DNA of 61,138 nt from Bacteroidetes bacterium GWF2_33_38 (GTDB lineage: Bacteria; Bacteroidota; Bacteroidia; Bacteroidales; GWF2-33-38): contig MEOF01000058.1 of assembly GCA_001769505.1 (NCBI GenBank), forward strand, positions 1-61,138. The letters run 5' to 3'. Each line of letters opens with the position of its first letter. The first letter of the stretch is position 1. The notes below the pieces were generated by a model. It made no database searches and was not told where the DNA came from. It saw nothing but the letters and a program-made list of their open reading frames with translations. This document shows positions 1 to 61,138 of the stretch, piece after piece. The position numbers and the translations under genes were made by a program.

Positions 1-114
1 TATTTTATGCTCATATTGAAACAGGGGAGTTATATATGAGTTCTTAAAATAAGAGGCTTACAAAAATTAACCGAACTATTGTAATCAAGAACTTGACTAA
101 AGAGGCTAACCGAA

Positions 115-873
115 TTAAAATTTAGGTAATCCGCTTCTCGTTGTTTTAAGTTTATATGTGAATTGATAAAGCATAACAAAGTACGAGTCGTTGGCTTTAG
201 AGTACTTATCAGAGTGATTATCTAAAAAATCTGAAGTGGTATATCGGTTTGATAACTCAATTCCAAAAGACCATTTTCGATTTATTCCATATTTAAAACC
301 AATACCAACAGGAATTGATAGTGCAGTTTTGTTATAAGTTCCCTGAGGAATATCAATTCCTTCTTTTTGAGCTTTAGGATCAAATATAACAACTCCAGCA
401 CCAAACAAAACGTAAGTATTTAAGTATTTGAACTTAAAATATTTGATGTTTGATAGTGAATATTTGCGTCCTGACCTTTCTTTTAAAATCGATAATTCTG
501 CTTGAATCGATGGTTCAATTATACTAGATGTGAAACTTAAGGCTCTCGCATTTCTACCTGGATCCGAAGTGTTTTTATCGTTTGCAGAAATACTTCCGTA
601 AATAAAATTTAATTTTAAAGCCACTCGTTCTATTACTTTGTATCTTGCAGCAAGGAATATTACAGGACGTGTGGATAAAATATCAACATCTTGAATTGAA
701 AATAAACCATGTTTGGCAGTTTTATTTGAGCCTCCTAAATCGCCCATGAAAAATGTATTCCCAACACCATAATTGACTTCATATCTCGAGCGTTTCCAAC
801 TTTGAGCTTGTATTGAACCAACACAAAGTTGAAAAAATGAAGTAATTAATAATATGGTAATCAGCCTATTCAT
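115..873 (-). CDS. Outer-membrane beta-barrel protein (DUF6089-like)
   Basis: About 252 residues with a signal peptide (hydrophobic stretch ending near SIQAQS), then alternating hydrophobic/polar strands and an early VNYGVGNTFFMGDLGG segment, typical of small Bacteroidota outer-membrane barrels with a GDLGG motif. An in-frame ATG exists at 894, but a consensus -7 box at 892-899 on this strand overlaps it, so the ATG at 873 is the better start. It is transcribed away from the rnf operon. No enzymatic motif is visible; a surface or assembly role is a guess. The family assignment is by pattern only. Confidence 0.6.
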   Translation of the reverse strand: MNRLITILLITSFFQLCVGSIQAQSWKRSRYEVNYGVGNTFFMGDLGGSNKTAKHGLFSIQDVDILSTRPVIFLAARYKVIERVALKLNFIYGSISANDKNTSDPGRNARALSFTSSIIEPSIQAELSILKERSGRKYSLSNIKYFKFKYLNTYVLFGAGVVIFDPKAQKEGIDIPQGTYNKTALSIPVGIGFKYGINRKWSFGIELSNRYTTSDFLDNHSDKYSKANDSYFVMLYQFTYKLKTTRSGLPKF

Positions 874-891
874 TTTAAGTAAAATAATACT

Positions 892-899
892 CAAATATA
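892..899 (-). promoter_or_regulatory. -7 promoter box TATATTTG
   Basis: On the minus strand this reads TATATTTG, a full match to the Bacteroidota TAnnTTTG box, about 19 bases upstream of the ATG at 873. A perfect palindrome lies immediately upstream of it. Confidence 0.5.
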
Positions 900-921
900 A
901 TATGAAGATTTTAAAAAAAAA

Positions 922-954
922 AATATTTATTTAGAATTATTCTAAATAAATATT
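922..954. repeat. Perfect 16-1-16 palindrome, possible operator
   Basis: Positions 922-937 are the exact reverse complement of 939-954, with one central base at 938. The site is AT-rich and lies in the divergent intergenic region next to the -7 box at 892-899, about where a -33 element would be. A one-base spacer favours a protein-binding DNA palindrome, though it could also fold as RNA. Confidence 0.5.
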
Positions 955-1154
955 AACAAATATTAGAAACAATGTTGAAAATATAATTAAGTATTTAAAT
1001 ATTAGGTTATTAGTTAGATTTATATAATATGCTTATTTATTTTATCCTTAGTACTGAACAATTATAATATCTAGCTCTTATTTAAATTAAAACTAAATAA
1101 CGATTAGGCTGAAAAAAAATGATGTAAAGCATAACATTTTTTTTTAAGGATATT

Positions 1155-1162
1155 TACTTTTG
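1155..1162 (+). promoter_or_regulatory. -7 promoter box TACTTTTG before rseC-rnf
   Basis: TACTTTTG matches TAnnTTTG and lies 17 bases before the ATG at 1180, leaving a short leader. No convincing -33 TTTG is seen at the right distance. Confidence 0.45.
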
Positions 1163-1179
1163 CCAAACAATTATAAGAG

Positions 1180-1596
1180 ATGAGTTCTAAAACAGTCGAA
1201 CATATTGGGTTCGTTCAAGAGATTAACGAAAATGTGATTAAAGTAAGCATTTTAAGTCAATCAGCTTGTGCTGCATGCCATGCAAAGGGAGCTTGTTCCT
1301 CTTCTGATATGCAAGACAAAATTATTGAAGTTAAGTCGTTTAATAATTCATTTTCTTTGGGCGAAAAGGTAAATGTTATTCTGCAAGAATCTCTTGGTGT
1401 GAAAGCTATGATATTGGGGTATTTGTTTCCATTGATTGTTGTGCTAATATCTATTGTTATTACTACAAACCTAACCTCTAGTGAAGGAATTGCTGGCTTG
1501 ATTTCAATTTCAACATTAATTCCTTATTATTTTATGATTTATCTTTTTAAAAATAAATTAAGTAAAACATTTTCGTTTGCAATTAAAAAACTTTAA
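1180..1596 (+). CDS. RseC/MucC-family protein (SoxR-reducing/Rnf-associated)
   Basis: 138 residues. The N-terminal soluble part carries a Cys cluster (CAACHAKGACS, about residues 29-39), and two membrane segments follow at about 72-93 and 96-118, the arrangement of the RseC/MucC family. In Bacteroidota this gene commonly leads the rnf operon; here it ends 9 bases before rnfB and has its own -7 box. The family is linked to SoxR reduction and to Rnf/Rsx membrane complexes, so a role in assembling or maintaining the redox centres is plausible but inferred. Confidence 0.85.
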   Translation: MSSKTVEHIGFVQEINENVIKVSILSQSACAACHAKGACSSSDMQDKIIEVKSFNNSFSLGEKVNVILQESLGVKAMILGYLFPLIVVLISIVITTNLTSSEGIAGLISISTLIPYYFMIYLFKNKLSKTFSFAIKKL

Positions 1597-1605
1597 TCAA
1601 TATAT

Positions 1606-2520
1606 ATGGATTCAACAATTTTATATACAATTATTTCATTAACAGCCATAGGAGTGGTTTCGGCAATGATTTTATATGTAGTTGCTCAAAAATTTAAAGT
1701 AATCGAAGACCCTCGTATTGATGATGCTGCAAATTCTTTACCTGGTGCAAACTGCGGTGGATGTGGATATCCCGGATGTCGAGGTTTTGCTGAAGCTTGT
1801 GTTAAGGCTGAAACTTTTGATGATTTATTTTGCCCTGTTGGCGGAAATGAAACGATGAAAATTGTTGCAAAAGCTATAGGCAAAGAAGCCGTTGAAAAAG
1901 CACCAATGATTGCTGTTGTTCGTTGTAGTGGAACCTATGAAAATAGACAAAAATTAAATATTTATGATGGAGCAGTTTCATGTGCAATTTCATCAGCTCT
2001 TTATAGTGGAGATACTGGTTGTAAGAATGGATGCTTGGGTTTAGGCGATTGCGTAAGTGTATGTAAATTCGATGCTATATTTATTGATAAAAAAACAGGA
2101 TTGCCAGTCGTTGACGAAGAAAAATGTACTGCCTGCGGTGCTTGTGTAAAAGCTTGTCCAAAACTTGTTATTGAGTTGCGTAAAAAAGGACCAAAAAGTA
2201 AACGAATATTTGTCAGCTGCATAAATACTGATAAAGGAGCCTTAGCTAAGAAGAGTTGTAGTGTTGCTTGTATTGCTTGTAAAGCTTGCTTAAAAGCTTG
2301 TCCTCACGATGCTATTGTTGTCGAAAATCTTATAGCATACATTGATTTCGAAAAGTGTAAATTATGCAGAAAATGCGTAGATGTTTGCCCAACAGGCTCG
2401 ATTTTAGAATTAAATTTTCCTCCTAAAAAGGAAAAGCCAGCAGATGAAAATGCACAGAAAAATGATATAAGTTCGGAAACTAATGCTGGTGTTGCAGCTA
2501 CAATTGAAAAGAAAGAATAA
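1606..2520 (+). CDS. rnfB: Rnf electron transport complex subunit B
   Basis: 304 residues: an N-terminal membrane anchor (about 4-26), then the 4Fe-4S Fe-S domain with CGGCGYPGC near residue 50 and a later Cys, then ferredoxin-type clusters with CGACVKACP, CIACKACLKACP and CKLCRKCVDVCP. RnfB passes electrons from ferredoxin into the membrane Rnf complex. The length and Cys pattern fit the multi-cluster anaerobe form of RnfB. The last 35 or so residues are a charged low-complexity tail. Second gene of the operon, 24 bases before rnfC. Confidence 0.95.
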   Translation: MDSTILYTIISLTAIGVVSAMILYVVAQKFKVIEDPRIDDAANSLPGANCGGCGYPGCRGFAEACVKAETFDDLFCPVGGNETMKIVAKAIGKEAVEKAPMIAVVRCSGTYENRQKLNIYDGAVSCAISSALYSGDTGCKNGCLGLGDCVSVCKFDAIFIDKKTGLPVVDEEKCTACGACVKACPKLVIELRKKGPKSKRIFVSCINTDKGALAKKSCSVACIACKACLKACPHDAIVVENLIAYIDFEKCKLCRKCVDVCPTGSILELNFPPKKEKPADENAQKNDISSETNAGVAATIEKKE

Positions 2521-2544
2521 TAATATTAATTAAAATATTGTAAA

Positions 2545-3876
2545 GTGTTGAAGACATTTCCAAAAGGTGGTGTTCATCCTCCAGAAAATAAAATTTCGAA
2601 AGAAAGAAAAATTGAGGAATTGCAGTTACCAAAAACTGTAACAATTCCAATATCACAACATATTGGAGCTCCATCGACACCTATTGTTAATAAAGGCGAT
2701 AAGGTTAAAGTTGGTCAATTAATTGCCAAAAGTTCTGGCTTTGTGTCAACCAATATTCATTCGTCGGTTTCGGGAGTGGTTAATAAGCTTGAAGAAATGC
2801 TTGATAGTAGCGGATATAAGCGATTATCGATAGTTATTGATGTTGAAGGAGACGAATGGCTTGATACCATTGATAGAAGTAAAAATATTAAAAAGGAAGT
2901 TACCGCAAGCCAAGAGGAAATTATTAATAAAATTTTGGACTCTGGTATTGTTGGTCTTGGTGGAGCAACCTTTCCTTCGCATGTAAAATTATCGATTCCA
3001 AAAGGAAAAACAGCGGAGTATCTTATCATCAATGGGGTAGAATGCGAACCTTATTTAACATCTGACCACAGATTGATGCTCGAGAAAGCAGATGAAATGC
3101 TTGTCGGAATAGAAATATTGATGAAAGCTATAAATGTTAATAAGGCATTTATTGGAATTGAGAACAATAAACCCGATGCAATTGCTCATTTAATCGAGAA
3201 AGCAAAATCATATAAGGGAATAGAAGTTCATGCGTTAAAAGTTCAATATCCACAGGGAGGAGAGAAGCAGTTAATAAAAGCTCTTATTAATCGAGAAGTA
3301 CCTTCAGGTGGGTTACCAGTAGATGTTGGAGCAGTTGTTCATAATGTTGGAACTGCCTTTGCTGTTTATGAAGCTGTTCAAAAAAATAAACCTTTGTTCG
3401 AAAGAGTTGTAAGCGTTACTGGAAAAAATTTAAATCAGACAGCTAATTATTTAGTGCGTATCGGGACTTCGGTTAACGAACTTATTGAGGCAGTAGGTGG
3501 TTTGCCATTAGATACAGGTAAAGTTGTGAATGGAGGTCCAATGATGGGAAAAGCAATCGGGTCAACCGATGTACCTGTAACAAAAGGAACTTCAGGAATT
3601 TTATTATTTTCAGAAAAAGAATCGAAAAGAAAAGATGTTTACAATTGCATCCGTTGTGGTAAATGCGTTTCGGTATGCCCAATGGGATTAGAGCCATTTT
3701 TACTTATGACATTGAGTGAAAAAGCAATTTGGGACAGAGTTGAATCGGAAAAAGCAATGGATTGTATTGAGTGTGGTTCATGCAGCTATACATGTCCATC
3801 GAGCCGACCATTATTAGACTTTATAAGATTAGGAAAATCTTCCGTATTAAAAATTATTAGAACAAGACAAAAATAA
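2545..3876 (+). CDS. rnfC: Rnf electron transport complex subunit C
   Basis: 443 residues. Begins MLKTF..GGVHPPENK, the typical RnfC start; the first codon is GTG at 2545, directly followed by a TTG that could also serve. A glycine-rich flavin/NADH-site segment (GLGGATFPSHVK) lies near residue 134, with an SLBB-type region after it. Two 4Fe-4S motifs begin at C368 (CIRCGKCVSVCP) and C407 (CIECGSCSYTCP). RnfC is the peripheral NAD(H)-oxidoreductase subunit. Its TAA overlaps the rnfD ATG by one base (TAATG), implying translational coupling. Confidence 0.96.
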   Translation: MLKTFPKGGVHPPENKISKERKIEELQLPKTVTIPISQHIGAPSTPIVNKGDKVKVGQLIAKSSGFVSTNIHSSVSGVVNKLEEMLDSSGYKRLSIVIDVEGDEWLDTIDRSKNIKKEVTASQEEIINKILDSGIVGLGGATFPSHVKLSIPKGKTAEYLIINGVECEPYLTSDHRLMLEKADEMLVGIEILMKAINVNKAFIGIENNKPDAIAHLIEKAKSYKGIEVHALKVQYPQGGEKQLIKALINREVPSGGLPVDVGAVVHNVGTAFAVYEAVQKNKPLFERVVSVTGKNLNQTANYLVRIGTSVNELIEAVGGLPLDTGKVVNGGPMMGKAIGSTDVPVTKGTSGILLFSEKESKRKDVYNCIRCGKCVSVCPMGLEPFLLMTLSEKAIWDRVESEKAMDCIECGSCSYTCPSSRPLLDFIRLGKSSVLKIIRTRQK

Positions 3877-4874
3877 TGAATAAACAAATATTAACAGTTT
3901 CGCCGTCTCCACACGTTTATGGAAAAGAATCCGTAAAAAGTATAATGTATGGAGTTATCATAGCGATGATACCAGCCTTTGCTGTATCACTATTTTATTT
4001 CGGATTGAGTGCTCTTTTTGTAACATTAGTAGCCGTTATTTCTTGCATAGCTTTTGAGTGGTTAATTCAAAAATTTATACTCAAAAATGAACCTTCAATT
4101 TCAGATGGTTCAGCAATTATCACAGGAATGTTACTAGCTTTTAATGTTCCGAGTAATCTTCCTATATGGATGATTGTAGTAGGAAGTCTAGTGGCAATTG
4201 GTGTTGCTAAAATGTCGTTTGGTGGTTTAGGAAACAACCCTTTTAATCCTGCTTTGGTTGGTCGTGTATTTTTACTGATTTCATTTCCAGTTGACATGAC
4301 AAGTTGGCCAAAACCAAGTGTATTAAATATGAATTTGGTAGATGTGCAAACTGGAGCAACGCCTTTAGCTGTTATTAAAGAAGGAGTAAAAAATGGTCAA
4401 CAAGTTTCGGATTTATTGAACACCCTTCCATCGTACTTTGAAATGTTTATTGGAAATATTGGAGGCTCGTTAGGAGAAGTTTCAGCAATAGCATTGATTA
4501 TAGGAGGAATTTATCTATTGATAAAAAAAATAATCACTTGGCATATTCCGGTTTCAATGTTAGGAACTATGGTTATATTTTCGGGAATATTGTATTTGGT
4601 AAATCCTGATTTGTACGTTGATCCACTATTTCACCTTCTAACAGGAGGGGCATTGCTAGGTGCAATTTTTATGGCAACTGATATGGTAACATCTCCTATG
4701 CATCCTATGTCGATGATTATTTTTGGAGTAGGTATAGGCCTACTAACAATTTTAATTAGAGTATTCGGAGCATATCCAGAAGGGGTATCATTTGCAATTT
4801 TAATTATGAATGCATTTGTTCCTTTGTTGAATAAAATTAAACCAAAACGTTTTGGGGAAACGAAGAAGGTATAA
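3876..4874 (+). CDS. rnfD: Rnf electron transport complex subunit D
   Basis: 332 residues with about eight to nine membrane helices, of the NqrB/RnfD family. The covalent-FMN region is visible as TGATPL near residues 159-164, with the acceptor Thr at about T162. It forms part of the ion-translocating membrane core. Overlaps rnfC by one base. The stop codon lies inside a short tandem repeat that continues into the unusually wide 115-base gap before rnfG. Confidence 0.95.
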   Translation: MNKQILTVSPSPHVYGKESVKSIMYGVIIAMIPAFAVSLFYFGLSALFVTLVAVISCIAFEWLIQKFILKNEPSISDGSAIITGMLLAFNVPSNLPIWMIVVGSLVAIGVAKMSFGGLGNNPFNPALVGRVFLLISFPVDMTSWPKPSVLNMNLVDVQTGATPLAVIKEGVKNGQQVSDLLNTLPSYFEMFIGNIGGSLGEVSAIALIIGGIYLLIKKIITWHIPVSMLGTMVIFSGILYLVNPDLYVDPLFHLLTGGALLGAIFMATDMVTSPMHPMSMIIFGVGIGLLTILIRVFGAYPEGVSFAILIMNAFVPLLNKIKPKRFGETKKV

Positions 4875-4901
4875 GGGTATAAAGGTATAAGGATATAAAG
4901 G
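4866..4901 (+). repeat. Short tandem repeat (GGTATAA-type, about 4 copies)
   Basis: Four imperfect 8-9 base units of the form AAGGTATA run from the last codons of rnfD into the intergenic gap. They are followed by AATTACGAATTACG, whose reverse complement recurs after a similar tandem array near 48970. Confidence 0.6.
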
Positions 4902-4942
4902 AAAATTACGAATTACGATTTGAAAACAAAATAATAAATACA

Positions 4943-4976
4943 TTTCTTTAAATCCCCCTTTGGGGGTTTGGGGGTT
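4943..4976 (+). repeat. CCCCCTTTGGGGG palindromic intergenic repeat
   Basis: The sequence TCCCCCTTTGGGGG is followed by TTTGGGGGTT, so the C-tract can pair with either of two G-tracts. This resembles an interspersed hairpin repeat seen between genes of many Bacteroidota. It sits inside the rnf operon between rnfD and rnfG. Confidence 0.55.
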
Positions 4977-4989
4977 AAAAATAAAAAAT

Positions 4990-5562
4990 ATGGCACAAAA
5001 AGAGTCGAATTTTACAAATATGGTACTAACACTGATGGTAATTTCATTGGTGTCGGCATCAGCACTTGCTTTTATAAACAAAGTAACCAAAGAACCAATT
5101 GCAAAATCGGTAATGGCGAAAAAAGTTGAAGCAATTAAACAAGTTGTTCCAGAGTTTAACAACGACCCAATTGCTGAAATGCAAACAATTGAATTAGCTG
5201 ATGGAAAATTAGAAATTTATCCAGCAAAAAAAGATGGAAAATTGGTTGGAACTGCTGTGAAAACTTTTACAGATAAAGGTTTTAGCGGACACATAGAATT
5301 AATGATTGGATTAGATACCGCAAAATCAATTGTAAATATTTCAGTTTTGCAACAAAAAGAAACGCCCGGTTTGGGAACAAAAATGGCTGAACCTTTGTTT
5401 AAAAATCAGTTTAACGGAAAAAATCCATCTTCATTCAAATTAAAAGTAAAAAAAGATGGTGGCGATGTTGATGCAATTACCGCAGCAACAATAAGTTCGA
5501 GAGCATTTTGCGATGCAATTCAAAAAGTTTATGACAATATACAAGAAGGAGGTAAAAAATGA
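4990..5562 (+). CDS. rnfG: Rnf electron transport complex subunit G
   Basis: 190 residues from the ATG at 4990. The open frame extends to 4960, but that part is translated intergenic repeat, so the later ATG is chosen. One N-terminal membrane helix (about 8-30) and a periplasmic FMN-binding domain. The covalent flavin signature reads DAITAATISS, with the acceptor Thr near T167; the usual S/TGAT glycine is Ala here, a common variant. Accepts electrons on the periplasmic face. ATGA overlap with rnfE. Confidence 0.93.
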   Translation: MAQKESNFTNMVLTLMVISLVSASALAFINKVTKEPIAKSVMAKKVEAIKQVVPEFNNDPIAEMQTIELADGKLEIYPAKKDGKLVGTAVKTFTDKGFSGHIELMIGLDTAKSIVNISVLQQKETPGLGTKMAEPLFKNQFNGKNPSSFKLKVKKDGGDVDAITAATISSRAFCDAIQKVYDNIQEGGKK

Positions 5563-6146
5563 ACCAAATGAAAAATTTCACCAAAGGATTTATTCGTGAA
5601 AATCCAATTTTAGTATTAATTCTTGGAACTTGTCCTACGTTGGCAACCACTTCATCGGGAATTAACGGCTTGGGAATGGGTTTGGCTACAACTTTCGTTT
5701 TGATTGGTTCAAACGTGGTTATTTCGATGATTTCGAACTTAATACCGAGCAAAGTTCGTATTCCTGCTTACGTTGTTGTAATTGCAACTTTTGTAACCAT
5801 TGTTGACCTTTTAATGCAAGCTTACACGCCAGCTTTATACGACCAATTAGGAATTTTTATTCCGTTAATTGTGGTAAACTGTATTGTTTTGGGTCGTGCC
5901 GAAGCGTTTGCAAATAAAAACTCTGTACTTTCATCATTTTTCGATGGATTTGGAATGGGATTAGGTTTTGCAATGGCATTGTTGATTTTAGGAACAATTC
6001 GCGAAGTTCTTGGAAACGGTTCAATTTTAGGACATAAATTTATTGAAGGCGACGGAATTTTAGTGTTTATTTTAGCTCCCGGAGCTTTCATCGCATTAGG
6101 ATTTTTAATTGCAATTGTAAACAGAATTAAAGCAAAAATGAATTAA
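5559..6146 (+). CDS. rnfE: Rnf electron transport complex subunit E
   Basis: 195 residues, six membrane helices, NqrD/RnfE family. N-terminal FIRENPILVLILGTCPTLA and the half-membrane Cys of the GTCP segment are diagnostic; paired with RnfA it holds the membrane Fe-S centre of the ion pump. Starts in a 4-base ATGA overlap with rnfG, with a good GGAGG sequence just upstream (rare in this window). Rnf E and A are inverted-topology homologues. Confidence 0.95.
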   Translation: MNQMKNFTKGFIRENPILVLILGTCPTLATTSSGINGLGMGLATTFVLIGSNVVISMISNLIPSKVRIPAYVVVIATFVTIVDLLMQAYTPALYDQLGIFIPLIVVNCIVLGRAEAFANKNSVLSSFFDGFGMGLGFAMALLILGTIREVLGNGSILGHKFIEGDGILVFILAPGAFIALGFLIAIVNRIKAKMN

Positions 6147-6158
6147 TATTTTAAATAT

Positions 6159-6731
6159 ATGGAATACATAATTATAATTATATCGGCAATATTTGTAAAC
6201 AACATAGTTTTAGCTCAATTTTTGGGAATTTGTCCATTTTTGGGTGTTTCAAACAAAGTTGGAACTGCAATTGGAATGACCGCAGCAGTTACTTTCGTGA
6301 TAATTCTTGCTACCATTGTAACATATTTGGCTCAAAAATACATTTTAGATGTTTTTGGAATTCAATATATGCAAACGGTAACTTTTATTTTGGTAATTGC
6401 AGCTTTAGTTCAAATGGTTGAAATTATTTTGAAAAAAGTTAGTCCCCCACTTTATCAAGCTTTGGGAATTTATTTACCATTGATAACAACAAATTGTGCA
6501 GTTTTAGGCGTTGCAATTTTAACTATTCAAAAAGATTACAATTTGTTAGAAGGCGTTGTTTATGGAACTTCAATTTCGCTTGGATTTGGTTTTGCATTGG
6601 TAATTTTTGCAGGAATTCGTGAACAAATGGATTTAGTGAAAATACCAAAAGGAATGCAAGGAATTCCAATTGCATTGGTAACTGCTGGAATTTTAGCTTT
6701 AGCTTTTATGGGATTTGCGGGGTTGGTTTAA
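6159..6731 (+). CDS. rnfA: Rnf electron transport complex subunit A
   Basis: 190 residues, six membrane helices, NqrE/RnfA family. The Cys-containing segment LGICPFLG near residue 25 matches the conserved Cys of the membrane Fe-S site shared with RnfE. Twelve bases after rnfE and the last gene of the operon; the next gene is convergent, with 17 bases between stops and no clear hairpin terminator. Confidence 0.95.
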   Translation: MEYIIIIISAIFVNNIVLAQFLGICPFLGVSNKVGTAIGMTAAVTFVIILATIVTYLAQKYILDVFGIQYMQTVTFILVIAALVQMVEIILKKVSPPLYQALGIYLPLITTNCAVLGVAILTIQKDYNLLEGVVYGTSISLGFGFALVIFAGIREQMDLVKIPKGMQGIPIALVTAGILALAFMGFAGLV

Positions 6732-6748
6732 TTTACCAATTGAAACAA

Positions 6749-7462
6749 TTATAAGGTATTTTTACTCAAAAAAGCTAAAAATTTATCTTTATATTGTTCG
6801 CTTATAGGAATATAAATATTTCCAATTACGATTCTTGATCTGTCAATTATTTTTACACTATCGAGGTTTACAATAAACGAGCGATGAACTCTCATGAATT
6901 TTGTTTCTGATAATTTTTGTTCAATAGCTTTCATTGAACTTATTGATAAAATAGGTTTATTATCATTTTTTACATAAACTTTAATGTAATCTTTCAGTCC
7001 TTCGATATACGTTATATCGTTTAAATTTATTCTTTTAATTTTATAATCTGATTTGAGAAAAATGAAATCAGCATCGGCTTCAATTTCATTACCGACTTTG
7101 TTTTCGAGATCAATTATTTTTTTTGCTTTTTTTGCAGCGATAAGAAATTCATCATATTCAAAAGGCTTAAGTAAATAATCGACAGCGTGTAACTTAAATC
7201 CTTCAATTGCATACGAATCGAAAGCTGTAGTAAAAACAATTTTTGTTGCATTATCCAATGTTCTTGCAAATTCGGTTCCTGAAAGGTCAGGCATTTTAAT
7301 ATCCAAAAAAATCAAATCTACAGTGCTTTGATCGATAAATTCCATTGCAGATAGCGGATTGTCAAATGTTCCCTGAAAATTGAGAAAAGGTGTTTTTTTT
7401 ATGTATTCTTCAACTAATTGTAAGGCAAGAGGCTCATCGTCAATAGCAATTGTACGTATCAT
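6749..7462 (-). CDS. LytTR-family response regulator
   Basis: 237 residues: receiver domain (1-120) with acidic pocket D8/D9, phospho-acceptor D54 (LIFLDIKMPD) and K near 103 (LLKPFEYDEF), then a LytTR DNA-binding domain (about 135-235; MRVHRSFIVNLDSV motif). It acts as a transcription regulator in the cytoplasm. The gene overlaps the sensor kinase upstream by four bases, so the two form an operon and almost certainly a cognate pair. Target genes are not indicated by the sequence. Confidence 0.93.
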   Translation of the reverse strand: MIRTIAIDDEPLALQLVEEYIKKTPFLNFQGTFDNPLSAMEFIDQSTVDLIFLDIKMPDLSGTEFARTLDNATKIVFTTAFDSYAIEGFKLHAVDYLLKPFEYDEFLIAAKKAKKIIDLENKVGNEIEADADFIFLKSDYKIKRINLNDITYIEGLKDYIKVYVKNDNKPILSISSMKAIEQKLSETKFMRVHRSFIVNLDSVKIIDRSRIVIGNIYIPISEQYKDKFLAFLSKNTL

Positions 7463-8547
7463 GTGTTGTTTTTTTCGTTTGTGAATTGAACGGTTAAATA
7501 AACTTCGAAAATGTTGTTTTTATCGCTTATTACTAAGGTGTGATTAGTCGGAAATAGGAGTTGCAATCGTTTCGATACATTTTCAAGTCCGATTCCCATT
7601 GATGATATATGCGAATCTTCATTTTTAAATATTGTATTTATACATAAAAATGAGATATCGTCTTTGGTAACATCCATTTCGATTTTTATTTTCGAGTCTT
7701 CGCGGTAACTAACCCCATATTTAAATGCGTTTTCGATAAATGGAACAAACAGCAGCGGAGGAAATTGAATTTCGCAAAATTTACTGGGGAAGTTTATATT
7801 TAACTCGACCTTATTTGATAATCGGAGTTTCATCAACTCAATATAATTTTGCATAAATTCAATGTCTTGAGACAAGGTAACATTGTCATTTTCAGATTTA
7901 TGTAAAACATATCTCATAAGTTTAGAGAGTTGAAGAACTGCTTTTTGTGCATTTTCAGTATCGAATTGAATTAGCGAATATATATTATTGAGTGTATTAA
8001 AAAAGAAATGCGGGTTTATTTGATTTTTTAGAAATGCTAATTCTGAATTAATTTTTGCTTTTTCAATTTCTTTTTGCTTTTTCTCATTTTTGAAAAGTTT
8101 TTCGGAAAATCGCAGACCAAATCCAAAACTTGATATTAAAACTGAAGTAAGAATGAAGTTGTAAGTAGGCCAATTTTTAGAAGGTCGAGGATGTTTTTTT
8201 ATATCCTGGTTCATTTTCATGATAAACTCGGGTGGTGGCATCATTTTATTTTCACGCATTGGATTATTATCAAATTTTTCGTAAACAAACGACATAATAA
8301 CAATTAGAACTGAAGCAAATAAAAAATAAAGACTTTTACGTTTCTTGAAAAAAAAGTAAGGAATCAACCAAAAATAATTGATGTAAAAAATAAGAATGAA
8401 AATACCTGTTTGATAGAAACTTCTGACTAAAAACTTATCATCGTTGGACGAATCGATGTACAAAAAGTAGGATGGAAGAATAAATAATATAATCCAAGCA
8501 ACAATGTGAAGTGAAAAAACCAGTTTTCTGCCAGCGAAGAACGACAT
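7459..8547 (-). CDS. LytS-type sensor histidine kinase
   Basis: 362 residues. Four or so membrane segments in the first 160 residues, no extracellular ligand domain of note, then the His_kinase (PF06580-type) core with FLKNQINPHFFFNTLNN; the phospho-acceptor is H180. A C-terminal ATPase domain follows (PFIENAFKYG N-box; GIGLENVSKRL G-box). The membrane part probably senses a hydrophobic or envelope cue. Partner of the overlapping LytTR regulator. Confidence 0.93.
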   Translation of the reverse strand: MSFFAGRKLVFSLHIVAWIILFILPSYFLYIDSSNDDKFLVRSFYQTGIFILIFYINYFWLIPYFFFKKRKSLYFLFASVLIVIMSFVYEKFDNNPMRENKMMPPPEFIMKMNQDIKKHPRPSKNWPTYNFILTSVLISSFGFGLRFSEKLFKNEKKQKEIEKAKINSELAFLKNQINPHFFFNTLNNIYSLIQFDTENAQKAVLQLSKLMRYVLHKSENDNVTLSQDIEFMQNYIELMKLRLSNKVELNINFPSKFCEIQFPPLLFVPFIENAFKYGVSYREDSKIKIEMDVTKDDISFLCINTIFKNEDSHISSMGIGLENVSKRLQLLFPTNHTLVISDKNNIFEVYLTVQFTNEKNNT

Positions 8548-8670
8548 ATTTCGTAATTTAATTTATCACTAATTTAGGTGTAAAGATAAGTAATCTAACT
8601 TAAGGGTAAAAAAAGAAAAGACGATTTGTTCTTATTTACATACCAAATTGGGTTATTTAAGTTTATATTT

Positions 8671-10581
8671 TTATTCTGATATTTGTTGACAAAATTTTTT
8701 AATTATAATGTACGATTCAGGTAATCCGAATTCTCCTGCAATACTGAAATCTTTACAAGCTTCAAGTTTATTATTTAATTGCAATAAAATCAACCCTCGA
8801 TTAAAATAGGCTTCTGTCAAATTCTTATTTATTAAAATAGCTCGACTATATGAGTCTAGAGCATCTTCAAGATATTGTAATTTATATTTTACAAAAGCGA
8901 TATTAAAAAAAGCATATGAAAGAGATGAGTCAAGATGAGTTGCTATTTCAAAGTCATTTATTGCATCTAAATATTTATCGTGTATTTGTTGAACAATATT
9001 CGAACTTGTTGTATTGATTGTGGTAATTTTATCTTCGGTAAATAAGTCTAAAAGCTCAGCTTCAAGAAATGTATTTATTCCGCGTGCAAAATATGCAGAA
9101 GCACATTCCGGATTTTTCGAGATTATATCATTGTAATCTTTTTCAGCATCGTTGTATAATTGCATGTCGGTTTTCTTAATCGCATTGCTAAATTTCGATT
9201 TTTCTGATAAAGCGTATAAACTGTCAGTTAAGAGAAAATCATATTTTTTTTGCGGAGTCATATTGATTATTGCCAAATTGCTTTTATTTAAGCAGTGAGA
9301 GTCTGATGTTTGCTGATAATATTTAACATCATCAGTTTGGTCTATTGCAATCCTAAATAAAGGCATCATTCCAATAGAAACTGTATCTTGATATTTTATA
9401 TCAACACTATGAAAATTCGCGTCCAATTTTAGAAATCTAGATAGTATTGTTGAGTCTTGTACTTGCTGTAAACTATCTCTAGTGATATCAATATTACTGA
9501 ACATATTATAAAGAATATTGTCATTTTTTGCTCCATGATAATCATTTAACTTAATTTTTACAATTGATCTATTGTAATATGCTTCAGTAAAATATGGAAA
9601 TAATCGTATGGCTTGATTGTAGTCTGATAAAGCTCCTTTAAAATCATTTTTTATTTGTTTTATTCTCGCTCTATTATATAGAGCTTGTATATTTTCTGGG
9701 TTTAATAATAATACTTTATCAAAGCTATTCAAAGCATTATGATAATCTTTTTTATTAGCTTCTATTACTCCTTTATTGAAATAAACGATAGAATTAATTG
9801 GCTCATATTTTAATATTGTGTTATAATCTTTAATTGCACTGTCAGGCATATTCAATTTTATCCATATTTCTGCTCTATTGTAGTATGCAAATAAACTTCC
9901 TTCATTAATTTCTAGAGCTTTGTTAAAATCCAAAATTGATTCGGTATATTTTCCCATTAATGCTAATGTTATTCCTTTTCTTACGAATATATTTTCATTT
10001 TGTGGGTTGATTTCAATTGCTTTCTTGAAATTTAAAAGTGCATTCTCAAAGTTTTTACCTTCGTTTTCAGCAATTCCTATACAGAGATAAGCGTTTTCGT
10101 TTAAACAATTAAAATTGATGGCTTTATTACAATCTTCAATTGCGTCTTTGTAATCATGTTTATCGAGTTTAAAGTATGCTCTTTCAATGTATAGTTGAGC
10201 ATTCTTTGATTGTTTTTCTATAACATGGTTTAAATCTATTATTGCGTCATTAAAATCACCAAGGTTATATTTTACAAAAGCTAAATAGTGGTAGGTTTCT
10301 TCGAGTAAATTTGGAAAATTGTTTAATACGTTATTTAAATCTTGTTTAGCTCCTAAATAGTCATTTAGGTAATATTTGCTTATTCCTCGATAAAAATACG
10401 CTTCATAATTTACAGAGTTAAAGTTGATACAAACATTCAGTTTATTTATTGCATCAATGTATTTCTTATTTGATATATCAAGCTTTGCATTAAAAAGCAT
10501 TGTGTTTAAGTTATATTGTGAATAACAGGGAATTGCAAGAACAAAAATATAGATGACAATAATTGCTAGTTTATTTAACAT
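8671..10581 (-). CDS. Exported tetratricopeptide-repeat protein
   Basis: About 636 residues from the ATG at 10581, where a normal signal peptide begins (MLNKLAIIVIYIFVLAIPCYS). An in-frame ATG at 10614 would add 11 residues. At least a dozen TPR units follow, in two blocks (about 25-360 and 470-636), separated by a non-repeat linker. Typical units read A.yNRg.i...l..y..Ai.D. TPRs make protein-protein scaffolds, and the signal peptide puts it in the periplasm or at the outer membrane. It is the last gene of a minus-strand run that includes T9SS cargo, so a chaperone or scaffold role there is possible but inferred. Confidence 0.8.
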   Translation of the reverse strand: MLNKLAIIVIYIFVLAIPCYSQYNLNTMLFNAKLDISNKKYIDAINKLNVCINFNSVNYEAYFYRGISKYYLNDYLGAKQDLNNVLNNFPNLLEETYHYLAFVKYNLGDFNDAIIDLNHVIEKQSKNAQLYIERAYFKLDKHDYKDAIEDCNKAINFNCLNENAYLCIGIAENEGKNFENALLNFKKAIEINPQNENIFVRKGITLALMGKYTESILDFNKALEINEGSLFAYYNRAEIWIKLNMPDSAIKDYNTILKYEPINSIVYFNKGVIEANKKDYHNALNSFDKVLLLNPENIQALYNRARIKQIKNDFKGALSDYNQAIRLFPYFTEAYYNRSIVKIKLNDYHGAKNDNILYNMFSNIDITRDSLQQVQDSTILSRFLKLDANFHSVDIKYQDTVSIGMMPLFRIAIDQTDDVKYYQQTSDSHCLNKSNLAIINMTPQKKYDFLLTDSLYALSEKSKFSNAIKKTDMQLYNDAEKDYNDIISKNPECASAYFARGINTFLEAELLDLFTEDKITTINTTSSNIVQQIHDKYLDAINDFEIATHLDSSLSYAFFNIAFVKYKLQYLEDALDSYSRAILINKNLTEAYFNRGLILLQLNNKLEACKDFSIAGEFGLPESYIIIKKFCQQISE

Positions 10582-10654
10582 GTTAGGGTATGTAAATCTA
10601 AAAATAGAACGCATTTATTATATTGTATGACTATAAAAAACGATGAGTTGTAGT

Positions 10655-11707
10655 TTATATTTCACTGCTCAACATAAAATTTTCGAATTCCTGTTTGTCC
10701 ATAATTATATCCCACGAATATTTGAGATGTATTTTATTCTCAAATGTTTTTTTTTTTTCATTGGATATGTGCATTCCGAGCAATAGCTGAAGAAACAATT
10801 CGGGAATATTATTGCCTGCTTTTGCTGCAAAATAAACCCAATCGGGAAAATGTGGTTTTGCCCCAACCAGAAAACATTCGTTCGATTTTTTTATTTCAAA
10901 TTCAAATTCAATAGCTCCAAACCATTTAGTCTTATTTATAAATGAACGTATTAAATTTTCGATTTTTGGTATATTTTCACTGGACGAAATCCATGCTGTA
11001 TCTGTGCTTGAATTTTGTATTTTTTTTACTGAAATTATTTCCCTTGTATTTCCAGTTCCATCGCCAAGAGCAAGAAATTTATAATTTGCAACTTTACACG
11101 TTTCCTGTATGAAAACGGGAAATTCTTTTTTAATTAATAGCTTATTGTATTGCCTCTCTAGCTGTTCTTTACTCTCTTCAATAGATAATTCGCCAAACAG
11201 ATTTGAAACATAAATAGGATAGTTATAATTGTAATTATCGTTATGAATATCGTTTTTTGTACGTATTAATTTTTTGGAGGGAATATTGATGTTTTGAATT
11301 TTCTCAGATGATAGGAAAAAGTCGTTAACAAAACTGTTATACTGAATAATTGATGGTATTAACATACGAATACCTCGTTTTTTGAATTGTGGTTTTAGTT
11401 TAATATAATCGATAAAATTTTTATCGTAACAAGGTATAATATAATCAATTATTTCTTCGGAAACAATGTGATCAAGCCTACTTAAAAAAACGAGTTTGTT
11501 TTTCTTAGGGCTAGGAATGCAATAGCATTTATCAATCAAATTGTGATTTAAAATCCCCGATTCGTATGCATCATAAGTAAATACAATTATTCGTATTTCT
11601 AAGCACTTAATTTCACGTAATGTTCGAATAATTGCAAATAAGTGAGCATATGAATTTGATGATTTTTGACCAATGATTGCAATGTGTATTTGTTTGCTAT
11701 TCGACAT
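10655..11707 (-). CDS. ATP-grasp-fold protein, possibly inactive
   Basis: 350 residues without signal peptide. The layout resembles carbamoyl-phosphate-synthase-like ATP-grasp enzymes: an N-terminal Rossmann-like half (HIAIIGQKSSNSY, about 7-110), then an ATP-grasp half with FIQETCKV (hinge-like, about 206-213), a Gly-rich segment (LGDGTGNTREI) and a C-terminal WFGAIEFEFEI strand. In active enzymes the next strand ends in an EINPR-type metal-binding motif; here it reads LVGAKPHFPDW, lacking that acidic/Asn pair. It could therefore be a degenerate or regulatory member. No substrate can be named. It lies between an exported TPR protein and a DUF2490 barrel. Confidence 0.55.
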   Translation of the reverse strand: MSNSKQIHIAIIGQKSSNSYAHLFAIIRTLREIKCLEIRIIVFTYDAYESGILNHNLIDKCYCIPSPKKNKLVFLSRLDHIVSEEIIDYIIPCYDKNFIDYIKLKPQFKKRGIRMLIPSIIQYNSFVNDFFLSSEKIQNINIPSKKLIRTKNDIHNDNYNYNYPIYVSNLFGELSIEESKEQLERQYNKLLIKKEFPVFIQETCKVANYKFLALGDGTGNTREIISVKKIQNSSTDTAWISSSENIPKIENLIRSFINKTKWFGAIEFEFEIKKSNECFLVGAKPHFPDWVYFAAKAGNNIPELFLQLLLGMHISNEKKKTFENKIHLKYSWDIIMDKQEFENFMLSSEI

Positions 11708-11835
11708 CTTTTTTAGAATAATACGTCAGGTTAACACAAAAATATCTTTTTTGAAAAAAATATAGACTATTTGAGAGATTTTCCCTACGGATATTGGAAT
11801 TTCAGTTTCGAGATTTTTTTTCTGTGATTGAATTT

Positions 11836-12507
11836 TTAAAAAGTAAAATGATAACCGACTCCAAATACAAAATCTGAACTTGGTTTTTTGACATTATATT
11901 CTGTTTGATATAGATAAAATAATTCGATTCCGTGCATTCGGTTTATGGCGTATTCAAATCCTGCACTATATCTAATTTTATCGATAAACAATGGCTCTGA
12001 ATTGCTCAGTCTGATGTATGATTCTGCATATATCCACGGAGAAATTTTTTTATCAAGGTCAAGTTTGAATGTTAATTTTTCACGGATGTAATTTTGGGGA
12101 ATCAGTCCTTCAGAAGATGAGTACATATCGGTAAATTGTGATTGTAATCGGGTTCTGAGACGAATTATTATTGGTTTGATTTTTTTACGAAAGGTAAAAT
12201 CTGCATAAAAGCGATTTCTGTTATCATATGAATCGTCAAGATGTCGTTTGTTTTTATATCTATAACAGGTTGTTATGGAGATGTATTTATTTATTTTGTA
12301 ATCGACTCCTATTTCGCTTGATATACTACCTAATTCGGTAATATTTTCGTTTAATCTAAATTCTTCTGAAAAAACAATTGAAAAATCGGGTGTTATTTTT
12401 TTCTCAATAAATAAATTTGTCCAAAGCCCTGCATCGTTCACTTGTGAGTACGAAGATACTATTGAAAGAAGTAAAACGAGGGTTATATAAAATCGTTTTT
12501 TTGACAT
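11836..12507 (-). CDS. DUF2490 outer-membrane barrel protein
   Basis: 223 residues with a signal peptide ending near SSYSQ. DUF2490 features are clear: GLWTNLFIEKKI near residue 27, FSEEFRLNEN near 47, and alternating beta strands (RYKNKRHLDDSYDNRNRF) ending in an aromatic residue (GVGYHFTF), typical of an outer-membrane barrel. Function of the family is unknown. It sits 22 bases after the upstream gene of the same run. Confidence 0.8.
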   Translation of the reverse strand: MSKKRFYITLVLLLSIVSSYSQVNDAGLWTNLFIEKKITPDFSIVFSEEFRLNENITELGSISSEIGVDYKINKYISITTCYRYKNKRHLDDSYDNRNRFYADFTFRKKIKPIIIRLRTRLQSQFTDMYSSSEGLIPQNYIREKLTFKLDLDKKISPWIYAESYIRLSNSEPLFIDKIRYSAGFEYAINRMHGIELFYLYQTEYNVKKPSSDFVFGVGYHFTF

Positions 12508-12529
12508 TTTTCAACAAACCTCAATAGAT

Positions 12530-13015
12530 TCAATTATAATATTCGTAAGACCATTTTTTTTCCGATTTTAAACTTTCTGATTTATTGTAAATTTTTTTGT
12601 TTGTTTTTAACCCTTTTACATCGTAATTGAATGTTGTTTTTTTGATAAAAACATCATCTTTGGATTCTGTTTCTTCAATCCTGTCGTTATTGGCATTGTA
12701 TTTAAAGGTTCGTTTAATGATTGCATTATCTTTTGAGTTAAAGTATGTTTCTTCAATTCTATTTTCATAAGCATCGTACTTAGCCGTTGTTTTATTTTTT
12801 ATGCTTCCGTCTTTACTGTATTCAATTTCTAAAACTGTGTTTCCTTGTTTGTCAAACTCAATATATGATTCTTTAAACCTATTTTCGCCCTCGTCGCTAT
12901 GGTTAATTTGTACAACTGTTGCACTTTTAACTTTATTTTTTTTTGCATCTTTTTTACTTTGTCCATGAACAAGAAAAGGAAATGCGAATAATGTTAATAA
13001 TATGATTGTTCTCAT
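12530..13015 (-). CDS. Small exported repeat protein, YD-like strands
   Basis: 161 residues; signal peptide (AFPFLVHGQ), a Lys-rich linker, then about five short repeats of the form Y[DN]....NR.EE..., such as KYDAYENRIEETYF and KYNANNDRIEET. These resemble YD/RHS-type or MORN-like beta repeats, but the protein is far shorter than RHS proteins. I do not recognise the family. Three bases separate its start from the stop of the upstream lipoprotein gene, so the two are likely cotranscribed. Confidence 0.6.
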   Translation of the reverse strand: MRTIILLTLFAFPFLVHGQSKKDAKKNKVKSATVVQINHSDEGENRFKESYIEFDKQGNTVLEIEYSKDGSIKNKTTAKYDAYENRIEETYFNSKDNAIIKRTFKYNANNDRIEETESKDDVFIKKTTFNYDVKGLKTNKKIYNKSESLKSEKKWSYEYYN

Positions 13016-13018
13016 GTG

Positions 13019-13426
13019 TTATTTATAAATTGTAAACATTGGAACTTCTACTTCTTGCTTCAGTTTTGTAATTTCAATCTCTTCTACTATAGCTATTTCC
13101 CCAGAAATATTTTGTAGAGTAGAATCTTTTGAATAAGTGTAAATTGTATATTTTCCTTTACGAAGGTACTTAAATACATAATTTCCATTATAATCTGTTT
13201 TAATGTGGTCGCTGTACCCGTAATCATCGCCGTAAATAATATATACGTCTTCATCGGCAGCTACGTATTCTCCGTTTAGCACAGTAAACGTATTATCATA
13301 GTCTTTAACCCAAACAGAACCATAAATACTTGAATTTCCTCCCTCACCAGCTTCTTTTGTACAAGATTCAAGAGTTAATGTTATAATTATAAAGGAAATA
13401 AATAAAAATGAGTTTATTTTTTTCAT
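13019..13426 (-). CDS. Small lipoprotein with carboxypeptidase-regulatory-like domain
   Basis: 135 residues. Lipoprotein signal peptide with lipobox LESC (Cys near residue 22), then a single beta-sandwich: SIYGSVWVKDYD...GDDYGYSDHIKTDYNGNYVFKYLRKGKYTIYTYS. This is the pattern of carboxypeptidase regulatory-like or prealbumin-like domains (x-G-x-V...TD.nGnY.F..L..G.Y). Probably anchored in the outer membrane. Seven bases separate it from the CotH gene. Confidence 0.7.
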   Translation of the reverse strand: MKKINSFLFISFIIITLTLESCTKEAGEGGNSSIYGSVWVKDYDNTFTVLNGEYVAADEDVYIIYGDDYGYSDHIKTDYNGNYVFKYLRKGKYTIYTYSKDSTLQNISGEIAIVEEIEITKLKQEVEVPMFTIYK

Positions 13427-13432
13427 AATTGC

Positions 13433-15706
13433 TTAGTATATTATAATCGGTTTTGTTATTACTTCTTTGCTGCTTATTACTCTTAAATAATAAATTCCTT
13501 TACCTAAATAAGATACATCAAAGGTTTTTCCAAAAGTAGATATTTGATTTTGATTTGAATTTATTTCTTCGACCAAAATTTTTTGACCATTCGATTTAAA
13601 AATTTCAATTCTAATATCGGCTTCCAAATTATCAATTTCTAAATGAATTGTTTCGGATGTAGGATTTGGATAAATTGAGAAATCGACACGAGGATTTATT
13701 CCTACATAATTCCAACTAGAAAAGGAGGGGGGCATATAATCGAAAGTACCTATGCCATTGGGATATCTCCCAAACGTTTTTTCTTCAATAGATGAACTGT
13801 AGTGAATAGAATCAATAATCTCCGATTCGTTGTATGCTAATACTATATCGCCTTCACTTTTCGATAATTCAAAATTCAAATTAAGTTCTCCATTGTTTTC
13901 CCAAAGGATTAAAAAATCTCGTTTCCGAATTACTGTATCAGGAAATGCCCATTTTGCAATATTTTGGGTATCATCAGATATATACATCCCTTTAAGCCTA
14001 ATGTTTTCGTTAGTGTTATTAAATAGTTCAACCCAACCTTCGTTTTTTTCGCTATTGTTAAATACATTAACATTGTCTTCTGTGGTGAATTCATTGATTA
14101 CAATATCTCCTTCATAAACAGCTTGTTGAATAGTGTAAAATTCATATTCGGCACGTTCTGGTGAGTATATTCCGGCACTATCGTTTTGAGCATAAATGTA
14201 ATATTGTATTGTGTGTCCTTCAGAAATAATATTTACACCATAAATGCTGTCGTTCGCTACTTCGTCGTTACAAATTCCATTATCGTACATATTTTTTTTA
14301 AAGAAAATGCCCTTGCTGTCAAACCGATATGCCAGCACAACATTAGTGGCTGATGAAATTTTTACTGTAATCCAAATAGCTTCGCCATTGTGTGGAATTT
14401 CGGGTTGATGTTGTATTTCTGATATTTCGGGAGCACCATTATATCCTTGATAATTTTTTAGATAAACCATGCGAGCTTCTACAATATTTTTCAATCCAGG
14501 GTACATATCTACCGTGCCTGAACTATAAACGGTATTATTTATATTAGAGATAAAATCGCTATATGTGTAAAATTTGTTGGAGTCATTCTCAACATGTTGG
14601 TCGATTAAATTTTGATAGGTTTGTGCTTTTTCAAAAAAGAAATTATTTGAAAAATTTTCTTCAACTATTGTTCTAATATGTGCAAAATACATTTTGCAAT
14701 AAGTTGGGTTCTTAAGTAAATTTGTCAGTAAAGGACGTGGCGAAATTGAAAAACTAAGATGTTGTAGCGGATCAAGTTCTATAATTTCATTAATGTTTAA
14801 GCCTAAAAAATGAGTTGAACCGTCAGATTCTCTAAAACTTCCGAAAGTCATGTTTAAATCCCACAATATTGGATTAAAACGATTGTTGTCATCCATATAC
14901 ATATAATAATTTTGAGCATATCCGATATAGCTGTCTAAATTCATTAATGTGTAATTGAATGCGTGCATCCAAAGAGTACGGTCTATATTTAAAATTTTAT
15001 CTAGATTTTGAGTATCTTCGTTTAAGGTATAAATTAATTTCAATACATCACTCCATCCAGTATCCGACTCTAGATTATAGTAGGGGATATATCCTGTAGT
15101 ATCGGTTCCGTGCGTGTACGCAAGATTTGAATTTTGCCCGAAAGGATATTGCAGTACATTGGGATTTCCTTTGAAAAAGGAGTGATTTTTTGAATCGTAA
15201 TGCCTTTTCGCAAAATTTTTATCAACTGCTTCTACGCAAGTGTACAATCCGATTAATGTATCGTTTATGTACAAATTTGCAAAATTTGCTTCAGATGATG
15301 GCATGTATTTTCGGGCAATTTCATACGAAACAATTTCGCGTACAAACGATGGATCATGAATAACATTGCTGAGTTTAATTTTTGTAAAACCCTTATAATT
15401 TTGATTTTCTATAAAACAGTCTAAGTCAATATTTAATGGATTTTTTATATAATTCACGTTACAAGAGCTAAATCCTTTATAGCGAATGCCTGCGTTATGA
15501 AAATATTTGCCATTAATCGATACATTTGCAGGTAAACGTCCTTCGGCTTTTGAGTAAGTAAAAAGACTATCTAATATTTCATCCCAGTTTTTTTCTTCAA
15601 AATAAATTTTTATTTCGCTGATAGTGTTTGGATTATAAAAATTTCGTTGAGCATTTATCGAGATGTTGGCTATTATCAAAAAAAATAGGATTCCTAAATT
15701 TTTCAC
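13433..15706 (-). CDS. T9SS-exported CotH kinase family protein
   Basis: 757 residues: signal peptide (to about 19); CotH kinase domain (about 20-410) with SEIKIYFEEKNWDEIL, GIRYKGFSS, LYTCVEAVDKNFAKRH and the metal-site-like LWDLNMTFGSF; a beta-rich segment (about 430-520); a lamin-tail domain (about 530-640; GDIVINEFTTED...GWVELFN); and a type A T9SS sorting domain (last 80 residues; YPNPTSETIHLEI). CotH proteins are atypical secreted protein kinases first known from spore coats; in Bacteroidota the target is unknown. The sorting domain implies outer-surface display or release. Confidence 0.88.
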   Translation of the reverse strand: MKNLGILFFLIIANISINAQRNFYNPNTISEIKIYFEEKNWDEILDSLFTYSKAEGRLPANVSINGKYFHNAGIRYKGFSSCNVNYIKNPLNIDLDCFIENQNYKGFTKIKLSNVIHDPSFVREIVSYEIARKYMPSSEANFANLYINDTLIGLYTCVEAVDKNFAKRHYDSKNHSFFKGNPNVLQYPFGQNSNLAYTHGTDTTGYIPYYNLESDTGWSDVLKLIYTLNEDTQNLDKILNIDRTLWMHAFNYTLMNLDSYIGYAQNYYMYMDDNNRFNPILWDLNMTFGSFRESDGSTHFLGLNINEIIELDPLQHLSFSISPRPLLTNLLKNPTYCKMYFAHIRTIVEENFSNNFFFEKAQTYQNLIDQHVENDSNKFYTYSDFISNINNTVYSSGTVDMYPGLKNIVEARMVYLKNYQGYNGAPEISEIQHQPEIPHNGEAIWITVKISSATNVVLAYRFDSKGIFFKKNMYDNGICNDEVANDSIYGVNIISEGHTIQYYIYAQNDSAGIYSPERAEYEFYTIQQAVYEGDIVINEFTTEDNVNVFNNSEKNEGWVELFNNTNENIRLKGMYISDDTQNIAKWAFPDTVIRKRDFLILWENNGELNLNFELSKSEGDIVLAYNESEIIDSIHYSSSIEEKTFGRYPNGIGTFDYMPPSFSSWNYVGINPRVDFSIYPNPTSETIHLEIDNLEADIRIEIFKSNGQKILVEEINSNQNQISTFGKTFDVSYLGKGIYYLRVISSKEVITKPIIIY

Positions 15707-15741
15707 TTAAAATTCATTTTTCGTTTTAAGATAAGTGTGGA

Positions 15742-16950
15742 TTATTGAATAATCAGTTTGTTGTTTGAAATGACTTCATTATTTATAATTTGGACAACAT
15801 AAGTTCCTGAAACAATGTTTGATACGTCGATTTGTTTTTCGCTATTGAGTTCACTTGCATAAATAATTTGTCCGGTGATATCAATTATTTTTACTGTAAT
15901 AGGCTTATAATGTGAAATATATAATAAATCTTTTGTCGGATTTGGATATATGCTGATTTCTGATTTTTTTGAATTCTTTTCTATCCCTGTTTGTGCCGCT
16001 AACATCGAAATTCCGTTTCCGGTTGCAATCCATAAATTTTCATTTCTGTCCACAGCTATTCGTTTTACTATTTTGTTTACCAAACCATCTGTTTCGGTAT
16101 AAGTTGTCCAATTTATTCCGTTAAATACACAGATTCCGCCTTCACCTAAATAATCGGCAAAAACACTTACAAAAATATTTCCGCTTGTATCAACTGCAAT
16201 ATCTTGAATGATATTATTGTACAATCCATTAGTGTCAGCATAATTTTTTGTCCAAATATTCGATTCGTCGAAAATTGAAATTCCGTAATAAGTACCAATC
16301 CATTTATGATTACTTTTATCAATGGCAATGGCAGAAACATTATCGTCTAACAATCCATCTCCAGCATTAAATGTGGTAAATGTTGCATTATCATATTTAC
16401 AGAAGCCTCCCATCCATGTCCCGAACCATTTATTTCCAAGTTTGTCGATTTCTATGTAATTAACTAAATCGCTGGCAAGCCCTTCACTTGATGTAAAATT
16501 TGTCCAAATGGTATCGACTAATCTCGAAACACCGCTAAAAGTTGCAAACCAAATACTTCCATCATTGTCTCCAGTAATATATTTTACATCGTTATCAATC
16601 AAACCATCAGATATAGTGTATGAATACCAAGTATTTCCATCAAATTTGTTAACTCCTTCGCTTGAAGCTACCCAAATATTATTATTTATATCAACTGCTA
16701 TGCAATTGATATAATCAGAGAGTAATCCATCGGTCATTGTATATACTGTCCAAGAAGAATCGCTAAGTTTAGCAACACCTGCTGCTGTTCCGAACCACTT
16801 GTTATTGGCAGTATCGATGGCAATCCCTCCACAAATTGTATTGCTGGGCAATCCTTCGATTGTTGTGTAATTTGTAAATAATTGTGCAAACAAATGCTGG
16901 TTAAATAATCCCACCACAATTATTGACCATAAGAATAGTCGTTTTTTCAT
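15742..16950 (-). CDS. T9SS-exported two-component-regulator-type beta-propeller
   Basis: 402 residues: signal peptide to about 22, then seven repeats of the pattern GL.s..v..Iaid..nn.WigT..GvskfD, about 42 residues each (such as TEGLPSNTICGGIAID and SDGLIDNDVKYITGD), then a C-terminal T9SS domain (ISIYPNPTKDLLYISH). The repeats are those of the periplasmic propeller of hybrid two-component systems, but there is no membrane segment or kinase, so this is a free-standing extracellular propeller. It lies 8 bases from the arylsulfotransferase-like gene and 35 from the CotH gene. Confidence 0.85.
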   Translation of the reverse strand: MKKRLFLWSIIVVGLFNQHLFAQLFTNYTTIEGLPSNTICGGIAIDTANNKWFGTAAGVAKLSDSSWTVYTMTDGLLSDYINCIAVDINNNIWVASSEGVNKFDGNTWYSYTISDGLIDNDVKYITGDNDGSIWFATFSGVSRLVDTIWTNFTSSEGLASDLVNYIEIDKLGNKWFGTWMGGFCKYDNATFTTFNAGDGLLDDNVSAIAIDKSNHKWIGTYYGISIFDESNIWTKNYADTNGLYNNIIQDIAVDTSGNIFVSVFADYLGEGGICVFNGINWTTYTETDGLVNKIVKRIAVDRNENLWIATGNGISMLAAQTGIEKNSKKSEISIYPNPTKDLLYISHYKPITVKIIDITGQIIYASELNSEKQIDVSNIVSGTYVVQIINNEVISNNKLIIQ

Positions 16951-16958
16951 ATTTTTAC

Positions 16959-18890
16959 TTATTTCATTAATACTATTTTTTGCATAAACACACCCAAGGT
17001 TTCACCCTTTATAGCAATCGAATATACTCCATTGCTGTATTGAGATAAATCAAGAACAGATATGTTTTTTTCTTTAACAATTAGTCTTCCATAAATATCA
17101 TAGACCATTACTTCGTATTTTTCGTTTTTATTGATCTCTATATTCATTATCCTATCGGTTGGATTTGGAAAAATCGTTATTATATCGTCATTTTTTAGTT
17201 TCATAGTTTTGTTTTCTGTAGAATTATCAACTGTAACTTTAACATTGTCGGCATTTGTACAACCATTTTCGTCGGTAACCATTACTTCATAAATTGTTGT
17301 GGTATCAGGTGTTACCGATATTACTGATGTGTTTTCGTTTGTACTCCAACTATATGTTTCGCCACCTGATGCAATTAGTGTTACCGATTCTCCTTCATCA
17401 ATAGTTACATCATTACCAGCATTTGCTTCTGGTAATGGATTTACGTTCACTTGAATTGATGATTCATCGGAACAACCAACATTTGTATTTGTGATTACTA
17501 CATTAAAGGTTGTTGTAACTGTTGGCGAAAAAGTTGGATTTTGCAAACTCGAAGTAAAACCTGTTGGCGATGATGTCCATGAATACGTGTAAGTTGGGCT
17601 TGTTTCTGTAACCGAAGTAGCCGAAGAACTTAAATTTACATTTGTGCCTGCACATGTTTCTGAATCAGAGGTACTGCAAGTTGCTTTTGGACCACGAACA
17701 TAACATTTTTCGTAACGGTACGCATGAGGAACCGTTCCACTAATTGTTTTCGACCACAAAGTTGTTCCACTTGAATTAACTTCAATAACATAGGACGCCA
17801 TAGATGGAATGCACATTAATGAGTTTCCATTTGGTAGTTGTTGTGAATTTCCCATATTATTTGCACTATAACTAGAGGAATATTGGTAGTTGTAAGTTGA
17901 TGGCACATAGCTTGAACTTGAAAGTTCATAGCTTGATGGATTCCAAATTGTAAATGCTGATTTTCCACTTGTTCCGCCTTTATTGTTAAATGCACACAAA
18001 TAGTTTGGGTAATTTGGATTCTCTGATGAAACCCAATGAGCATCGTGAACTACGTCAAATATTGTTGTTCCAGTAGCATCGTAATTACTAGGATTTCCCC
18101 AACGATACAAAAAGTCTCCTCCTTTATTTAAATTTCCTCCTACATGACTTGCTGCTTCCGCTGTAGTGGTGCTATGATCGATCACGAAGACTTCGTTAGG
18201 ATAATGCATACTTACTACAATTTGATCGAGTTCTTCGTTGTAATCAATACCATTCATGTGAAAGCGGTCTTGCCCTGAACTACAATTTATATCCATCAAC
18301 TGTGGTGCGTTTTTAACGTCAGGTATATAATTATCTTTTGCTGAACTATATTCTTGACAGAGATGATCCCATAACTTCCATTCCCAAACAATTGTTCCGC
18401 TTGATGCTCCAGTAGGTTTTACTTCTATTATTTTTTCAGAATATATTCCTTGTGATGCACTTGAAGCTCCAGCTTGTGTGGCTTGAGTTGATGACTTTAC
18501 ATCGTACGAAATCATAAGTACATTGCCATTTGGCATTGGACATATATCATGATGTAGGCAGTAAGTTGATGATGAATAAGTATACGTCCACGCAATAGTT
18601 CCGTCCCATGCTATTTTTTGAACTTTTCCGGTTAAACCACCTCCACTCAACGCATTTCCTGTATTTGTAACCGACCTTACAATAGTGTCTCCAGAAATTA
18701 AGTAAGCCGAATATCCAGTATTTGAACCTAAGCTAGTCCACGATTTAAAAGTAGTTCCATTGGTGTCAATTAAATACGCAGTTGCCGTGTTTTGAGGAGA
18801 ATAAAATGTGTACAAACCCCATTGTTGGGCTACTAGACTTGTATTCGCAAGAATGCTAATTAATAAAATGAGTAAAAAAGATTTTTTCAT
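16959..18890 (-). CDS. T9SS-exported arylsulfotransferase (ASST)-like protein
   Basis: 643 residues: signal peptide to about 21; a six-bladed-propeller-type ASST domain (about 22-405) with DGTIAWTYTYSSSTYCLHHD, HMNGIDYNEELDQIVVSMH, GDFLYRWGNP and FDVVHDAHWV; one or two Ig/PKD-like domains rich in Thr/Ser (about 410-560); and a T9SS sorting domain (IFPNPTDRIMNIEI). ASSTs move sulfate between phenols using a catalytic His; His residues are present in the expected strand contexts, but I cannot confirm the catalytic one. Known ASSTs are periplasmic, so a surface-exported form is notable. First gene of the minus-strand run. Confidence 0.82.
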   Translation of the reverse strand: MKKSFLLILLISILANTSLVAQQWGLYTFYSPQNTATAYLIDTNGTTFKSWTSLGSNTGYSAYLISGDTIVRSVTNTGNALSGGGLTGKVQKIAWDGTIAWTYTYSSSTYCLHHDICPMPNGNVLMISYDVKSSTQATQAGASSASQGIYSEKIIEVKPTGASSGTIVWEWKLWDHLCQEYSSAKDNYIPDVKNAPQLMDINCSSGQDRFHMNGIDYNEELDQIVVSMHYPNEVFVIDHSTTTAEAASHVGGNLNKGGDFLYRWGNPSNYDATGTTIFDVVHDAHWVSSENPNYPNYLCAFNNKGGTSGKSAFTIWNPSSYELSSSSYVPSTYNYQYSSSYSANNMGNSQQLPNGNSLMCIPSMASYVIEVNSSGTTLWSKTISGTVPHAYRYEKCYVRGPKATCSTSDSETCAGTNVNLSSSATSVTETSPTYTYSWTSSPTGFTSSLQNPTFSPTVTTTFNVVITNTNVGCSDESSIQVNVNPLPEANAGNDVTIDEGESVTLIASGGETYSWSTNENTSVISVTPDTTTIYEVMVTDENGCTNADNVKVTVDNSTENKTMKLKNDDIITIFPNPTDRIMNIEINKNEKYEVMVYDIYGRLIVKEKNISVLDLSQYSNGVYSIAIKGETLGVFMQKIVLMK

Positions 18891-19058
18891 GTTACATTAG
18901 TTTAAGTTTGTCAATATATTGTCGATTTTCATCAAAATTTTATAAAAATTATTTGAAGGTAATGCAAAACACAAATTCATGCTTTGTAAAATCGATAATT
19001 TGACACATATTCATGATGAATTGTAATTATTTAACGAAAATAGATTGCTTGTTTTCTG

Positions 19059-19087
19059 AATTTTAAACTTTCTGAAAGTTTAAAATT
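19059..19087. repeat. Perfect 14-1-14 palindrome
   Basis: Positions 19059-19072 are the exact reverse complement of 19074-19087 around one central base. The site lies between the ASST gene (leftward) and the open frame starting at 19099 (rightward). It resembles the palindrome at 922-954 in form, not in sequence. An operator or a bidirectional hairpin are both possible. Confidence 0.5.
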
Positions 19088-19098
19088 TAAATGTACAT

Positions 19099-19440
19099 TT
19101 GAAAGATGAAATAATTACAACTCTTTATTTTTCTAGTAATGTAGAGGATGTTTTATCCAAGATATGTCAAATTCTTAATATAAAAAACACAACTCTGCTA
19201 ATTTCTGTTCTTAATAAAAATATTGGGAAATATATATGTTTTGATAATTTGGGAAATTATGAAGTATTTAATGATTTTTGGGAAATGAAAGAAAGTTCAA
19301 AATTATTGATAACTAGCCCAAATATATCCAACATTCCCCCGTTCTCCGTAGCTTATCCCAAGCATAGTCGTTGCTGTTTGGCGAAGCATCTGCTTCGTCA
19401 AATTAGATTTTTGCAGCTTTTGCTACATACAATAATATAA
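19099..19440 (+). pseudogene. Orphan reading frame ending in an interspersed repeat
   Basis: 113 codons from a TTG start, with no ATG in the early frame. The first 80 residues are ordinary in composition (NVEDVLSKICQILNIKNTT) but match no family I know. From about residue 81 the frame is translated repeat DNA (the palindromic element at 19348-19426), giving an unnatural tail rich in Cys, His and Arg. The likeliest reading is the 5' part of a gene truncated by repeat insertion; a real small protein cannot be excluded. Confidence 0.35.
19348..19426 (+). repeat. Compound palindromic repeat, copy 1
   Basis: Outer arms GTAGC (19348-19352) and GCTAC (19422-19426) enclose a strong inner hairpin, TTGGCGAAGC (19378-19387) and GCTTCGTCAA (19392-19401), around a four-base loop. 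A related copy lies at 37146-37205. It looks like a small interspersed element with a cruciform-type fold. Confidence 0.6.
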
Positions 19441-19570
19441 ATTATATTTGTAAAACATGACTCAAGCTTGTAAAATAAAAAATCAATTGGCATTGTACAC
19501 AACATACGTAAAGAACAAATTCTAAATTTGAACGAAGTATTATTAATATGCTATACTTTTTATTTAATAA

Positions 19571-19599
19571 TTTGCTTATTTTCGCCCTCGCTAATTTTT
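19571..19599 (+). promoter_or_regulatory. Candidate promoter of the DedA gene
   Basis: TTTG at 19571-19574 is followed after 17 bases by TAATTTTT (19592-19599), one mismatch from TAnnTTTG. The spacing fits the Bacteroidota -33/-7 promoter, and the ATG follows at 19614. Confidence 0.4.
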
Positions 19600-19613
19600 T
19601 ATAAAATAATAAA

Positions 19614-20273
19614 ATGCTAGACCTTATTAAAATTCTTATCGACTTCATACTTCACATTGATGTGCATTTAGCTCAAATTGTAAGCGATTATCAATATTGG
19701 ACATACCTAATTTTGTTTCTGATAATTTTTTGCGAAACGGGTTTAGTTGTTACACCATTTTTACCAGGCGATTCCTTGCTTTTTGCAGCTGGAGCAATTG
19801 CGGCTCTCGATGGAAATCCTTTGAATGTTTACACTGTCGTTTTACTTTTAATGGCTGCTGCATTCATTGGAGATAACGTAAATTATTCAGTCGGGAAATT
19901 TTTAGGCGACAAGGTTTACGCAAAAAATTATAAACTCATAAAACGTGAATATTTAGATAAAACACAAGGTTTTTACGAAAAACATGGAGGGAAAACACTT
20001 ATAATTGCTCGTTTTATGCCAATTATTAGAACATTTGCTCCTTTTGTTGCCGGAGTTGGCAAAATGACCTACAAAAAATTTCTGATGTTTTGTATAATTG
20101 GAAATGTTATTTGGGTAAACTCATTTACCTTTGCCGGATATTTTTTTGGAAACATTCCAATGATAAAAAAGAATTTTTCGCTCGTTATTTTTCTTATCAT
20201 AATTGTATCATTGCTTCCTACTTTTTATGCAATCATCAAGCAATTTTTAGATAGGAAAAAGAAAACGGCTTAA
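19614..20273 (+). CDS. DedA/VTT-domain membrane protein
   Basis: 219 residues with four to six membrane segments. DedA hallmarks in order: FCETGLVVTPFLPGDSLLF (about 40-58), GDNVNYSVGKFLGDK (about 86-100), FYEKHGGKTLIIARFMP and RTFAPFVAGVGKM (about 120-155). DedA proteins are proton-dependent membrane transporters; several recycle undecaprenyl phosphate or flip lipids. The acidic Glu and the Arg residues of the family are present. Stands alone between a degenerate repeat region and the M3 peptidase gene. Confidence 0.9.
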   Translation: MLDLIKILIDFILHIDVHLAQIVSDYQYWTYLILFLIIFCETGLVVTPFLPGDSLLFAAGAIAALDGNPLNVYTVVLLLMAAAFIGDNVNYSVGKFLGDKVYAKNYKLIKREYLDKTQGFYEKHGGKTLIIARFMPIIRTFAPFVAGVGKMTYKKFLMFCIIGNVIWVNSFTFAGYFFGNIPMIKKNFSLVIFLIIIVSLLPTFYAIIKQFLDRKKKTA

Positions 20274-20457
20274 GTTTTTGCGATACATTTCAATCTTCAT
20301 CAAAAATTATTGTATTCGATTTTTGAATTTTATACCTTCACGTCTTAAATTAATAAAATTATATATGAAATAGCCATGAGAAAAAATTTCACATCAAACG
20401 AAATGATTACCTCAGGCGTATTCCATGTGGCAAATTAAAAAACTAATACACACACAC

Positions 20458-22590
20458 ATGAAAAATTATTTTTTATTACCAATCCTATTAATTATGGCAG
20501 TATCGTCGTGTCAGTCGCCCGAGGGTGAAGAAAAAAAACTTGTAGAAACTCAAAATCCACTTTTGATGGAGTACAATACTCCTTTTCAAGTTCCGCCTTT
20601 CGATAAAATAAAAGTTGAACATTACATACCTGCTTTCGAAGAAGGAATAAAACAGCACGATGCTGAAATAGCTGCGATTGTTTCAAATACCGAAGAACCA
20701 ACCTTCGAAAATACTATTTTAGCAATGGACAATGCAGGCGAGTTGTTAGAAAATGTATCGGCTGTTTTTTTTAATCTAAACGAAACCGATACAGATGATA
20801 AAATGCAGGAAGTTGCTCGCCAAGTAACCCCTTTATTGACAAAACACGGAGATAATATCTCAATGAACCTCGATTTGTTTAAAAAAATAAAAACGGTTTA
20901 TGAGAAACGAAACGAAAGCAATCTCGATTCGTCGCAGATAAGAGTCGTTGAAAAATATTACGAAGATTTTGAACGAAGTGGAGCCAATCTTAATACCGAA
21001 GATCAATCAAAACTTAAAAAGTTGAACGAAGAAATTGCAAATCTTGAATTGCAATATGGCGAAAATTTATTAGCCGAAACCAACAATAATTTTGAATTAG
21101 TTATAGACAAGAAAGAAGACCTTGCCGGTTTGCCAAAAGGAGTAATTGATGCTGCTGCCGAAACTGCCAAAGAAATGGGAAAAGAAGGAAAATGGCTATT
21201 CAATCTAGGAAAACCAAGCTTGATTCCATTTTTGCAATATTCAGAAAAACGCGATTTGAGAGAAAAAATCTATCGTGGTTATTTCATGCGTGGCGATAAT
21301 AACAACAAATTCGATAACAAAGAAATAGCGGTAAAACTAGCTAAGTTGAGAGCACAAAAGGCAAACTTACTTGGATTCGAATCGCATGCAGCCTATGCAA
21401 TTGCTGAAAATATGGCCGAAACTCCCGAAAAAGTTTTTGAGTTTATAAATAAACTTTGGACTCCTGCATTGCAAAATGCAAAAAATGAAGTAAAAGAAAT
21501 GCAAGCAATTATCGACCGAGAAGGAGGTAAATTTAAACTTGCTTCGTGGGATTGGTGGTATTATGCCGAAAAACTAAAAAAAGAAAAATACAATTTGGAA
21601 GAATCTGAACTAACTCCGTATTTTGTTGCTGAAAATGTAAAAGGAGGAATGTTTTGGACTGCTACTCAATTGTATGGAATTCAGTTCGAAAAATTGAAAG
21701 ATATTCCTGTTTATAACCCCGAAGTTGAGGTTTATGAGGTAAAAGAAGCAAACGGAAATCACATCGGTTTGTTGTTTCTTGATTTTTATCCTCGTGCCAG
21801 CAAAGGTCCGGGAGCTTGGTGCACGAGTTTTCGCGAAGCTGGTTACAACGACGAAGGTAAACGAGTTCATCCACTTTCATCAATTTCGTGCAGTTTTACT
21901 AAACCAACGGCAGATACTCCTTCGCTGTTGACTTGGGACGAAGTTACTACTATGTTTCACGAATTTGGACACGCATTACACGGATTATTTACCGATGGAA
22001 AATATAGAAAAACAGCAGGTGTTGTTCCTCGCGATTATGTTGAATTACCTTCGCAAGTAATGGAAAATTGGGCTAGCGACCCAGCTGTAATGAAACAATA
22101 TGCAAAACACTACAAAACCGGAGAAATTATTCCAGACGAATTGATTGAAAAACTTCAAAAAAGCGGAAAATTTAATCAAGGATTCGAAACTGTCGAATAT
22201 CTTGCGGCTTCACTCTTAGACTTAGAATGGCATTCGCTTAAAGGCGATGAAAACATAAGCGATGCAAATGCTTTTGAAAATCAAATTATGAAAAAATATG
22301 GTTTGATTGAAGAAATTATTCCTCGCTATCGTTCGACATATTTTTCTCATATTTTCAGCGGAGGATATTCAGCCGGATATTATGTATATATTTGGGCAGC
22401 AGTTCTTGATGCTGACGCTTTTAACGCATTCAAAGAATCGGGTGATATGTTTAATAAAGATTTAGCTGCTAAGTTCCGAAAACATTGTTTGTCGGAAGTT
22501 GGCGAAAACGAAGGAATGATTCAATATCGTAAATTCAGAGGTCAAGAGCCATCGGTTGAGCCTTTGTTGATACGAAGAGGGTTGAAATAA
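20458..22590 (+). CDS. M3-family metallopeptidase lipoprotein (Dcp-like)
   Basis: 710 residues from the ATG at 20458. The frame opens at 20425, but only the later ATG gives a lipoprotein signal with lipobox VSSC (Cys about residue 18). The M3 zinc site HEFGH begins at H501 (TTMFHEFGHALHG), with the downstream ELPSQVMENW motif giving the third ligand Glu. Overall length and order match bacterial peptidyl-dipeptidase Dcp, which clips dipeptides from peptide C-termini. The lipid anchor puts it in the periplasm or outer membrane, where it probably digests imported oligopeptides. A strong terminator hairpin follows one base after the stop. Confidence 0.92.
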   Translation: MKNYFLLPILLIMAVSSCQSPEGEEKKLVETQNPLLMEYNTPFQVPPFDKIKVEHYIPAFEEGIKQHDAEIAAIVSNTEEPTFENTILAMDNAGELLENVSAVFFNLNETDTDDKMQEVARQVTPLLTKHGDNISMNLDLFKKIKTVYEKRNESNLDSSQIRVVEKYYEDFERSGANLNTEDQSKLKKLNEEIANLELQYGENLLAETNNNFELVIDKKEDLAGLPKGVIDAAAETAKEMGKEGKWLFNLGKPSLIPFLQYSEKRDLREKIYRGYFMRGDNNNKFDNKEIAVKLAKLRAQKANLLGFESHAAYAIAENMAETPEKVFEFINKLWTPALQNAKNEVKEMQAIIDREGGKFKLASWDWWYYAEKLKKEKYNLEESELTPYFVAENVKGGMFWTATQLYGIQFEKLKDIPVYNPEVEVYEVKEANGNHIGLLFLDFYPRASKGPGAWCTSFREAGYNDEGKRVHPLSSISCSFTKPTADTPSLLTWDEVTTMFHEFGHALHGLFTDGKYRKTAGVVPRDYVELPSQVMENWASDPAVMKQYAKHYKTGEIIPDELIEKLQKSGKFNQGFETVEYLAASLLDLEWHSLKGDENISDANAFENQIMKKYGLIEEIIPRYRSTYFSHIFSGGYSAGYYVYIWAAVLDADAFNAFKESGDMFNKDLAAKFRKHCLSEVGENEGMIQYRKFRGQEPSVEPLLIRRGLK

Positions 22591-22619
22591 AAAAAAAGCA
22601 GGTTAAGCCTGCTTTTTTT
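22591..22619 (+). terminator. Rho-independent terminator of the M3 peptidase gene
   Basis: A7-GCAGG pairs with CCTGC-T7 around the loop TTAAG, directly after the stop codon at 22590. Stem 12 bp counting A-T pairs. Confidence 0.85.
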
Positions 22620-22623
22620 ATTT

Positions 22624-22659
22624 CATTTTTTCAGAATACATCTGTATTTTGAAAAAATG
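22624..22659. repeat. 16-bp stem hairpin in the Dcp-ppdK gap
   Basis: Positions 22624-22639 pair with 22644-22659 (one G-T pair), four-base loop. It comes just after the terminator and before a run of alternating CATATATA. A second terminator or an interspersed hairpin are the plain readings. Confidence 0.5.
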
Positions 22660-22833
22660 CTCATATATACATATATATTCCGTTTTATGCATAAATTCAT
22701 GCTTTTTTTTTAATAAAATATCGCATTTAAAATTAGAAATATCAAAAAAAAATTCGCAATTTTGGAGACTTTCTGTCTTTTAAAACAAGAAGAGGAAATT
22801 CTGAAATTTTAATATTAATATAAAAAAATTACT

Positions 22834-25554
22834 ATGTCAAACGTTAAAAGAGTCTATACATTCGGAAACGGAAAAGCCGAAGGTAAAGCAGACATGAAAA
22901 ACCTTTTAGGCGGTAAAGGAGCAAACCTTGCCGAAATGAATTTAGTTGGAATTCCAGTTCCTGCAGGATTCACAATCACAACCGATGTTTGTACCGAATA
23001 TAACAAACTAGGAAAAGATGCAGTGGTTGCATTGTTGAAATCAGAAGTTGAAGCAGCTATGATTGAAACAGAAAAAATTATGAATGCTAAATTTGGAGCA
23101 AAAGGCGATGCATTTCCACTATTGGTTTCTGTACGTTCTGGAGCAAGAGCTTCGATGCCAGGTATGATGAATACAATTTTAAACCTTGGTATGAACGACG
23201 ATACAGTAAAAATCGTTGCAGAAAAGTCGAAAAACGAAAAATTTGCGTACGATTCATATCGCCGTTTTATTCAAATGTATGGCGATGTTGTTATGGAAGT
23301 TGTTGCTGAAGAAGGTCAACATTGCCCATTCGAACAAGTTTTAGATAGAGTTAAAAAAACGAAAGGATATGCTTCTGATACAGATTTTACAGTTGCAGAC
23401 TTAAAAGGTATTGTTGAAGATTTTAAAGCAGTCGTTAGAAAAAAAGCAGGAAAAGATTTTCCAACAAATCCTTGGGATCAACTTTGGGGAGCTATTTGTG
23501 CAGTATTTGATTCTTGGAATACCGAAAGAGCAATTCTTTACCGTAAAATGGAAAAAATTCCAAGTGAATGGGGAACTGCAGTAAATGTTCAAGCAATGGT
23601 TTATGGCAATATGGGAAGTAACTCTGCAACAGGAGTTTGTTTTTCTCGTGATGCAGCAACTGGCGAAGATATTTTCAACGGCGAATATTTAATTGACGCT
23701 CAAGGCGAAGATGTTGTTTCTGGTGTACGTACTCCACAAGAAATTACAATCGAGGGTTCAAAAAGATGGGCCGAAAGAGCAGGAATTTCAGAAAACGAAA
23801 GAGTTTCAAAATTCCCATCATTACAAGAAGCAATGCCAAAAGTATATGCTGATTTAGATGCTGTTCAAACAAAATTAGAAAACCATTATCACGATATGCA
23901 AGATATGGAGTTCACTATTCAAGATGGTAAACTTTGGATGTTGCAAACACGTAACGGAAAACGTACTGGAGCAGCAATGGTTCGTATGGCTGTTGAAATG
24001 GTTGAACAAGGTTTAATTGATGAAAAAACAGCAATTTTACGTCAAGAGCCAAACAAATTGGACGAATTATTACACCCAGTTTTCGAAAAATCTGCAAAAG
24101 CAGGAGCAAAAATTTTATCAAAAGGTTTACCAGCATCACCAGGTGCAGCAACCGGAAAAGTTGTTTTCACGGCAAGTGATGCAGAAGAATGGGCTGCAAG
24201 AGGTGAAAAAGTTATTTTAGTTCGTCGCGAAACATCTCCTGAAGATTTAAAAGGAATGTATGCTGCTGAAGGTATTTTAACTGAACGTGGTGGAATGACA
24301 TCTCACGCTGCAGTTGTTGCTCGTGGTATGGGGAAATGTTGTATTTCAAGTGCTGCAGGAATTTCTGTTTCTCACACTTCACTTACAATTAACGGAAGAG
24401 TAATTAAAGAAGGCGAATATATTTCATTAGATGGTTCTACAGGTATTGTTTACGACGGAAAAGTTGCAACAATTACTCCAAAATTAGATGGTGATTTCGG
24501 AAAATTAATGGTAATTGCTGACAAACACACAAAAATGTATGTTAGAACAAATGCTGACACTCCACACGATGCAAAATTAGCTCGTGAATTTGGTGCAAAA
24601 GGTATTGGTCTTTGCCGTACAGAGCACATGTTTTTCGAAGGCGACAGAATTTGGGCTATTCGTGAAATGATTTTAGCTGACGATGTTGCAGGACGTAAAA
24701 AAGCATTAGCAAAATTATTACCTATTCAACGAGAAGATTTTTATGGAATTTTAGAAGCTATGGACGGATTTGGTGTAACCATTCGTTTATTAGATCCACC
24801 ATTACATGAGTTCACTCCAAACGATGCTCCATCGCAAAAAGAAATGGCTCAAAAGTTAGGTGTTACAGAAGCATTAGTAAAAGCAAAAGTTGATTCGTTA
24901 CACGAATTTAACCCAATGTTAGGTCACCGTGGTTGCCGTTTAGGAAACACATATCCTGAAATTACCGAAATGCAAGCAAGAGCAATTATTGAAGCAGCTT
25001 GTGATTTGAAGAAAAAAGGAATGAATCCAAAACCGGAAATTATGGTTCCGTTGATTGGTACAGTTGAAGAATATGTAATGCAAGAACAAATAATCAGAGA
25101 AACTGCTGAAAAAGTATTTGCTGAAAAAGGAGTAAAAGTTGATTATTTAGTTGGAACTATGATTGAAATTCCAAGAGCAGCTTTAACTGCTGACAAAATT
25201 GCAAAACACGCTGAATTCTTCTCATTTGGTACAAACGACTTAACTCAAATGACATTCGGTTATAGCCGTGATGACGCAGGAAAATTCTTACCAATCTATA
25301 TTGAAAAAGGAATTTTGAAAAACGATCCTTTCCAAATATTAGATCAAGAAGGTGTTGGTCAATTGGTTGAAATGGCAACTACAAAAGGTAGAAGTGCAAA
25401 TCCAAAATTAAAAGTTGGTATTTGTGGCGAACATGGTGGCGAACCATCATCGGTTGGATTCTGTGGAAAAGTAGGAATGGACTATGTTTCTTGCTCTCCA
25501 TTTAGAGTTCCAATCGCTAGATTAGCTGCTGCTCAATCGGCTTTGAGAAAATAA
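22834..25554 (+). CDS. ppdK: Pyruvate, phosphate dikinase
   Basis: 906 residues, full length. N-terminal ATP-grasp nucleotide domain (about 1-340, KGANLAEM near 30), central phospho-His domain with GGMTSHAAVVARGMG (catalytic H491), and C-terminal PEP/pyruvate barrel with GLCRTEHMF, FGTNDLTQMTFGYSRDD and the catalytic Cys region GICGEHGGEP (C864). Reversibly converts pyruvate + ATP + Pi to PEP + AMP + PPi in the cytoplasm. No regulatory partner gene is nearby. Codon use is strongly biased, as expected of a highly expressed gene. Pyruvate kinase lies 8 kb downstream, so both PEP-pyruvate routes are present. Confidence 0.97.
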   Translation: MSNVKRVYTFGNGKAEGKADMKNLLGGKGANLAEMNLVGIPVPAGFTITTDVCTEYNKLGKDAVVALLKSEVEAAMIETEKIMNAKFGAKGDAFPLLVSVRSGARASMPGMMNTILNLGMNDDTVKIVAEKSKNEKFAYDSYRRFIQMYGDVVMEVVAEEGQHCPFEQVLDRVKKTKGYASDTDFTVADLKGIVEDFKAVVRKKAGKDFPTNPWDQLWGAICAVFDSWNTERAILYRKMEKIPSEWGTAVNVQAMVYGNMGSNSATGVCFSRDAATGEDIFNGEYLIDAQGEDVVSGVRTPQEITIEGSKRWAERAGISENERVSKFPSLQEAMPKVYADLDAVQTKLENHYHDMQDMEFTIQDGKLWMLQTRNGKRTGAAMVRMAVEMVEQGLIDEKTAILRQEPNKLDELLHPVFEKSAKAGAKILSKGLPASPGAATGKVVFTASDAEEWAARGEKVILVRRETSPEDLKGMYAAEGILTERGGMTSHAAVVARGMGKCCISSAAGISVSHTSLTINGRVIKEGEYISLDGSTGIVYDGKVATITPKLDGDFGKLMVIADKHTKMYVRTNADTPHDAKLAREFGAKGIGLCRTEHMFFEGDRIWAIREMILADDVAGRKKALAKLLPIQREDFYGILEAMDGFGVTIRLLDPPLHEFTPNDAPSQKEMAQKLGVTEALVKAKVDSLHEFNPMLGHRGCRLGNTYPEITEMQARAIIEAACDLKKKGMNPKPEIMVPLIGTVEEYVMQEQIIRETAEKVFAEKGVKVDYLVGTMIEIPRAALTADKIAKHAEFFSFGTNDLTQMTFGYSRDDAGKFLPIYIEKGILKNDPFQILDQEGVGQLVEMATTKGRSANPKLKVGICGEHGGEPSSVGFCGKVGMDYVSCSPFRVPIARLAAAQSALRK

Positions 25555-25616
25555 AAATAGTTGATAGGTTGATGAGCTTATAGATTTAACTTTTAACTCA
25601 CAACTTGTAACTAATT

Positions 25617-25664
25617 AAAAACAAAAAAGCAGGAATGTTTATACGTTCCAGCTTTTTTGTTTTT
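25617..25664 (+). terminator. Terminator of ppdK
   Basis: An A-rich arm with GCAGGAA pairs with TTCCAGC and a T-rich arm (25646-25664); one A-A mismatch lies in the stem. Placed 63 bases after the ppdK stop. Confidence 0.7.
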
Positions 25665-25744
25665 AATCAACGAGTCAATATTAAAAAAACGCTGATGAAA
25701 TAGCTGATTTAACAGGTCTTTTAATGGTATAAATCGAAAAACTT

Positions 25745-25795
25745 AATTGACCGCAGAGTTCAAAGGAATTGAAACTCTACTTGAAAAAAAATTAC
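25745..25795 (+). repeat. Direct repeat bracketing the toxin-antitoxin pair, left copy
   Basis: A 51-base unit with core GTTCAAAGGAATTGAAAC, itself partly palindromic (AGAGTT...AACTCT). It recurs in the same orientation at 26678-26726 with about four substitutions and a shorter A-run. The two copies enclose the toxin-antitoxin genes. Confidence 0.7.
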
Positions 25796-25796
25796 C

Positions 25797-25829
25797 AAAC
25801 CTCCAAAGTTTCAAAAACCTTGGAGGTTT
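25797..25829. repeat. Hairpin repeat AAACCTCCAA/TTGGAGGTTT
   Basis: A perfect 10-bp inverted repeat around a 13-base loop, of a kind common between Bacteroidota genes. Confidence 0.6.
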
Positions 25830-25845
25830 TTTCCAATATATGATA

Positions 25846-25877
25846 TCTTTCCAAAAGTTTTAGAACTTTCGGAAAGA
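25846..25877. repeat. Hairpin repeat TCTTTCC/GGAAAGA
   Basis: A seven-bp outer stem continues inward through AAAGTT/AACTTT with one mismatch around the loop TTAG. Confidence 0.55.
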
Positions 25878-25918
25878 TGAAAAACAAAGCCAAATAAAAT
25901 AATTCCTATATTTGTTAA

Positions 25919-25987
25919 ATGTCAGAAACGTATCAAATAAAAAACCAATCCCAAAATGTATATGAGCTTACCGACCTAGTAAAATAA
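25919..25987 (+). pseudogene. Possible 5' relic of a Y1 (IS200/REP-type) transposase gene
   Basis: 22 codons beginning MSETYQIKNQ, then a stop. The opening resembles the N-terminus of Bacteroidota Y1 transposases (MSx.Y...N...YF.T pattern), though the downstream catalytic part is absent. A TATATTTG -7 box lies at 25907-25914, only four bases before the ATG. The match is short and from memory, so it may be chance. Confidence 0.3.
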
Positions 25988-26019
25988 CATTTGACTTGAT
26001 TTTACGTAGAAAAATGTAG

Positions 26020-26027
26020 TATCTTTG
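26020..26027 (+). promoter_or_regulatory. -7 box TATCTTTG of the toxin-antitoxin operon
   Basis: TATCTTTG fully matches TAnnTTTG. A TTG lies 21 bases upstream at a fitting -33 position. The antitoxin ATG follows 19 bases downstream. Confidence 0.6.
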
Positions 26028-26046
26028 TATTGTAAGAATTAGGACT

Positions 26047-26298
26047 ATGGATATAAATATTGAATCAAGAAAATTAAATTTAATCCGCTGGATAACAGGA
26101 TTGAGAGATGAAGTAACATTATCTCAATTAGAAGTATTTGTTAAAGAAAATTCCTCAAATAACATTTTAGAGCTTTCCGAAGAAATGAAAAAAGCGGTTG
26201 ATGAAGCGTTGGATTCACTTGATGCTGGTAAAGGTATATCACACAAGCAAGTCATGAAAAATGCTCAAAGCAAATACCCTAATCTAAAATTTGCTTAA
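26047..26298 (+). CDS. Antitoxin of a RelE/ParE-type toxin-antitoxin pair
   Basis: 83 residues, helical and acidic. The first half (LNLIRWITGLRDEVTLSQLEVFVKE) recurs in Bacteroidota antitoxins of RelE/ParE operons; the C-terminal part ending in a Lys-rich segment probably wraps the toxin. No canonical ribbon-helix-helix motif is evident to me. The stop overlaps the toxin ATG by one base (TAATG), the usual coupled order antitoxin then toxin. It probably also binds its own promoter region. Confidence 0.75.
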   Translation: MDINIESRKLNLIRWITGLRDEVTLSQLEVFVKENSSNNILELSEEMKKAVDEALDSLDAGKGISHKQVMKNAQSKYPNLKFA

Positions 26299-26591
26299 TG
26301 AGAAAGGTAACTTGGTCGAAGGAATCGGAATATGATTTTGACGATAACATTGAATACCTTATAAGAAAATGGACTGAGAAAGAAGCTCAAAATTTTATTG
26401 ACAAAGTAAATGAAATTGTAGATATATTAGAAAAAGGGAATGCTGAGTTTAAAAAGACAGACTATAAGGATTTAAGAGCAGTAACAGTTACCAACCAAAT
26501 AATATTGTTATATAGGACAAAATCGAAAAAAGAAGTTGAAATAGTTAGATTTTGGAATACGTATCAAGACCCCAAAAAATTAAAAGATTAG
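26298..26591 (+). CDS. RelE/ParE-superfamily toxin
   Basis: 97 residues with the RelE/ParE fold pattern: an N-terminal strand (KVTWSKESEYDFDDNIEYL), two helices, then strands with DLRAVTVTNQIILLYRTK and a C-terminal VEIVRFWNTYQDPKKL. The final F/W-x-x-R/Q-x-P segment is typical of the family. RelE members cut ribosome-bound mRNA and ParE members poison gyrase; the sequence alone does not separate them here. Confidence 0.85.
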   Translation: MRKVTWSKESEYDFDDNIEYLIRKWTEKEAQNFIDKVNEIVDILEKGNAEFKKTDYKDLRAVTVTNQIILLYRTKSKKEVEIVRFWNTYQDPKKLKD

Positions 26592-26650
26592 TCTCCGTTA
26601 ATCGTAGTTTGCAAAACGATTATATATTTTTGTAGCATTTCCCTTCCCAT

Positions 26651-26674
26651 CAGTGTCTCCTGCAAGGGACACTG
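26651..26674. repeat. Hairpin CAGTGTC/GACACTG after the toxin gene
   Basis: A perfect 7-bp stem around a 10-base loop, just left of the right-hand direct repeat. There is no T-tract, so a terminator role is weak. Confidence 0.45.
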
Positions 26675-26677
26675 CGT

Positions 26678-26726
26678 AATTGAACGCAGTGTTCAAAGGA
26701 ATTGAAACTCTGTTTGAAAAAATTAC
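26678..26726 (+). repeat. Direct repeat bracketing the toxin-antitoxin pair, right copy
   Basis: Same orientation as 25745-25795, with about 90 percent identity by eye. It reaches four bases into the 3' end of the DUF3820 gene, including its stop codon. Confidence 0.7.
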
Positions 26727-26959
26727 ATTCGATTTCTTAAGGGTTTTAATAAATATTCCAATCCATTTAATTTAATTTCGTAAAGTGTTGCAAGTAGCAT
26801 TCCTAATTTCCCTGCAGGAAAACCTTTTTTGTAAAACCAAACCAAATAAGGTTCGGGTAAGTCGCATAAAATCCAACCTTTATATTTCCCAAAAGGCATT
26901 TTCATTTGAACAAGTTCGATAAGTAGATTCGGGTTTAATAAATTCTCTGAGTTTTCCAT
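26723..26959 (-). CDS. DUF3820 family protein
   Basis: 78 residues with the family motif MPFGKYKGWILCDLPEPYLVWFYKKGFP (split here: MPFGKYKG near residue 20, LPEPYLVWF after it) and a conserved C-terminal LGMLLATLYEIKLNG. DUF3820 proteins are small and cytoplasmic; some nuclease-associated proteins carry the same FGKYKG motif. Function unproven. Three bases separate it from birA upstream, so it is probably cotranscribed with it. Its stop codon lies in the right-hand direct repeat. Confidence 0.85.
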   Translation of the reverse strand: MENSENLLNPNLLIELVQMKMPFGKYKGWILCDLPEPYLVWFYKKGFPAGKLGMLLATLYEIKLNGLEYLLKPLRNRM

Positions 26960-26962
26960 TTC

Positions 26963-27709
26963 TTATTTATTAACCAACATTTTAACCTCATGGTGTTGAA
27001 AAGCCACACGTTTATTATTGAATTCCAGAATTAGACATCCAATGTCGTCAACACCTTTAATTTTTGCATCAAAAGTCTGTTTTTCGCTTTTAAATTTTGC
27101 TGTTTCATTGAGTTTGTACATTTGTTTGTGATAGGCATAATCGATTAATTCATAATTTTGCTTGTTTAACATCTCTAGTTGAACATTAAATTCGGCGATT
27201 AAATCAGCTAAAATTTTCTTAAGATTGTGTTCGTTTTTTGTGTATTGCTTCAACGAAATTGGATTGGGCAATGAATCAGAAAAATATTCCTGATTTATGT
27301 TAATCCCAATTCCTACAATGCTTTCGTGAATATATTTGTCGAAAAGAGTATTTTCAATTAAAATTCCTGCAATTTTTTTATCACCAATATAAATATCGTT
27401 TGGCCATTTAATTTTAACATCTTCGGAATAGGAACTCAAATAATTACAAATAGCGACCGAAATTATTTTTGAAATTTCGAATTGCTTAACCACTTCAAGC
27501 TTTTGGGGAAAAATTATAAAGCTAAATGTTAAATTTTTACTTTTCTCGCTTTCCCAACAATTTTTTCCTTGTCCTCTCCCTTTTGTTTGCTCTGCAGCCC
27601 AAACCAACGAACCATTATGTTCCGATTTTCCTGATAAATTTTCTCTAATCCAACGATTGGTGGAATCAACTTTTTCTTCAAAAATAATTTTACGACCAAT
27701 TATATTCAT
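26963..27709 (-). CDS. birA: Biotin--[acetyl-CoA-carboxylase] ligase
   Basis: 248 residues, BPL/LPL catalytic domain: ATP/biotin loop GRGQGKNCWESE near residue 50, KWPNDIYIGDKKIAGILIEN near 105-125, and GIGININQ near 148. There is no N-terminal helix-turn-helix, so this is the monofunctional ligase rather than the E. coli-type repressor. It attaches biotin to carboxylase carrier subunits. Divergent from rsfS, whose promoter lies in the short space between them. Confidence 0.93.
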   Translation of the reverse strand: MNIIGRKIIFEEKVDSTNRWIRENLSGKSEHNGSLVWAAEQTKGRGQGKNCWESEKSKNLTFSFIIFPQKLEVVKQFEISKIISVAICNYLSSYSEDVKIKWPNDIYIGDKKIAGILIENTLFDKYIHESIVGIGININQEYFSDSLPNPISLKQYTKNEHNLKKILADLIAEFNVQLEMLNKQNYELIDYAYHKQMYKLNETAKFKSEKQTFDAKIKGVDDIGCLILEFNNKRVAFQHHEVKMLVNK

Positions 27710-27759
27710 CTATTGATATTTTATTGCATTTCTTAACATTTAAAAATAGTAAATTTAAT

Positions 27760-27767
27760 TACATTTG
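27760..27767 (+). promoter_or_regulatory. -7 box TACATTTG of the rsfS-ftsH operon
   Basis: TACATTTG fully matches TAnnTTTG. Transcription would begin near 27773, downstream of the ATG at 27724, so it decides the rsfS start in favour of the TTG at 27793. Confidence 0.55.
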
Positions 27768-27792
27768 TAAAAATATATTTAAACGAAGAATT

Positions 27793-28155
27793 TTGAAAAA
27801 AGATACTGATAAGCTAGTTAAAGCAATTGTTGAAAGCATGCAAGAAAAAAAAGCCCATCAAATCGTTAGTCTCGATTTATCGGGCATTCCCAATACGGTT
27901 AGTAATTATTACGTAATATGCCATGCCGATTCTAATGTTCAGGTTAATGCAATAGCCGATTTTGTTGAACGAAACACAAAAGAAAAACTTAAAGAACGAG
28001 TTTGGCACAAAGAAGGTCATAATAACGCTGAATGGATTTTATTGGATTACAGCAATGTTATTGTTCATATTTTTCAACGTGAACAACGCGAACGCTTTAA
28101 TATAGAAGGCTTGTGGGCAGATGCAAAAATTAAAACGTATAAAGAATTGAGTTAA
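27793..28155 (+). CDS. rsfS: Ribosome silencing factor RsfS
   Basis: About 120 residues from the TTG at 27793 (MKKDTDKLVKAIVESMQEKK). The frame runs back to an ATG at 27724, but those 23 residues are unlike the family and overlap the -7 box. RsfS/Iojap motifs are clear: VSLDLSGIPNTVSNYYVICHADSN, then HKEGHNNAEWILLDYSNVIVHIF and ERFNIEGLWADA. RsfS binds L14 on the large subunit and blocks joining under starvation. First gene of the rsfS-ftsH-LUD-DUF2007-cdsA-psd operon. Confidence 0.93.
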   Translation: MKKDTDKLVKAIVESMQEKKAHQIVSLDLSGIPNTVSNYYVICHADSNVQVNAIADFVERNTKEKLKERVWHKEGHNNAEWILLDYSNVIVHIFQREQRERFNIEGLWADAKIKTYKELS

Positions 28156-28165
28156 ATCAAAAAAA

Positions 28166-30157
28166 ATGGCAGAAAATAATACAAACAAAAAAATAGAAAA
28201 ACCAAAATTTAATATTTATTGGCTTTATGCAATAATATTTATTATTATAATCGGAATTCAATTTATGAATTTCGGCGATAACATGAAACAAACTACTTGG
28301 AATGTTTTTGAACAAAAAATGCTTCAGTCCGACGATGTTGAAAAAGTTGTTGTAATAAATCAAAAAATTGTCGAAATCTATATCAAAAAAGAAAAACTTG
28401 GCGATGCAAAGTATAAAGAAATTGCAGAAAAAGGTTTTAGTGCCATACCTACGACAGGACCACACTACTTTTTCAAAATAGGAGACGTTCGTTACTTTCA
28501 AGAAAAAATGGACTCATTCCCAACGGTTTCGGTTCAGCATGAAGAACGTACAGACTACCTCCGAGATATGTTTTCGTGGTTGTTACCAATTATTGTTATT
28601 GTAGCCATTTGGATGTTTTTTTTCAGAAAAATGAGCGGAGGCAGCGGTGGCGGAGGTCAAATATTTAACATTGGAAAATCAAAAGCACAAATATTTGATA
28701 AAGAGTCGAATACAAATATTAATTTTAAAGATGTTGCCGGACTTGAAGAAGCAAAAGTAGAAATAAAAGAAATTGTTGACTTTTTAAAAAATCCTAAAAA
28801 ATATACCGATCTAGGTGGTAAAATTCCTAAAGGAGCTTTATTGGTGGGTCCTCCGGGTACGGGAAAAACTTTGTTGGCGAAAGCCGTTGCTGGAGAAGCA
28901 AACGTACCATTCTTTTCTATTTCGGGTTCCGATTTTGTCGAAATGTTTGTTGGAGTAGGAGCGTCGAGGGTTAGAGATTTGTTTAAACAAGCCAAAACCA
29001 AATCGCCTTGCATTGTGTTTATCGACGAAATCGACGCAGTTGGACGAGCTAGAGGTAAGAATCCTAATTTTGGTTCAAACGACGAAAGAGAAAATACGCT
29101 AAATCAACTTTTGACCGAAATGGACGGTTTTGGAACAAATAGTGGCGTAATTATTTTGGCCGCTACCAATCGTGCCGATATCCTCGACAGAGCTTTATTA
29201 CGAGCAGGGCGTTTCGATCGTCAAATTCATGTTGAACTTCCCGATTTGAATGAACGACGAGATATTTTTAAAGTTCACATGAAGCCTTTAAAAGTATCAT
29301 TGCAAATAGACGGAAACTTTTTAGCAAAACAAACTCCTGGATTTTCAGGAGCTGATATTGCAAATGTTTGTAACGAATCGGCTTTAATTGCTGCACGAAA
29401 CGGAAAAAAAGAAATCGAAAAACAAGATTTTCTTGATGCAATCGACAGAATTATAGGCGGTCTAGAGAAGAAAAACAAAATTATATCTCAGGAAGAAAAA
29501 CGAACCATTGCATTTCATGAAGCAGGTCATGCAACAACAAGTTGGTTATTGGAACATGCAAGTCCTCTGATAAAAGTTACGATTATTCCTAGAGGAAAAG
29601 CATTAGGAGCAGCGTGGTACTTACCTGAAGAACGTCAAATATCTACAACAGAGCAAATTCTTGATGAAATGTGTGCAACTCTAGCGGGCAGAGCTTCTGA
29701 AGAACTTGTTTTCGGAAAAATATCCACTGGTGCATTGAATGATTTAGAAAGAGTCTCAAAAATGGCTTACGCAATGGTTTCGTTTTATGGAATGAATAAA
29801 GAAGTAGGAAACTTAAGCTATTACGATTCTTCAGGTCAAAGCGAGTATTCGTTTTCAAAACCATATAGTGAAAAAACAGCCGAATTAATTGACAAAGAGG
29901 TTTCAAAAATTGTTGCCGGACAATTTGAACGAGCAAAATTAATATTGTCAGAAAATAGAGAAGGACTGATTACCTTGTCGGAAAAATTACTCGAGAAAGA
30001 AGTGATTTTTAGCGAGGATTTGGAAGCTATTTTTGGAAAAAGAAAAAATGCAAAACACGAAGACGAACCAATTGTGATAAAGATTGAAGACGAATCAGAA
30101 AAATTAGTTTCATCTGAACAAGTGGCTAGTGTTGAAGAATCAACAAAAAATGAGTAA
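28166..30157 (+). CDS. ftsH: ATP-dependent zinc metalloprotease FtsH
   Basis: 663 residues: two membrane helices (about 17-35 and 140-158) flanking a periplasmic domain, a Gly-rich linker (GGSGGGGQ), AAA+ domain with Walker A GPPGTGKT (228-235), Walker [13 protein letters not shown] and second region of homology [20 protein letters not shown], then the M41 protease domain with zinc site HEAGH (451-455). Degrades membrane and regulatory proteins. Ten bases after rsfS; its last codons overlap the LUD gene by eight bases. Confidence 0.97.
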
Positions 30158-30794
30158 CACTCAAGCAAGAGATATTATTTTTGATAAAATTAAAAGTGCA
30201 TTAATTCACAAAATCAAAGGCACTAAATATTCTTACAATAAGAATGTTAATGACATTTTTGAAAATCAAAATAATTCTCTCGAATTAACTTTTGCTGAAG
30301 AATTCAATAAAATCAATGGGAAGTTTATTTTTTGTATCGATACTAAAGATTTTAACGAAAATATAAAACTCTTATTCAAACAATCGAAATGGACGAGTTT
30401 ATATTGCGTTGATAAAGAATTACAGAAGATTTTAACATCTGCCGAAATCCCTTTTTCTTCTAGCGAAAACGATTTTTACGACATGGAGGCAGGATTTACC
30501 GGATGTGAATATTTGATTGCAAGAACAGGCAGTGTATTAGTTTCTTCAGCACAATCGTCGGGCAGAAGAATATACTCATATTCTCCAAACCATATTGTAT
30601 TTGCAAAAACATCACAACTTGCTTACGATGCAGGCGAAGCAATGCGTTTACTTATTCAAAAATACGACAATCAATTACCCTCGATGATATCGATGATTTC
30701 AGGACCAAGTCGTACAGCCGATATTGAAAAAACACTAATTATGGGGGCTCATGGACCGAAAAATATTTTTGTTTTCTTAATAAATAATCAATGA
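30150..30794 (+). CDS. LUD-domain protein (LutC/YkgG-like)
   Basis: 214 residues from the ATG at 30150 (an upstream frame start at 30129 lies well inside ftsH). LUD signature: YDMEAGFTGCEYLIARTGS, then YSPNHIVFAKTSQLAYD and GPSRTADIEKTLIMGAHGP near the C-terminus. LutC is part of the LutABC lactate-oxidation complex, but no lutA or lutB is nearby, and this gene order (ftsH-LUD-DUF2007-cdsA) is typical of Bacteroidota. The job may thus differ from lactate use. Overlaps ftsH by 8 bases and the next gene by 4. Confidence 0.85.
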   Translation: MSNTQARDIIFDKIKSALIHKIKGTKYSYNKNVNDIFENQNNSLELTFAEEFNKINGKFIFCIDTKDFNENIKLLFKQSKWTSLYCVDKELQKILTSAEIPFSSSENDFYDMEAGFTGCEYLIARTGSVLVSSAQSSGRRIYSYSPNHIVFAKTSQLAYDAGEAMRLLIQKYDNQLPSMISMISGPSRTADIEKTLIMGAHGPKNIFVFLINNQ

Positions 30795-30997
30795 TGAAAA
30801 ATTGGGTTTTAATTCATACTTTTGCACAGAATTACTTGGCTGTAATAGCTAAAGAAGTTTTGGAAGATAATAACATTGATGCAAATATTTTTAGCAGAAT
30901 CGATTCATCTTATTCACATTTAAGTGAATTTGAAATTTACGTAAAACCCGAAGATGAATCGAACGCAAAAGAATTAATTAGCAAAATTGAAAATTGA
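30791..30997 (+). CDS. DUF2007 domain protein
   Basis: 68 residues: WVLIHTFAQNYLAVIAKEVLEDNNIDANIFSRIDSSY...FEIYVKPEDESNAKELI, the DUF2007/putative signal-transducing fold of one ferredoxin-like unit. Starts in an ATGA overlap with the LUD gene and ends in a TTGA overlap with cdsA, so it is translationally coupled on both sides. Cytoplasmic, with no known function. Confidence 0.85.
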   Translation: MMKNWVLIHTFAQNYLAVIAKEVLEDNNIDANIFSRIDSSYSHLSEFEIYVKPEDESNAKELISKIEN

Positions 30998-31812
30998 AAA
31001 ACATAACAACTAGATTGCTTACAGGACTATTATTTGTAGTCGTATTTTTAGGCTGTATTTTTTTTAATAGATATAGTTTTGTTGTTCTATTTCTATTTTT
31101 AATCTCCACAGGTATGATGGAGTTCTACCGTACCGCAATGATTGATAGAGTTCGTTCACAACTTTTTTATGGTGTTTTTATTGGACTATCATTGTTTGCA
31201 GTAAATTTTCTATATGCTTCAAATAAAGTTGAAGAATCTATTTTTTTAATCCTGATACCCTTATTTAGTTTCGTTTTTATATTTGAATTATATTTAAAAA
31301 ATAAACGCCCTTTTACAAATATTGCTTATACATTACTGGGTGTTATATACATTGCCTTGCCTTTTTCGCTCTTTAATTATTTTGTTTTTGAAGAAAAAAA
31401 TGCTGAAACAATTTATTCGTTCGATAAAATTCTGCTTTTCTTCCTTTTTCAATGGTCTTACGATACTTTCGCTTATCTTTTTGGAATTACTCTTGGAAGA
31501 AATCGAATTTTTGAAAGTGTATCTCCAAAAAAATCATGGGAAGGAGCAATTGGAGGTATGATTTCAACCATTGCGGTTGCCTATTTTATATCACCTTTTT
31601 TTCCGATTTTAAGTAGATTCGATTGGATGGTAATCGCAGGCATCATCGTTGTGTTTGGAACATATGGCGATTTGGTAGAGTCGCTTTACAAAAGAAGTAT
31701 AAATATTAAAGATTCAGGAAATATCTTGCCTGGTCATGGAGGAATTTTAGACCGATTTGATAGTACAATTATGGCTTCTCCATTTGTATTCCTATATTTG
31801 CAAATTATTTAA
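30994..31812 (+). CDS. cdsA: Phosphatidate cytidylyltransferase
   Basis: 272 residues starting at TTG (30994), in a four-base overlap with the previous gene. Seven or eight membrane helices and the CTP_transf_1 signature near the C-terminus: SPKKSWEGAIGG (about 174-185), GTYGDLVESLYKR and KDSGNILPGHGGILDRFDS (about 244-262). Makes CDP-diacylglycerol from phosphatidate and CTP. Directly followed by psd, so this operon carries the first and last steps of phosphatidylethanolamine synthesis; the middle step (phosphatidylserine synthase) is not in the window. Confidence 0.95.
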   Translation: MKNITTRLLTGLLFVVVFLGCIFFNRYSFVVLFLFLISTGMMEFYRTAMIDRVRSQLFYGVFIGLSLFAVNFLYASNKVEESIFLILIPLFSFVFIFELYLKNKRPFTNIAYTLLGVIYIALPFSLFNYFVFEEKNAETIYSFDKILLFFLFQWSYDTFAYLFGITLGRNRIFESVSPKKSWEGAIGGMISTIAVAYFISPFFPILSRFDWMVIAGIIVVFGTYGDLVESLYKRSINIKDSGNILPGHGGILDRFDSTIMASPFVFLYLQII

Positions 31813-31817
31813 TATTG

Positions 31818-32477
31818 ATGACAATTCACAAAGAAGGAAATAAAACAATTGCTTTAGCTGCTATCGTATTCGTTGCAACGGTAATATTATTTTATTTTAT
31901 TTTCAAAAATAATTCTACCATATTTTACATTCTTACTTCAGTATTATTTCTTTTTTTTATTTTTATCGTTTCATTTTTCCGAAAACCCACAAGAATCATT
32001 GAAGATATCAACGACGGGTTAATTTATGCCCCTGCTGATGGAAAAGTAGTTGTAATCGAAAAAACTAAAATTGATGAATTTCTTGACGAAGAACGAATTC
32101 AAGTTTCAATTTTTATGTCCCCATTAAATGTTCATATTAACTGGTATCCAATAAGCGGAATCGTTAGGTATTTCAAACACCATTGCGGAAATTACCTTGT
32201 TGCATGGCATCCGAAATCTTCTTGTGAAAACGAACGAACAACGATTGTTCTTGAAAACGAGAAATATGGAAATATTATATTAAGACAAATTGCTGGAGCC
32301 TTAGCACGACGAATCGTATCCTACTCTCAAGAAAATCAAAAAGTAACACAGGGACAAGAGCTAGGATTTATTAAATTTGGGTCTCGGGTAGATTTATTTT
32401 TGCCATTGAACGTAAAAATTCACGCCAATATTAATCAAGAAGTTAAAGGAAATAAAACCGTTATTGCAGAGTTTTAA
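31818..32477 (+). CDS. psd: Phosphatidylserine decarboxylase-family protein
   Basis: 219 residues from the ATG at 31818 (a TTG just before it is in frame). Two membrane helices near the N-terminus (about 12-30, 35-52), then APADGKVVVIEK, IFMSPLNVHINWYPISG, and the self-cleavage site in GFIKFGSRVDLFLP around residue 190; cleavage before the Ser would yield the pyruvoyl group. This is the short archaeal/Bacteroidota form. It converts phosphatidylserine to phosphatidylethanolamine in the inner membrane. Five bases after cdsA and last in its operon. Confidence 0.93.
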   Translation: MTIHKEGNKTIALAAIVFVATVILFYFIFKNNSTIFYILTSVLFLFFIFIVSFFRKPTRIIEDINDGLIYAPADGKVVVIEKTKIDEFLDEERIQVSIFMSPLNVHINWYPISGIVRYFKHHCGNYLVAWHPKSSCENERTTIVLENEKYGNIILRQIAGALARRIVSYSQENQKVTQGQELGFIKFGSRVDLFLPLNVKIHANINQEVKGNKTVIAEF

Positions 32478-32552
32478 CAAAATTTTAACAACTTAGATTA
32501 AATTAATGTTTCTTTTAACTTTTCATTAACATACATTTACTTATAATTAACT

Positions 32553-32560
32553 TAGTTTTG
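32553..32560 (+). promoter_or_regulatory. -7 box TAGTTTTG before the Cys-rich gene
   Basis: TAGTTTTG matches TAnnTTTG, 38 bases before the ATG at 32599; this suggests the gene is transcribed apart from the lipid operon. Confidence 0.5.
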
Positions 32561-32598
32561 TAGAGTTAAAAATGTTTATTTAATCAAAAACAAATATT

Positions 32599-32952
32599 AT
32601 GAAAAAACTAGCTTTAATTATTGGTTTAATCGCTTTTATTGGTTACTACGCAGTTCCTACAACTTCTTATGCTGATGGAATTGAAAAAACTCAAGTGGAT
32701 AAGAAAAAATGTGAAAAATGTGGTTCAGAAGATTGTGACGGAAGTTGCGAAGGTAAATGCACTTCAAAATGTACGCACAGTACCGATGCAAAAGCTCACA
32801 AATGTTCTAGCACTGATGCAACACACAAATGCTCTGGCACAACAAATGCAAAATGTTGCGATAAAACAAAAACAGATGCAAAATGCTGTGATAAAACTAA
32901 AGCAGATTCAAAATGTTGTGATAAATCAAAAACAGCTCCCGAAACAAAATAA
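32599..32952 (+). CDS. Exported Cys-rich repeat protein
   Basis: 117 residues: signal peptide (to about 25, TTSYADG), then a region with 14 Cys. The first part has CEKCGSEDCDGSCEGKCTSKC; the rest is made of short repeats, two of the form HKCS and three of AKCCDKTK (the last SKCCDKSK). The repeats look recently expanded at the DNA level. The pattern suggests metal binding (thiolate clusters) or a disulfide-rich periplasmic protein; I know no matching family. A bidirectional terminator lies just after it, then pyk on the other strand. Confidence 0.75.
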   Translation: MKKLALIIGLIAFIGYYAVPTTSYADGIEKTQVDKKKCEKCGSEDCDGSCEGKCTSKCTHSTDAKAHKCSSTDATHKCSGTTNAKCCDKTKTDAKCCDKTKADSKCCDKSKTAPETK

Positions 32953-32971
32953 AATAAGTGAATTTTTATAA

Positions 32972-33000
32972 TAAAAGCCACTGATTTTCAGTGGCTTTTA
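32972..33000. terminator. Bidirectional terminator between the Cys-rich gene and pyk
   Basis: A perfect 13-bp stem (32972-32984 with 32988-33000), loop TTT, A/T-rich on both sides. It sits between two convergent genes. Confidence 0.85.
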
Positions 33001-33023
33001 TTATTTATTGTAATCAATAAAGA

Positions 33024-34448
33024 TTATTCTCTATTATTCGATGTAAGCAAGTTTTGGACAGTGCTTATTTCTATAAACGAGGCTCCGTTTAATTTTCCAA
33101 AGTTGCCACCAAGAACGACTATTCTATCGTCGTAACCAATCGTTCCATTATCTAACATTTTATTTATCGAAACATCAACAAAATCTTGATTCTTAGCTAA
33201 TTCAATATAACAAGGATAAATTCCAAAAGATAGCGATAATTCGCGAACGACTCGCTTTGTATAACACATGGCTCGTACAATTTTTCGACCTCTGAAACCA
33301 GCAACATTTAAAACTGTTCTTCCAGTTGTTGTGTCAGCAAGAATCATAGTGCAATCAAGAGCTAATGAGGCTTCGACGGCTGATTTCGTTAAATATGCAG
33401 AGGTTTTTGTGCTGAATATATGTATTGGAGTTTCATGCATATCGCTACGAGTTTTTTCAACTTCAATAGCAATTTTATTCATTGTTTTAATTGCCTCAAT
33501 CGGATATTTTCCAAAAGTGGTTTCGCCACTTAGCATGATTGCATCAACTTTACTGTATATTGCATTTGCAATGTCGCTAACTTCAGCTCTAGTAGGTCGA
33601 GGATTTTGAATCATTGAATGAAGCATTTGAGTTGCTACAATTACGGGTCGCCGTTTTTTGATACATTTATTGATAATTGTTTTTTGAATACCTGGTATTT
33701 TTTCATACGGAATTTCGATGGCAAGGTCGCCACGAGCTATCATTACACCATATACACAATCAATTATTTCATCGATATTGTTAACACCTTCGTAATTTTC
33801 GATTTTTGCAATAATTTTAATTTTACTATTCTTTGCATCTAAAATATCTTGAATGTCTTTTACATCTTTTTTGTTTCTGACAAACGAGTGTGCTATGAAA
33901 TCAATATCGTGCTGAATAGCAAATTCAACGTATTTTTTGTCTTTTTCTGAAAGCGAAGGTAGTCCGAAAGAAACATTTGGAACATTTATACTTTTTTTAT
34001 TTTTGATTTTGCCTCCATTTTGAGCAACACATCTTAATCCTAGGTCTGTTAACTCTTCAACAATGAGTTCGATATCTCCGTCATCAATAAGAATTTGGCT
34101 TCCTATAGGAATTTCGTTGATGAAATTATTGTAATTTGTTTTAAGATTTTGAGCGTTTTTATCAGAAATAGTAATTTGTTCGTTTGTAATATAAACAATT
34201 TCGTTATCGTTTATTTCGAATTCATTTTCGACAATAGTTCTAATCTCAGGACCTTTAGTGTCGATAATCATTCCAATATCTTCTGAAACGCTTCGAATGT
34301 TATTAATTACTCGCAATGTATCTTCTTCGCTCTGATGTGCTGTGTTTAGTCTAGCAACATTCATTCCGTTGTCGTAAAGTTGTTTTATAAAATTAGGGTC
34401 GCAATTTGCGTCTGATATTGTAGCAACAATTTTGGTTTTCTTTTCCAT
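33024..34448 (-). CDS. pyk: Pyruvate kinase
   Basis: 474 residues, full length. N-terminal TKIVATISDANCDPNFIKQLYDNGMNVARLNTAH is the Bacteroidota variant (RLNTAH in place of RLNFSHG). Active-site segments: KIENYEGVNNIDEII, then VMIARGDLAIEIPYEKIP and VATQMLHSMIQNPRPTRAEVSDIANAI, followed by AIMLSGETTFGKYP; a C-terminal allosteric domain follows. Catalyses PEP + ADP to pyruvate + ATP. Its promoter (34516-34545) abuts the end of the upstream gene, so it is a single-gene unit. Confidence 0.96.
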   Translation of the reverse strand: MEKKTKIVATISDANCDPNFIKQLYDNGMNVARLNTAHQSEEDTLRVINNIRSVSEDIGMIIDTKGPEIRTIVENEFEINDNEIVYITNEQITISDKNAQNLKTNYNNFINEIPIGSQILIDDGDIELIVEELTDLGLRCVAQNGGKIKNKKSINVPNVSFGLPSLSEKDKKYVEFAIQHDIDFIAHSFVRNKKDVKDIQDILDAKNSKIKIIAKIENYEGVNNIDEIIDCVYGVMIARGDLAIEIPYEKIPGIQKTIINKCIKKRRPVIVATQMLHSMIQNPRPTRAEVSDIANAIYSKVDAIMLSGETTFGKYPIEAIKTMNKIAIEVEKTRSDMHETPIHIFSTKTSAYLTKSAVEASLALDCTMILADTTTGRTVLNVAGFRGRKIVRAMCYTKRVVRELSLSFGIYPCYIELAKNQDFVDVSINKMLDNGTIGYDDRIVVLGGNFGKLNGASFIEISTVQNLLTSNNRE

Positions 34449-34515
34449 ATTTAAAGTATTTAAATCGCTTATATTTTGATATTTAGATTTGTAAATATCT
34501 TCTTAAAAAAGCTTG

Positions 34516-34545
34516 CAAAGGTAATTAATCAGATGAATTACACAA
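34516..34545 (-). promoter_or_regulatory. Promoter of pyk (TTG-N19-TACCTTTG)
   Basis: On the minus strand TTG (34545-34543) is followed after 19 bases by TACCTTTG (34523-34516), a full -7 match at a correct distance. The pyk ATG is at 34448. Confidence 0.65.
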
Positions 34546-34547
34546 GT

Positions 34548-36866
34548 TTATTTCTCAACAATTAGAAATTCGGTTCTACGGTTGAGAGCTCGTCCTTGCT
34601 CGGTGGTGTTATCAGAAATTGGTTTATTTTCGCCAAATCCTTCGAATGACATTCTGTCGGAGGAAATATCAGAAATGAGTAAGTAAGAGTAAACTGATTT
34701 TGCTCGATCTTCCGATAAGATTAAGTTTTCAGTTTCGTCGCCAATGTTGTCGGTATGTCCATAAATAGCGATTTTTATGGTTGGATTTTCGATTAAGAAA
34801 TCGCTAAAATCGTCTAGAATTGAAATGCTTTCGCTTGTTAAACGAGCCGAATTTGTTGGAAATTGGATATTATTAAGTTTAAATATTTTTCCAACTTCAA
34901 TAGGTTTCATTTCGAAATTTTCAGTAAGAACAGGACGCTGAAGTTGAACAAGTTCTTTGGGCTTAATATACGATGAAGTGAATGCAAAACCTTTCTTCTT
35001 AACCGTAATTACAAAATCGTCTTCGGTAATTTTTTTAGGTTCTTTTTTAATGATGTATGGATTTTCGATTCTGCTGTTAAGTTTTTCAGCTTTTACAATT
35101 TTTTCATGTTCATAACTTGCCAAAATCTCTTTTTGCATTTTCTCTTTATCTTCTGTATTTATGTTTGTTGAATCAATTTTATCTAATATATCGAAAATAT
35201 CGATGGGTTCTGAAGTTTTATTATCATCGATAATGTCATTGCTCAAATTATTGTCGGTTAAAACTAAATTTGAGTTATTTTCTTTCACAGGAGGAGGAAT
35301 ATTTCTATCCGTAATCTTTAGGGCAATGGCATATTCTCCAGTCTTTTTATCAACCATTCCTTTCGTAACCGTTGCTGATTTGGTACTTTTCACAACTATT
35401 TCGGCATCTTCTATAGGTTCTCCATTTTCAGTAATTAATTGTCCTTTAACAATTACAACTTCTTCGGGGCGAGCATTTTCGTACAAATCGAACGAATAAA
35501 TGTCCCAACTGCCTTTGCCGCTTAATTTATTTGACGAGAAATATGCTTTGTCGCCTTTCAAGTTGACCGAAAACCCCAAATCATCATCTTCGGTATTTAT
35601 CGGAAATCCAATATTTATAGGCTCTTCCCACTTGTTTGATTTATCCATTCGAGTGTAAAAAATATCGAATTTTCCAAGACCTAAATGCCCATCTGAAGAA
35701 AAGTAAAGAGTTTGACTATCGGAATGAATAAAGGGTGATTTTTCGTTGTCGGCCGTATTAATAGTTGTTCCAATGTTTTGTGCCTTAGTCCAATTACCAT
35801 TTGCATCTTGTTTAGAAAAGTAAATATCGCTTGTCATATTTGCATCGTTCACGCCTACATTTTCTTCTCTTGTACTAGCAAAATAGAGTATTTTTCCGTC
35901 TGAAGAAATTGATGGCTGTCCTTCCCAAGTTGTTGATTTATTTATGTTTGGACCAAGATTGTAGGGTTTTGTCCATTGTCCGTCGATGAAATCGGAAGAA
36001 TAAATATCACAATTCGTATAAGCTCCGTAGTTTCCTTTTGCCATTTGACAAATTGTTAAGTACATATGTCTGTTATCGATAGTTATGCTCACACCACCTT
36101 GGTCACGTCCATCGTTGAATGGCGAAGCCATTTTTTGACCATCAGTATATATTTCGATTTCGGTTCCGGGTAAATCTAATAATTCACTATATGTAAATTC
36201 ATCAACTGTGTTTGCGGCAATCGAATTCAACTCTTTTTTTTCGTATCTCCGAGTATAAAATGCGTATTGACCATCGGGCGAAATTAATGGAAGAAACTCG
36301 CCTTTTTCAGATGAAACTCCTTTTACACTTGTTGGATTAAAAGGTACTGGATTCGTAATAATTGCAAAATATCTATCGAGTTTGTCGATTTTATTTTCAA
36401 CAATTTTGATTTTTTCTTTATCAGTTTTGTTATTCAAGATAAACTGATTGAAATTTTCTTTTGCTTTTCGATATTGTCGCGAATAGAAATAAAAATCGCC
36501 TAAATTGTAATATGCAATGTAATTTTCAAATGCAGGACAAAATTCTACAATTTTAAGAAAATGCTCTTCGGAGTATTTGTAGTATCTGTCAATTTTTTGA
36601 AATTCAGATGGTTGTTCAACTGCTTTATCGGCTTTAGATAAGTAAATGTTTGCTAACACAAAGTGAGCTTCAACATACTCTGGCTCAATTACTAAGGCTT
36701 CTTTGAGTAAACTTATTGCTTCACGTTCGGTGCTGTACGAAGCTTGTTCAAATAGTTTGATTGCTTTTTTATTTTTGGTTTCCTTACATTCGTTGTCCTT
36801 ATCGGCAAATGTAAAAGTTGGAATCAGAATGAGAAAGTATATTATGTAAACTCGAATTAAATTCAT
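34548..36866 (-). CDS. PorE-like protein: TPR, PD40 propeller, CarboxypepD-reg, OmpA
   Basis: 772 residues: signal peptide to about 22; TPR region (about 30-150; AHFVLANIYLSKADK, AYYNLGDFYFYSRQYRKA); PD40/WD40-like propeller (about 180-455) with repeats like GQPSISSDGKILYFAST; a regulatory-like domain (about 470-530; VKGQLITENGEPIEDAEI); and a C-terminal OmpA peptidoglycan-binding domain (about 655-772; IAIYGHTDNIGDETENLILSEDRA). The order is that of the T9SS component PorE. PorE of Porphyromonas is a lipoprotein; no lipobox is visible here. Related family members also serve elsewhere in the envelope, so the T9SS role is probable, not proven. Confidence 0.8.
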   Translation of the reverse strand: MNLIRVYIIYFLILIPTFTFADKDNECKETKNKKAIKLFEQASYSTEREAISLLKEALVIEPEYVEAHFVLANIYLSKADKAVEQPSEFQKIDRYYKYSEEHFLKIVEFCPAFENYIAYYNLGDFYFYSRQYRKAKENFNQFILNNKTDKEKIKIVENKIDKLDRYFAIITNPVPFNPTSVKGVSSEKGEFLPLISPDGQYAFYTRRYEKKELNSIAANTVDEFTYSELLDLPGTEIEIYTDGQKMASPFNDGRDQGGVSITIDNRHMYLTICQMAKGNYGAYTNCDIYSSDFIDGQWTKPYNLGPNINKSTTWEGQPSISSDGKILYFASTREENVGVNDANMTSDIYFSKQDANGNWTKAQNIGTTINTADNEKSPFIHSDSQTLYFSSDGHLGLGKFDIFYTRMDKSNKWEEPINIGFPINTEDDDLGFSVNLKGDKAYFSSNKLSGKGSWDIYSFDLYENARPEEVVIVKGQLITENGEPIEDAEIVVKSTKSATVTKGMVDKKTGEYAIALKITDRNIPPPVKENNSNLVLTDNNLSNDIIDDNKTSEPIDIFDILDKIDSTNINTEDKEKMQKEILASYEHEKIVKAEKLNSRIENPYIIKKEPKKITEDDFVITVKKKGFAFTSSYIKPKELVQLQRPVLTENFEMKPIEVGKIFKLNNIQFPTNSARLTSESISILDDFSDFLIENPTIKIAIYGHTDNIGDETENLILSEDRAKSVYSYLLISDISSDRMSFEGFGENKPISDNTTEQGRALNRRTEFLIVEK

Positions 36867-37145
36867 TTAGAGTTTCTAATTTTAATTTTTTATTGGCAAA
36901 ACTTAGCCAATATTCTAATGTTTGCATTCGGTTTCTTAATTTCTATATTCAAAATCATTCGAAACCGAAAAATTAATATAATTAATAAGGTGGCAAACTG
37001 ATGTTGCCCAAACTTGTATCATCGCTTTTTAAACTTAAAAACTTATACAGCATGGGCAAAAATACAAATAAAAATTTAGTCGGTCAGCAGATTTTAACAC
37101 AAGTTTTAGCATAAGTTAATACATTTGTAAATAAGCCCATTACCC

Positions 37146-37205
37146 GTAGCTTGACTATACTAGTTTGGCGAAGCATTCGCTTCGTCAATTACTATTATTG
37201 TAGCG
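37146..37205 (+). repeat. Compound palindromic repeat, copy 2
   Basis: Begins GTAGC like copy 1 (19348-19426) and has the same inner hairpin TTGGCGAAGC (37165-37174) / GCTTCGTCAA (37179-37188), loop ATTC. The left flank between outer arm and hairpin is shorter than in copy 1. Confidence 0.6.
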
Positions 37206-37228
37206 TTTACTGCACAATTATATTTTCT

Positions 37229-37256
37229 GCCCTTGTTGTAATCCTTTCCAACAATT
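37229..37256 (+). repeat. Direct repeat left of the orphan gene
   Basis: A 28-base unit containing CCTTGTTGTAATCCTTTCCA; identical except one base to 37859-37886, same orientation, 630 bases apart. Confidence 0.75.
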
Positions 37257-37455
37257 TTTTTATGCTCACACAGAGAATAGACTTGAACGATGGTAACAAT
37301 ATTTAACGAGCGTGGAAACACTAATTTTTCTTTTCTTGAATATTTTGTGAATTTTTAATTAGTTTTGTGTAAAAGGCTTGTTGGTGATAAAACAACAAAG
37401 GCGAAAACACAATTTTTAGTACTGAATTAAAAAACAAAATTCAAGCTGTAGAATA

Positions 37456-37797
37456 ATGGATAAAGAGATTTTTATTTTGTTAATAGACAAGGCTCTAAAA
37501 GAAACTGACAATGTTGTTGCTAAGTCAAAGTTTTTTCGTGCAGATAAAGAGCCAATATTAAGCACGAAAAAGGTATTAAATCTATTAAAAGATGAGATAT
37601 TTAAAAATAATGAGACTATAAGCTTAATAGTTTTAAGGGCAATGCATGATGTGGGTATGTCATCTTTTAAAGATTTTGAGAATACTCCATTAGAAGATGC
37701 GATTAATGATGTCACAGCAGTACTTTATAACAATATTCCTGAATATAAAAATTTAGAACCTTTGCGAAACGACTTTGGGAAAGGGCAACTAATATAA
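37456..37797 (+). CDS. Orphan protein bracketed by direct repeats
   Basis: 113 residues, no signal peptide or membrane segment, mostly helical (FILLIDKALKETDNVVAKSK; NNETISLIVLRAMHDVGMSS). Ends with LRNDFGKGQLI. I recognise no family. It is the only rightward gene between two leftward ones (34548-36866 and 37983-40403), and 28-base direct repeats stand on both sides, so it may be a small mobile cassette. Ordinary codon use suggests it is or was a real gene. Confidence 0.55.
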   Translation: MDKEIFILLIDKALKETDNVVAKSKFFRADKEPILSTKKVLNLLKDEIFKNNETISLIVLRAMHDVGMSSFKDFENTPLEDAINDVTAVLYNNIPEYKNLEPLRNDFGKGQLI

Positions 37798-37858
37798 TAG
37801 TTCTGTTATTGCAGTTTTATAGAACTAAATTGAAAATGGTTCATCCCAGCTCGTTTCC

Positions 37859-37886
37859 GCCCTTGTTGTAATCCTTTCCAATAATT
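37859..37886 (+). repeat. Direct repeat right of the orphan gene
   Basis: Same unit as 37229-37256 with a single C/T difference. Confidence 0.75.
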
Positions 37887-37902
37887 AAATATTTGTAATT
37901 AA

Positions 37903-37922
37903 CTCGGACATTCTTGTCCGAG
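37903..37922. repeat. Hairpin CTCGGACA/TGTCCGAG
   Basis: A perfect 8-bp stem with loop TTCT, 61 bases downstream of the TonB receptor stop codon (minus strand). It may serve as a weak terminator, though no T-tract follows. Confidence 0.5.
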
Positions 37923-37982
37923 AATATGCTTCTTAAAAACTATATCATCTGACTCCAAATTAACCCTAAAATAATACTGGAA

Positions 37983-40403
37983 TTAAAATCTAAACCCAAT
38001 TTTTAACATGTAATTTATACCTGCTTGAGGATAATAGTAAATCCACGACATTTCATTATTTTGCTCGTACCAATTTCCACCGTAAGCATTACTGATGTAT
38101 TCAGAATTTAAAATATTATTTACGAAAATCTGAGCATAAAAATCAGAAAAACCTTTGATTTTTGTACTGTAATCAATGCGAATGTTGTTTACAAAATATG
38201 CGTCAAGGCTTCGGGTATCGTTTGATGTATTGTCGATGTATTGTTTGCCTACATATTTACTTATTAAATTGACACTGAAATTTTCGTTGGCTACAAATGA
38301 TATTGTGTTCGAAGCTATTACGTTAGGGGAATATGAAATATCGGTTTCGCCTAAATCTTTACTTTCATACGTTTCGTTCCATTCTTCATCGTAATGATAT
38401 GCATATTCGACATAATCTTGAATTTTATTTTGCGATAAGGTTAAATTTCCGCTCCATTCAAAATGCTTAATAGGTTTCAGCCCAAAGCCAAGTTCTATCC
38501 CGCGTCTATAACTTTTTTCAACATTGGTCATAATAGGGTAGCCAACATTGTTTAATTCTCCGGTCATAACCAATTGATTGTTATAATTCATGTAATATAG
38601 ATTTGCACTGAATGCATATATTGTTGATGATAAGGTGTAACCAACTTCTATATCGTAAAGAGTTTCGTGAGTGGGGCAACTTGAACCACCATTTTTACTG
38701 GCTTCTTTTAAATCTGCTCTCGCAGGTTCTCGGTTTGCAATAGCATATGATGCAAAAACTCGGCTTTTATTATTAATGCTGTATGTTATTCCTGCTTTTG
38801 GATTCAAAAAATTCCAACTGTGTTTTTGATCTAATAAAACTAAATCGTCATCGGGACCTACCATTTCATAAGCAATATGTCTGAACTGCACATCGCCGAA
38901 CAATGATATTTTTTCGCTCAAACTGTATTGAATTTTACAAAATCCATTTGCATCTGTTTTTAATCCTTTGTTGTTGTACCATTCGTAATCTTTGGGAATA
39001 CTGGTATTGTATTTCATCCATTTAACCAATCCGAAATGGTCTCCATCGTACTTATTCCAAGCAGTTCCTATCGATGCATTTATATTATTTTTTCGATAAT
39101 TTAAGGTTGCTGTGTATCCGTAAAAAATATTGTCAAGCCATTTTTGTTGAATGATATCGCTCGAGTAAAAAATATTTAAGCTATCGAATTGTATAGGGGC
39201 GATTCCGTACGAATTTAAATCGTCGTTGGCTTTATATTGTTCGTAATAACCTTTTCCACTTGTGGCATGCAAATTTGCATTGAAATGCAAATTTTTCGAA
39301 AATTCGTGCGAAAAAAGTAAATGGTAATGATTTTGCCAATAATTGTCGGTTTCGCCATCGTAAAAATGCTGATTACCTTCCTTATCGAAATATTCACCAG
39401 CAGGATTAAAATTTCTGATTGAATCAATTATATAATCGGGGACACCCCACCAAGTGATTCCGGTATGTTCTTCACCTGTCATTACAACTGCTTTTAACAT
39501 ATTTTTTTCGTTGTAATATGAACCTGATAAATACATGGATTCATGGTCAGAAAATCCCCGCTGAATCCAACCGTCCGAATTAAGTTTGCTGTATCGAAAA
39601 TCGAAAGCAAATTTATTGTTAATCAATCCTGTTCCTGCCGAAATGCTTCTTTTAAATGTATTAAATGAGCCAATGGTTGATGAAATATCTGAATATGAAT
39701 TTTTTTCGATATTAAGAGTTTGAAAATTTACCGAAGCCCCGAACGAAGCTGCTCCATTAGTTGAAGTTCCAACACCACGCTGAATTTGAATATTACTAAC
39801 CGACGAAGTAAAATCAGCCATATTTACCCAATAAACGCCCTGCGATTCGGAATCGTTCAATGGAATCCCGTTAACGGTTATATTTATGCGAGTCATATCG
39901 GTTCCTCTGATTCGCATGTTTGTATATCCCATTCCTGTGCCATTTTCAGATGTAGCAACAACCGAAGGTGTTAATTCGAGTTGATAAGGAATATCGGCTG
40001 CAATTTTGTTTTTGCCAACTTCTTGTTTACTGATGTTTGTTTGTGCAATTGGAGTCCCATCGTTTGCTTTAATAGCTGTTACAAGTGCTTCGTCAGATAT
40101 GTACGAAGTTGATTTTAGTTTTACGTTTAACTCGGTTTCTTTTTCAAGGTTCAATTTTTGAATTTGAGTTTCGTATCCCATGTAACTGATTACAAGTTCG
40201 TATTCTTTGATACTTACATTTTTTAAAGAAAACTCTCCTTTTGAGTTTGTCGATGTTCCTAAAAATGTTCCTTTTACTACAATCGAAGCCCCGACTAATA
40301 CATTGTTCTCTTCGTCTTTTACACTTCCAGTAATATTTGCAACTTGGGCAATAATATTAAACCCATAAGCAAAAAATAAGATTAATAATGATAATTTTTT
40401 CAT
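37983..40403 (-). CDS. TonB-dependent receptor, probable thiamine/precursor importer
   Basis: 806 residues: signal peptide to about 20; carboxypeptidase regulatory-like domain (about 22-105; ITGSVKDEENNVLVGASIVVKG); plug domain (about 115-225; NMRIRGTDMTRINITVNGIPLND); and a 22-strand barrel to the terminal aromatic (MLKIGFRF). A TPP riboswitch in the leader (40480-40551), directly behind a promoter, says the receptor is repressed by thiamine diphosphate, so the substrate is likely thiamine or a precursor. The barrel sequence alone would not reveal this. Energy comes from TonB-ExbBD, not in the window. Confidence 0.9.
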   Translation of the reverse strand: MKKLSLLILFFAYGFNIIAQVANITGSVKDEENNVLVGASIVVKGTFLGTSTNSKGEFSLKNVSIKEYELVISYMGYETQIQKLNLEKETELNVKLKSTSYISDEALVTAIKANDGTPIAQTNISKQEVGKNKIAADIPYQLELTPSVVATSENGTGMGYTNMRIRGTDMTRINITVNGIPLNDSESQGVYWVNMADFTSSVSNIQIQRGVGTSTNGAASFGASVNFQTLNIEKNSYSDISSTIGSFNTFKRSISAGTGLINNKFAFDFRYSKLNSDGWIQRGFSDHESMYLSGSYYNEKNMLKAVVMTGEEHTGITWWGVPDYIIDSIRNFNPAGEYFDKEGNQHFYDGETDNYWQNHYHLLFSHEFSKNLHFNANLHATSGKGYYEQYKANDDLNSYGIAPIQFDSLNIFYSSDIIQQKWLDNIFYGYTATLNYRKNNINASIGTAWNKYDGDHFGLVKWMKYNTSIPKDYEWYNNKGLKTDANGFCKIQYSLSEKISLFGDVQFRHIAYEMVGPDDDLVLLDQKHSWNFLNPKAGITYSINNKSRVFASYAIANREPARADLKEASKNGGSSCPTHETLYDIEVGYTLSSTIYAFSANLYYMNYNNQLVMTGELNNVGYPIMTNVEKSYRRGIELGFGLKPIKHFEWSGNLTLSQNKIQDYVEYAYHYDEEWNETYESKDLGETDISYSPNVIASNTISFVANENFSVNLISKYVGKQYIDNTSNDTRSLDAYFVNNIRIDYSTKIKGFSDFYAQIFVNNILNSEYISNAYGGNWYEQNNEMSWIYYYPQAGINYMLKIGFRF

Positions 40404-40479
40404 TTATCCAATAGTATTAAATAATTAATAAAATTGAATAAGAGAAACTTAAAACGGTATTGGGATAAATTTAGATTCC

Positions 40480-40551
40480 GAATTTCCTACGCGGGTATTA
40501 ACCCGTTCAGGTTCCAAGGATTTTATCTCAGCCTTTTAGGCACTCCTATTC
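40480..40551 (-). promoter_or_regulatory. TPP riboswitch (THI element)
   Basis: Minus-strand reading gives the conserved parts in order: GGAGTGCC, CTGAGA, then ACCTGAACGGGTTAATACC and GCGTAGGAA, with closing GAAT/ATTC arms of P1. This is the TPP-binding core. It lies in the leader of the TonB receptor gene (start 40403), 76 bases before its ATG; the mode of control (transcription or translation) cannot be told, since no clear terminator follows. Confidence 0.93.
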
Positions 40552-40562
40552 GTTAACAAGGA

Positions 40563-40591
40563 CAAAGGTATGATAAAAAATGATTAACAAA
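40563..40591 (-). promoter_or_regulatory. Promoter of the TPP-riboswitch transcript
   Basis: On the minus strand TTTG (40591-40588) and TACCTTTG (40570-40563) are 17 bases apart, a full Bacteroidota promoter placed just upstream of the riboswitch. Confidence 0.7.
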
Positions 40592-40757
40592 AAAAAATGT
40601 AAATAAAAAAAGAATGCGAGTTGCGAATACTGACCATTTAAAGCTTTAATTTCATTATTCGTCAAATAAGTATCTATCATAAACAAATAAAACTTGAAAA
40701 AGAAAATAACAATGTGTATTTTTATATAGTCAGAACATTTGTTTAATTAAGATTAGA

Positions 40758-42761
40758 TTGCTCGAAAAAATCAAACATATTATTGCGATTATTTTCTTTT
40801 CGTTGATACTATTTTCTACTGTTTCTTCAACAGCTCAGGAAAAAAACGAAACTGAAATTTCTAATCTTTTAGATTTGAGTTTGGAACAACTTTTAGACAT
40901 TAACATAGTTTCGGCTACAAAAGAAATTAGCAGAATAAGCGAAGTTCCTGCAACCGTTCGAGTTATTACTGCTGAAGAAATTGCGATGAAGGGCTGTTTA
41001 ACATTAGAAGATGCATTATCTGATTTGCCTGGTTTTCAATTTCGCAATATTCAAGGTTTCAATAGTTATGTTTTTCAGCGTGGTGTACCTAGTCAAAACA
41101 ATACGATTTTAGTTTTAGTTGACGGAATACAAGTCAATGAATTAAATTCTGGCGGTTTTTATGGTGGCGGACAATATAATTTAACTAATGTTGAACGAAT
41201 TGAAGTAGTTTATGGACCGGCATCAGTTCTTTATGGAACAAATGCTATATCGGGAATCGTAAATATTGTAACAAAAGATTTCAAAGAAGGTAATTCGTTT
41301 TCGATAAACACAATGGTAGGAACTTTTAATACCTTCAGTTCTGATATGGCATATGCCCATTACGATTCTTTAAAAAAGTTTGGAGTTCAAGTTGCAGGAA
41401 TGTACAAAACTACCGAAAAGGCAAATCTTGCAGGTTCAGATGGCGATAATCAGTGGTCAAATAATATGGAAAATTTCGAAAATGACTATGCAATTGATGT
41501 TAAAGTAAAATACAAAAATTTGATTTTGGGGGCAAATGTAATGGATAAGAATGCCTCAAGAACTACAAATTATAAAACTATTGGTGGGCTTTCTCAAGAT
41601 TTTGGAACAAATTGGCACATCAGATTCACAAACACATATTTAAAATATGAGCTCAAAAAGAGCGATAAAATATCATATTTTTCAAGCTTCTACTATCGAA
41701 ATTCTACGGTTATGAATAATTCTATCGGTTACATTGAAATGCCGACAGATTCCACCGATGGTTTTCAAGTCAGGTATTATAGACCTAATAGCTTGATAGG
41801 TACTGAGAATAGAATCAACATAAAAATTAATGATAAATTAAAATTTATTGCAGGGATTGTATTTGAACATGAGCAACTTTCTGAAACTTTTTCAACTGAA
41901 GTTAGCAATTCATACGATATTGAGCCGATTGAAGCATCTCGCCCCGTTATTTTGAATAATTTTCTAGGAGGTATATTTGCTCAAGGTCAATTCAATTTTT
42001 TCAAGTATTTTTCGCTATCAGCTGGAATTCGAAATGATAATAGCAATTATAGCGGCAACATTTTTACCCCGAGATTCGGGCTTACATTTCATAAACAAAG
42101 TTTTTCTTCACGATTGTTATTTACGAATGCTTATAGAGCTCCCAAACCTTGGGATTATTATAGTGGAGTAGGAAACTTATCATTAGAACCCGAAAGAATG
42201 TACTCACTTGAATTTAGCAATACATATTTCATTGGTAAATATTTGAAATTAGATGCTTCTATTTATCGAAATTTATTGTATGGCGTTTTATCAAAAGAAG
42301 TAACAGCCTATAGTTACAGATGGGTTAATGAAGGAGAGTTATTAACAAACGGTTTTGAAACTTCCCTTTCATTTCGTAAAAAAAGTTATGACTTTTATCT
42401 AAATTATACGTACAATTCCTCGTTGGATGAAAATAATCAATTTGTACCCGAAATATCAAAACAAATATTTAACTTGGGCTCCCAATTTACAATAAAAAAT
42501 AAATTTGTAATCGGATTACGAGGCAATTATATTGGCAAAAGAGAGAATTTAAAGCAAATTGCTTCACAAGGAAGTACAACAATTGCTCCTGCTTTTGTTA
42601 CTAATTTCAGCTTTATGGTTAAGAACATTAAAAATGTAAATATTCAATTTTTAGTTAAGAATTTGTTTGATGTTGAGTATTATCATACATCGAATAATTC
42701 TCCCGATTGGTATAGACAAGCTCAACAGCAATTTTTAATGAAAATATCGTACATCATATAA
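40758..42761 (+). CDS. TonB-dependent receptor of a signalling operon
   Basis: 667 residues from a TTG start. Signal peptide to about 28, then LLDLSLEQLLDINIVSATKEI (a segment typical of receptors paired with signalling proteins), plug domain (about 55-175; VFQRGVPSQNNTILVLVDGIQVNE) and a barrel ending FLMKISYII. There is no N-terminal regulatory or signalling domain. It is followed at 5 bases by a YfiR-like gene and then histidine kinases, so it may act as a ligand-occupied sensor as well as an importer. The ligand is unknown. Confidence 0.88.
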   Translation: MLEKIKHIIAIIFFSLILFSTVSSTAQEKNETEISNLLDLSLEQLLDINIVSATKEISRISEVPATVRVITAEEIAMKGCLTLEDALSDLPGFQFRNIQGFNSYVFQRGVPSQNNTILVLVDGIQVNELNSGGFYGGGQYNLTNVERIEVVYGPASVLYGTNAISGIVNIVTKDFKEGNSFSINTMVGTFNTFSSDMAYAHYDSLKKFGVQVAGMYKTTEKANLAGSDGDNQWSNNMENFENDYAIDVKVKYKNLILGANVMDKNASRTTNYKTIGGLSQDFGTNWHIRFTNTYLKYELKKSDKISYFSSFYYRNSTVMNNSIGYIEMPTDSTDGFQVRYYRPNSLIGTENRINIKINDKLKFIAGIVFEHEQLSETFSTEVSNSYDIEPIEASRPVILNNFLGGIFAQGQFNFFKYFSLSAGIRNDNSNYSGNIFTPRFGLTFHKQSFSSRLLFTNAYRAPKPWDYYSGVGNLSLEPERMYSLEFSNTYFIGKYLKLDASIYRNLLYGVLSKEVTAYSYRWVNEGELLTNGFETSLSFRKKSYDFYLNYTYNSSLDENNQFVPEISKQIFNLGSQFTIKNKFVIGLRGNYIGKRENLKQIASQGSTTIAPAFVTNFSFMVKNIKNVNIQFLVKNLFDVEYYHTSNNSPDWYRQAQQQFLMKISYII

Positions 42762-42766
42762 TAGAT

Positions 42767-43324
42767 TTGAGAAAAATTATATACATATCGTTTATCTGTT
42801 CTATTTTTTGGCTTTGTTTATCGGGCTTTTACGAAAAACAGCCTCAAACATCAGAAAGCAACGTGAAAGCTGTATTTATTTTCAATTTTACCAAGTATTT
42901 AGAATGGACCAACAATACTAAATCTAAAACATTTGATATTGTAATTTTTGGGAAAAGTGATATTACTGCACCTTTAAGGGAGATTGCTGGTCTGAAGAAA
43001 GCAGGGGAGAAGAAAATCAGAATTATCGAAATCGACAACATTGACGAAATCCCACCATGCAATATTATGTATGTTGATCCATCACAAGAAAAATACTTGT
43101 CGAACTTATTGCAAACAGCAAAAGAAAAAGAAATATTAATTATAAGTAACAAAAAAGGTTACGGAGTGTTAGGTGTCCCTATTAATTTTGTTACAATTGA
43201 CGGCAAAGTGAAGTTTGAAATTAACATAAATTCGATTGAGGAGATTGGAATTAAGCCAAGTTCACAGTTACTAAAATTAGCAATACTGATTAAAAACGGT
43301 AAATATATCGATGGCAAAAATTAA
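42767..43324 (+). CDS. YfiR family (DUF4154) periplasmic protein
   Basis: 185 residues from a TTG start. Signal peptide (to about 22), then the DUF4154 pattern: NVKAVFIFNFTKYLEWTN (about 34-51), FDIVIFGKSDITAPLREIAG, CNIMYVDPSQEKYL, ILIISNKKGYGVLGVPINFV and VKFEININSIEEIGIKPSSQLLKLA. In Pseudomonas YfiR is a periplasmic inhibitor of a membrane diguanylate cyclase. Here the overlapping downstream gene is a hybrid kinase (14-base overlap), so YfiR probably modulates that kinase instead. Confidence 0.88.
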   Translation: MRKIIYISFICSIFWLCLSGFYEKQPQTSESNVKAVFIFNFTKYLEWTNNTKSKTFDIVIFGKSDITAPLREIAGLKKAGEKKIRIIEIDNIDEIPPCNIMYVDPSQEKYLSNLLQTAKEKEILIISNKKGYGVLGVPINFVTIDGKVKFEININSIEEIGIKPSSQLLKLAILIKNGKYIDGKN

Positions 43325-45758
43325 ACGAAAAATATCGATTAAAAATAAGTTGATAGCCATTCAGATGTTAACAGCTTTTTTGGTGCTATTGTTTTACACA
43401 ATTTTTAGCATTTATAACGAAGTTGTTTTCTACGAACAATCAGTAATCAAAAAATCGGAATCTGTTGCTAATTTATTAGGAGTAAATTGTATTTCGGCAT
43501 TAAACTTTCTTGATGAAAAAGCTGCCGAAGAAATTTTATCATCGGTTAAAGCCGAAAATGATATTGTTAATGCTTGGATTTATAACAACGACCAAAATTT
43601 ATTTGCTAGCTATTCAAAAATAGAATCTGATTTGTACTCTTTTCCATATATGCCTGATAATAAAGGCGAGTATGTTGATGGATTTTTTATTTACACATCA
43701 AATATTATTCAAGAAGACGAAATAATTGGACAAATTTCACTCCGAATAGATATGACTTCATATTGGTCTGATTTATCAAAAAATGTTATAATTGCAATTT
43801 TTGTATTAATTGTGGGTATGGTATTGGCTTATTTGCTTTCAAGACTAACACAAAAATCTATTTCTAATCCTATTTTAAAACTTGTAAGCACTGTCGATGA
43901 AATTTCTGAAACTGGAGACTATACACTTCGTGCAGAGAAAAAAACAAACGATGAAATAGGCAAATTATACGATGGTTTTAATAAAATGCTCACACAAATA
44001 AATATTCGTGATGAAGAGCGGAGTAAAACTGAAAATATTTTACGTGCCAGTCAAGCAAGCTTTGTAAATATAGTTGGAAAAACCGATGTCGGTTATATAA
44101 TTTTAGATAAACAAAAAAGAATACAATTTATTAATCGAGCGGCTGGAATTTTTTTAAACACAACCGACAAAAATATTTTGGGCAATGAATGTAAGTATTC
44201 TGTTCCCAAAAATGAAGTATTAGAAATTGAAATTACTCGTGAAAATACAGATTTTGGTTGGGGTGAAATTAGCAAACTCGATACTCAGTGGGATAATAAT
44301 CCAGCCGATTTAATTATTATTCATGATGTTACTGAACGTAAAAATGCTGAAGAAAATATTTTGAAAGCTAGAGAAGAAGCTGAAGCTGCAAATCAAGCAA
44401 AAAGTATTTTCTTAGCAAATATGAGCCATGAAATTCGTACTCCTATGAATGCAATACTTGGCTTTACCCAAATTATGCAACGTGATAAAACCCTAAATCA
44501 AGAACAGCTAAACAATCTTGAAACAATCAGTAAAAGTGGCGAGCATTTGTTGGGCTTAATAAATGACATTCTCGAAATGTCAAAGATAGAAGCCGGGCGT
44601 ACAAGCTTTAACCAAACCTGTTTCGACTTGCATTCACTGATTTACGATATCGAAAAAATGTTCAGACTTAGATGCGAGTCCAATAAAAATAAACTCGAAA
44701 TAAATACCGATAAAAATATTCCTAAATATATAGTAACCGACGAAAATAAGTTGCGTCAGGTAATTATAAATTTACTGAGCAATGCTGTAAAATTTACAAA
44801 TAATGGAATCATTTCGCTTCACGTTTATTTGAAAAATGAAAATCAAATTGGCTTTGATGTAAAAGATACAGGAATAGGAATTCCTCAGCACGAAATACAC
44901 AAACTTTTTAAATATTTTGAGCAAGCATCTGGTGGAATGAAGGTAGGAGGAACAGGATTAGGGTTGGCTTTGAGCCAAGAATTTATTAAATTAATGGGAG
45001 GAGACATTTCTGTTGAAAGTACAGAAGGTAAAGGAAGTAAGTTCAATTTTTATATTCAATTTGAAAAAGGAGATTCGTCTCAAGTTGAAAAAGTTGTGAA
45101 TATCGGAAAAGTCATCCGTATTGCCGACGGTGTTGAAAAAAACAAAATTTTAGTTGTCGACGATAATGAAGCAAATAGAAAAGTTCTTGTTAAACTTCTT
45201 ACAATAGTAGGATTCGATGTTCGTGAAGCCGAAAATGGTAAAGAAGCAGTAGATATTTTCGACCAATGGCATCCACATGCAATTTTGATGGATAATGTAA
45301 TGCCGGTAATGGATGGCAAAGAAGCTACTAAAATCATAAAAGCTACTAAATTGGGTATCGAAACTAAAATTATTTTTGTTACAGCTAGTGCATTGGAAGA
45401 AGAGCGTAAAAAAATTATCGAAATCGGAGCTGATGATTTTATGCGTAAACCTTTTAAAGAAGATAAAATATTTGAGATGTTGCACAAGCACTTAAATATT
45501 AAGTATATATACGAAGATGCTCAAGACATAAGAGAGAAACAAAATATGTTGAACGACGAAGAAATTGAAGCTATTTTATTGACTATTCCTGACGAATTAA
45601 AACAAAATATATACAATGCAGCCATCAATGGCGATATTGAAAAACTTGAAATTTTCATAGAATCACTTTCAGAATACAATACCGAAATAACATCAGTTTT
45701 GCTGACTTACGCTAAACGTTTTAGTTATGATTCAATTACCAATTTGTTAAAAAATTAA
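43311..45758 (+). CDS. Hybrid sensor histidine kinase (CHASE8-HAMP-PAS-HisKA-HATPase-REC)
   Basis: 815 residues. TM1 (about 13-33), a CHASE8-like periplasmic domain (about 35-155; SVANLLGVNCISALNFLDEKAAEEIL), TM2 (about 157-178), HAMP (about 180-235), a PAS-like region (245-340), HisKA with NMSHEIRTPMN (H373), ATPase domain (about 475-590), and a receiver domain with D661 (LMDNVMPVMDG). The C-terminal 65 residues are helical and have no clear Hpt His. The CHASE8 family is the one found with YfiR-type partners (as in YfiN), which fits the gene upstream. Confidence 0.93.
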   Translation: MAKIKRKISIKNKLIAIQMLTAFLVLLFYTIFSIYNEVVFYEQSVIKKSESVANLLGVNCISALNFLDEKAAEEILSSVKAENDIVNAWIYNNDQNLFASYSKIESDLYSFPYMPDNKGEYVDGFFIYTSNIIQEDEIIGQISLRIDMTSYWSDLSKNVIIAIFVLIVGMVLAYLLSRLTQKSISNPILKLVSTVDEISETGDYTLRAEKKTNDEIGKLYDGFNKMLTQINIRDEERSKTENILRASQASFVNIVGKTDVGYIILDKQKRIQFINRAAGIFLNTTDKNILGNECKYSVPKNEVLEIEITRENTDFGWGEISKLDTQWDNNPADLIIIHDVTERKNAEENILKAREEAEAANQAKSIFLANMSHEIRTPMNAILGFTQIMQRDKTLNQEQLNNLETISKSGEHLLGLINDILEMSKIEAGRTSFNQTCFDLHSLIYDIEKMFRLRCESNKNKLEINTDKNIPKYIVTDENKLRQVIINLLSNAVKFTNNGIISLHVYLKNENQIGFDVKDTGIGIPQHEIHKLFKYFEQASGGMKVGGTGLGLALSQEFIKLMGGDISVESTEGKGSKFNFYIQFEKGDSSQVEKVVNIGKVIRIADGVEKNKILVVDDNEANRKVLVKLLTIVGFDVREAENGKEAVDIFDQWHPHAILMDNVMPVMDGKEATKIIKATKLGIETKIIFVTASALEEERKKIIEIGADDFMRKPFKEDKIFEMLHKHLNIKYIYEDAQDIREKQNMLNDEEIEAILLTIPDELKQNIYNAAINGDIEKLEIFIESLSEYNTEITSVLLTYAKRFSYDSITNLLKN

Positions 45759-45762
45759 GACG

Positions 45763-47004
45763 ATGGATTCAAATAAGCAAATAGATCTAAACATCGTTAT
45801 TGTAGATGATATTCCTGAAAATCTTCAATTATTATCCAATTTTTTAAAAAATACAGGCTACCGTGTACGCCCATTTACAAAGGGAAGTTTGGCATTAAAT
45901 GCAATTGAAAAAGAAACAACCAATTTGATTCTACTTGATGTAAATATGCCTGAAATGAATGGATATGATTTTTGTGCTATTGTAAAAGAGAATCCAAAAA
46001 CTAAACATATCCCTATAATTTTTATAAGTGCATTGACTGAAACATTTGATAAAGTAAAAGCTTTTAAGGCCGGAGGAGTTGATTACATTACAAAACCATT
46101 TCAGTATGAGGAAGTGCTAGCCAGAGTTAAAACTCATTTATCGCTTTTTGAAATTCAAGAAGAAATAAAAGCACAAAACAAAAATTTAACAGACACATTA
46201 GCGAGGCTAAAAGAAGCACAGCAGCAGTTAGTACAATCTGAAAAAATGGCTTCTCTAGGAGTTTTAACAGCGGGAATTGCACATGAAATAAACAATCCTA
46301 TAAATTATATAAGCACAAGTTCGCAAGCACTTTTAAAAGTAGAACGAAAAATCCGAAATTTGTGTTCAAATAATGCAAATTTTAACAACGAAAATAAAAA
46401 ACAAATTGATGATTTATTAATCGATTTTAGCGAATTAACAAGTAATGTAATAGTTGGTGTTGATAAGATCACGAAAATTTTACATGGTCTTAGAATTTTT
46501 TCACGAATGGATGTATCGGCAAAACATCCGTTTGATATAAAAGAAATTATTGAATCTGCATTAGTTATTTTACATAATCAATATAAAAATAAAATTACTA
46601 TTGAGACTGATTTTCAAAAAGTTTCAGTGATAAATGGATATTCATCAAAGATAAGTCAGGCATTTATCAATTTTATTAAAAATGCCATTGATGCAATTGA
46701 CGCAAAAATCGAAAAGTCGAATATGGAAACAATTCATATTCAGTTATTTGAAGAAAACAATACGATTGTTGTAAAAATATCAGATACGGGAATAGGAATG
46801 AATTCACACGATTTGAATCATATTTTTGAACCCTTTTATACCACAAAACCTGTTGGAAAAGGAACTGGCTTAGGACTTTCAATATCGCTCGGAATCATTG
46901 AGGAGCACAATGGCACAATTGAAGCCAAAAGCACGCAAGGAAAAGGGTCAGAGTTTATCATTAAAATACCAATAACAACTAAAAATAAGGATTATGAAGC
47001 CTAA
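45763..47004 (+). CDS. Receiver-histidine kinase fusion (REC-coiled coil-HisKA-HATPase)
   Basis: 413 residues, soluble. Receiver domain first (about 8-130) with D59 (LILLDVNMPEMNG), a coiled-coil linker (about 133-165; AQNKNLTDTLARLKEAQQQL), then HisKA of the AGIAHEINNPINYI type (H174) and an ATPase domain (ISDTGIGMNSHDL; FEPFYTTKPVGKGTGLGLS). An N-terminal REC makes it a likely second step, switched by phosphotransfer from the hybrid kinase 4 bases upstream. No output domain. Confidence 0.93.
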   Translation: MDSNKQIDLNIVIVDDIPENLQLLSNFLKNTGYRVRPFTKGSLALNAIEKETTNLILLDVNMPEMNGYDFCAIVKENPKTKHIPIIFISALTETFDKVKAFKAGGVDYITKPFQYEEVLARVKTHLSLFEIQEEIKAQNKNLTDTLARLKEAQQQLVQSEKMASLGVLTAGIAHEINNPINYISTSSQALLKVERKIRNLCSNNANFNNENKKQIDDLLIDFSELTSNVIVGVDKITKILHGLRIFSRMDVSAKHPFDIKEIIESALVILHNQYKNKITIETDFQKVSVINGYSSKISQAFINFIKNAIDAIDAKIEKSNMETIHIQLFEENNTIVVKISDTGIGMNSHDLNHIFEPFYTTKPVGKGTGLGLSISLGIIEEHNGTIEAKSTQGKGSEFIIKIPITTKNKDYEA

Positions 47005-48913
47005 AATTTTGTACGTTGATGACGAAAAATCTAATTTAATTGGGTTTAAACATTTATTTCAAGATGAATACGAAATCTTTTTAGCAGAATCAGCTAAAGA
47101 GGGAAAGAAAATTTTGGAAGACAATAAAAATATCGAAGTAGTCATTTCCGATCAACGTATGCCCGAACAAAATGGACTTGAATTTTTAGAAGAGATTTTA
47201 GAAGATAATCCCGATACAATTCGAATTATCCTTACAGGATATAGCGATTTTGACGTTATTATCAACGCAATTAACAAAGTTAAGATTCATGGCTTTTTCT
47301 GTAAACCAATCAACGAAATCGAAATGAAATTGTCGATTAATACAGCCATTGAAAGTATTGAGTTGAAACGACAAATTGCAAAAAGCGAACGTCGTTTTAG
47401 AAATACGTTTGGTCAAGCAGCGGTTGGTATTGCTCACTTTTCGACAAATCTTGAGTTTGTAAATTTGAATCATAAACTTGCCGAAATTTTAAATTTTCAG
47501 TTCGACGAAATTCTCAATACCAATATCGAAAAATATATTTATCCTGACGATATTTTGAAAACAATAAATTTCTTTAGCGATTTTACCGAAGGTGTGCCAT
47601 TGCAAAATGTCGAAGAAATTAGAATAATAACGAAAGATAAATCGGTAGTTTGGTGCACCGTAACTCTTGCTCTTGTTGCCGATTCTATAGATGAAAACGA
47701 ATATTTTATTGCTGTATTTCAAGATATTTCGATGCGTAAAAAGGCTGAGAAAGATTTGATTGAAGCCAAAAAGAAAGCAGAAGAAAGCGATAAACTAAAA
47801 ACAGCATTCTTAGCAAACATGAGTCACGAAATTCGTACTCCTATGAATGGAATTATAGGTTTTGCAAATTTACTTGGCGACGAAAGCGAAAGTTTCGAAA
47901 AACGAAAAGAGTATATTGCCTACGTAAACTCTAGTGCAAACCAATTGTTAACCATTATTTCCGATATCGTTGATATTTCTAAAATAGAGGCTGGTTTAGT
48001 TCAAGTTACTAAAGAAAATTTTGATTTAAATAAACTTTTCGACGAATTGTATCATCAATTTGCCGATAACTTGGCTTACAATAGTAATCTAAATTTGAAC
48101 GTAATTAAATATTTCGCTGACGATGATGCAATGATTAATCACGATTTAGTTAGAATCAAGCAAGTAATAGCAAATCTTTTAAGCAATGCATTAAAATATA
48201 CAGATAAAGGAACTGTTGATTTTGGATACGAACTACTCGACAACGACTATTTATTGTTTTATGTAAAAGATACTGGTCACGGAATATCTGAAGACGATTT
48301 TGATATTATTTTTGATAGATTTCGCCAAGGTAGTAATGATAAAAAGCGAGGAACTGGTTTGGGCTTAGCAATTTCAAAAGAATTAGTTACGCTAATGGGA
48401 GGCAAAATTTGGGTTAAATCTCAAATGAATAAAGGTTCCGAATTTTATTTTACAGTTCCATTCGAAAAAATTCAAAAACAACAAAATGTTCACGTTGAAG
48501 AGCAAAAAGACAATAAAAAACGCTACAATTGGAGCAAACGTAAAATCCTTATTGTTGATGATGAAGAGTTGATTCATTATTTTTTCAACGAAATATTTAA
48601 AGATACTGATGCTAAATTATTATTTGCATCGGATGGGAGCGAAGCCGTTAAAATTTGTCAGGATAACCCCGATATTGATGTTGTGTTAATGGATATTCAA
48701 TTGCCTAATTTGAATGGTTATGAAGCATTGGCAAAAATCAGGAGTTTATACCCAAATCTAATTGTAATTGCTCAAACAGCTTACGCAATGTCTGAAGATA
48801 GAGAAAAGGCAATGAAAGCTGGATTCAACGACTACGTATCGAAACCGGTAAACAAAAATGAAATTAAGCAAATTATTGAGTTCTTCTTTTTTAAGAAAAA
48901 TTTGATGATGTAA
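46994..48913 (+). CDS. REC-PAS-HisKA-HATPase-REC hybrid kinase
   Basis: 639 residues, soluble. REC1 (about 3-120; VISDQRMPEQNGLEF, D53, of the RpfG/HD-type signature), PAS domain (about 135-255), HisKA (NMSHEIRTPMNGII, H278), ATPase (about 385-495) and REC2 (about 515-635; VVLMDIQLPNLNGYEA, D567). It overlaps the previous gene by 11 bases. With its neighbours the operon carries three His and four Asp relay sites but no DNA-binding or c-di-GMP output, so the final effector must lie elsewhere. Confidence 0.93.
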   Translation: MKPKILYVDDEKSNLIGFKHLFQDEYEIFLAESAKEGKKILEDNKNIEVVISDQRMPEQNGLEFLEEILEDNPDTIRIILTGYSDFDVIINAINKVKIHGFFCKPINEIEMKLSINTAIESIELKRQIAKSERRFRNTFGQAAVGIAHFSTNLEFVNLNHKLAEILNFQFDEILNTNIEKYIYPDDILKTINFFSDFTEGVPLQNVEEIRIITKDKSVVWCTVTLALVADSIDENEYFIAVFQDISMRKKAEKDLIEAKKKAEESDKLKTAFLANMSHEIRTPMNGIIGFANLLGDESESFEKRKEYIAYVNSSANQLLTIISDIVDISKIEAGLVQVTKENFDLNKLFDELYHQFADNLAYNSNLNLNVIKYFADDDAMINHDLVRIKQVIANLLSNALKYTDKGTVDFGYELLDNDYLLFYVKDTGHGISEDDFDIIFDRFRQGSNDKKRGTGLGLAISKELVTLMGGKIWVKSQMNKGSEFYFTVPFEKIQKQQNVHVEEQKDNKKRYNWSKRKILIVDDEELIHYFFNEIFKDTDAKLLFASDGSEAVKICQDNPDIDVVLMDIQLPNLNGYEALAKIRSLYPNLIVIAQTAYAMSEDREKAMKAGFNDYVSKPVNKNEIKQIIEFFFFKKNLMM

Positions 48914-49187
48914 AAGTTTGTAAAGTTTATAAAGTCCGTAAAGTAAAAAGTATGTAAAGTTGAAAGACAATTTGTAATTCGTAATTTTTTGAATTAGTAC
49001 ACTTATTTTAGCTTTTTATTTAGTCCTAACATATTAATCTATTTATCATCGTAATATATTAGTTCATAAAACAATTCATTTTATTTACAAAAAGTTGATA
49101 TCCTTTTACTTTAATAGTAGTATAAATTGTAAAATTTTTATATTTTCGCAGTCCTTTGAAAAATTAAAATAATTAAAACGCTTAGAT
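48914..49187. other. Intergenic stretch with tandem repeat after the kinase operon
   Basis: Six imperfect 7-10 base units of the type GTTTGTAAA run from 48914 to about 48961, followed by TTGTAATTCGTAATTT (48971-48986), the reverse complement of the element after rnfD near 4905. The remainder is AT-rich upstream sequence of the DUF2795 gene. Confidence 0.55.
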
Positions 49188-49409
49188 ATGTATTGGACCT
49201 TAGAATTAGCATCAAAATTAGAAGACGCACCTTGGCCTGCAAGTAAGGATGAATTAATAGATTTCGCTATTCGTTCAGGTGCTCCAATGGAAGTTATTGA
49301 AAATTTACAAGAAATTGAAGACGAAGGAGAGATATACGAAAGCATTGAGGATATTTGGCCTGATTATCCAAGCAAAGAAGATTTCTTTTTCAACGAAGAT
49401 GAATATTAA
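49188..49409 (+). CDS. DUF2795 domain protein
   Basis: 73 residues: MYWTLELASKLEDAPWPASKDELIDFAIRSG followed by an acidic tail (EDIWPDYPSKEDFFFNEDEY). The DUF2795 core (LASKLEDAPWPASKDELIDFA) is a strongly conserved small Bacteroidota family. Cytoplasmic, function unknown; the very acidic C-terminus hints at a protein or nucleic-acid mimic, which is only a guess. Single gene with its own terminator. Confidence 0.88.
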   Translation: MYWTLELASKLEDAPWPASKDELIDFAIRSGAPMEVIENLQEIEDEGEIYESIEDIWPDYPSKEDFFFNEDEY

Positions 49410-49414
49410 AAAAG

Positions 49415-49446
49415 AAGAGCTGTCGAAAACGATAGCTCTTTTTTTT
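49415..49446 (+). terminator. Terminator of the DUF2795 gene
   Basis: AAGAGCTGTCG pairs with CGATAGCTCTT (one G-T pair) around AAAA, with a T-run after it; six bases after the stop. Confidence 0.85.
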
Positions 49447-49461
49447 CGGAGCTTGGTGGGC

Positions 49462-50868
49462 TTATTTTAAAAAGAAATTTATTATTTTTTCGAGTGCCGA
49501 AGGGTTTATTTTTTTTGCAATTATCCTCTTATTCTCGTCTAGCACAAACATTATAGGAGTTCCCATAATATCATACACTTCCTTGAATTTTGAAGTGTAA
49601 TCCGGGTCATATACATTTATCCAATCTGAAATACCTTTTTCATGAATGTATTTATTCCACTCTTCTTTATTTCCTTCGGTAAATACAGCGAAAACTATTA
49701 TCCCTTTTTCTTTGTATTTTTCATAAACAGTATGAAGCTCGGGTGTTACAATTTGGCAATGACCACAATCGGGATTCCAAAAATACAAAATGGTCATTTT
49801 AGAATTAATTCCATATAAATTTAAGGGTTCGTCATTAATTGTTTTAAGTTTTAAATCAGGAGCAATTTGTCCAGTTATAATTCTCTTTTTTACATCAACT
49901 CGATTTTGGATTTTACTTAAATAAACAGGTTCTTTCCAAAAATCAGCATCGTTTATAAAGTATTTTTCGGCTATGTAAATGAAAACTTCGTCGTATCCAA
50001 AAAGAATATTGGTTTCGAAATGACTAAGAATTTGCATTATCATATATTTATAAACCTTATTATTTTTTTTCATGGGGGCAATTACATAATTCAAAAGCGA
50101 AATGATAGAATCGGGGTGATAATCTAAATAGTTTTCCAAGAAATTTTTAATTTTACTGTTAAGAATGGGTGTTTTAAGCATTCTTTCGTCGCTAAAATCA
50201 ATGTTGTCGAAATAGTGCTTTTTGTAATAACGAACAGCTTCAAGCGAATCTTTTGGGGTATAGTTTTGAGGGTATTCGGGTTCAATCATTGCCTTAATTA
50301 ATTTCCCCAACAAACTTCCTTCATTTTTTAAGGCTTCGTCTTTCCAAAGTTGCTTGACTTCGAGTTCATATTTCTTAAGTTCTTTTTCTAAATATGCGAG
50401 CGAGTCGTTATGATTCAAATTTGAATTCATTCGCACCTTTAAATCGTACATGCGAACTTGCAGTTTTCGCATGTTTTTTTGATAATTATTAAATCGAGTA
50501 TTCTCTTCTGAATCCTTCACTTTCATCGACATAATGAAATCAGAAGTATCAGTTTCGACATAGAAATGTTGGTCTTGGTCAATTACAATTTCAAAAAATT
50601 TTTTCGAAGGTAAAATGATTAAATAAATTCCTCCTTCGAGTTTATTTTTTCCTTCAAAAACAGCAGTATTATTTGCATCAACAAAACTTGTGTCAATTAT
50701 AAATTTTTTGTGTCCGAAATGATATCCTAAGTATAATTTTGAATTCTTGAAACCTTCTAATTTTACATTGATATTATACCCGATTTCATCTTTATTATTC
50801 TGAGCTATGCCTGGATTAAGTAAAAAAAATATGAACAAAAAAAGACATGTAATTTTAAGACTATTCAT
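49462..50868 (-). CDS. Exported TlpA-like thiol-disulfide protein
   Basis: 468 residues: signal peptide to about 23; a DUF4369-type beta domain (about 30-115; INVKLEGFKNSKLYLGYHF); a helical middle region (about 125-310); and a thioredoxin-like redoxin domain (about 330-468) with WNPDCGHC, active site CGHC, and the cis-Pro region MGTPIMFVLDE. This is the usual Bacteroidota form in which a TlpA-like reductase is fused to DUF4369. It reduces or oxidises periplasmic disulfides. Overlaps the glycosyltransferase gene upstream by eight bases. Confidence 0.9.
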   Translation of the reverse strand: MNSLKITCLFLFIFFLLNPGIAQNNKDEIGYNINVKLEGFKNSKLYLGYHFGHKKFIIDTSFVDANNTAVFEGKNKLEGGIYLIILPSKKFFEIVIDQDQHFYVETDTSDFIMSMKVKDSEENTRFNNYQKNMRKLQVRMYDLKVRMNSNLNHNDSLAYLEKELKKYELEVKQLWKDEALKNEGSLLGKLIKAMIEPEYPQNYTPKDSLEAVRYYKKHYFDNIDFSDERMLKTPILNSKIKNFLENYLDYHPDSIISLLNYVIAPMKKNNKVYKYMIMQILSHFETNILFGYDEVFIYIAEKYFINDADFWKEPVYLSKIQNRVDVKKRIITGQIAPDLKLKTINDEPLNLYGINSKMTILYFWNPDCGHCQIVTPELHTVYEKYKEKGIIVFAVFTEGNKEEWNKYIHEKGISDWINVYDPDYTSKFKEVYDIMGTPIMFVLDENKRIIAKKINPSALEKIINFFLK

Positions 50869-51988
50869 TTGTTTTTAAGTGTTTTAGTATTTTTAAAGCA
50901 TTTTCAGAATTCGAAAAAGTTGTTGAAAGTTTTTCTTTTCTAACTATTATATTTTCAGTTTTAAAATCTATATCAAATAAATTGCTGATTTCTGAAATAA
51001 TTTCGTCGGAAGTATTTTTAATAGAGCAAAGTTCCTCTAAACCTGTATTTTCGACAATTATTGAGTTCGCAATGCAAAATCTCCCAGCAAACAACGAATC
51101 TAATAGCTTTAGCTTAATGCCTGTGGCTTGAAATGTATGTAAAATACAAATATGAGCATTAGCAATTAAGCCTTGCATTTCATTTTCATGAGGATTTGGT
51201 ATGATTTTAATATTTTTATAGTTCTTTATGCTATCAATAATTGAAAAATGTGGGTTTTTACCTGCAATCACTACAGGAAAAGATAATATGCTAAATACAT
51301 TTTTGATTAAAAAATTAACAGATTTTATATTTTCTGCAACCGATAAATTCCCGTGATACAATATGTATTTCCCTTTGCCTTCTTGGCTTGAAACATTTGA
51401 ATTTGAGTGAAATGCAGAAACATATTCGGAATTATTAAATTTATTATCAAAAAAAAGCTGGTCGTTTGGTGATAAACTGAAAATAATATCTGAATTCTTT
51501 AAATTATCTTCAAATTTCAAGAGTTTTTTTGCTTCGAGTTTAAAAAAAAGTTTTTTGAAAAAATTTGACTCTGATTTAGCTAATCCCTCATAATAATTGT
51601 GTTCGATATTGTGAGTCCTTACAAATTTTACACGACTTTTTAACGATGGATGTGATAAATAATATGTAGAATGTATTCCTTCAAATAATATTGGGTAATT
51701 ATCAGATAATAATTTTTTTAAAACATTTTTATTATCTCTGGATTTTACAATGAATGGCTTAGTTGAAAATAAGTTGAAGAAACATTTATTTCTTTTGTAA
51801 TAATTAACCTCGAAACAAATTGTTTCTAGATATTTCTGCCGTTTTCGTCCATATTCGAAAGTGTGCAAATGAATTTTTATCCCCAAATCATTAAGCGATT
51901 TAATTTTATAAAATACATCTATTACTCCGCCATAGTTTGCCGGGTAGGGAATATCAAACGAAATTATATGTAAATGTATGTCTTTAAT
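50861..51988 (-). CDS. Glycosyltransferase, likely non-AUG start
   Basis: About 375 residues if started at ATT (51988) or about 372 at ATA (51979). The first usual start codon is a TTG at 51886, but the frame is open to a stop near 52003 and the extra codons encode HIISFDIPYPANYGGVIDVF, the conserved acceptor-side N-terminus of this GT4-like family (Gly-Gly loop). A TATTTTTG -7 box lies at 52004-52011. The rest has GT-B features: VRTHNIEHNYYEGLA, LYHGNLSVAENI and GIKLKLLDSLFAGRFCIANSI. Predicted cytoplasmic sugar transferase for surface glycans; the donor sugar is unknown. Confidence 0.75.
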   Translation of the reverse strand: MKDIHLHIISFDIPYPANYGGVIDVFYKIKSLNDLGIKIHLHTFEYGRKRQKYLETICFEVNYYKRNKCFFNLFSTKPFIVKSRDNKNVLKKLLSDNYPILFEGIHSTYYLSHPSLKSRVKFVRTHNIEHNYYEGLAKSESNFFKKLFFKLEAKKLLKFEDNLKNSDIIFSLSPNDQLFFDNKFNNSEYVSAFHSNSNVSSQEGKGKYILYHGNLSVAENIKSVNFLIKNVFSILSFPVVIAGKNPHFSIIDSIKNYKNIKIIPNPHENEMQGLIANAHICILHTFQATGIKLKLLDSLFAGRFCIANSIIVENTGLEELCSIKNTSDEIISEISNLFDIDFKTENIIVRKEKLSTTFSNSENALKILKHLKTNE

Positions 51989-52003
51989 GATAAAAGTTTT
52001 TTA

Positions 52004-52011
52004 CAAAAATA
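52004..52011 (-). promoter_or_regulatory. -7 box TATTTTTG before the glycosyltransferase
   Basis: On the minus strand TATTTTTG matches TAnnTTTG. It lies 15 bases before the ATT at 51988, which agrees with an N-terminally extended protein. Confidence 0.5.
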
Positions 52012-52107
52012 GTAATCCATTTAAACCTTTCATTAAAAAAAAATAAAATAACGACGGAAACCTTTTCTTATTTCAAAATGTCTTAGTACTGAAAAACAAA
52101 ATGAATT

Positions 52108-53118
52108 ATGTTTAAAACATTCGATATAGGATTAATAATAGCAGCTTTTACAATAGCATTTATGCTAGGGATGGCTTTTATTCCTTATATCATTAATTTT
52201 TCAAAAAAACGAAACTTGTTTGATGCTCCGAATATCAGAAAGATTCATAAAATTAAAATTTCTCGTTTAGGTGGAATTGGAATTTTTATTTCATTCACCA
52301 TAAGTTTTATAATTTTCTCATTCTTATTTCAATTCGACCCTCAATTATTATACTTAGCAGCATCTGTAATTATACTTTTTATAACTGGAGTAGTTGACGA
52401 TGTTAAGAATATCAAAGCAAACGTCAAATTTATAATCCAAATTGTGGCTGCTTTTATTCTAGTATATGGAGGCTTTAGACTCGAAACCTTATTTGGTTTT
52501 TTTGGTATTTTTGAGCTTCCTATCGTAATACAGTACATACTTTCGATTATTATAATTGTAGGTGTTACCAATGCTTTCAATTTAATTGATGGAATCGATG
52601 GATTAGCAGGAGGTGTTGGGCTAGTGAACTTCCTTTCACTCGGAATTATTTTCTTGTATTTAAACAACGTATCATACGCACTCATATCATTTGCAATAGC
52701 TGGTAGCATTTTGGCTTTCTTATTTTATAATTTTAATCCGGCTCGTATTTTCATGGGCGACGCAGGCTCTTTAGTGTTGGGTTTTATGATGGTCGCACTT
52801 GGTTTGTTCGTGATAAAAAATTCAAATGAAGCATTTAGTTCACTAAGTATTTCAAATCCTCATATATTAATTGGAGGAATTCTTTTAGTTCCGGTTATCG
52901 ACACAATTCGAGTAATGTCGCAACGAATTTTAAGGAAACAGTCCCCATTTATTGCCGATCAAAATCATTTTCACCATATTTTATTGAAAAGAGGATTTTC
53001 GCATAAAGAAATAGTGTTAATTATAGCAGGCTCTAATGTTTTGGTAATTTTAGTTTCGTTGATGATAAAAGATATTACGTTGAATTCATCGGTGCTTAGT
53101 TTGTTTTTAGTTTGGTAA
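52108..53118 (+). CDS. WecA/MraY-family phospho-sugar transferase
   Basis: 336 residues with ten or eleven membrane helices. Family motifs: RKIHKIKISRLGGIGIF (about 40-56), ITGVVDDVKNIKANVKF (DD motif), NAFNLIDGIDGLAGG (about 155-169), FMGDAGSLVLGF (about 213-224) and the HxHH-like NHFHHILLKRGFSHKE. The HIHH form and lack of a MurNAc-peptide motif favour WecA (undecaprenyl-phosphate GlcNAc-1-P transferase) over MraY. It would start a surface polysaccharide or O-antigen. Divergent from the glycosyltransferase gene. Confidence 0.9.
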   Translation: MFKTFDIGLIIAAFTIAFMLGMAFIPYIINFSKKRNLFDAPNIRKIHKIKISRLGGIGIFISFTISFIIFSFLFQFDPQLLYLAASVIILFITGVVDDVKNIKANVKFIIQIVAAFILVYGGFRLETLFGFFGIFELPIVIQYILSIIIIVGVTNAFNLIDGIDGLAGGVGLVNFLSLGIIFLYLNNVSYALISFAIAGSILAFLFYNFNPARIFMGDAGSLVLGFMMVALGLFVIKNSNEAFSSLSISNPHILIGGILLVPVIDTIRVMSQRILRKQSPFIADQNHFHHILLKRGFSHKEIVLIIAGSNVLVILVSLMIKDITLNSSVLSLFLVW

Positions 53119-53136
53119 ATAATTAAAAAAATAAAT

Positions 53137-53577
53137 ATGAAGACGTCAATACTTAAAAAAGTAAAAAGAGACAATGTCAGTCAAATAAAATTATTATTTC
53201 ATGACATTTTGGGAGCTGAGAAAACTTTGACGATTCCAGTTTCAAAAATAGACGAACTGTTTAATAAAAACATTTGGATTGATGCATCAGATGTTGAAGG
53301 CTTACTCAGTATTTGCGACGATGAAATGTATTTATTCCCGAAAACAGATTCATACTCAATTGTTATGAAGCACGAAGGCGAAATAAATGCAATTATCAAA
53401 TGCGATGTGTTTTTGCGTGATGGCAGTTTGTATAAAAAATCATTGAAAAATGAAGGAAAATTGATTATTACAGAAGCCAAAAATAGAGGATATGGAAGCA
53501 TGTCGGAAGACGAACTTGTGAATTTCTTGTTCACAAACATTAATTTAAAATCATTCGAATCAAAAATTTATTGTTAA
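53137..53577 (+). CDS. Stand-alone glutamine synthetase beta-grasp domain
   Basis: 146 residues that align over about 14-120 with the N-terminal beta-grasp domain of glutamine synthetase: VSQIKLLFHDILGAEKTLTIP, then IWIDASDVEGLLSICDDEMYLFP (normally FDGSSIEGF...SDMYL.PD) and INAIIKCDVFLRDGS (normally ARVLCDVY.PDG), with ITEAKNRGYG at the usual end. No catalytic domain follows: the frame ends after a helical tail (SEDELVNFLFTNI). In GS this domain forms part of the neighbouring subunit's active site. It could regulate GS by mixed assembly, or be a relic. No transposon scar is seen. Confidence 0.65.
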   Translation: MKTSILKKVKRDNVSQIKLLFHDILGAEKTLTIPVSKIDELFNKNIWIDASDVEGLLSICDDEMYLFPKTDSYSIVMKHEGEINAIIKCDVFLRDGSLYKKSLKNEGKLIITEAKNRGYGSMSEDELVNFLFTNINLKSFESKIYC

Positions 53578-53582
53578 AAAAT

Positions 53583-53714
53583 ATGAATATAGATTTTGTA
53601 ATATTAGGCATAATAACTTTTCTTGGAATAGTTATTTCGATAAGAACAGTTTATAAAATAAGTTCTTATATGTTGTCGAAACTTCACCGAAGAAAAATTA
53701 AGTCGATAATATAA
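53583..53714 (+). CDS. Small single-pass membrane protein
   Basis: 43 residues: MNIDFVILGIITFLGIVISI forms one membrane helix, followed by a very basic tail (KLHRRKIKSII). Starts 5 bases after the stop of the preceding gene, in reading order with it. No family recognised. The hydrophobic-basic design suits a small membrane partner; a chance frame is possible because the sequence is so short. Confidence 0.5.
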   Translation: MNIDFVILGIITFLGIVISIRTVYKISSYMLSKLHRRKIKSII

Positions 53715-53812
53715 AAAAAGTTTTTGCTCAATAAAAAGCGTTCATTAATGTAAAAGCATTAGCAGCAGACAAAAAATTGTGTTTAAAATGAGAAAAAATA
53801 CCTTATTATGAT

Positions 53813-53820
53813 TATTTTTG
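53813..53820 (+). promoter_or_regulatory. -7 box TATTTTTG of the ECF sigma operon
   Basis: TATTTTTG fully matches TAnnTTTG. It overlaps the first possible start (TTG at 53818), so the ATG at 53851 must be the start if this promoter is used. Confidence 0.5.
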
Positions 53821-53850
53821 AAAGCATATATAAAACCAGCTGTTATTGTG

Positions 53851-54417
53851 ATGAACATTTTTGCAAGCGAAAAGAAATTAATAAACAAGTGTTTGAAAGG
53901 AGTGCCAAGTGCACAGAAGGCTTTCTACGACATGTTTGCTCGCAAAATGTATGGTATTTGCCTGCGGTTTGCAAGAGTTGAAGGTGAAGCCGATGACATT
54001 ATGCAAGAGGGTTTTGTAAAAGTGTTTACAAAACTTGATACTTTCAGACACGAAGGTTCTTTGGAAGGCTGGGTTAGGCGAATTATTGTTAATACTGCAA
54101 TAAGCTATATTAAAAAGAATTCAGACTATAAAGTAGAAGTTGATTTAAACAATATTGGAGAAACCGAAATAGTAGAAGATGAAGCAATATCAAATTTATC
54201 GAAAGAAGAATTAATAAAAATGATTCAATTGCTTCCTGAAAGAAAAAGAATGGTTTTTAACCTTTACGTTTATGAAGGATATTGTCATAAAGAAATAGCA
54301 GAAATGCTTGATATTACAGAAAGTACATCAAAAGCCCAGCTGTCAAAGGCAAAACAAATATTAAAAGAAAAATTAGAAAAAATAAGAGTAAAAAGCTATG
54401 AGACAGTTTACGAATAA
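53851..54417 (+). CDS. ECF-type RNA polymerase sigma factor
   Basis: About 188 residues from the ATG at 53851. Sigma-70 region 2 (about 24-90; YDMFARKMYGICLRFARVEGEADDIMQEGFVKVF) and region 4 (about 125-175; LLPERKRMVFNLYVYEGYCHKEIAEMLDITESTSKAQLSKAK). No region 3, hence ECF. It directs transcription of an envelope or stress regulon. The next gene overlaps it by 20 bases and is likely its regulator. Confidence 0.93.
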   Translation: MNIFASEKKLINKCLKGVPSAQKAFYDMFARKMYGICLRFARVEGEADDIMQEGFVKVFTKLDTFRHEGSLEGWVRRIIVNTAISYIKKNSDYKVEVDLNNIGETEIVEDEAISNLSKEELIKMIQLLPERKRMVFNLYVYEGYCHKEIAEMLDITESTSKAQLSKAKQILKEKLEKIRVKSYETVYE

Positions 54418-55153
54418 AGATATAGCACAGTTCTTCTACGACAAGACAGCCGATTTCGAAAAAAATCCGCCTGATGAATTGTGGAATAAAATCAATAAAG
54501 ACGTTTCTAAAATAAATGGGGCAGGGCATATTCAGTCATTTATTAATCATATTTACTTATTCCCAATATTATTTGGAGGTTTTTTTGTCGTTGTATTTTT
54601 GTACTTTTTAAAATCGGGAGACAACACTCAAATAAAGCCAAGCATTACTCAAAACACAACTGTTGAAAATATAAATAGTAACAGTATTACAAATTCTACA
54701 ATTATTAGCTCTAAATCAGTATCTGCCAACACTAAGTTAGAGATTTCAGAAAATGTTAAAAAGAATAATATCGAAAAGCTGACATTAAAAGAGAATAAGC
54801 CTAGCTCCGTCGAAAATAATAAGCAAATATTTATAAATAAAGTTCCTCCTGTTGAATTTGATACTAGTGAAAGTGCAAGACAGATTGAAATTAAAAACGA
54901 TGAGCTTGAAAACGATGTTACAATCAAACAGCGAGTATATAATATTAGTTCATCGTCATATAATAAAATAGATAAAATTCAATTTGTGAAAGGCAATCAT
55001 GAAAAAGAATTGGTGAAAGAAGTAATTATGCCAGCATTAAATCCATTTGGTTATTACGAAATAGATATTACCGATTTACCTTCAGGAACATACAAGATAA
55101 ATGTATTGGATAAAGGAGAATGGCTCGAACATAAAATTGAAACCTTTAACTAA
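54398..55153 (+). CDS. Putative membrane anti-sigma-like protein
   Basis: 251 residues: a cytoplasmic N-terminus (1-48) with DELWNKINKDVSKI, one membrane helix (about 51-69), then a periplasmic Ser/Thr/Asn-rich linker and a C-terminal beta segment (EIDITDLPSGTYKINVLDKGEW), which recalls the end of a T9SS-type sandwich. The gene order (directly behind an ECF sigma, 20-base overlap) and topology match Bacteroidota anti-sigma factors, though no known anti-sigma domain is clearly seen. It ends 4 bases inside the convergent gene. Confidence 0.6.
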   Translation: MRQFTNKDIAQFFYDKTADFEKNPPDELWNKINKDVSKINGAGHIQSFINHIYLFPILFGGFFVVVFLYFLKSGDNTQIKPSITQNTTVENINSNSITNSTIISSKSVSANTKLEISENVKKNNIEKLTLKENKPSSVENNKQIFINKVPPVEFDTSESARQIEIKNDELENDVTIKQRVYNISSSSYNKIDKIQFVKGNHEKELVKEVIMPALNPFGYYEIDITDLPSGTYKINVLDKGEWLEHKIETFN

Positions 55154-56220
55154 TACTCAAGATTACAAATAACAATTTCGTCGAAAATTTGTTCGTTGCT
55201 TATATTTTTGTCGTTTGAACTAAAAGCTACATTTTTTAGCATAAGAGAGATTTTGTAAGTTTCTGTTATTGCGTTTTCTTTAACATACAAGGTAATTGTT
55301 CCTTGTTTTGCTTCAGTAATTTTATTCGTTTTGTCTAAAACATGGCAAAAATTGTCAGTTTTTACGTTTTCAACTAAATATGCATGTGCGAATAAATCAT
55401 CTTCGACTTTAAAATTATTAGTGCCGTTATAATCAATAATATTTCGTTCAAATTTAATTACAACATATTTGTTTGTAGCAACCTGTTGATAAACAATATT
55501 TTCGTAACATAAACCTTTTGAAATTGATGCCACAACATTATCAAGACCAAAACATTTTTCTTCAACAGCTTCTTGTTCTTGGTTGATGTTTTTATGTTCG
55601 TTTTCAATCGATGTTTCTATATTTTTCGCTTTTATTTTTTTAATATGAATTTGTCGCTTTAAAGCTCTATTTAATTCGAAGAGATTAATACCCAGCCCAA
55701 ATGATGTTGAAACATAAAAATTACTTGAATAAAACGGATGACTTTCTTTATTGTAAATTAAAAAACCAGAGTCGAAAACAAGATTTAAGTCAAAAAAAAC
55801 AATTTTTTCTCCAAAATCAAATCCCGTAACCAATGCCGCTCCGTAAACCGATGGATTATACACTGTAGTTCCAATTAACGAATTGTAATAATTTTGAAGC
55901 CAGCCGTAATATATACCTAGCTTTGGTTTTACCGAGCTTTCTGAACTTAGAAAATAATAATTTAGTCCACCACCAACATTATAGCTGGAGGAAATTTTTA
56001 CAGATTGAACTTCATTTTCTGGGGCATAGCCAAAATTGAAATATCCACCAACTCTACGTTCTCTAAATTCAGTATTAAGCCCAAGCCCACCATAGCTTAC
56101 TCCTTTACCTAATTTGACGAAAAAAAAACGATTCTCGTTTAGCGAACGCTGTGCAAAAACATGGACAAAACAAGTATTCAGTAAGAAAAAAAGAAAAAAT
56201 ATTTTGCTCTGTTTTATCAA
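55150..56220 (-). CDS. Exported outer-membrane protein, unknown
   Basis: 356 residues: signal peptide to about 24, then barrel-like strands (about 30-185; FFVKLGKGVSYGGLGLNTEF, VGGGLNYYFLSSES), a charged helical linker (190-215), and a soluble beta domain (215-356; GLDNVVASISKGLCYENIVY...). I do not recognise the family. Convergent with the anti-sigma-like gene (4-base overlap of coding ends). A -7 box on its strand lies at 56240-56247. Confidence 0.6.
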   Translation of the reverse strand: MIKQSKIFFLFFLLNTCFVHVFAQRSLNENRFFFVKLGKGVSYGGLGLNTEFRERRVGGYFNFGYAPENEVQSVKISSSYNVGGGLNYYFLSSESSVKPKLGIYYGWLQNYYNSLIGTTVYNPSVYGAALVTGFDFGEKIVFFDLNLVFDSGFLIYNKESHPFYSSNFYVSTSFGLGINLFELNRALKRQIHIKKIKAKNIETSIENEHKNINQEQEAVEEKCFGLDNVVASISKGLCYENIVYQQVATNKYVVIKFERNIIDYNGTNNFKVEDDLFAHAYLVENVKTDNFCHVLDKTNKITEAKQGTITLYVKENAITETYKISLMLKNVAFSSNDKNISNEQIFDEIVICNLEY

Positions 56221-56239
56221 TTTCTCATTTTTTATTAAG

Positions 56240-56247
56240 CAAATATA
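56240..56247 (-). promoter_or_regulatory. -7 box TATATTTG for the 55150-56220 gene
   Basis: On the minus strand TATATTTG lies 19 bases before the ATG at 56220; a full match to TAnnTTTG. Confidence 0.5.
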
Positions 56248-56321
56248 AGATATACCAGCTTTGTTTCTAATTATATTTAAATATTTTTTGATATTTGCAT
56301 TTATTATAAATATGAGATTGT

Positions 56322-58199
56322 ATGATTGAGCAAGTTATTAAAGAAAATGTAATAAAGGCGATACTCGAAATATATGGAGAAAATTTGGACGAAAAATTAA
56401 TTTCGGTTCAACAAACTAAAAAGGAATTTGATGGAGATTTTACAATTGTTGTTTTTCCGTTTGTGAAACAATTAAAAAAATCGCCCGAAACGATTGCAAA
56501 TGAAATTGGAAATTACGTAAAAGAAAATGTTTCAGAAATAGCTGATTATAATGTAATAAAAGGATTTTTGAATTTTTCTTTGACAAATCAATTTTGGTTC
56601 GATTATATAAATAATAATAATATTTCAGAAAAAAAATTTAGAGATGAAGTTGATATAGCTCTTTTTCCTAAAAAAAATATTAAGCATCACAATTTTCTTG
56701 ATAGTGATTGCAAATCAAACAATCTATTTTTTAGCGAAAAATCCGAAGATTTGTTTGTAATCGAATATTCATCGCCAAATACCAATAAACCATTGCATTT
56801 AGGGCATATCCGAAACAACTTATTAGGATATTCTGTAGCTGAATTATTAAAAGAAAGTGGAAGAAAAGTTGTAAAAGTTAACTTGATAAACGATAGAGGG
56901 ATTCATATTTGTAAATCAATGCTAGCTTGGCAAAAATGGGGAAATAACGAAACTCCCGAAAGTAAAAATATGAAAGGAGATTCGCTGGTTGGAAAATATT
57001 ACGTAAAATTTGACGTCGAGTATAAAAAAGAAATTTTCTCGTTAATTGCCGGAGGAATGGGAGAGGAAGAGGCGAAACAAAAATCTCCTTCGATGATTCA
57101 AGCTCAAGAAATGCTTCGAATGTGGGAAGCCGGAGATGAGGAAACTATCAAATTATGGAGAACAATGAACTCTTGGGTTTATTCGGGCTTCGATGTAACT
57201 TACAAACGTATGGGAGTCGATTTTGATAAGCTATATTATGAATCAGAGACCTATTTGTTGGGAAAAGAAGTCGTGCAAAAAGGTTTAGACGCAGGAATAT
57301 TAACTAAAAAAGAGGATGGTTCGGTTTGGATAGATTTAACAAAGGAAGGATTAGACGAAAAACTGCTTCTTCGTTCCGATGGAACTTCAGTTTACATGAC
57401 TCAAGATATTGGAACCGCAATTCTTCGTTTCAACGATTATAAACCCGATAAATTTATTTATGTGGTTGGAAATGAACAGAATTATCATTTCCAAGTATTG
57501 AAAATTGTCTTAGATAAACTTGGGTACGATTGGAGCGACAAATTGTATCATTTATCTTACGGAATGGTCGAATTACCTGACGGAAAAATGAAATCTCGTG
57601 AAGGAACGGTAGTTGATGCCGACGATTTAATTGATGAAATGATTCATACTGCTAAAACAACGTCTGACGAGTTAGGGAAACTAAGCGAGTTTTCAGAGCA
57701 AGAAAAAAACGAGGTTCATCGCATGATTGGACTAGGAGCACTTAAGTACTTTTTATTAAAAGTTGATCCTAAAAAAAATATTGTTTTTAATCCAAAAGAA
57801 TCTATCGACTTTAATGGAAATACAGGTCCATTTATTCAATACACTTGCGTTAGAATTAAATCGTTGTTGCGTAAAGCGAATGAACAAGGTATAGATGTTA
57901 ATCTTAAGAATTTGTCATTTGAATCAATTAAAGAATTTAAAAAAGAAATCATTTTATTAAAAAAAGTTTATGATTATCATCTAGTTATTCAAGAAGCTGC
58001 TATACAATATAGTCCTGCATTAATCGCAAATTATGCTTATGAATTAGCAAAAGAATTCAATCAATATTATCAAGAAAACCCAATTTTAGTAGCAGAGGAA
58101 GACGAACGGAAAGTTCGACTAGCTTTATCAAAGCTAGTAGGTTTTACAATTGAACAGGCTCTTAAAATTCTTGGTATAGAAGTTCCTGAAAGAATGTAG
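56322..58199 (+). CDS. argS: Arginyl-tRNA synthetase
   Basis: 625 residues. N-terminal Arg-tRNA additional domain (about 1-110), class I signature SSPNTNKPLHLGHIRNN with HLGH at H159, LINDRGIHICKSM, the KMSKS-equivalent GKMKSREGTVVDADDL around residues 420-435, and a C-terminal helical anticodon domain ending IEQALKILGIEVPERM. Charges tRNA-Arg in the cytoplasm. KMSKS reads KMKSR, the usual form in this family. Full length, single gene, terminator-like hairpin after it. Confidence 0.97.
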   Translation: MIEQVIKENVIKAILEIYGENLDEKLISVQQTKKEFDGDFTIVVFPFVKQLKKSPETIANEIGNYVKENVSEIADYNVIKGFLNFSLTNQFWFDYINNNNISEKKFRDEVDIALFPKKNIKHHNFLDSDCKSNNLFFSEKSEDLFVIEYSSPNTNKPLHLGHIRNNLLGYSVAELLKESGRKVVKVNLINDRGIHICKSMLAWQKWGNNETPESKNMKGDSLVGKYYVKFDVEYKKEIFSLIAGGMGEEEAKQKSPSMIQAQEMLRMWEAGDEETIKLWRTMNSWVYSGFDVTYKRMGVDFDKLYYESETYLLGKEVVQKGLDAGILTKKEDGSVWIDLTKEGLDEKLLLRSDGTSVYMTQDIGTAILRFNDYKPDKFIYVVGNEQNYHFQVLKIVLDKLGYDWSDKLYHLSYGMVELPDGKMKSREGTVVDADDLIDEMIHTAKTTSDELGKLSEFSEQEKNEVHRMIGLGALKYFLLKVDPKKNIVFNPKESIDFNGNTGPFIQYTCVRIKSLLRKANEQGIDVNLKNLSFESIKEFKKEIILLKKVYDYHLVIQEAAIQYSPALIANYAYELAKEFNQYYQENPILVAEEDERKVRLALSKLVGFTIEQALKILGIEVPERM

Positions 58200-58211
58200 A
58201 AATTACAAGAA

Positions 58212-58241
58212 AAGAGCCTGTTGGCATACCAACAGGCTCTT
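58212..58241. terminator. Hairpin between argS and the MCP gene
   Basis: A perfect 13-bp stem (58212-58224 with 58229-58241), four-base loop. The better T-tract is on the minus strand (TTTTC), so it chiefly ends the leftward MCP transcript but probably serves both convergent genes. Confidence 0.8.
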
Positions 58242-58272
58242 GAAAAAATACATTAAACCTCAAAAAAACTAA

Positions 58273-59946
58273 CTAGAATTTATCGAACTCGCTATCTTTT
58301 GTGTCTGATAATTGTAAACTTATCCCATCGTGTTTAAACGATTTTTTGAGTCCTTCGTGTGAAAAATGACTTTGCTTTTTTAACGATGAACTTTTGGTGG
58401 TTGTTGAAGCCATAGCTCGTTTTCGTGAATTTCCTTCTTCAATTTTGAAAAACGAAATAATTTCAGTCAATTGTTGTGCTTGCCCCGATAATTCTTCTGC
58501 CGTTGTTGCCATTTCTTCAGCTGCGGCTGCATTTTCTTGTGTAATTTGATTTAATTGTTGAATCGCTTTATTCACTTGATTTGAACCCGAACTCATTTCC
58601 ATACTTGCGGCTGTAATTTCTTGAACCAATTTTGAAGTATTTTGAATATTTGGAACAACTCCAGCCAATAATCTTCCAGATTTTTCAGCAATTTCAACAC
58701 TTGAACCAGTAATTTGAACAATTTCACTTGCAGCAACTTGACTTCGTTCGGCTAATTTTCTAACTTCGGCAGCAACAACAGCAAAACCACGTCCGTGTTC
58801 GCCAGCACGAGCCGCTTCAACAGCAGCGTTCAATGCTAAAATATTTGTTTGGAAAGCAATATCAGTAATAATAGAAATTTTACCAGCAATTTGTTTCATT
58901 GCATCAACGGTTTGATTTACCGCAACACTACTTTCTTGAATTTCTGAAGCTGCTTGTTGCGAAATTTTTTCAGTTTGTTGAGCATTATCGGTATTTTGTT
59001 GAATATTTGAACTCATTTCTTCCATCGAACTCGAAACTTCTTCAATTGATGATGCTTGGTTATTTGCTCCTTGTGATAATGATTGTGTATTTGAACTCAT
59101 TTGTTCGGATGCCGATGAAATATTTTCGGCTCCATAAACAACCGAATGCACAATTTCTTTCAATTTTTCGGTCATATTTTCAACATTTTTATACACGCCA
59201 ACTTTTTTGTTTGAATTATACGTTATTGTTAAATCGCCGCCAGAAACTCTTTCTAAAATCAATGCAATTTCTGATGGTTCTGCTCCAAGAATATTAAAAA
59301 TATCTTTCACAAGATAAACTGCTAAGAAAATTGAAAATATTGCTGCAATTAAACTAATTAAAATTGACATAAAATTTGTGGTTTCCGCTTTTGAAAGCAT
59401 CACGTCATTTGTCATTATGTGTTCTTGAGATTCTGATACAATATTCATTAAATCAATACCAACTTCGTTTAAATGAATAATAGTTTCAGTTTTATACACT
59501 TTTTGTATTTCTATCACTTTTTCAGCAGAATCGAGCGAATTATTGTGTGCAATAGTTTCGATTTTTTCAGCGGTTTCGTGCATTTTTATATGTGGAGTTT
59601 CAATTTTTTCAAAAGTTTCTTTTAATTGCGGAACTAATTCTTCTGCTTTGGTTCTTTCTTCTCCATAATACCATTTGCCAAAAGCACAGTTGTGAGCATC
59701 TTTTTCAATATCAAGTTCATCTTTTAATGGATCTAAAATATGTTCGCCAAGTTTTACCGACCATTTTAAGTGGTCAATATATTTTTGATTTATTTCTGCT
59801 CTGAGTTTATTTCCATCAATCACTTCTTCAGCATTTTCTACAATACTATTGATTCTGGTTACAATCCAAAATGAAGATATTATTGAAATCCCAATTATTA
59901 AGCTAAATGCAATAATAAATTTTGATGATAATTTTAAGTTTTTCAT
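58273..59946 (-). CDS. Methyl-accepting chemotaxis protein with periplasmic CZB domain
   Basis: 557 residues. TM1 (about 10-30); between the two membrane segments a CZB zinc-binding domain with ligand set H59, C87 (CAFGKWYYG), H119 and H123; TM2 (about 190-212); HAMP (213-265); signalling domain (about 270-500) with the hairpin tip [37 protein letters not shown]. The tail SEFDKF may tether CheR/CheB. CZB domains in MCPs often bind zinc to sense zinc or chlorine oxidants; a periplasmic position is unusual compared with soluble CZB receptors. Thirty-nine bases after cheW. Confidence 0.93.
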
Positions 59947-59985
59947 AAGTTTTGGTTTTTAGGTTAAAATTTTAATTATGGTTTT

Positions 59986-60465
59986 TTAATTGCTAATTGT
60001 TACCAATTCTTCTAATTCAAATTCTGAAAAAATATTGTTCATATTTACAATCATAATAAATCCTTCTCCACGTTTATACATCCCTGTAATAAATTGCGAT
60101 TTATATTTATTTCCAATATTTGGAGGAGGCAAAATTTCATTGGGTTCAATTTCTAAAACTTCTTTTACAGAATCAACAATGCTTCCTACATAAAGGTTTT
60201 CACTATCAACATTTATTTCTAAAACAACAATGCAAGTGTCTTTAGTGATTGCAATTTGTTCAATTCCCATTTTCATTCGGGTATCAATAACTGGGAGTAC
60301 AGTACCTCGCAAATTTATTACACCAAGCATATAATCTGGAGCCTTGGGAACTTTTGTTATTTGTGTCATTTCTAAAATGTTCAACACATTAACAACGTGC
60401 GATGCGTAAGTTTCACTCCCGAGTGTAAATGATAAATACGATTTTGTTTTTTCGGTTGTTTCCAT
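59986..60465 (-). CDS. cheW: Chemotaxis coupling protein CheW
   Basis: 159 residues, CheW SH3-like fold: YLSFTLGSETYASHVVNVLNILEM near the start, then VPKAPDYMLGVINLRGTVLPVIDTRMKMG (the core CheW signature) and VLEIEPNEILPPPNIG. Couples the receptor to CheA. In an apparent operon with the MCP gene downstream; a structured element and a -7 box lie upstream. Confidence 0.95.
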   Translation of the reverse strand: METTEKTKSYLSFTLGSETYASHVVNVLNILEMTQITKVPKAPDYMLGVINLRGTVLPVIDTRMKMGIEQIAITKDTCIVVLEINVDSENLYVGSIVDSVKEVLEIEPNEILPPPNIGNKYKSQFITGMYKRGEGFIMIVNMNNIFSEFELEELVTISN

Positions 60466-60607
60466 AATTTCAGATTTAATTTCACGTATAATTTTTTACA
60501 AATTTTCCGAAAAATAAAATTGTTTTATATCCGTAAAAAGATGGGGTTAATTTGCTCCCTTAAAAATTGTATTTTTTTGAATCTTTAAGCTTAATTTAGA
60601 TTACAAT

Positions 60608-60615
60608 CAAATGTA
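60608..60615 (-). promoter_or_regulatory. Candidate -7 box TACATTTG before cheW
   Basis: On the minus strand TACATTTG fully matches TAnnTTTG, downstream of the structured element and about 140 bases before the cheW ATG. Confidence 0.4.
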
Positions 60616-60672
60616 ATTTTTTTTTTCAAGTAAAATAAACACTTAATTGCCTTTAACAAACATTTAACAAAT

Positions 60673-60788
60673 AAAAAAAGCGTGGAACTAAACTTTATCT
60701 GTGCTTGAGGCTCTGGTAAGCCTTGTAATACAAATACGTATAGCCCACGCCGTGACGTGAGCATCTACATTTTATTCTTTGTATTACA
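60673..60788 (-). ncRNA. Putative structured RNA or switch upstream of cheW
   Basis: On the minus strand, in 5' to 3' order: A (TGTAATACAAA, 60788-60778), B (GCGTGG, 60750-60745), A' (TTTGTATTACA, 60734-60724), a small AGGCT/AGCCT hairpin (60723-60708), B' (CCACGC, 60685-60680), then seven T (60679-60673). A pairs fully with A' (11 bp) and B with B' (6 bp plus G-U pairs). The order A-B-A'-B' forms either a pseudoknot or two exclusive folds, of which B-B' plus the T-run is a terminator. Preceded by its own upstream terminator. I recognise no Rfam class with certainty; a 6S-type RNA is an alternative. Confidence 0.5.
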
Positions 60789-60794
60789 CCAATG

Positions 60795-60832
60795 AAAAAA
60801 AAGGTTCAATACCTATATGTTGGTATTAAACC
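60795..60832 (-). terminator. Terminator of the second MCP gene
   Basis: On the minus strand GGTTTAATACC (60832-60822) pairs with GGTATTGAACC (60813-60803), then eight T. Thirty bases after the stop. Confidence 0.8.
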
Positions 60833-60862
60833 CCTTAACTAATTAAACCTCAAAAAAACTAA

Positions 60863-61138
60863 CTAAAATTTATCGAACTCGCTATCTTTTGTGTCTGATA
60901 ATTGTAAACTTATTCCATCGTGTTTGAATGACTTTTTGAGTCCTTCGTGTGAAAAATGGCTTTGCTTTTTAGACGATGTACTTTTGGTGCTTGATGAAGC
61001 CATAGCTCGTTTTCGTGAATTTCCTCCTTCAATTTTAAAGAACGAAATCGTTTCGGTAAGTTGTTGTGCTTGGCTAGCAAGCTCTTCCGATGTTGTTGCC
61101 ATTTCTTCCGAAGCCGAAGCATTTTCTTGTGTTACTTG
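60863..61138 (-). CDS. Second MCP, 3' part only (cut by window end)
   Basis: The last 91 residues of a receptor; the frame is open through the window end at 61138. Begins (in view) QVTQENASASEEMATTSEELAS and ends DSEFDKF. It is nearly identical to the C-terminus of the MCP at 58273-59946, and the identity continues into the 3' flank (about 20 bases beyond the stop). Its sensor part is not visible. Confidence 0.92.
   Translation of the reverse strand, partial: QVTQENASASEEMATTSEELASQAQQLTETISFFKIEGGNSRKRAMASSSTKSTSSKKQSHFSHEGLKKSFKHDGISLQLSDTKDSEFDKF

Follow-up and report, generated by a model that had tools for sequence, protein, structure and literature searches.

Members of the Bacteroidota are dominant in many gut, soil and water communities, and to our knowledge regulation at the RNA level is less catalogued in them than in model bacteria. 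The locus considered here raises the question of whether a short intergenic stretch upstream of cheW encodes such a regulatory RNA and, if so, what it regulates. The window, by which we mean the whole 61,138-nucleotide stretch of contig MEOF01000058.1 from Bacteroidetes bacterium GWF2_33_38 that was analysed, carries this stretch on its minus strand between the terminator of an MCP gene and cheW. The first-pass annotation had seen there two pairs of complementary arms, A-A' and B-B', interleaved and followed by seven T, and had read them as a pseudoknot or a terminator-antiterminator switch of the kind expected in a cis-acting riboswitch or a free noncoding RNA, of a class that it could not name.

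Both arm pairs and the T-run are present exactly as described, and the observation is confirmed. TGTAATACAAA and TTTGTATTACA form 11 perfect pairs, and GCGTGG (60750-60745) pairs with CCACGC (60685-60680), directly followed by seven T at 60679-60673; these are the sole perfect Watson-Crick helices of at least six pairs in the 118-nt stretch. The interleaved 11+6 arrangement arose in none of 2,000 dinucleotide shuffles of the stretch and a helix of at least 11 pairs in one of them. Interleaved 6+6 helices turned up in 286 of the shuffles, and the short helix by itself is therefore not convincing. RNA folding of the stretch against shuffles gave z scores of -3.06 for the minus strand and -1.71 for the plus strand. 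Beyond the annotated B', GCGTGG has a second, nearer partner in GCTCACGTC (60762-60754, minus strand). An ARAGORN scan of the window was negative for tRNA and tmRNA. The parts of the element, named as in the family to which it belongs, and its immediate surroundings are as follows.

60799-60836, minus strand: terminator-like hairpin of the upstream MCP gene, adjoining the point of truncation
60673-60788, minus strand: 5'-truncated leader RNA copy, the convincing part of a covariance-model match at 60674-60817
60788-60778, minus strand: 5' arm of helix P4 (strand A), TGTAATACAAA, pairing with TTTGTATTACA
60754-60762, minus strand: 5' arm of hairpin P5, GCTCACGTC, from folding and family covariation
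60743-60751, minus strand: 3' arm of hairpin P5, GGCGTGGGC, which includes strand B (60750-60745), common to P5 and B-B'
60734-60724, minus strand: 3' arm of helix P4 (strand A'), TTTGTATTACA, pairing with TGTAATACAAA
60709-60722, minus strand: local stem L2 (GGCT/AGCC) around the P3 3' strand TTACCAG, whose 5' partner is absent in the window
60700-60708, minus strand: 3' arm of helix P2, TCAAGCACA, whose 5' partner is absent in the window, P2 appearing as non-pairs in the model alignment
60680-60687, minus strand: strand B', TTCCACGC, the terminal arm of the B-B' helix, from family covariation and shuffles
60673-60679, minus strand: T-run immediately 3' of B', a terminator-like tail, from the sequence and the family T-run count
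60608-60615, minus strand: TACATTTG, between the element and cheW, a putative -7 promoter box (Bacteroidota type) of cheW

The stretch proved to be a 5'-truncated copy of an RNA family of about 160 nt that has full copies elsewhere in the same genome. When the stretch and its flanks were used to query this genome (3.9 Mb in 70 contigs), three other element-like places came up, plus a match to an MCP tail (L005), and a search with one of the three found a fourth full copy. Covariance model R1, built from these four full copies, recovered them together with a diverged fifth copy (L040, contig C57) and the window copy; the sole other match up to E = 10, among 150 of 3,644 candidates scored, was the antisense of a true copy. 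Besides the window copy, the genome thus has four clear copies and one that has diverged. The full copies fold as one long imperfect hairpin (z of -7.1 to -8.2 for the three folded) and differ in their helix sequences while retaining the pairing. A second model, R2, matched the window copy with 76.2 bits (E = 1.1e-14). It also gave very weak hits in the window at 47415-47514 (plus strand, E = 0.1) and 6370-6456 (plus strand, E = 0.87), probably by chance, and returned nothing from 3 kb of Escherichia coli.

The family is widespread in the phylum. R1 matched 73 of 198 sampled relatives. In a phylum-wide sample of 392 genomes R2 had matches in 68, of which 19 belong to other classes; both counts include the genome of the window. 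Some genomes carry at least 14 R1 matches, copy numbers being lower bounds with at most 14 candidates scored per genome in the set of 198 and at most seven in the set of 392. A search with a DNA pattern returned at least 115 stretches; the 80 listed carry titles naming Bacteroidota (Flavobacterium, Bacteroidales, Pedobacter, Mesonia, Rikenella and others) or uncultured bacteria. A phage or virus element was set aside, one DNA pattern being unmatched in viral contigs and one Flavobacteria-type copy unmatched as a query in phages. The same query had one match among plasmids, at 4009-4168 of locus L306, from plasmid pB3-10 of Rhizosphaericola mali, 63 nt upstream of a hypothetical gene. Two copies (L283 and L069) have an apical P5 loop larger by roughly 40 nt. 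That a structured leader family exists is, in our judgement, very nearly certain.

Conservation of the structure was assessed on two alignments. A5 has 99 rows, drawn from the 129 rows of alignments A3 and A4 by removing 12 near-duplicates and then six loci (the window copy L009, together with L069, L080, L092, L119 and L123). Most of its rows L071 to L150 came from the 80 listed of the at least 115 pattern stretches, and because the pattern fixes part of P5 and B, change there is understated. A7 combines 40 hand-picked earlier loci with 60 selected from places listed in the survey of 392 genomes with R2. A5 was fitted to R1, which contains P2 to P5 and a closing helix Z, and A7 to R2, which contains P2 to P5, so that counts for those helices lean their way; B-B' and two further pairings, A1-A2 and D', are in neither model.

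The first-pass annotation had staked its proposal on compensatory base changes in homologues, and these are plentiful. Changes on both sides were seen in all 23 pairs of P2, P3 and P4 on A5, and apart from the outermost P2 pair (82.6% paired) these helices were 97.5, 99.0 and 98.4% paired, respectively. P3 changed on both sides at seven of seven pairs on A7, with one wobble cell in 700; five wobble cells occur on A5. For P5 both-side changes were found in eight of eight pairs (97.7% paired) on A7 and in seven of nine (96.4%) on A5. P2 to P5 are thus established by sequence comparison, and their retention by compensatory change is what is expected of a cis-regulatory leader. Flanking P3 are L1 (GAAA/UUUC), 90.9% paired, and L2 (GGY/RCC), 95.3% paired over three pairs with a fourth pair (paired in 76 of 99 rows) excluded; with the fourth pair, L2 is 81.0% paired on A5. 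The complementarity of these flanks suggests, less firmly than the helices themselves, that P3 may form by the kissing of two small hairpins. The both-side pair number of H1, L1 and L2 together on A5 was reached by 76 of 500 shuffles. Stem cells held 310 G-U against 26 A-C combinations, an excess that marks an RNA of this strand and that a double-stranded or opposite-strand function would not yield.

The B-B' helix is likewise kept through compensatory change. On A7 it is 92.2% paired with both-side changes in six of seven pairs; none of 500 shuffles reached its paired percentage or covariation score, and 29 reached its both-side pair number. On A5, the first and pattern-enriched alignment, both-side changes were found in only two of the seven pairs. 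A run of at least four T follows B' in 89 of 100 copies, whereas 40 nt further on only 18 of the 100 have one, and the stem with its T-run is a putative terminator in those 89. Strand B is common to P5 and B-B', so the two pairings exclude each other, and both are conserved, the arrangement by which riboswitches and attenuators are recognised; B-B' and P4 can occur in one molecule only as a pseudoknot.

An alignment-free test of 100 copies asked, over 2,000 permutations, whether each strand pairs more stably with its own partner than with those of other copies, kinship among copies remaining in the controls. None of the permutations equalled the own-partner energy for B-B' (-18.93 versus -14.02 kcal/mol), P5 (-17.30 versus -13.86), A1-A2 (-8.31 versus -7.19) or D', the pairing of the B' region with the 70 nt downstream (-10.78 versus -9.24 kcal/mol). 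Control pairings were no better than permutations (A2-B', 568 of 2,000; A1-B, 862 of 2,000). In 20 copies from other classes, B-B', P5 and A1-A2 hold (0 of 2,000 each), and D' was not significant (221 of 2,000). In these classes the three strands have been replaced wholesale, and in several copies they still match, as do GGGUGUUCC and GGAACACCC in L249. A1-A2 and D' are less firm than B-B'. In the set of 80 Bacteroidia copies, A1-A2 was equalled by five of 2,000 permutations; on fixed columns it is 83.0% paired with three of six pairs changed on both sides, a number reached by 353 of 500 shuffles. Helix Z, which joins the 5' end to the terminal strand and is the picture given by single-sequence folds, is a weaker candidate for a third alternative pairing. 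It was equalled in 19 of 2,000 permutations for all 100 copies, 8 for other classes and 1,255 for Bacteroidia, and its both-side changes in eight of eight pairs (88.1% paired) were counted on A5, which was fitted to a model containing Z.

The position of the element was surveyed at 159 loci, A5 and A7 together, with ATG open reading frames of at least 90 amino acids in place of gene calls. Among 134 Bacteroidia copies with enough flank, 106 carry 20 to 110 nt upstream a TANNTTTG box, which we take to be the Bacteroidota -7 element; mononucleotide shuffling gave a mean of 9.8 and a maximum of 18. The nearest downstream reading frame lies on the same strand at 138 loci, on the opposite strand at 7 and is lacking at 14, and the nearest upstream one on the same strand at 63, on the opposite at 83 and lacking at 13. 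Of the 138 co-oriented frames (median distance, 104.5 nt), 124 begin no more than 400 nt away and 83 of these no more than 150 nt, and a reading frame overlaps the element at 4 of the 159 loci. The family, though not the window copy, which has no upstream box, is thereby firmly placed between a promoter and a co-oriented gene, as a cis-regulatory leader would be. Of the two kinds of RNA first suggested, the cis-acting one is borne out, and the free noncoding RNA is the less likely given that 138 of 145 nearest downstream frames are co-oriented.

The downstream genes are diverse. Pfam searches of the proteins of the 124 co-oriented frames starting within 400 nt, cut to 380 amino acids so that C-terminal domains are undercounted, found TonB plug domains in 26, CarbopepD_reg_2 in 25, Por_Secre_tail in 6 and three sigma-70 domains in 3 each, the rest being scattered over what are 144 families in all. 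A crude rule, applied without a control, assigned signal peptides to 97 of the 124. Read by eye, the translations show many Flavobacterium copies preceding genes for SusC-like receptors, and Bacteroidales copies preceding lipoproteins, secreted repeat proteins, WD40 proteins, BspA-like proteins and proteins without assignment. These genes share no pathway, and their diversity suggests no ligand. At Flavobacterium-type loci (such as L076, L122, L145 and L270) a recurring stretch around CTTAGCA and TCGCA lies between the U-run and the gene; as seen by eye, its TCGCA is complementary to, and could pair with, a TGCGA close to where the transcript begins. In one genome (G080; L285 to L297), 8 of the 13 copies shown carry a near-identical D' block around TTTGGGACTTGGGCAAAG, between the T-run and the start codon, and these precede unrelated genes.

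We lean towards reading the family as a cis-acting 5'-leader RNA of Bacteroidota that probably acts as a two-state transcription switch, with B-B' as the putative terminator and P5 as the antiterminator. Transcription would start upstream, at the promoter boxes that begin 20 to 110 nt before the element, and the RNA would form a constant rod of P2, the core with P3 (seven pairs, almost no wobble) and P4. In the core, the GAAA/UUUC and GGY/RCC flanks of P3 would let two small hairpins kiss, and this core would sense a trigger. In a read-through state, B would pair with the P5 5' arm, leaving B' free, and RNA polymerase would proceed into the gene, after which the downstream D' sequence could trap B' in many Bacteroidia copies. 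In a stop state, B would pair with B', the U-run would follow and transcription would end; the P5 5' arm (A2), freed by this, may then find a partner in the 5' end (A1). The second covarying partner of strand B strengthens the switch that had been proposed; termination itself, the direction of control and the existence of a ligand or protein are what we infer. The stem energies add up to -18.0 for P5 with H1 and, if the pseudoknot and loops are not penalised, to -27.3 for B-B' with A. Pseudoknot-free folding strongly favoured the rod (median -60.3; the segment running from B to the end by itself, -32.1). The B-B' pairing must therefore arise cotranscriptionally or as a pseudoknot, and its loop of about 60 nt is unlike that of ordinary intrinsic terminators.

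Other explanations draw on parts of the same evidence. The interleaving of B-B' with P4, both conserved, would also suit a static pseudoknot of P4 and B-B', with A1-A2, acting on translation or mRNA stability through a bound protein or ribosome, in which the U-run would belong to the fold and not be a terminator; the pairing of sequence 3' of the U-run with the B' region in Bacteroidia and the median of 104.5 nt to the 138 co-oriented frames would fit such a leader. One fixed fold, however, leaves unexplained why P5 covaries as strongly as B-B' on the same strand, and the T-run stands directly after B' in 89 of 100 copies, and we regard a static pseudoknot as unlikely. The terminal T-run, the family's own promoter box and the multiple copies in many genomes are also what would be displayed by small RNAs transcribed and terminated as separate units, upstream of genes with promoters of their own. 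Small-RNA genes, however, need no layout in which 138 of 145 downstream frames are co-oriented and 83 of 138 lie within 150 nt, and D' extends the unit past the U-run in Bacteroidia; we consider this explanation improbable. The least credible to us is a mobile or repeat DNA element, a MITE-like palindrome acting as folded single-stranded DNA. Its many copies, the nearly symmetric hairpin with its weak antisense matches, the several copies close to contig ends and the plasmid copy speak for it, whereas the G-U excess on this strand, the constant orientation of promoter and gene and the pattern and query unmatched in viral contigs and phages speak against it, and we give it very little credence.

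The two-state switch that we favour probably does not extend to the window copy itself, which we take as most likely a 5'-truncated, inactive relic: its 5' third is missing, no promoter box stands upstream of it, and the cheW loci searched in six relatives have no significant copy. It aligns convincingly from P4 onward only, without the 5' arms of P2 and P3, and the MCP terminator occupies the place expected for the 5' end of the element and those arms. No TANNTTTG box was found between this terminator and the element. Its D' pairing is weak (-5.3 kcal/mol, versus -10.8, -12.9 and -13.0 in three full copies). An ordinary terminator of the MCP gene was set aside as an identity for the stretch, that terminator being the separate hairpin upstream. 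The idea that the stretch regulates cheW is not supported, nor did the comparison of homologous cheW upstream regions that had been recommended uncover a conserved leader: among nine loci searched with R2 (L215, L216 to L221, L224 and L005), the window locus L215 alone gave a significant match, and the cheW loci of the six relatives (L216 to L221) had no significant copy, one of them (L220) giving a hit at E = 0.75. A cheW paralogue of the same genome (L224) gave weak hits on both strands (E = 0.036 and 0.19).

The element appears to have been cut by recombination among MCP genes; at L005 (contig C67 of the same genome), a related MCP 3' end and terminator occur with the element absent. Around cheW, MCP genes at 60863-61138 and 58273-59946 (minus strand) have nearly the same C-terminal tails, and L005 holds a third such tail with its terminator. 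The window contig ends inside the first of these genes, as recombining repeats would predict. The genome has five cheW-like genes, that of the window included, at 67 to 100% identity to the window cheW.

The first-pass annotation could name no known class, and a search with all 4,227 Rfam 15 families, 6S and Flavo-1 among them, as it had advised, agrees. At gathering score the only match in the window was a TPP riboswitch (RF00059) elsewhere, at 40467-40557 on the minus strand (77.8 bits). In the element region five hits up to E = 10 all fell far under their gathering scores, and at 14 loci holding copies four hits up to E = 1 included none over an element. A known Rfam 15 class was therefore set aside, there being no covariance-model match to the element in the window, the element region or the copy loci. 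Likeness to an integron attC site, a retron or an omega-RNA was considered as well and set aside, the Rfam search being the test applied. Cyclic di-GMP was the ligand considered first, as the family is a multicopy switch before diverse genes. Of the 198 relatives, 6 have GGDEF domains (5 of them scoring above the cut-off) and 4 of these 6 have the element; none was found in the genome of the window, so this ligand is unlikely. We recognised no description of the family in the open PMC literature, which leaves aside paywalled articles, preprints and supplements such as the 3,161 candidates of PMC8040213 and Table S7 of PMC9723704. Novelty of the family is accordingly probable rather than proven. 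PMC9723704 reports in one of its passages structured 5' regions without Rfam hits in Flavobacterium psychrophilum.

A broader proposition, which we put forward tentatively and think slightly more apt to be wrong than right, is that these RNAs form a phylum-wide, multicopy switch class, built on a kissing-hairpin core and terminating through a strand-exchange pseudoknot, in which one shared signal would control many kinds of surface and secreted proteins; such a class would be a global riboswitch or a protein-sensing leader with at least 14 copies in some genomes. If true, a multicopy leader before TonB-dependent receptors, secreted proteins, sigma factors and many unassigned genes would define a shared regulon. 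The two-state pairing is directly testable with reporters and offers an entry to an orphan-riboswitch ligand search.

Among structured RNAs of Bacteroidetes, Table 1 of PMC2864571 lists Flavo-1 (RF01705), Bacteroidales-1 (RF01693) and 6S-flavo (RF01685), none of which matched the window stretch (E up to 10) or the 14 copy loci (E up to 1). Flavo-1 hits are described in a passage of PMC9723704 as lying indistinctly sense or antisense of transcripts, whereas the orientation of the present family is fixed. The c-di-GMP riboswitch classes resemble the family in having several copies per genome before diverse, often envelope, genes; they differ in that the family has no Rfam match and GGDEF domains are rare where the element is common. 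With attenuating leaders such as TPP, preQ1 and T-box, the family has in common its place in a 5' leader, a conserved structured core and exclusive pairings through one common strand with a U-run after one of them. It is set apart from them by its want of an Rfam 15 match, by downstream genes without a common pathway and by a terminator-like stem that encloses about 60 nt and is interleaved with P4.
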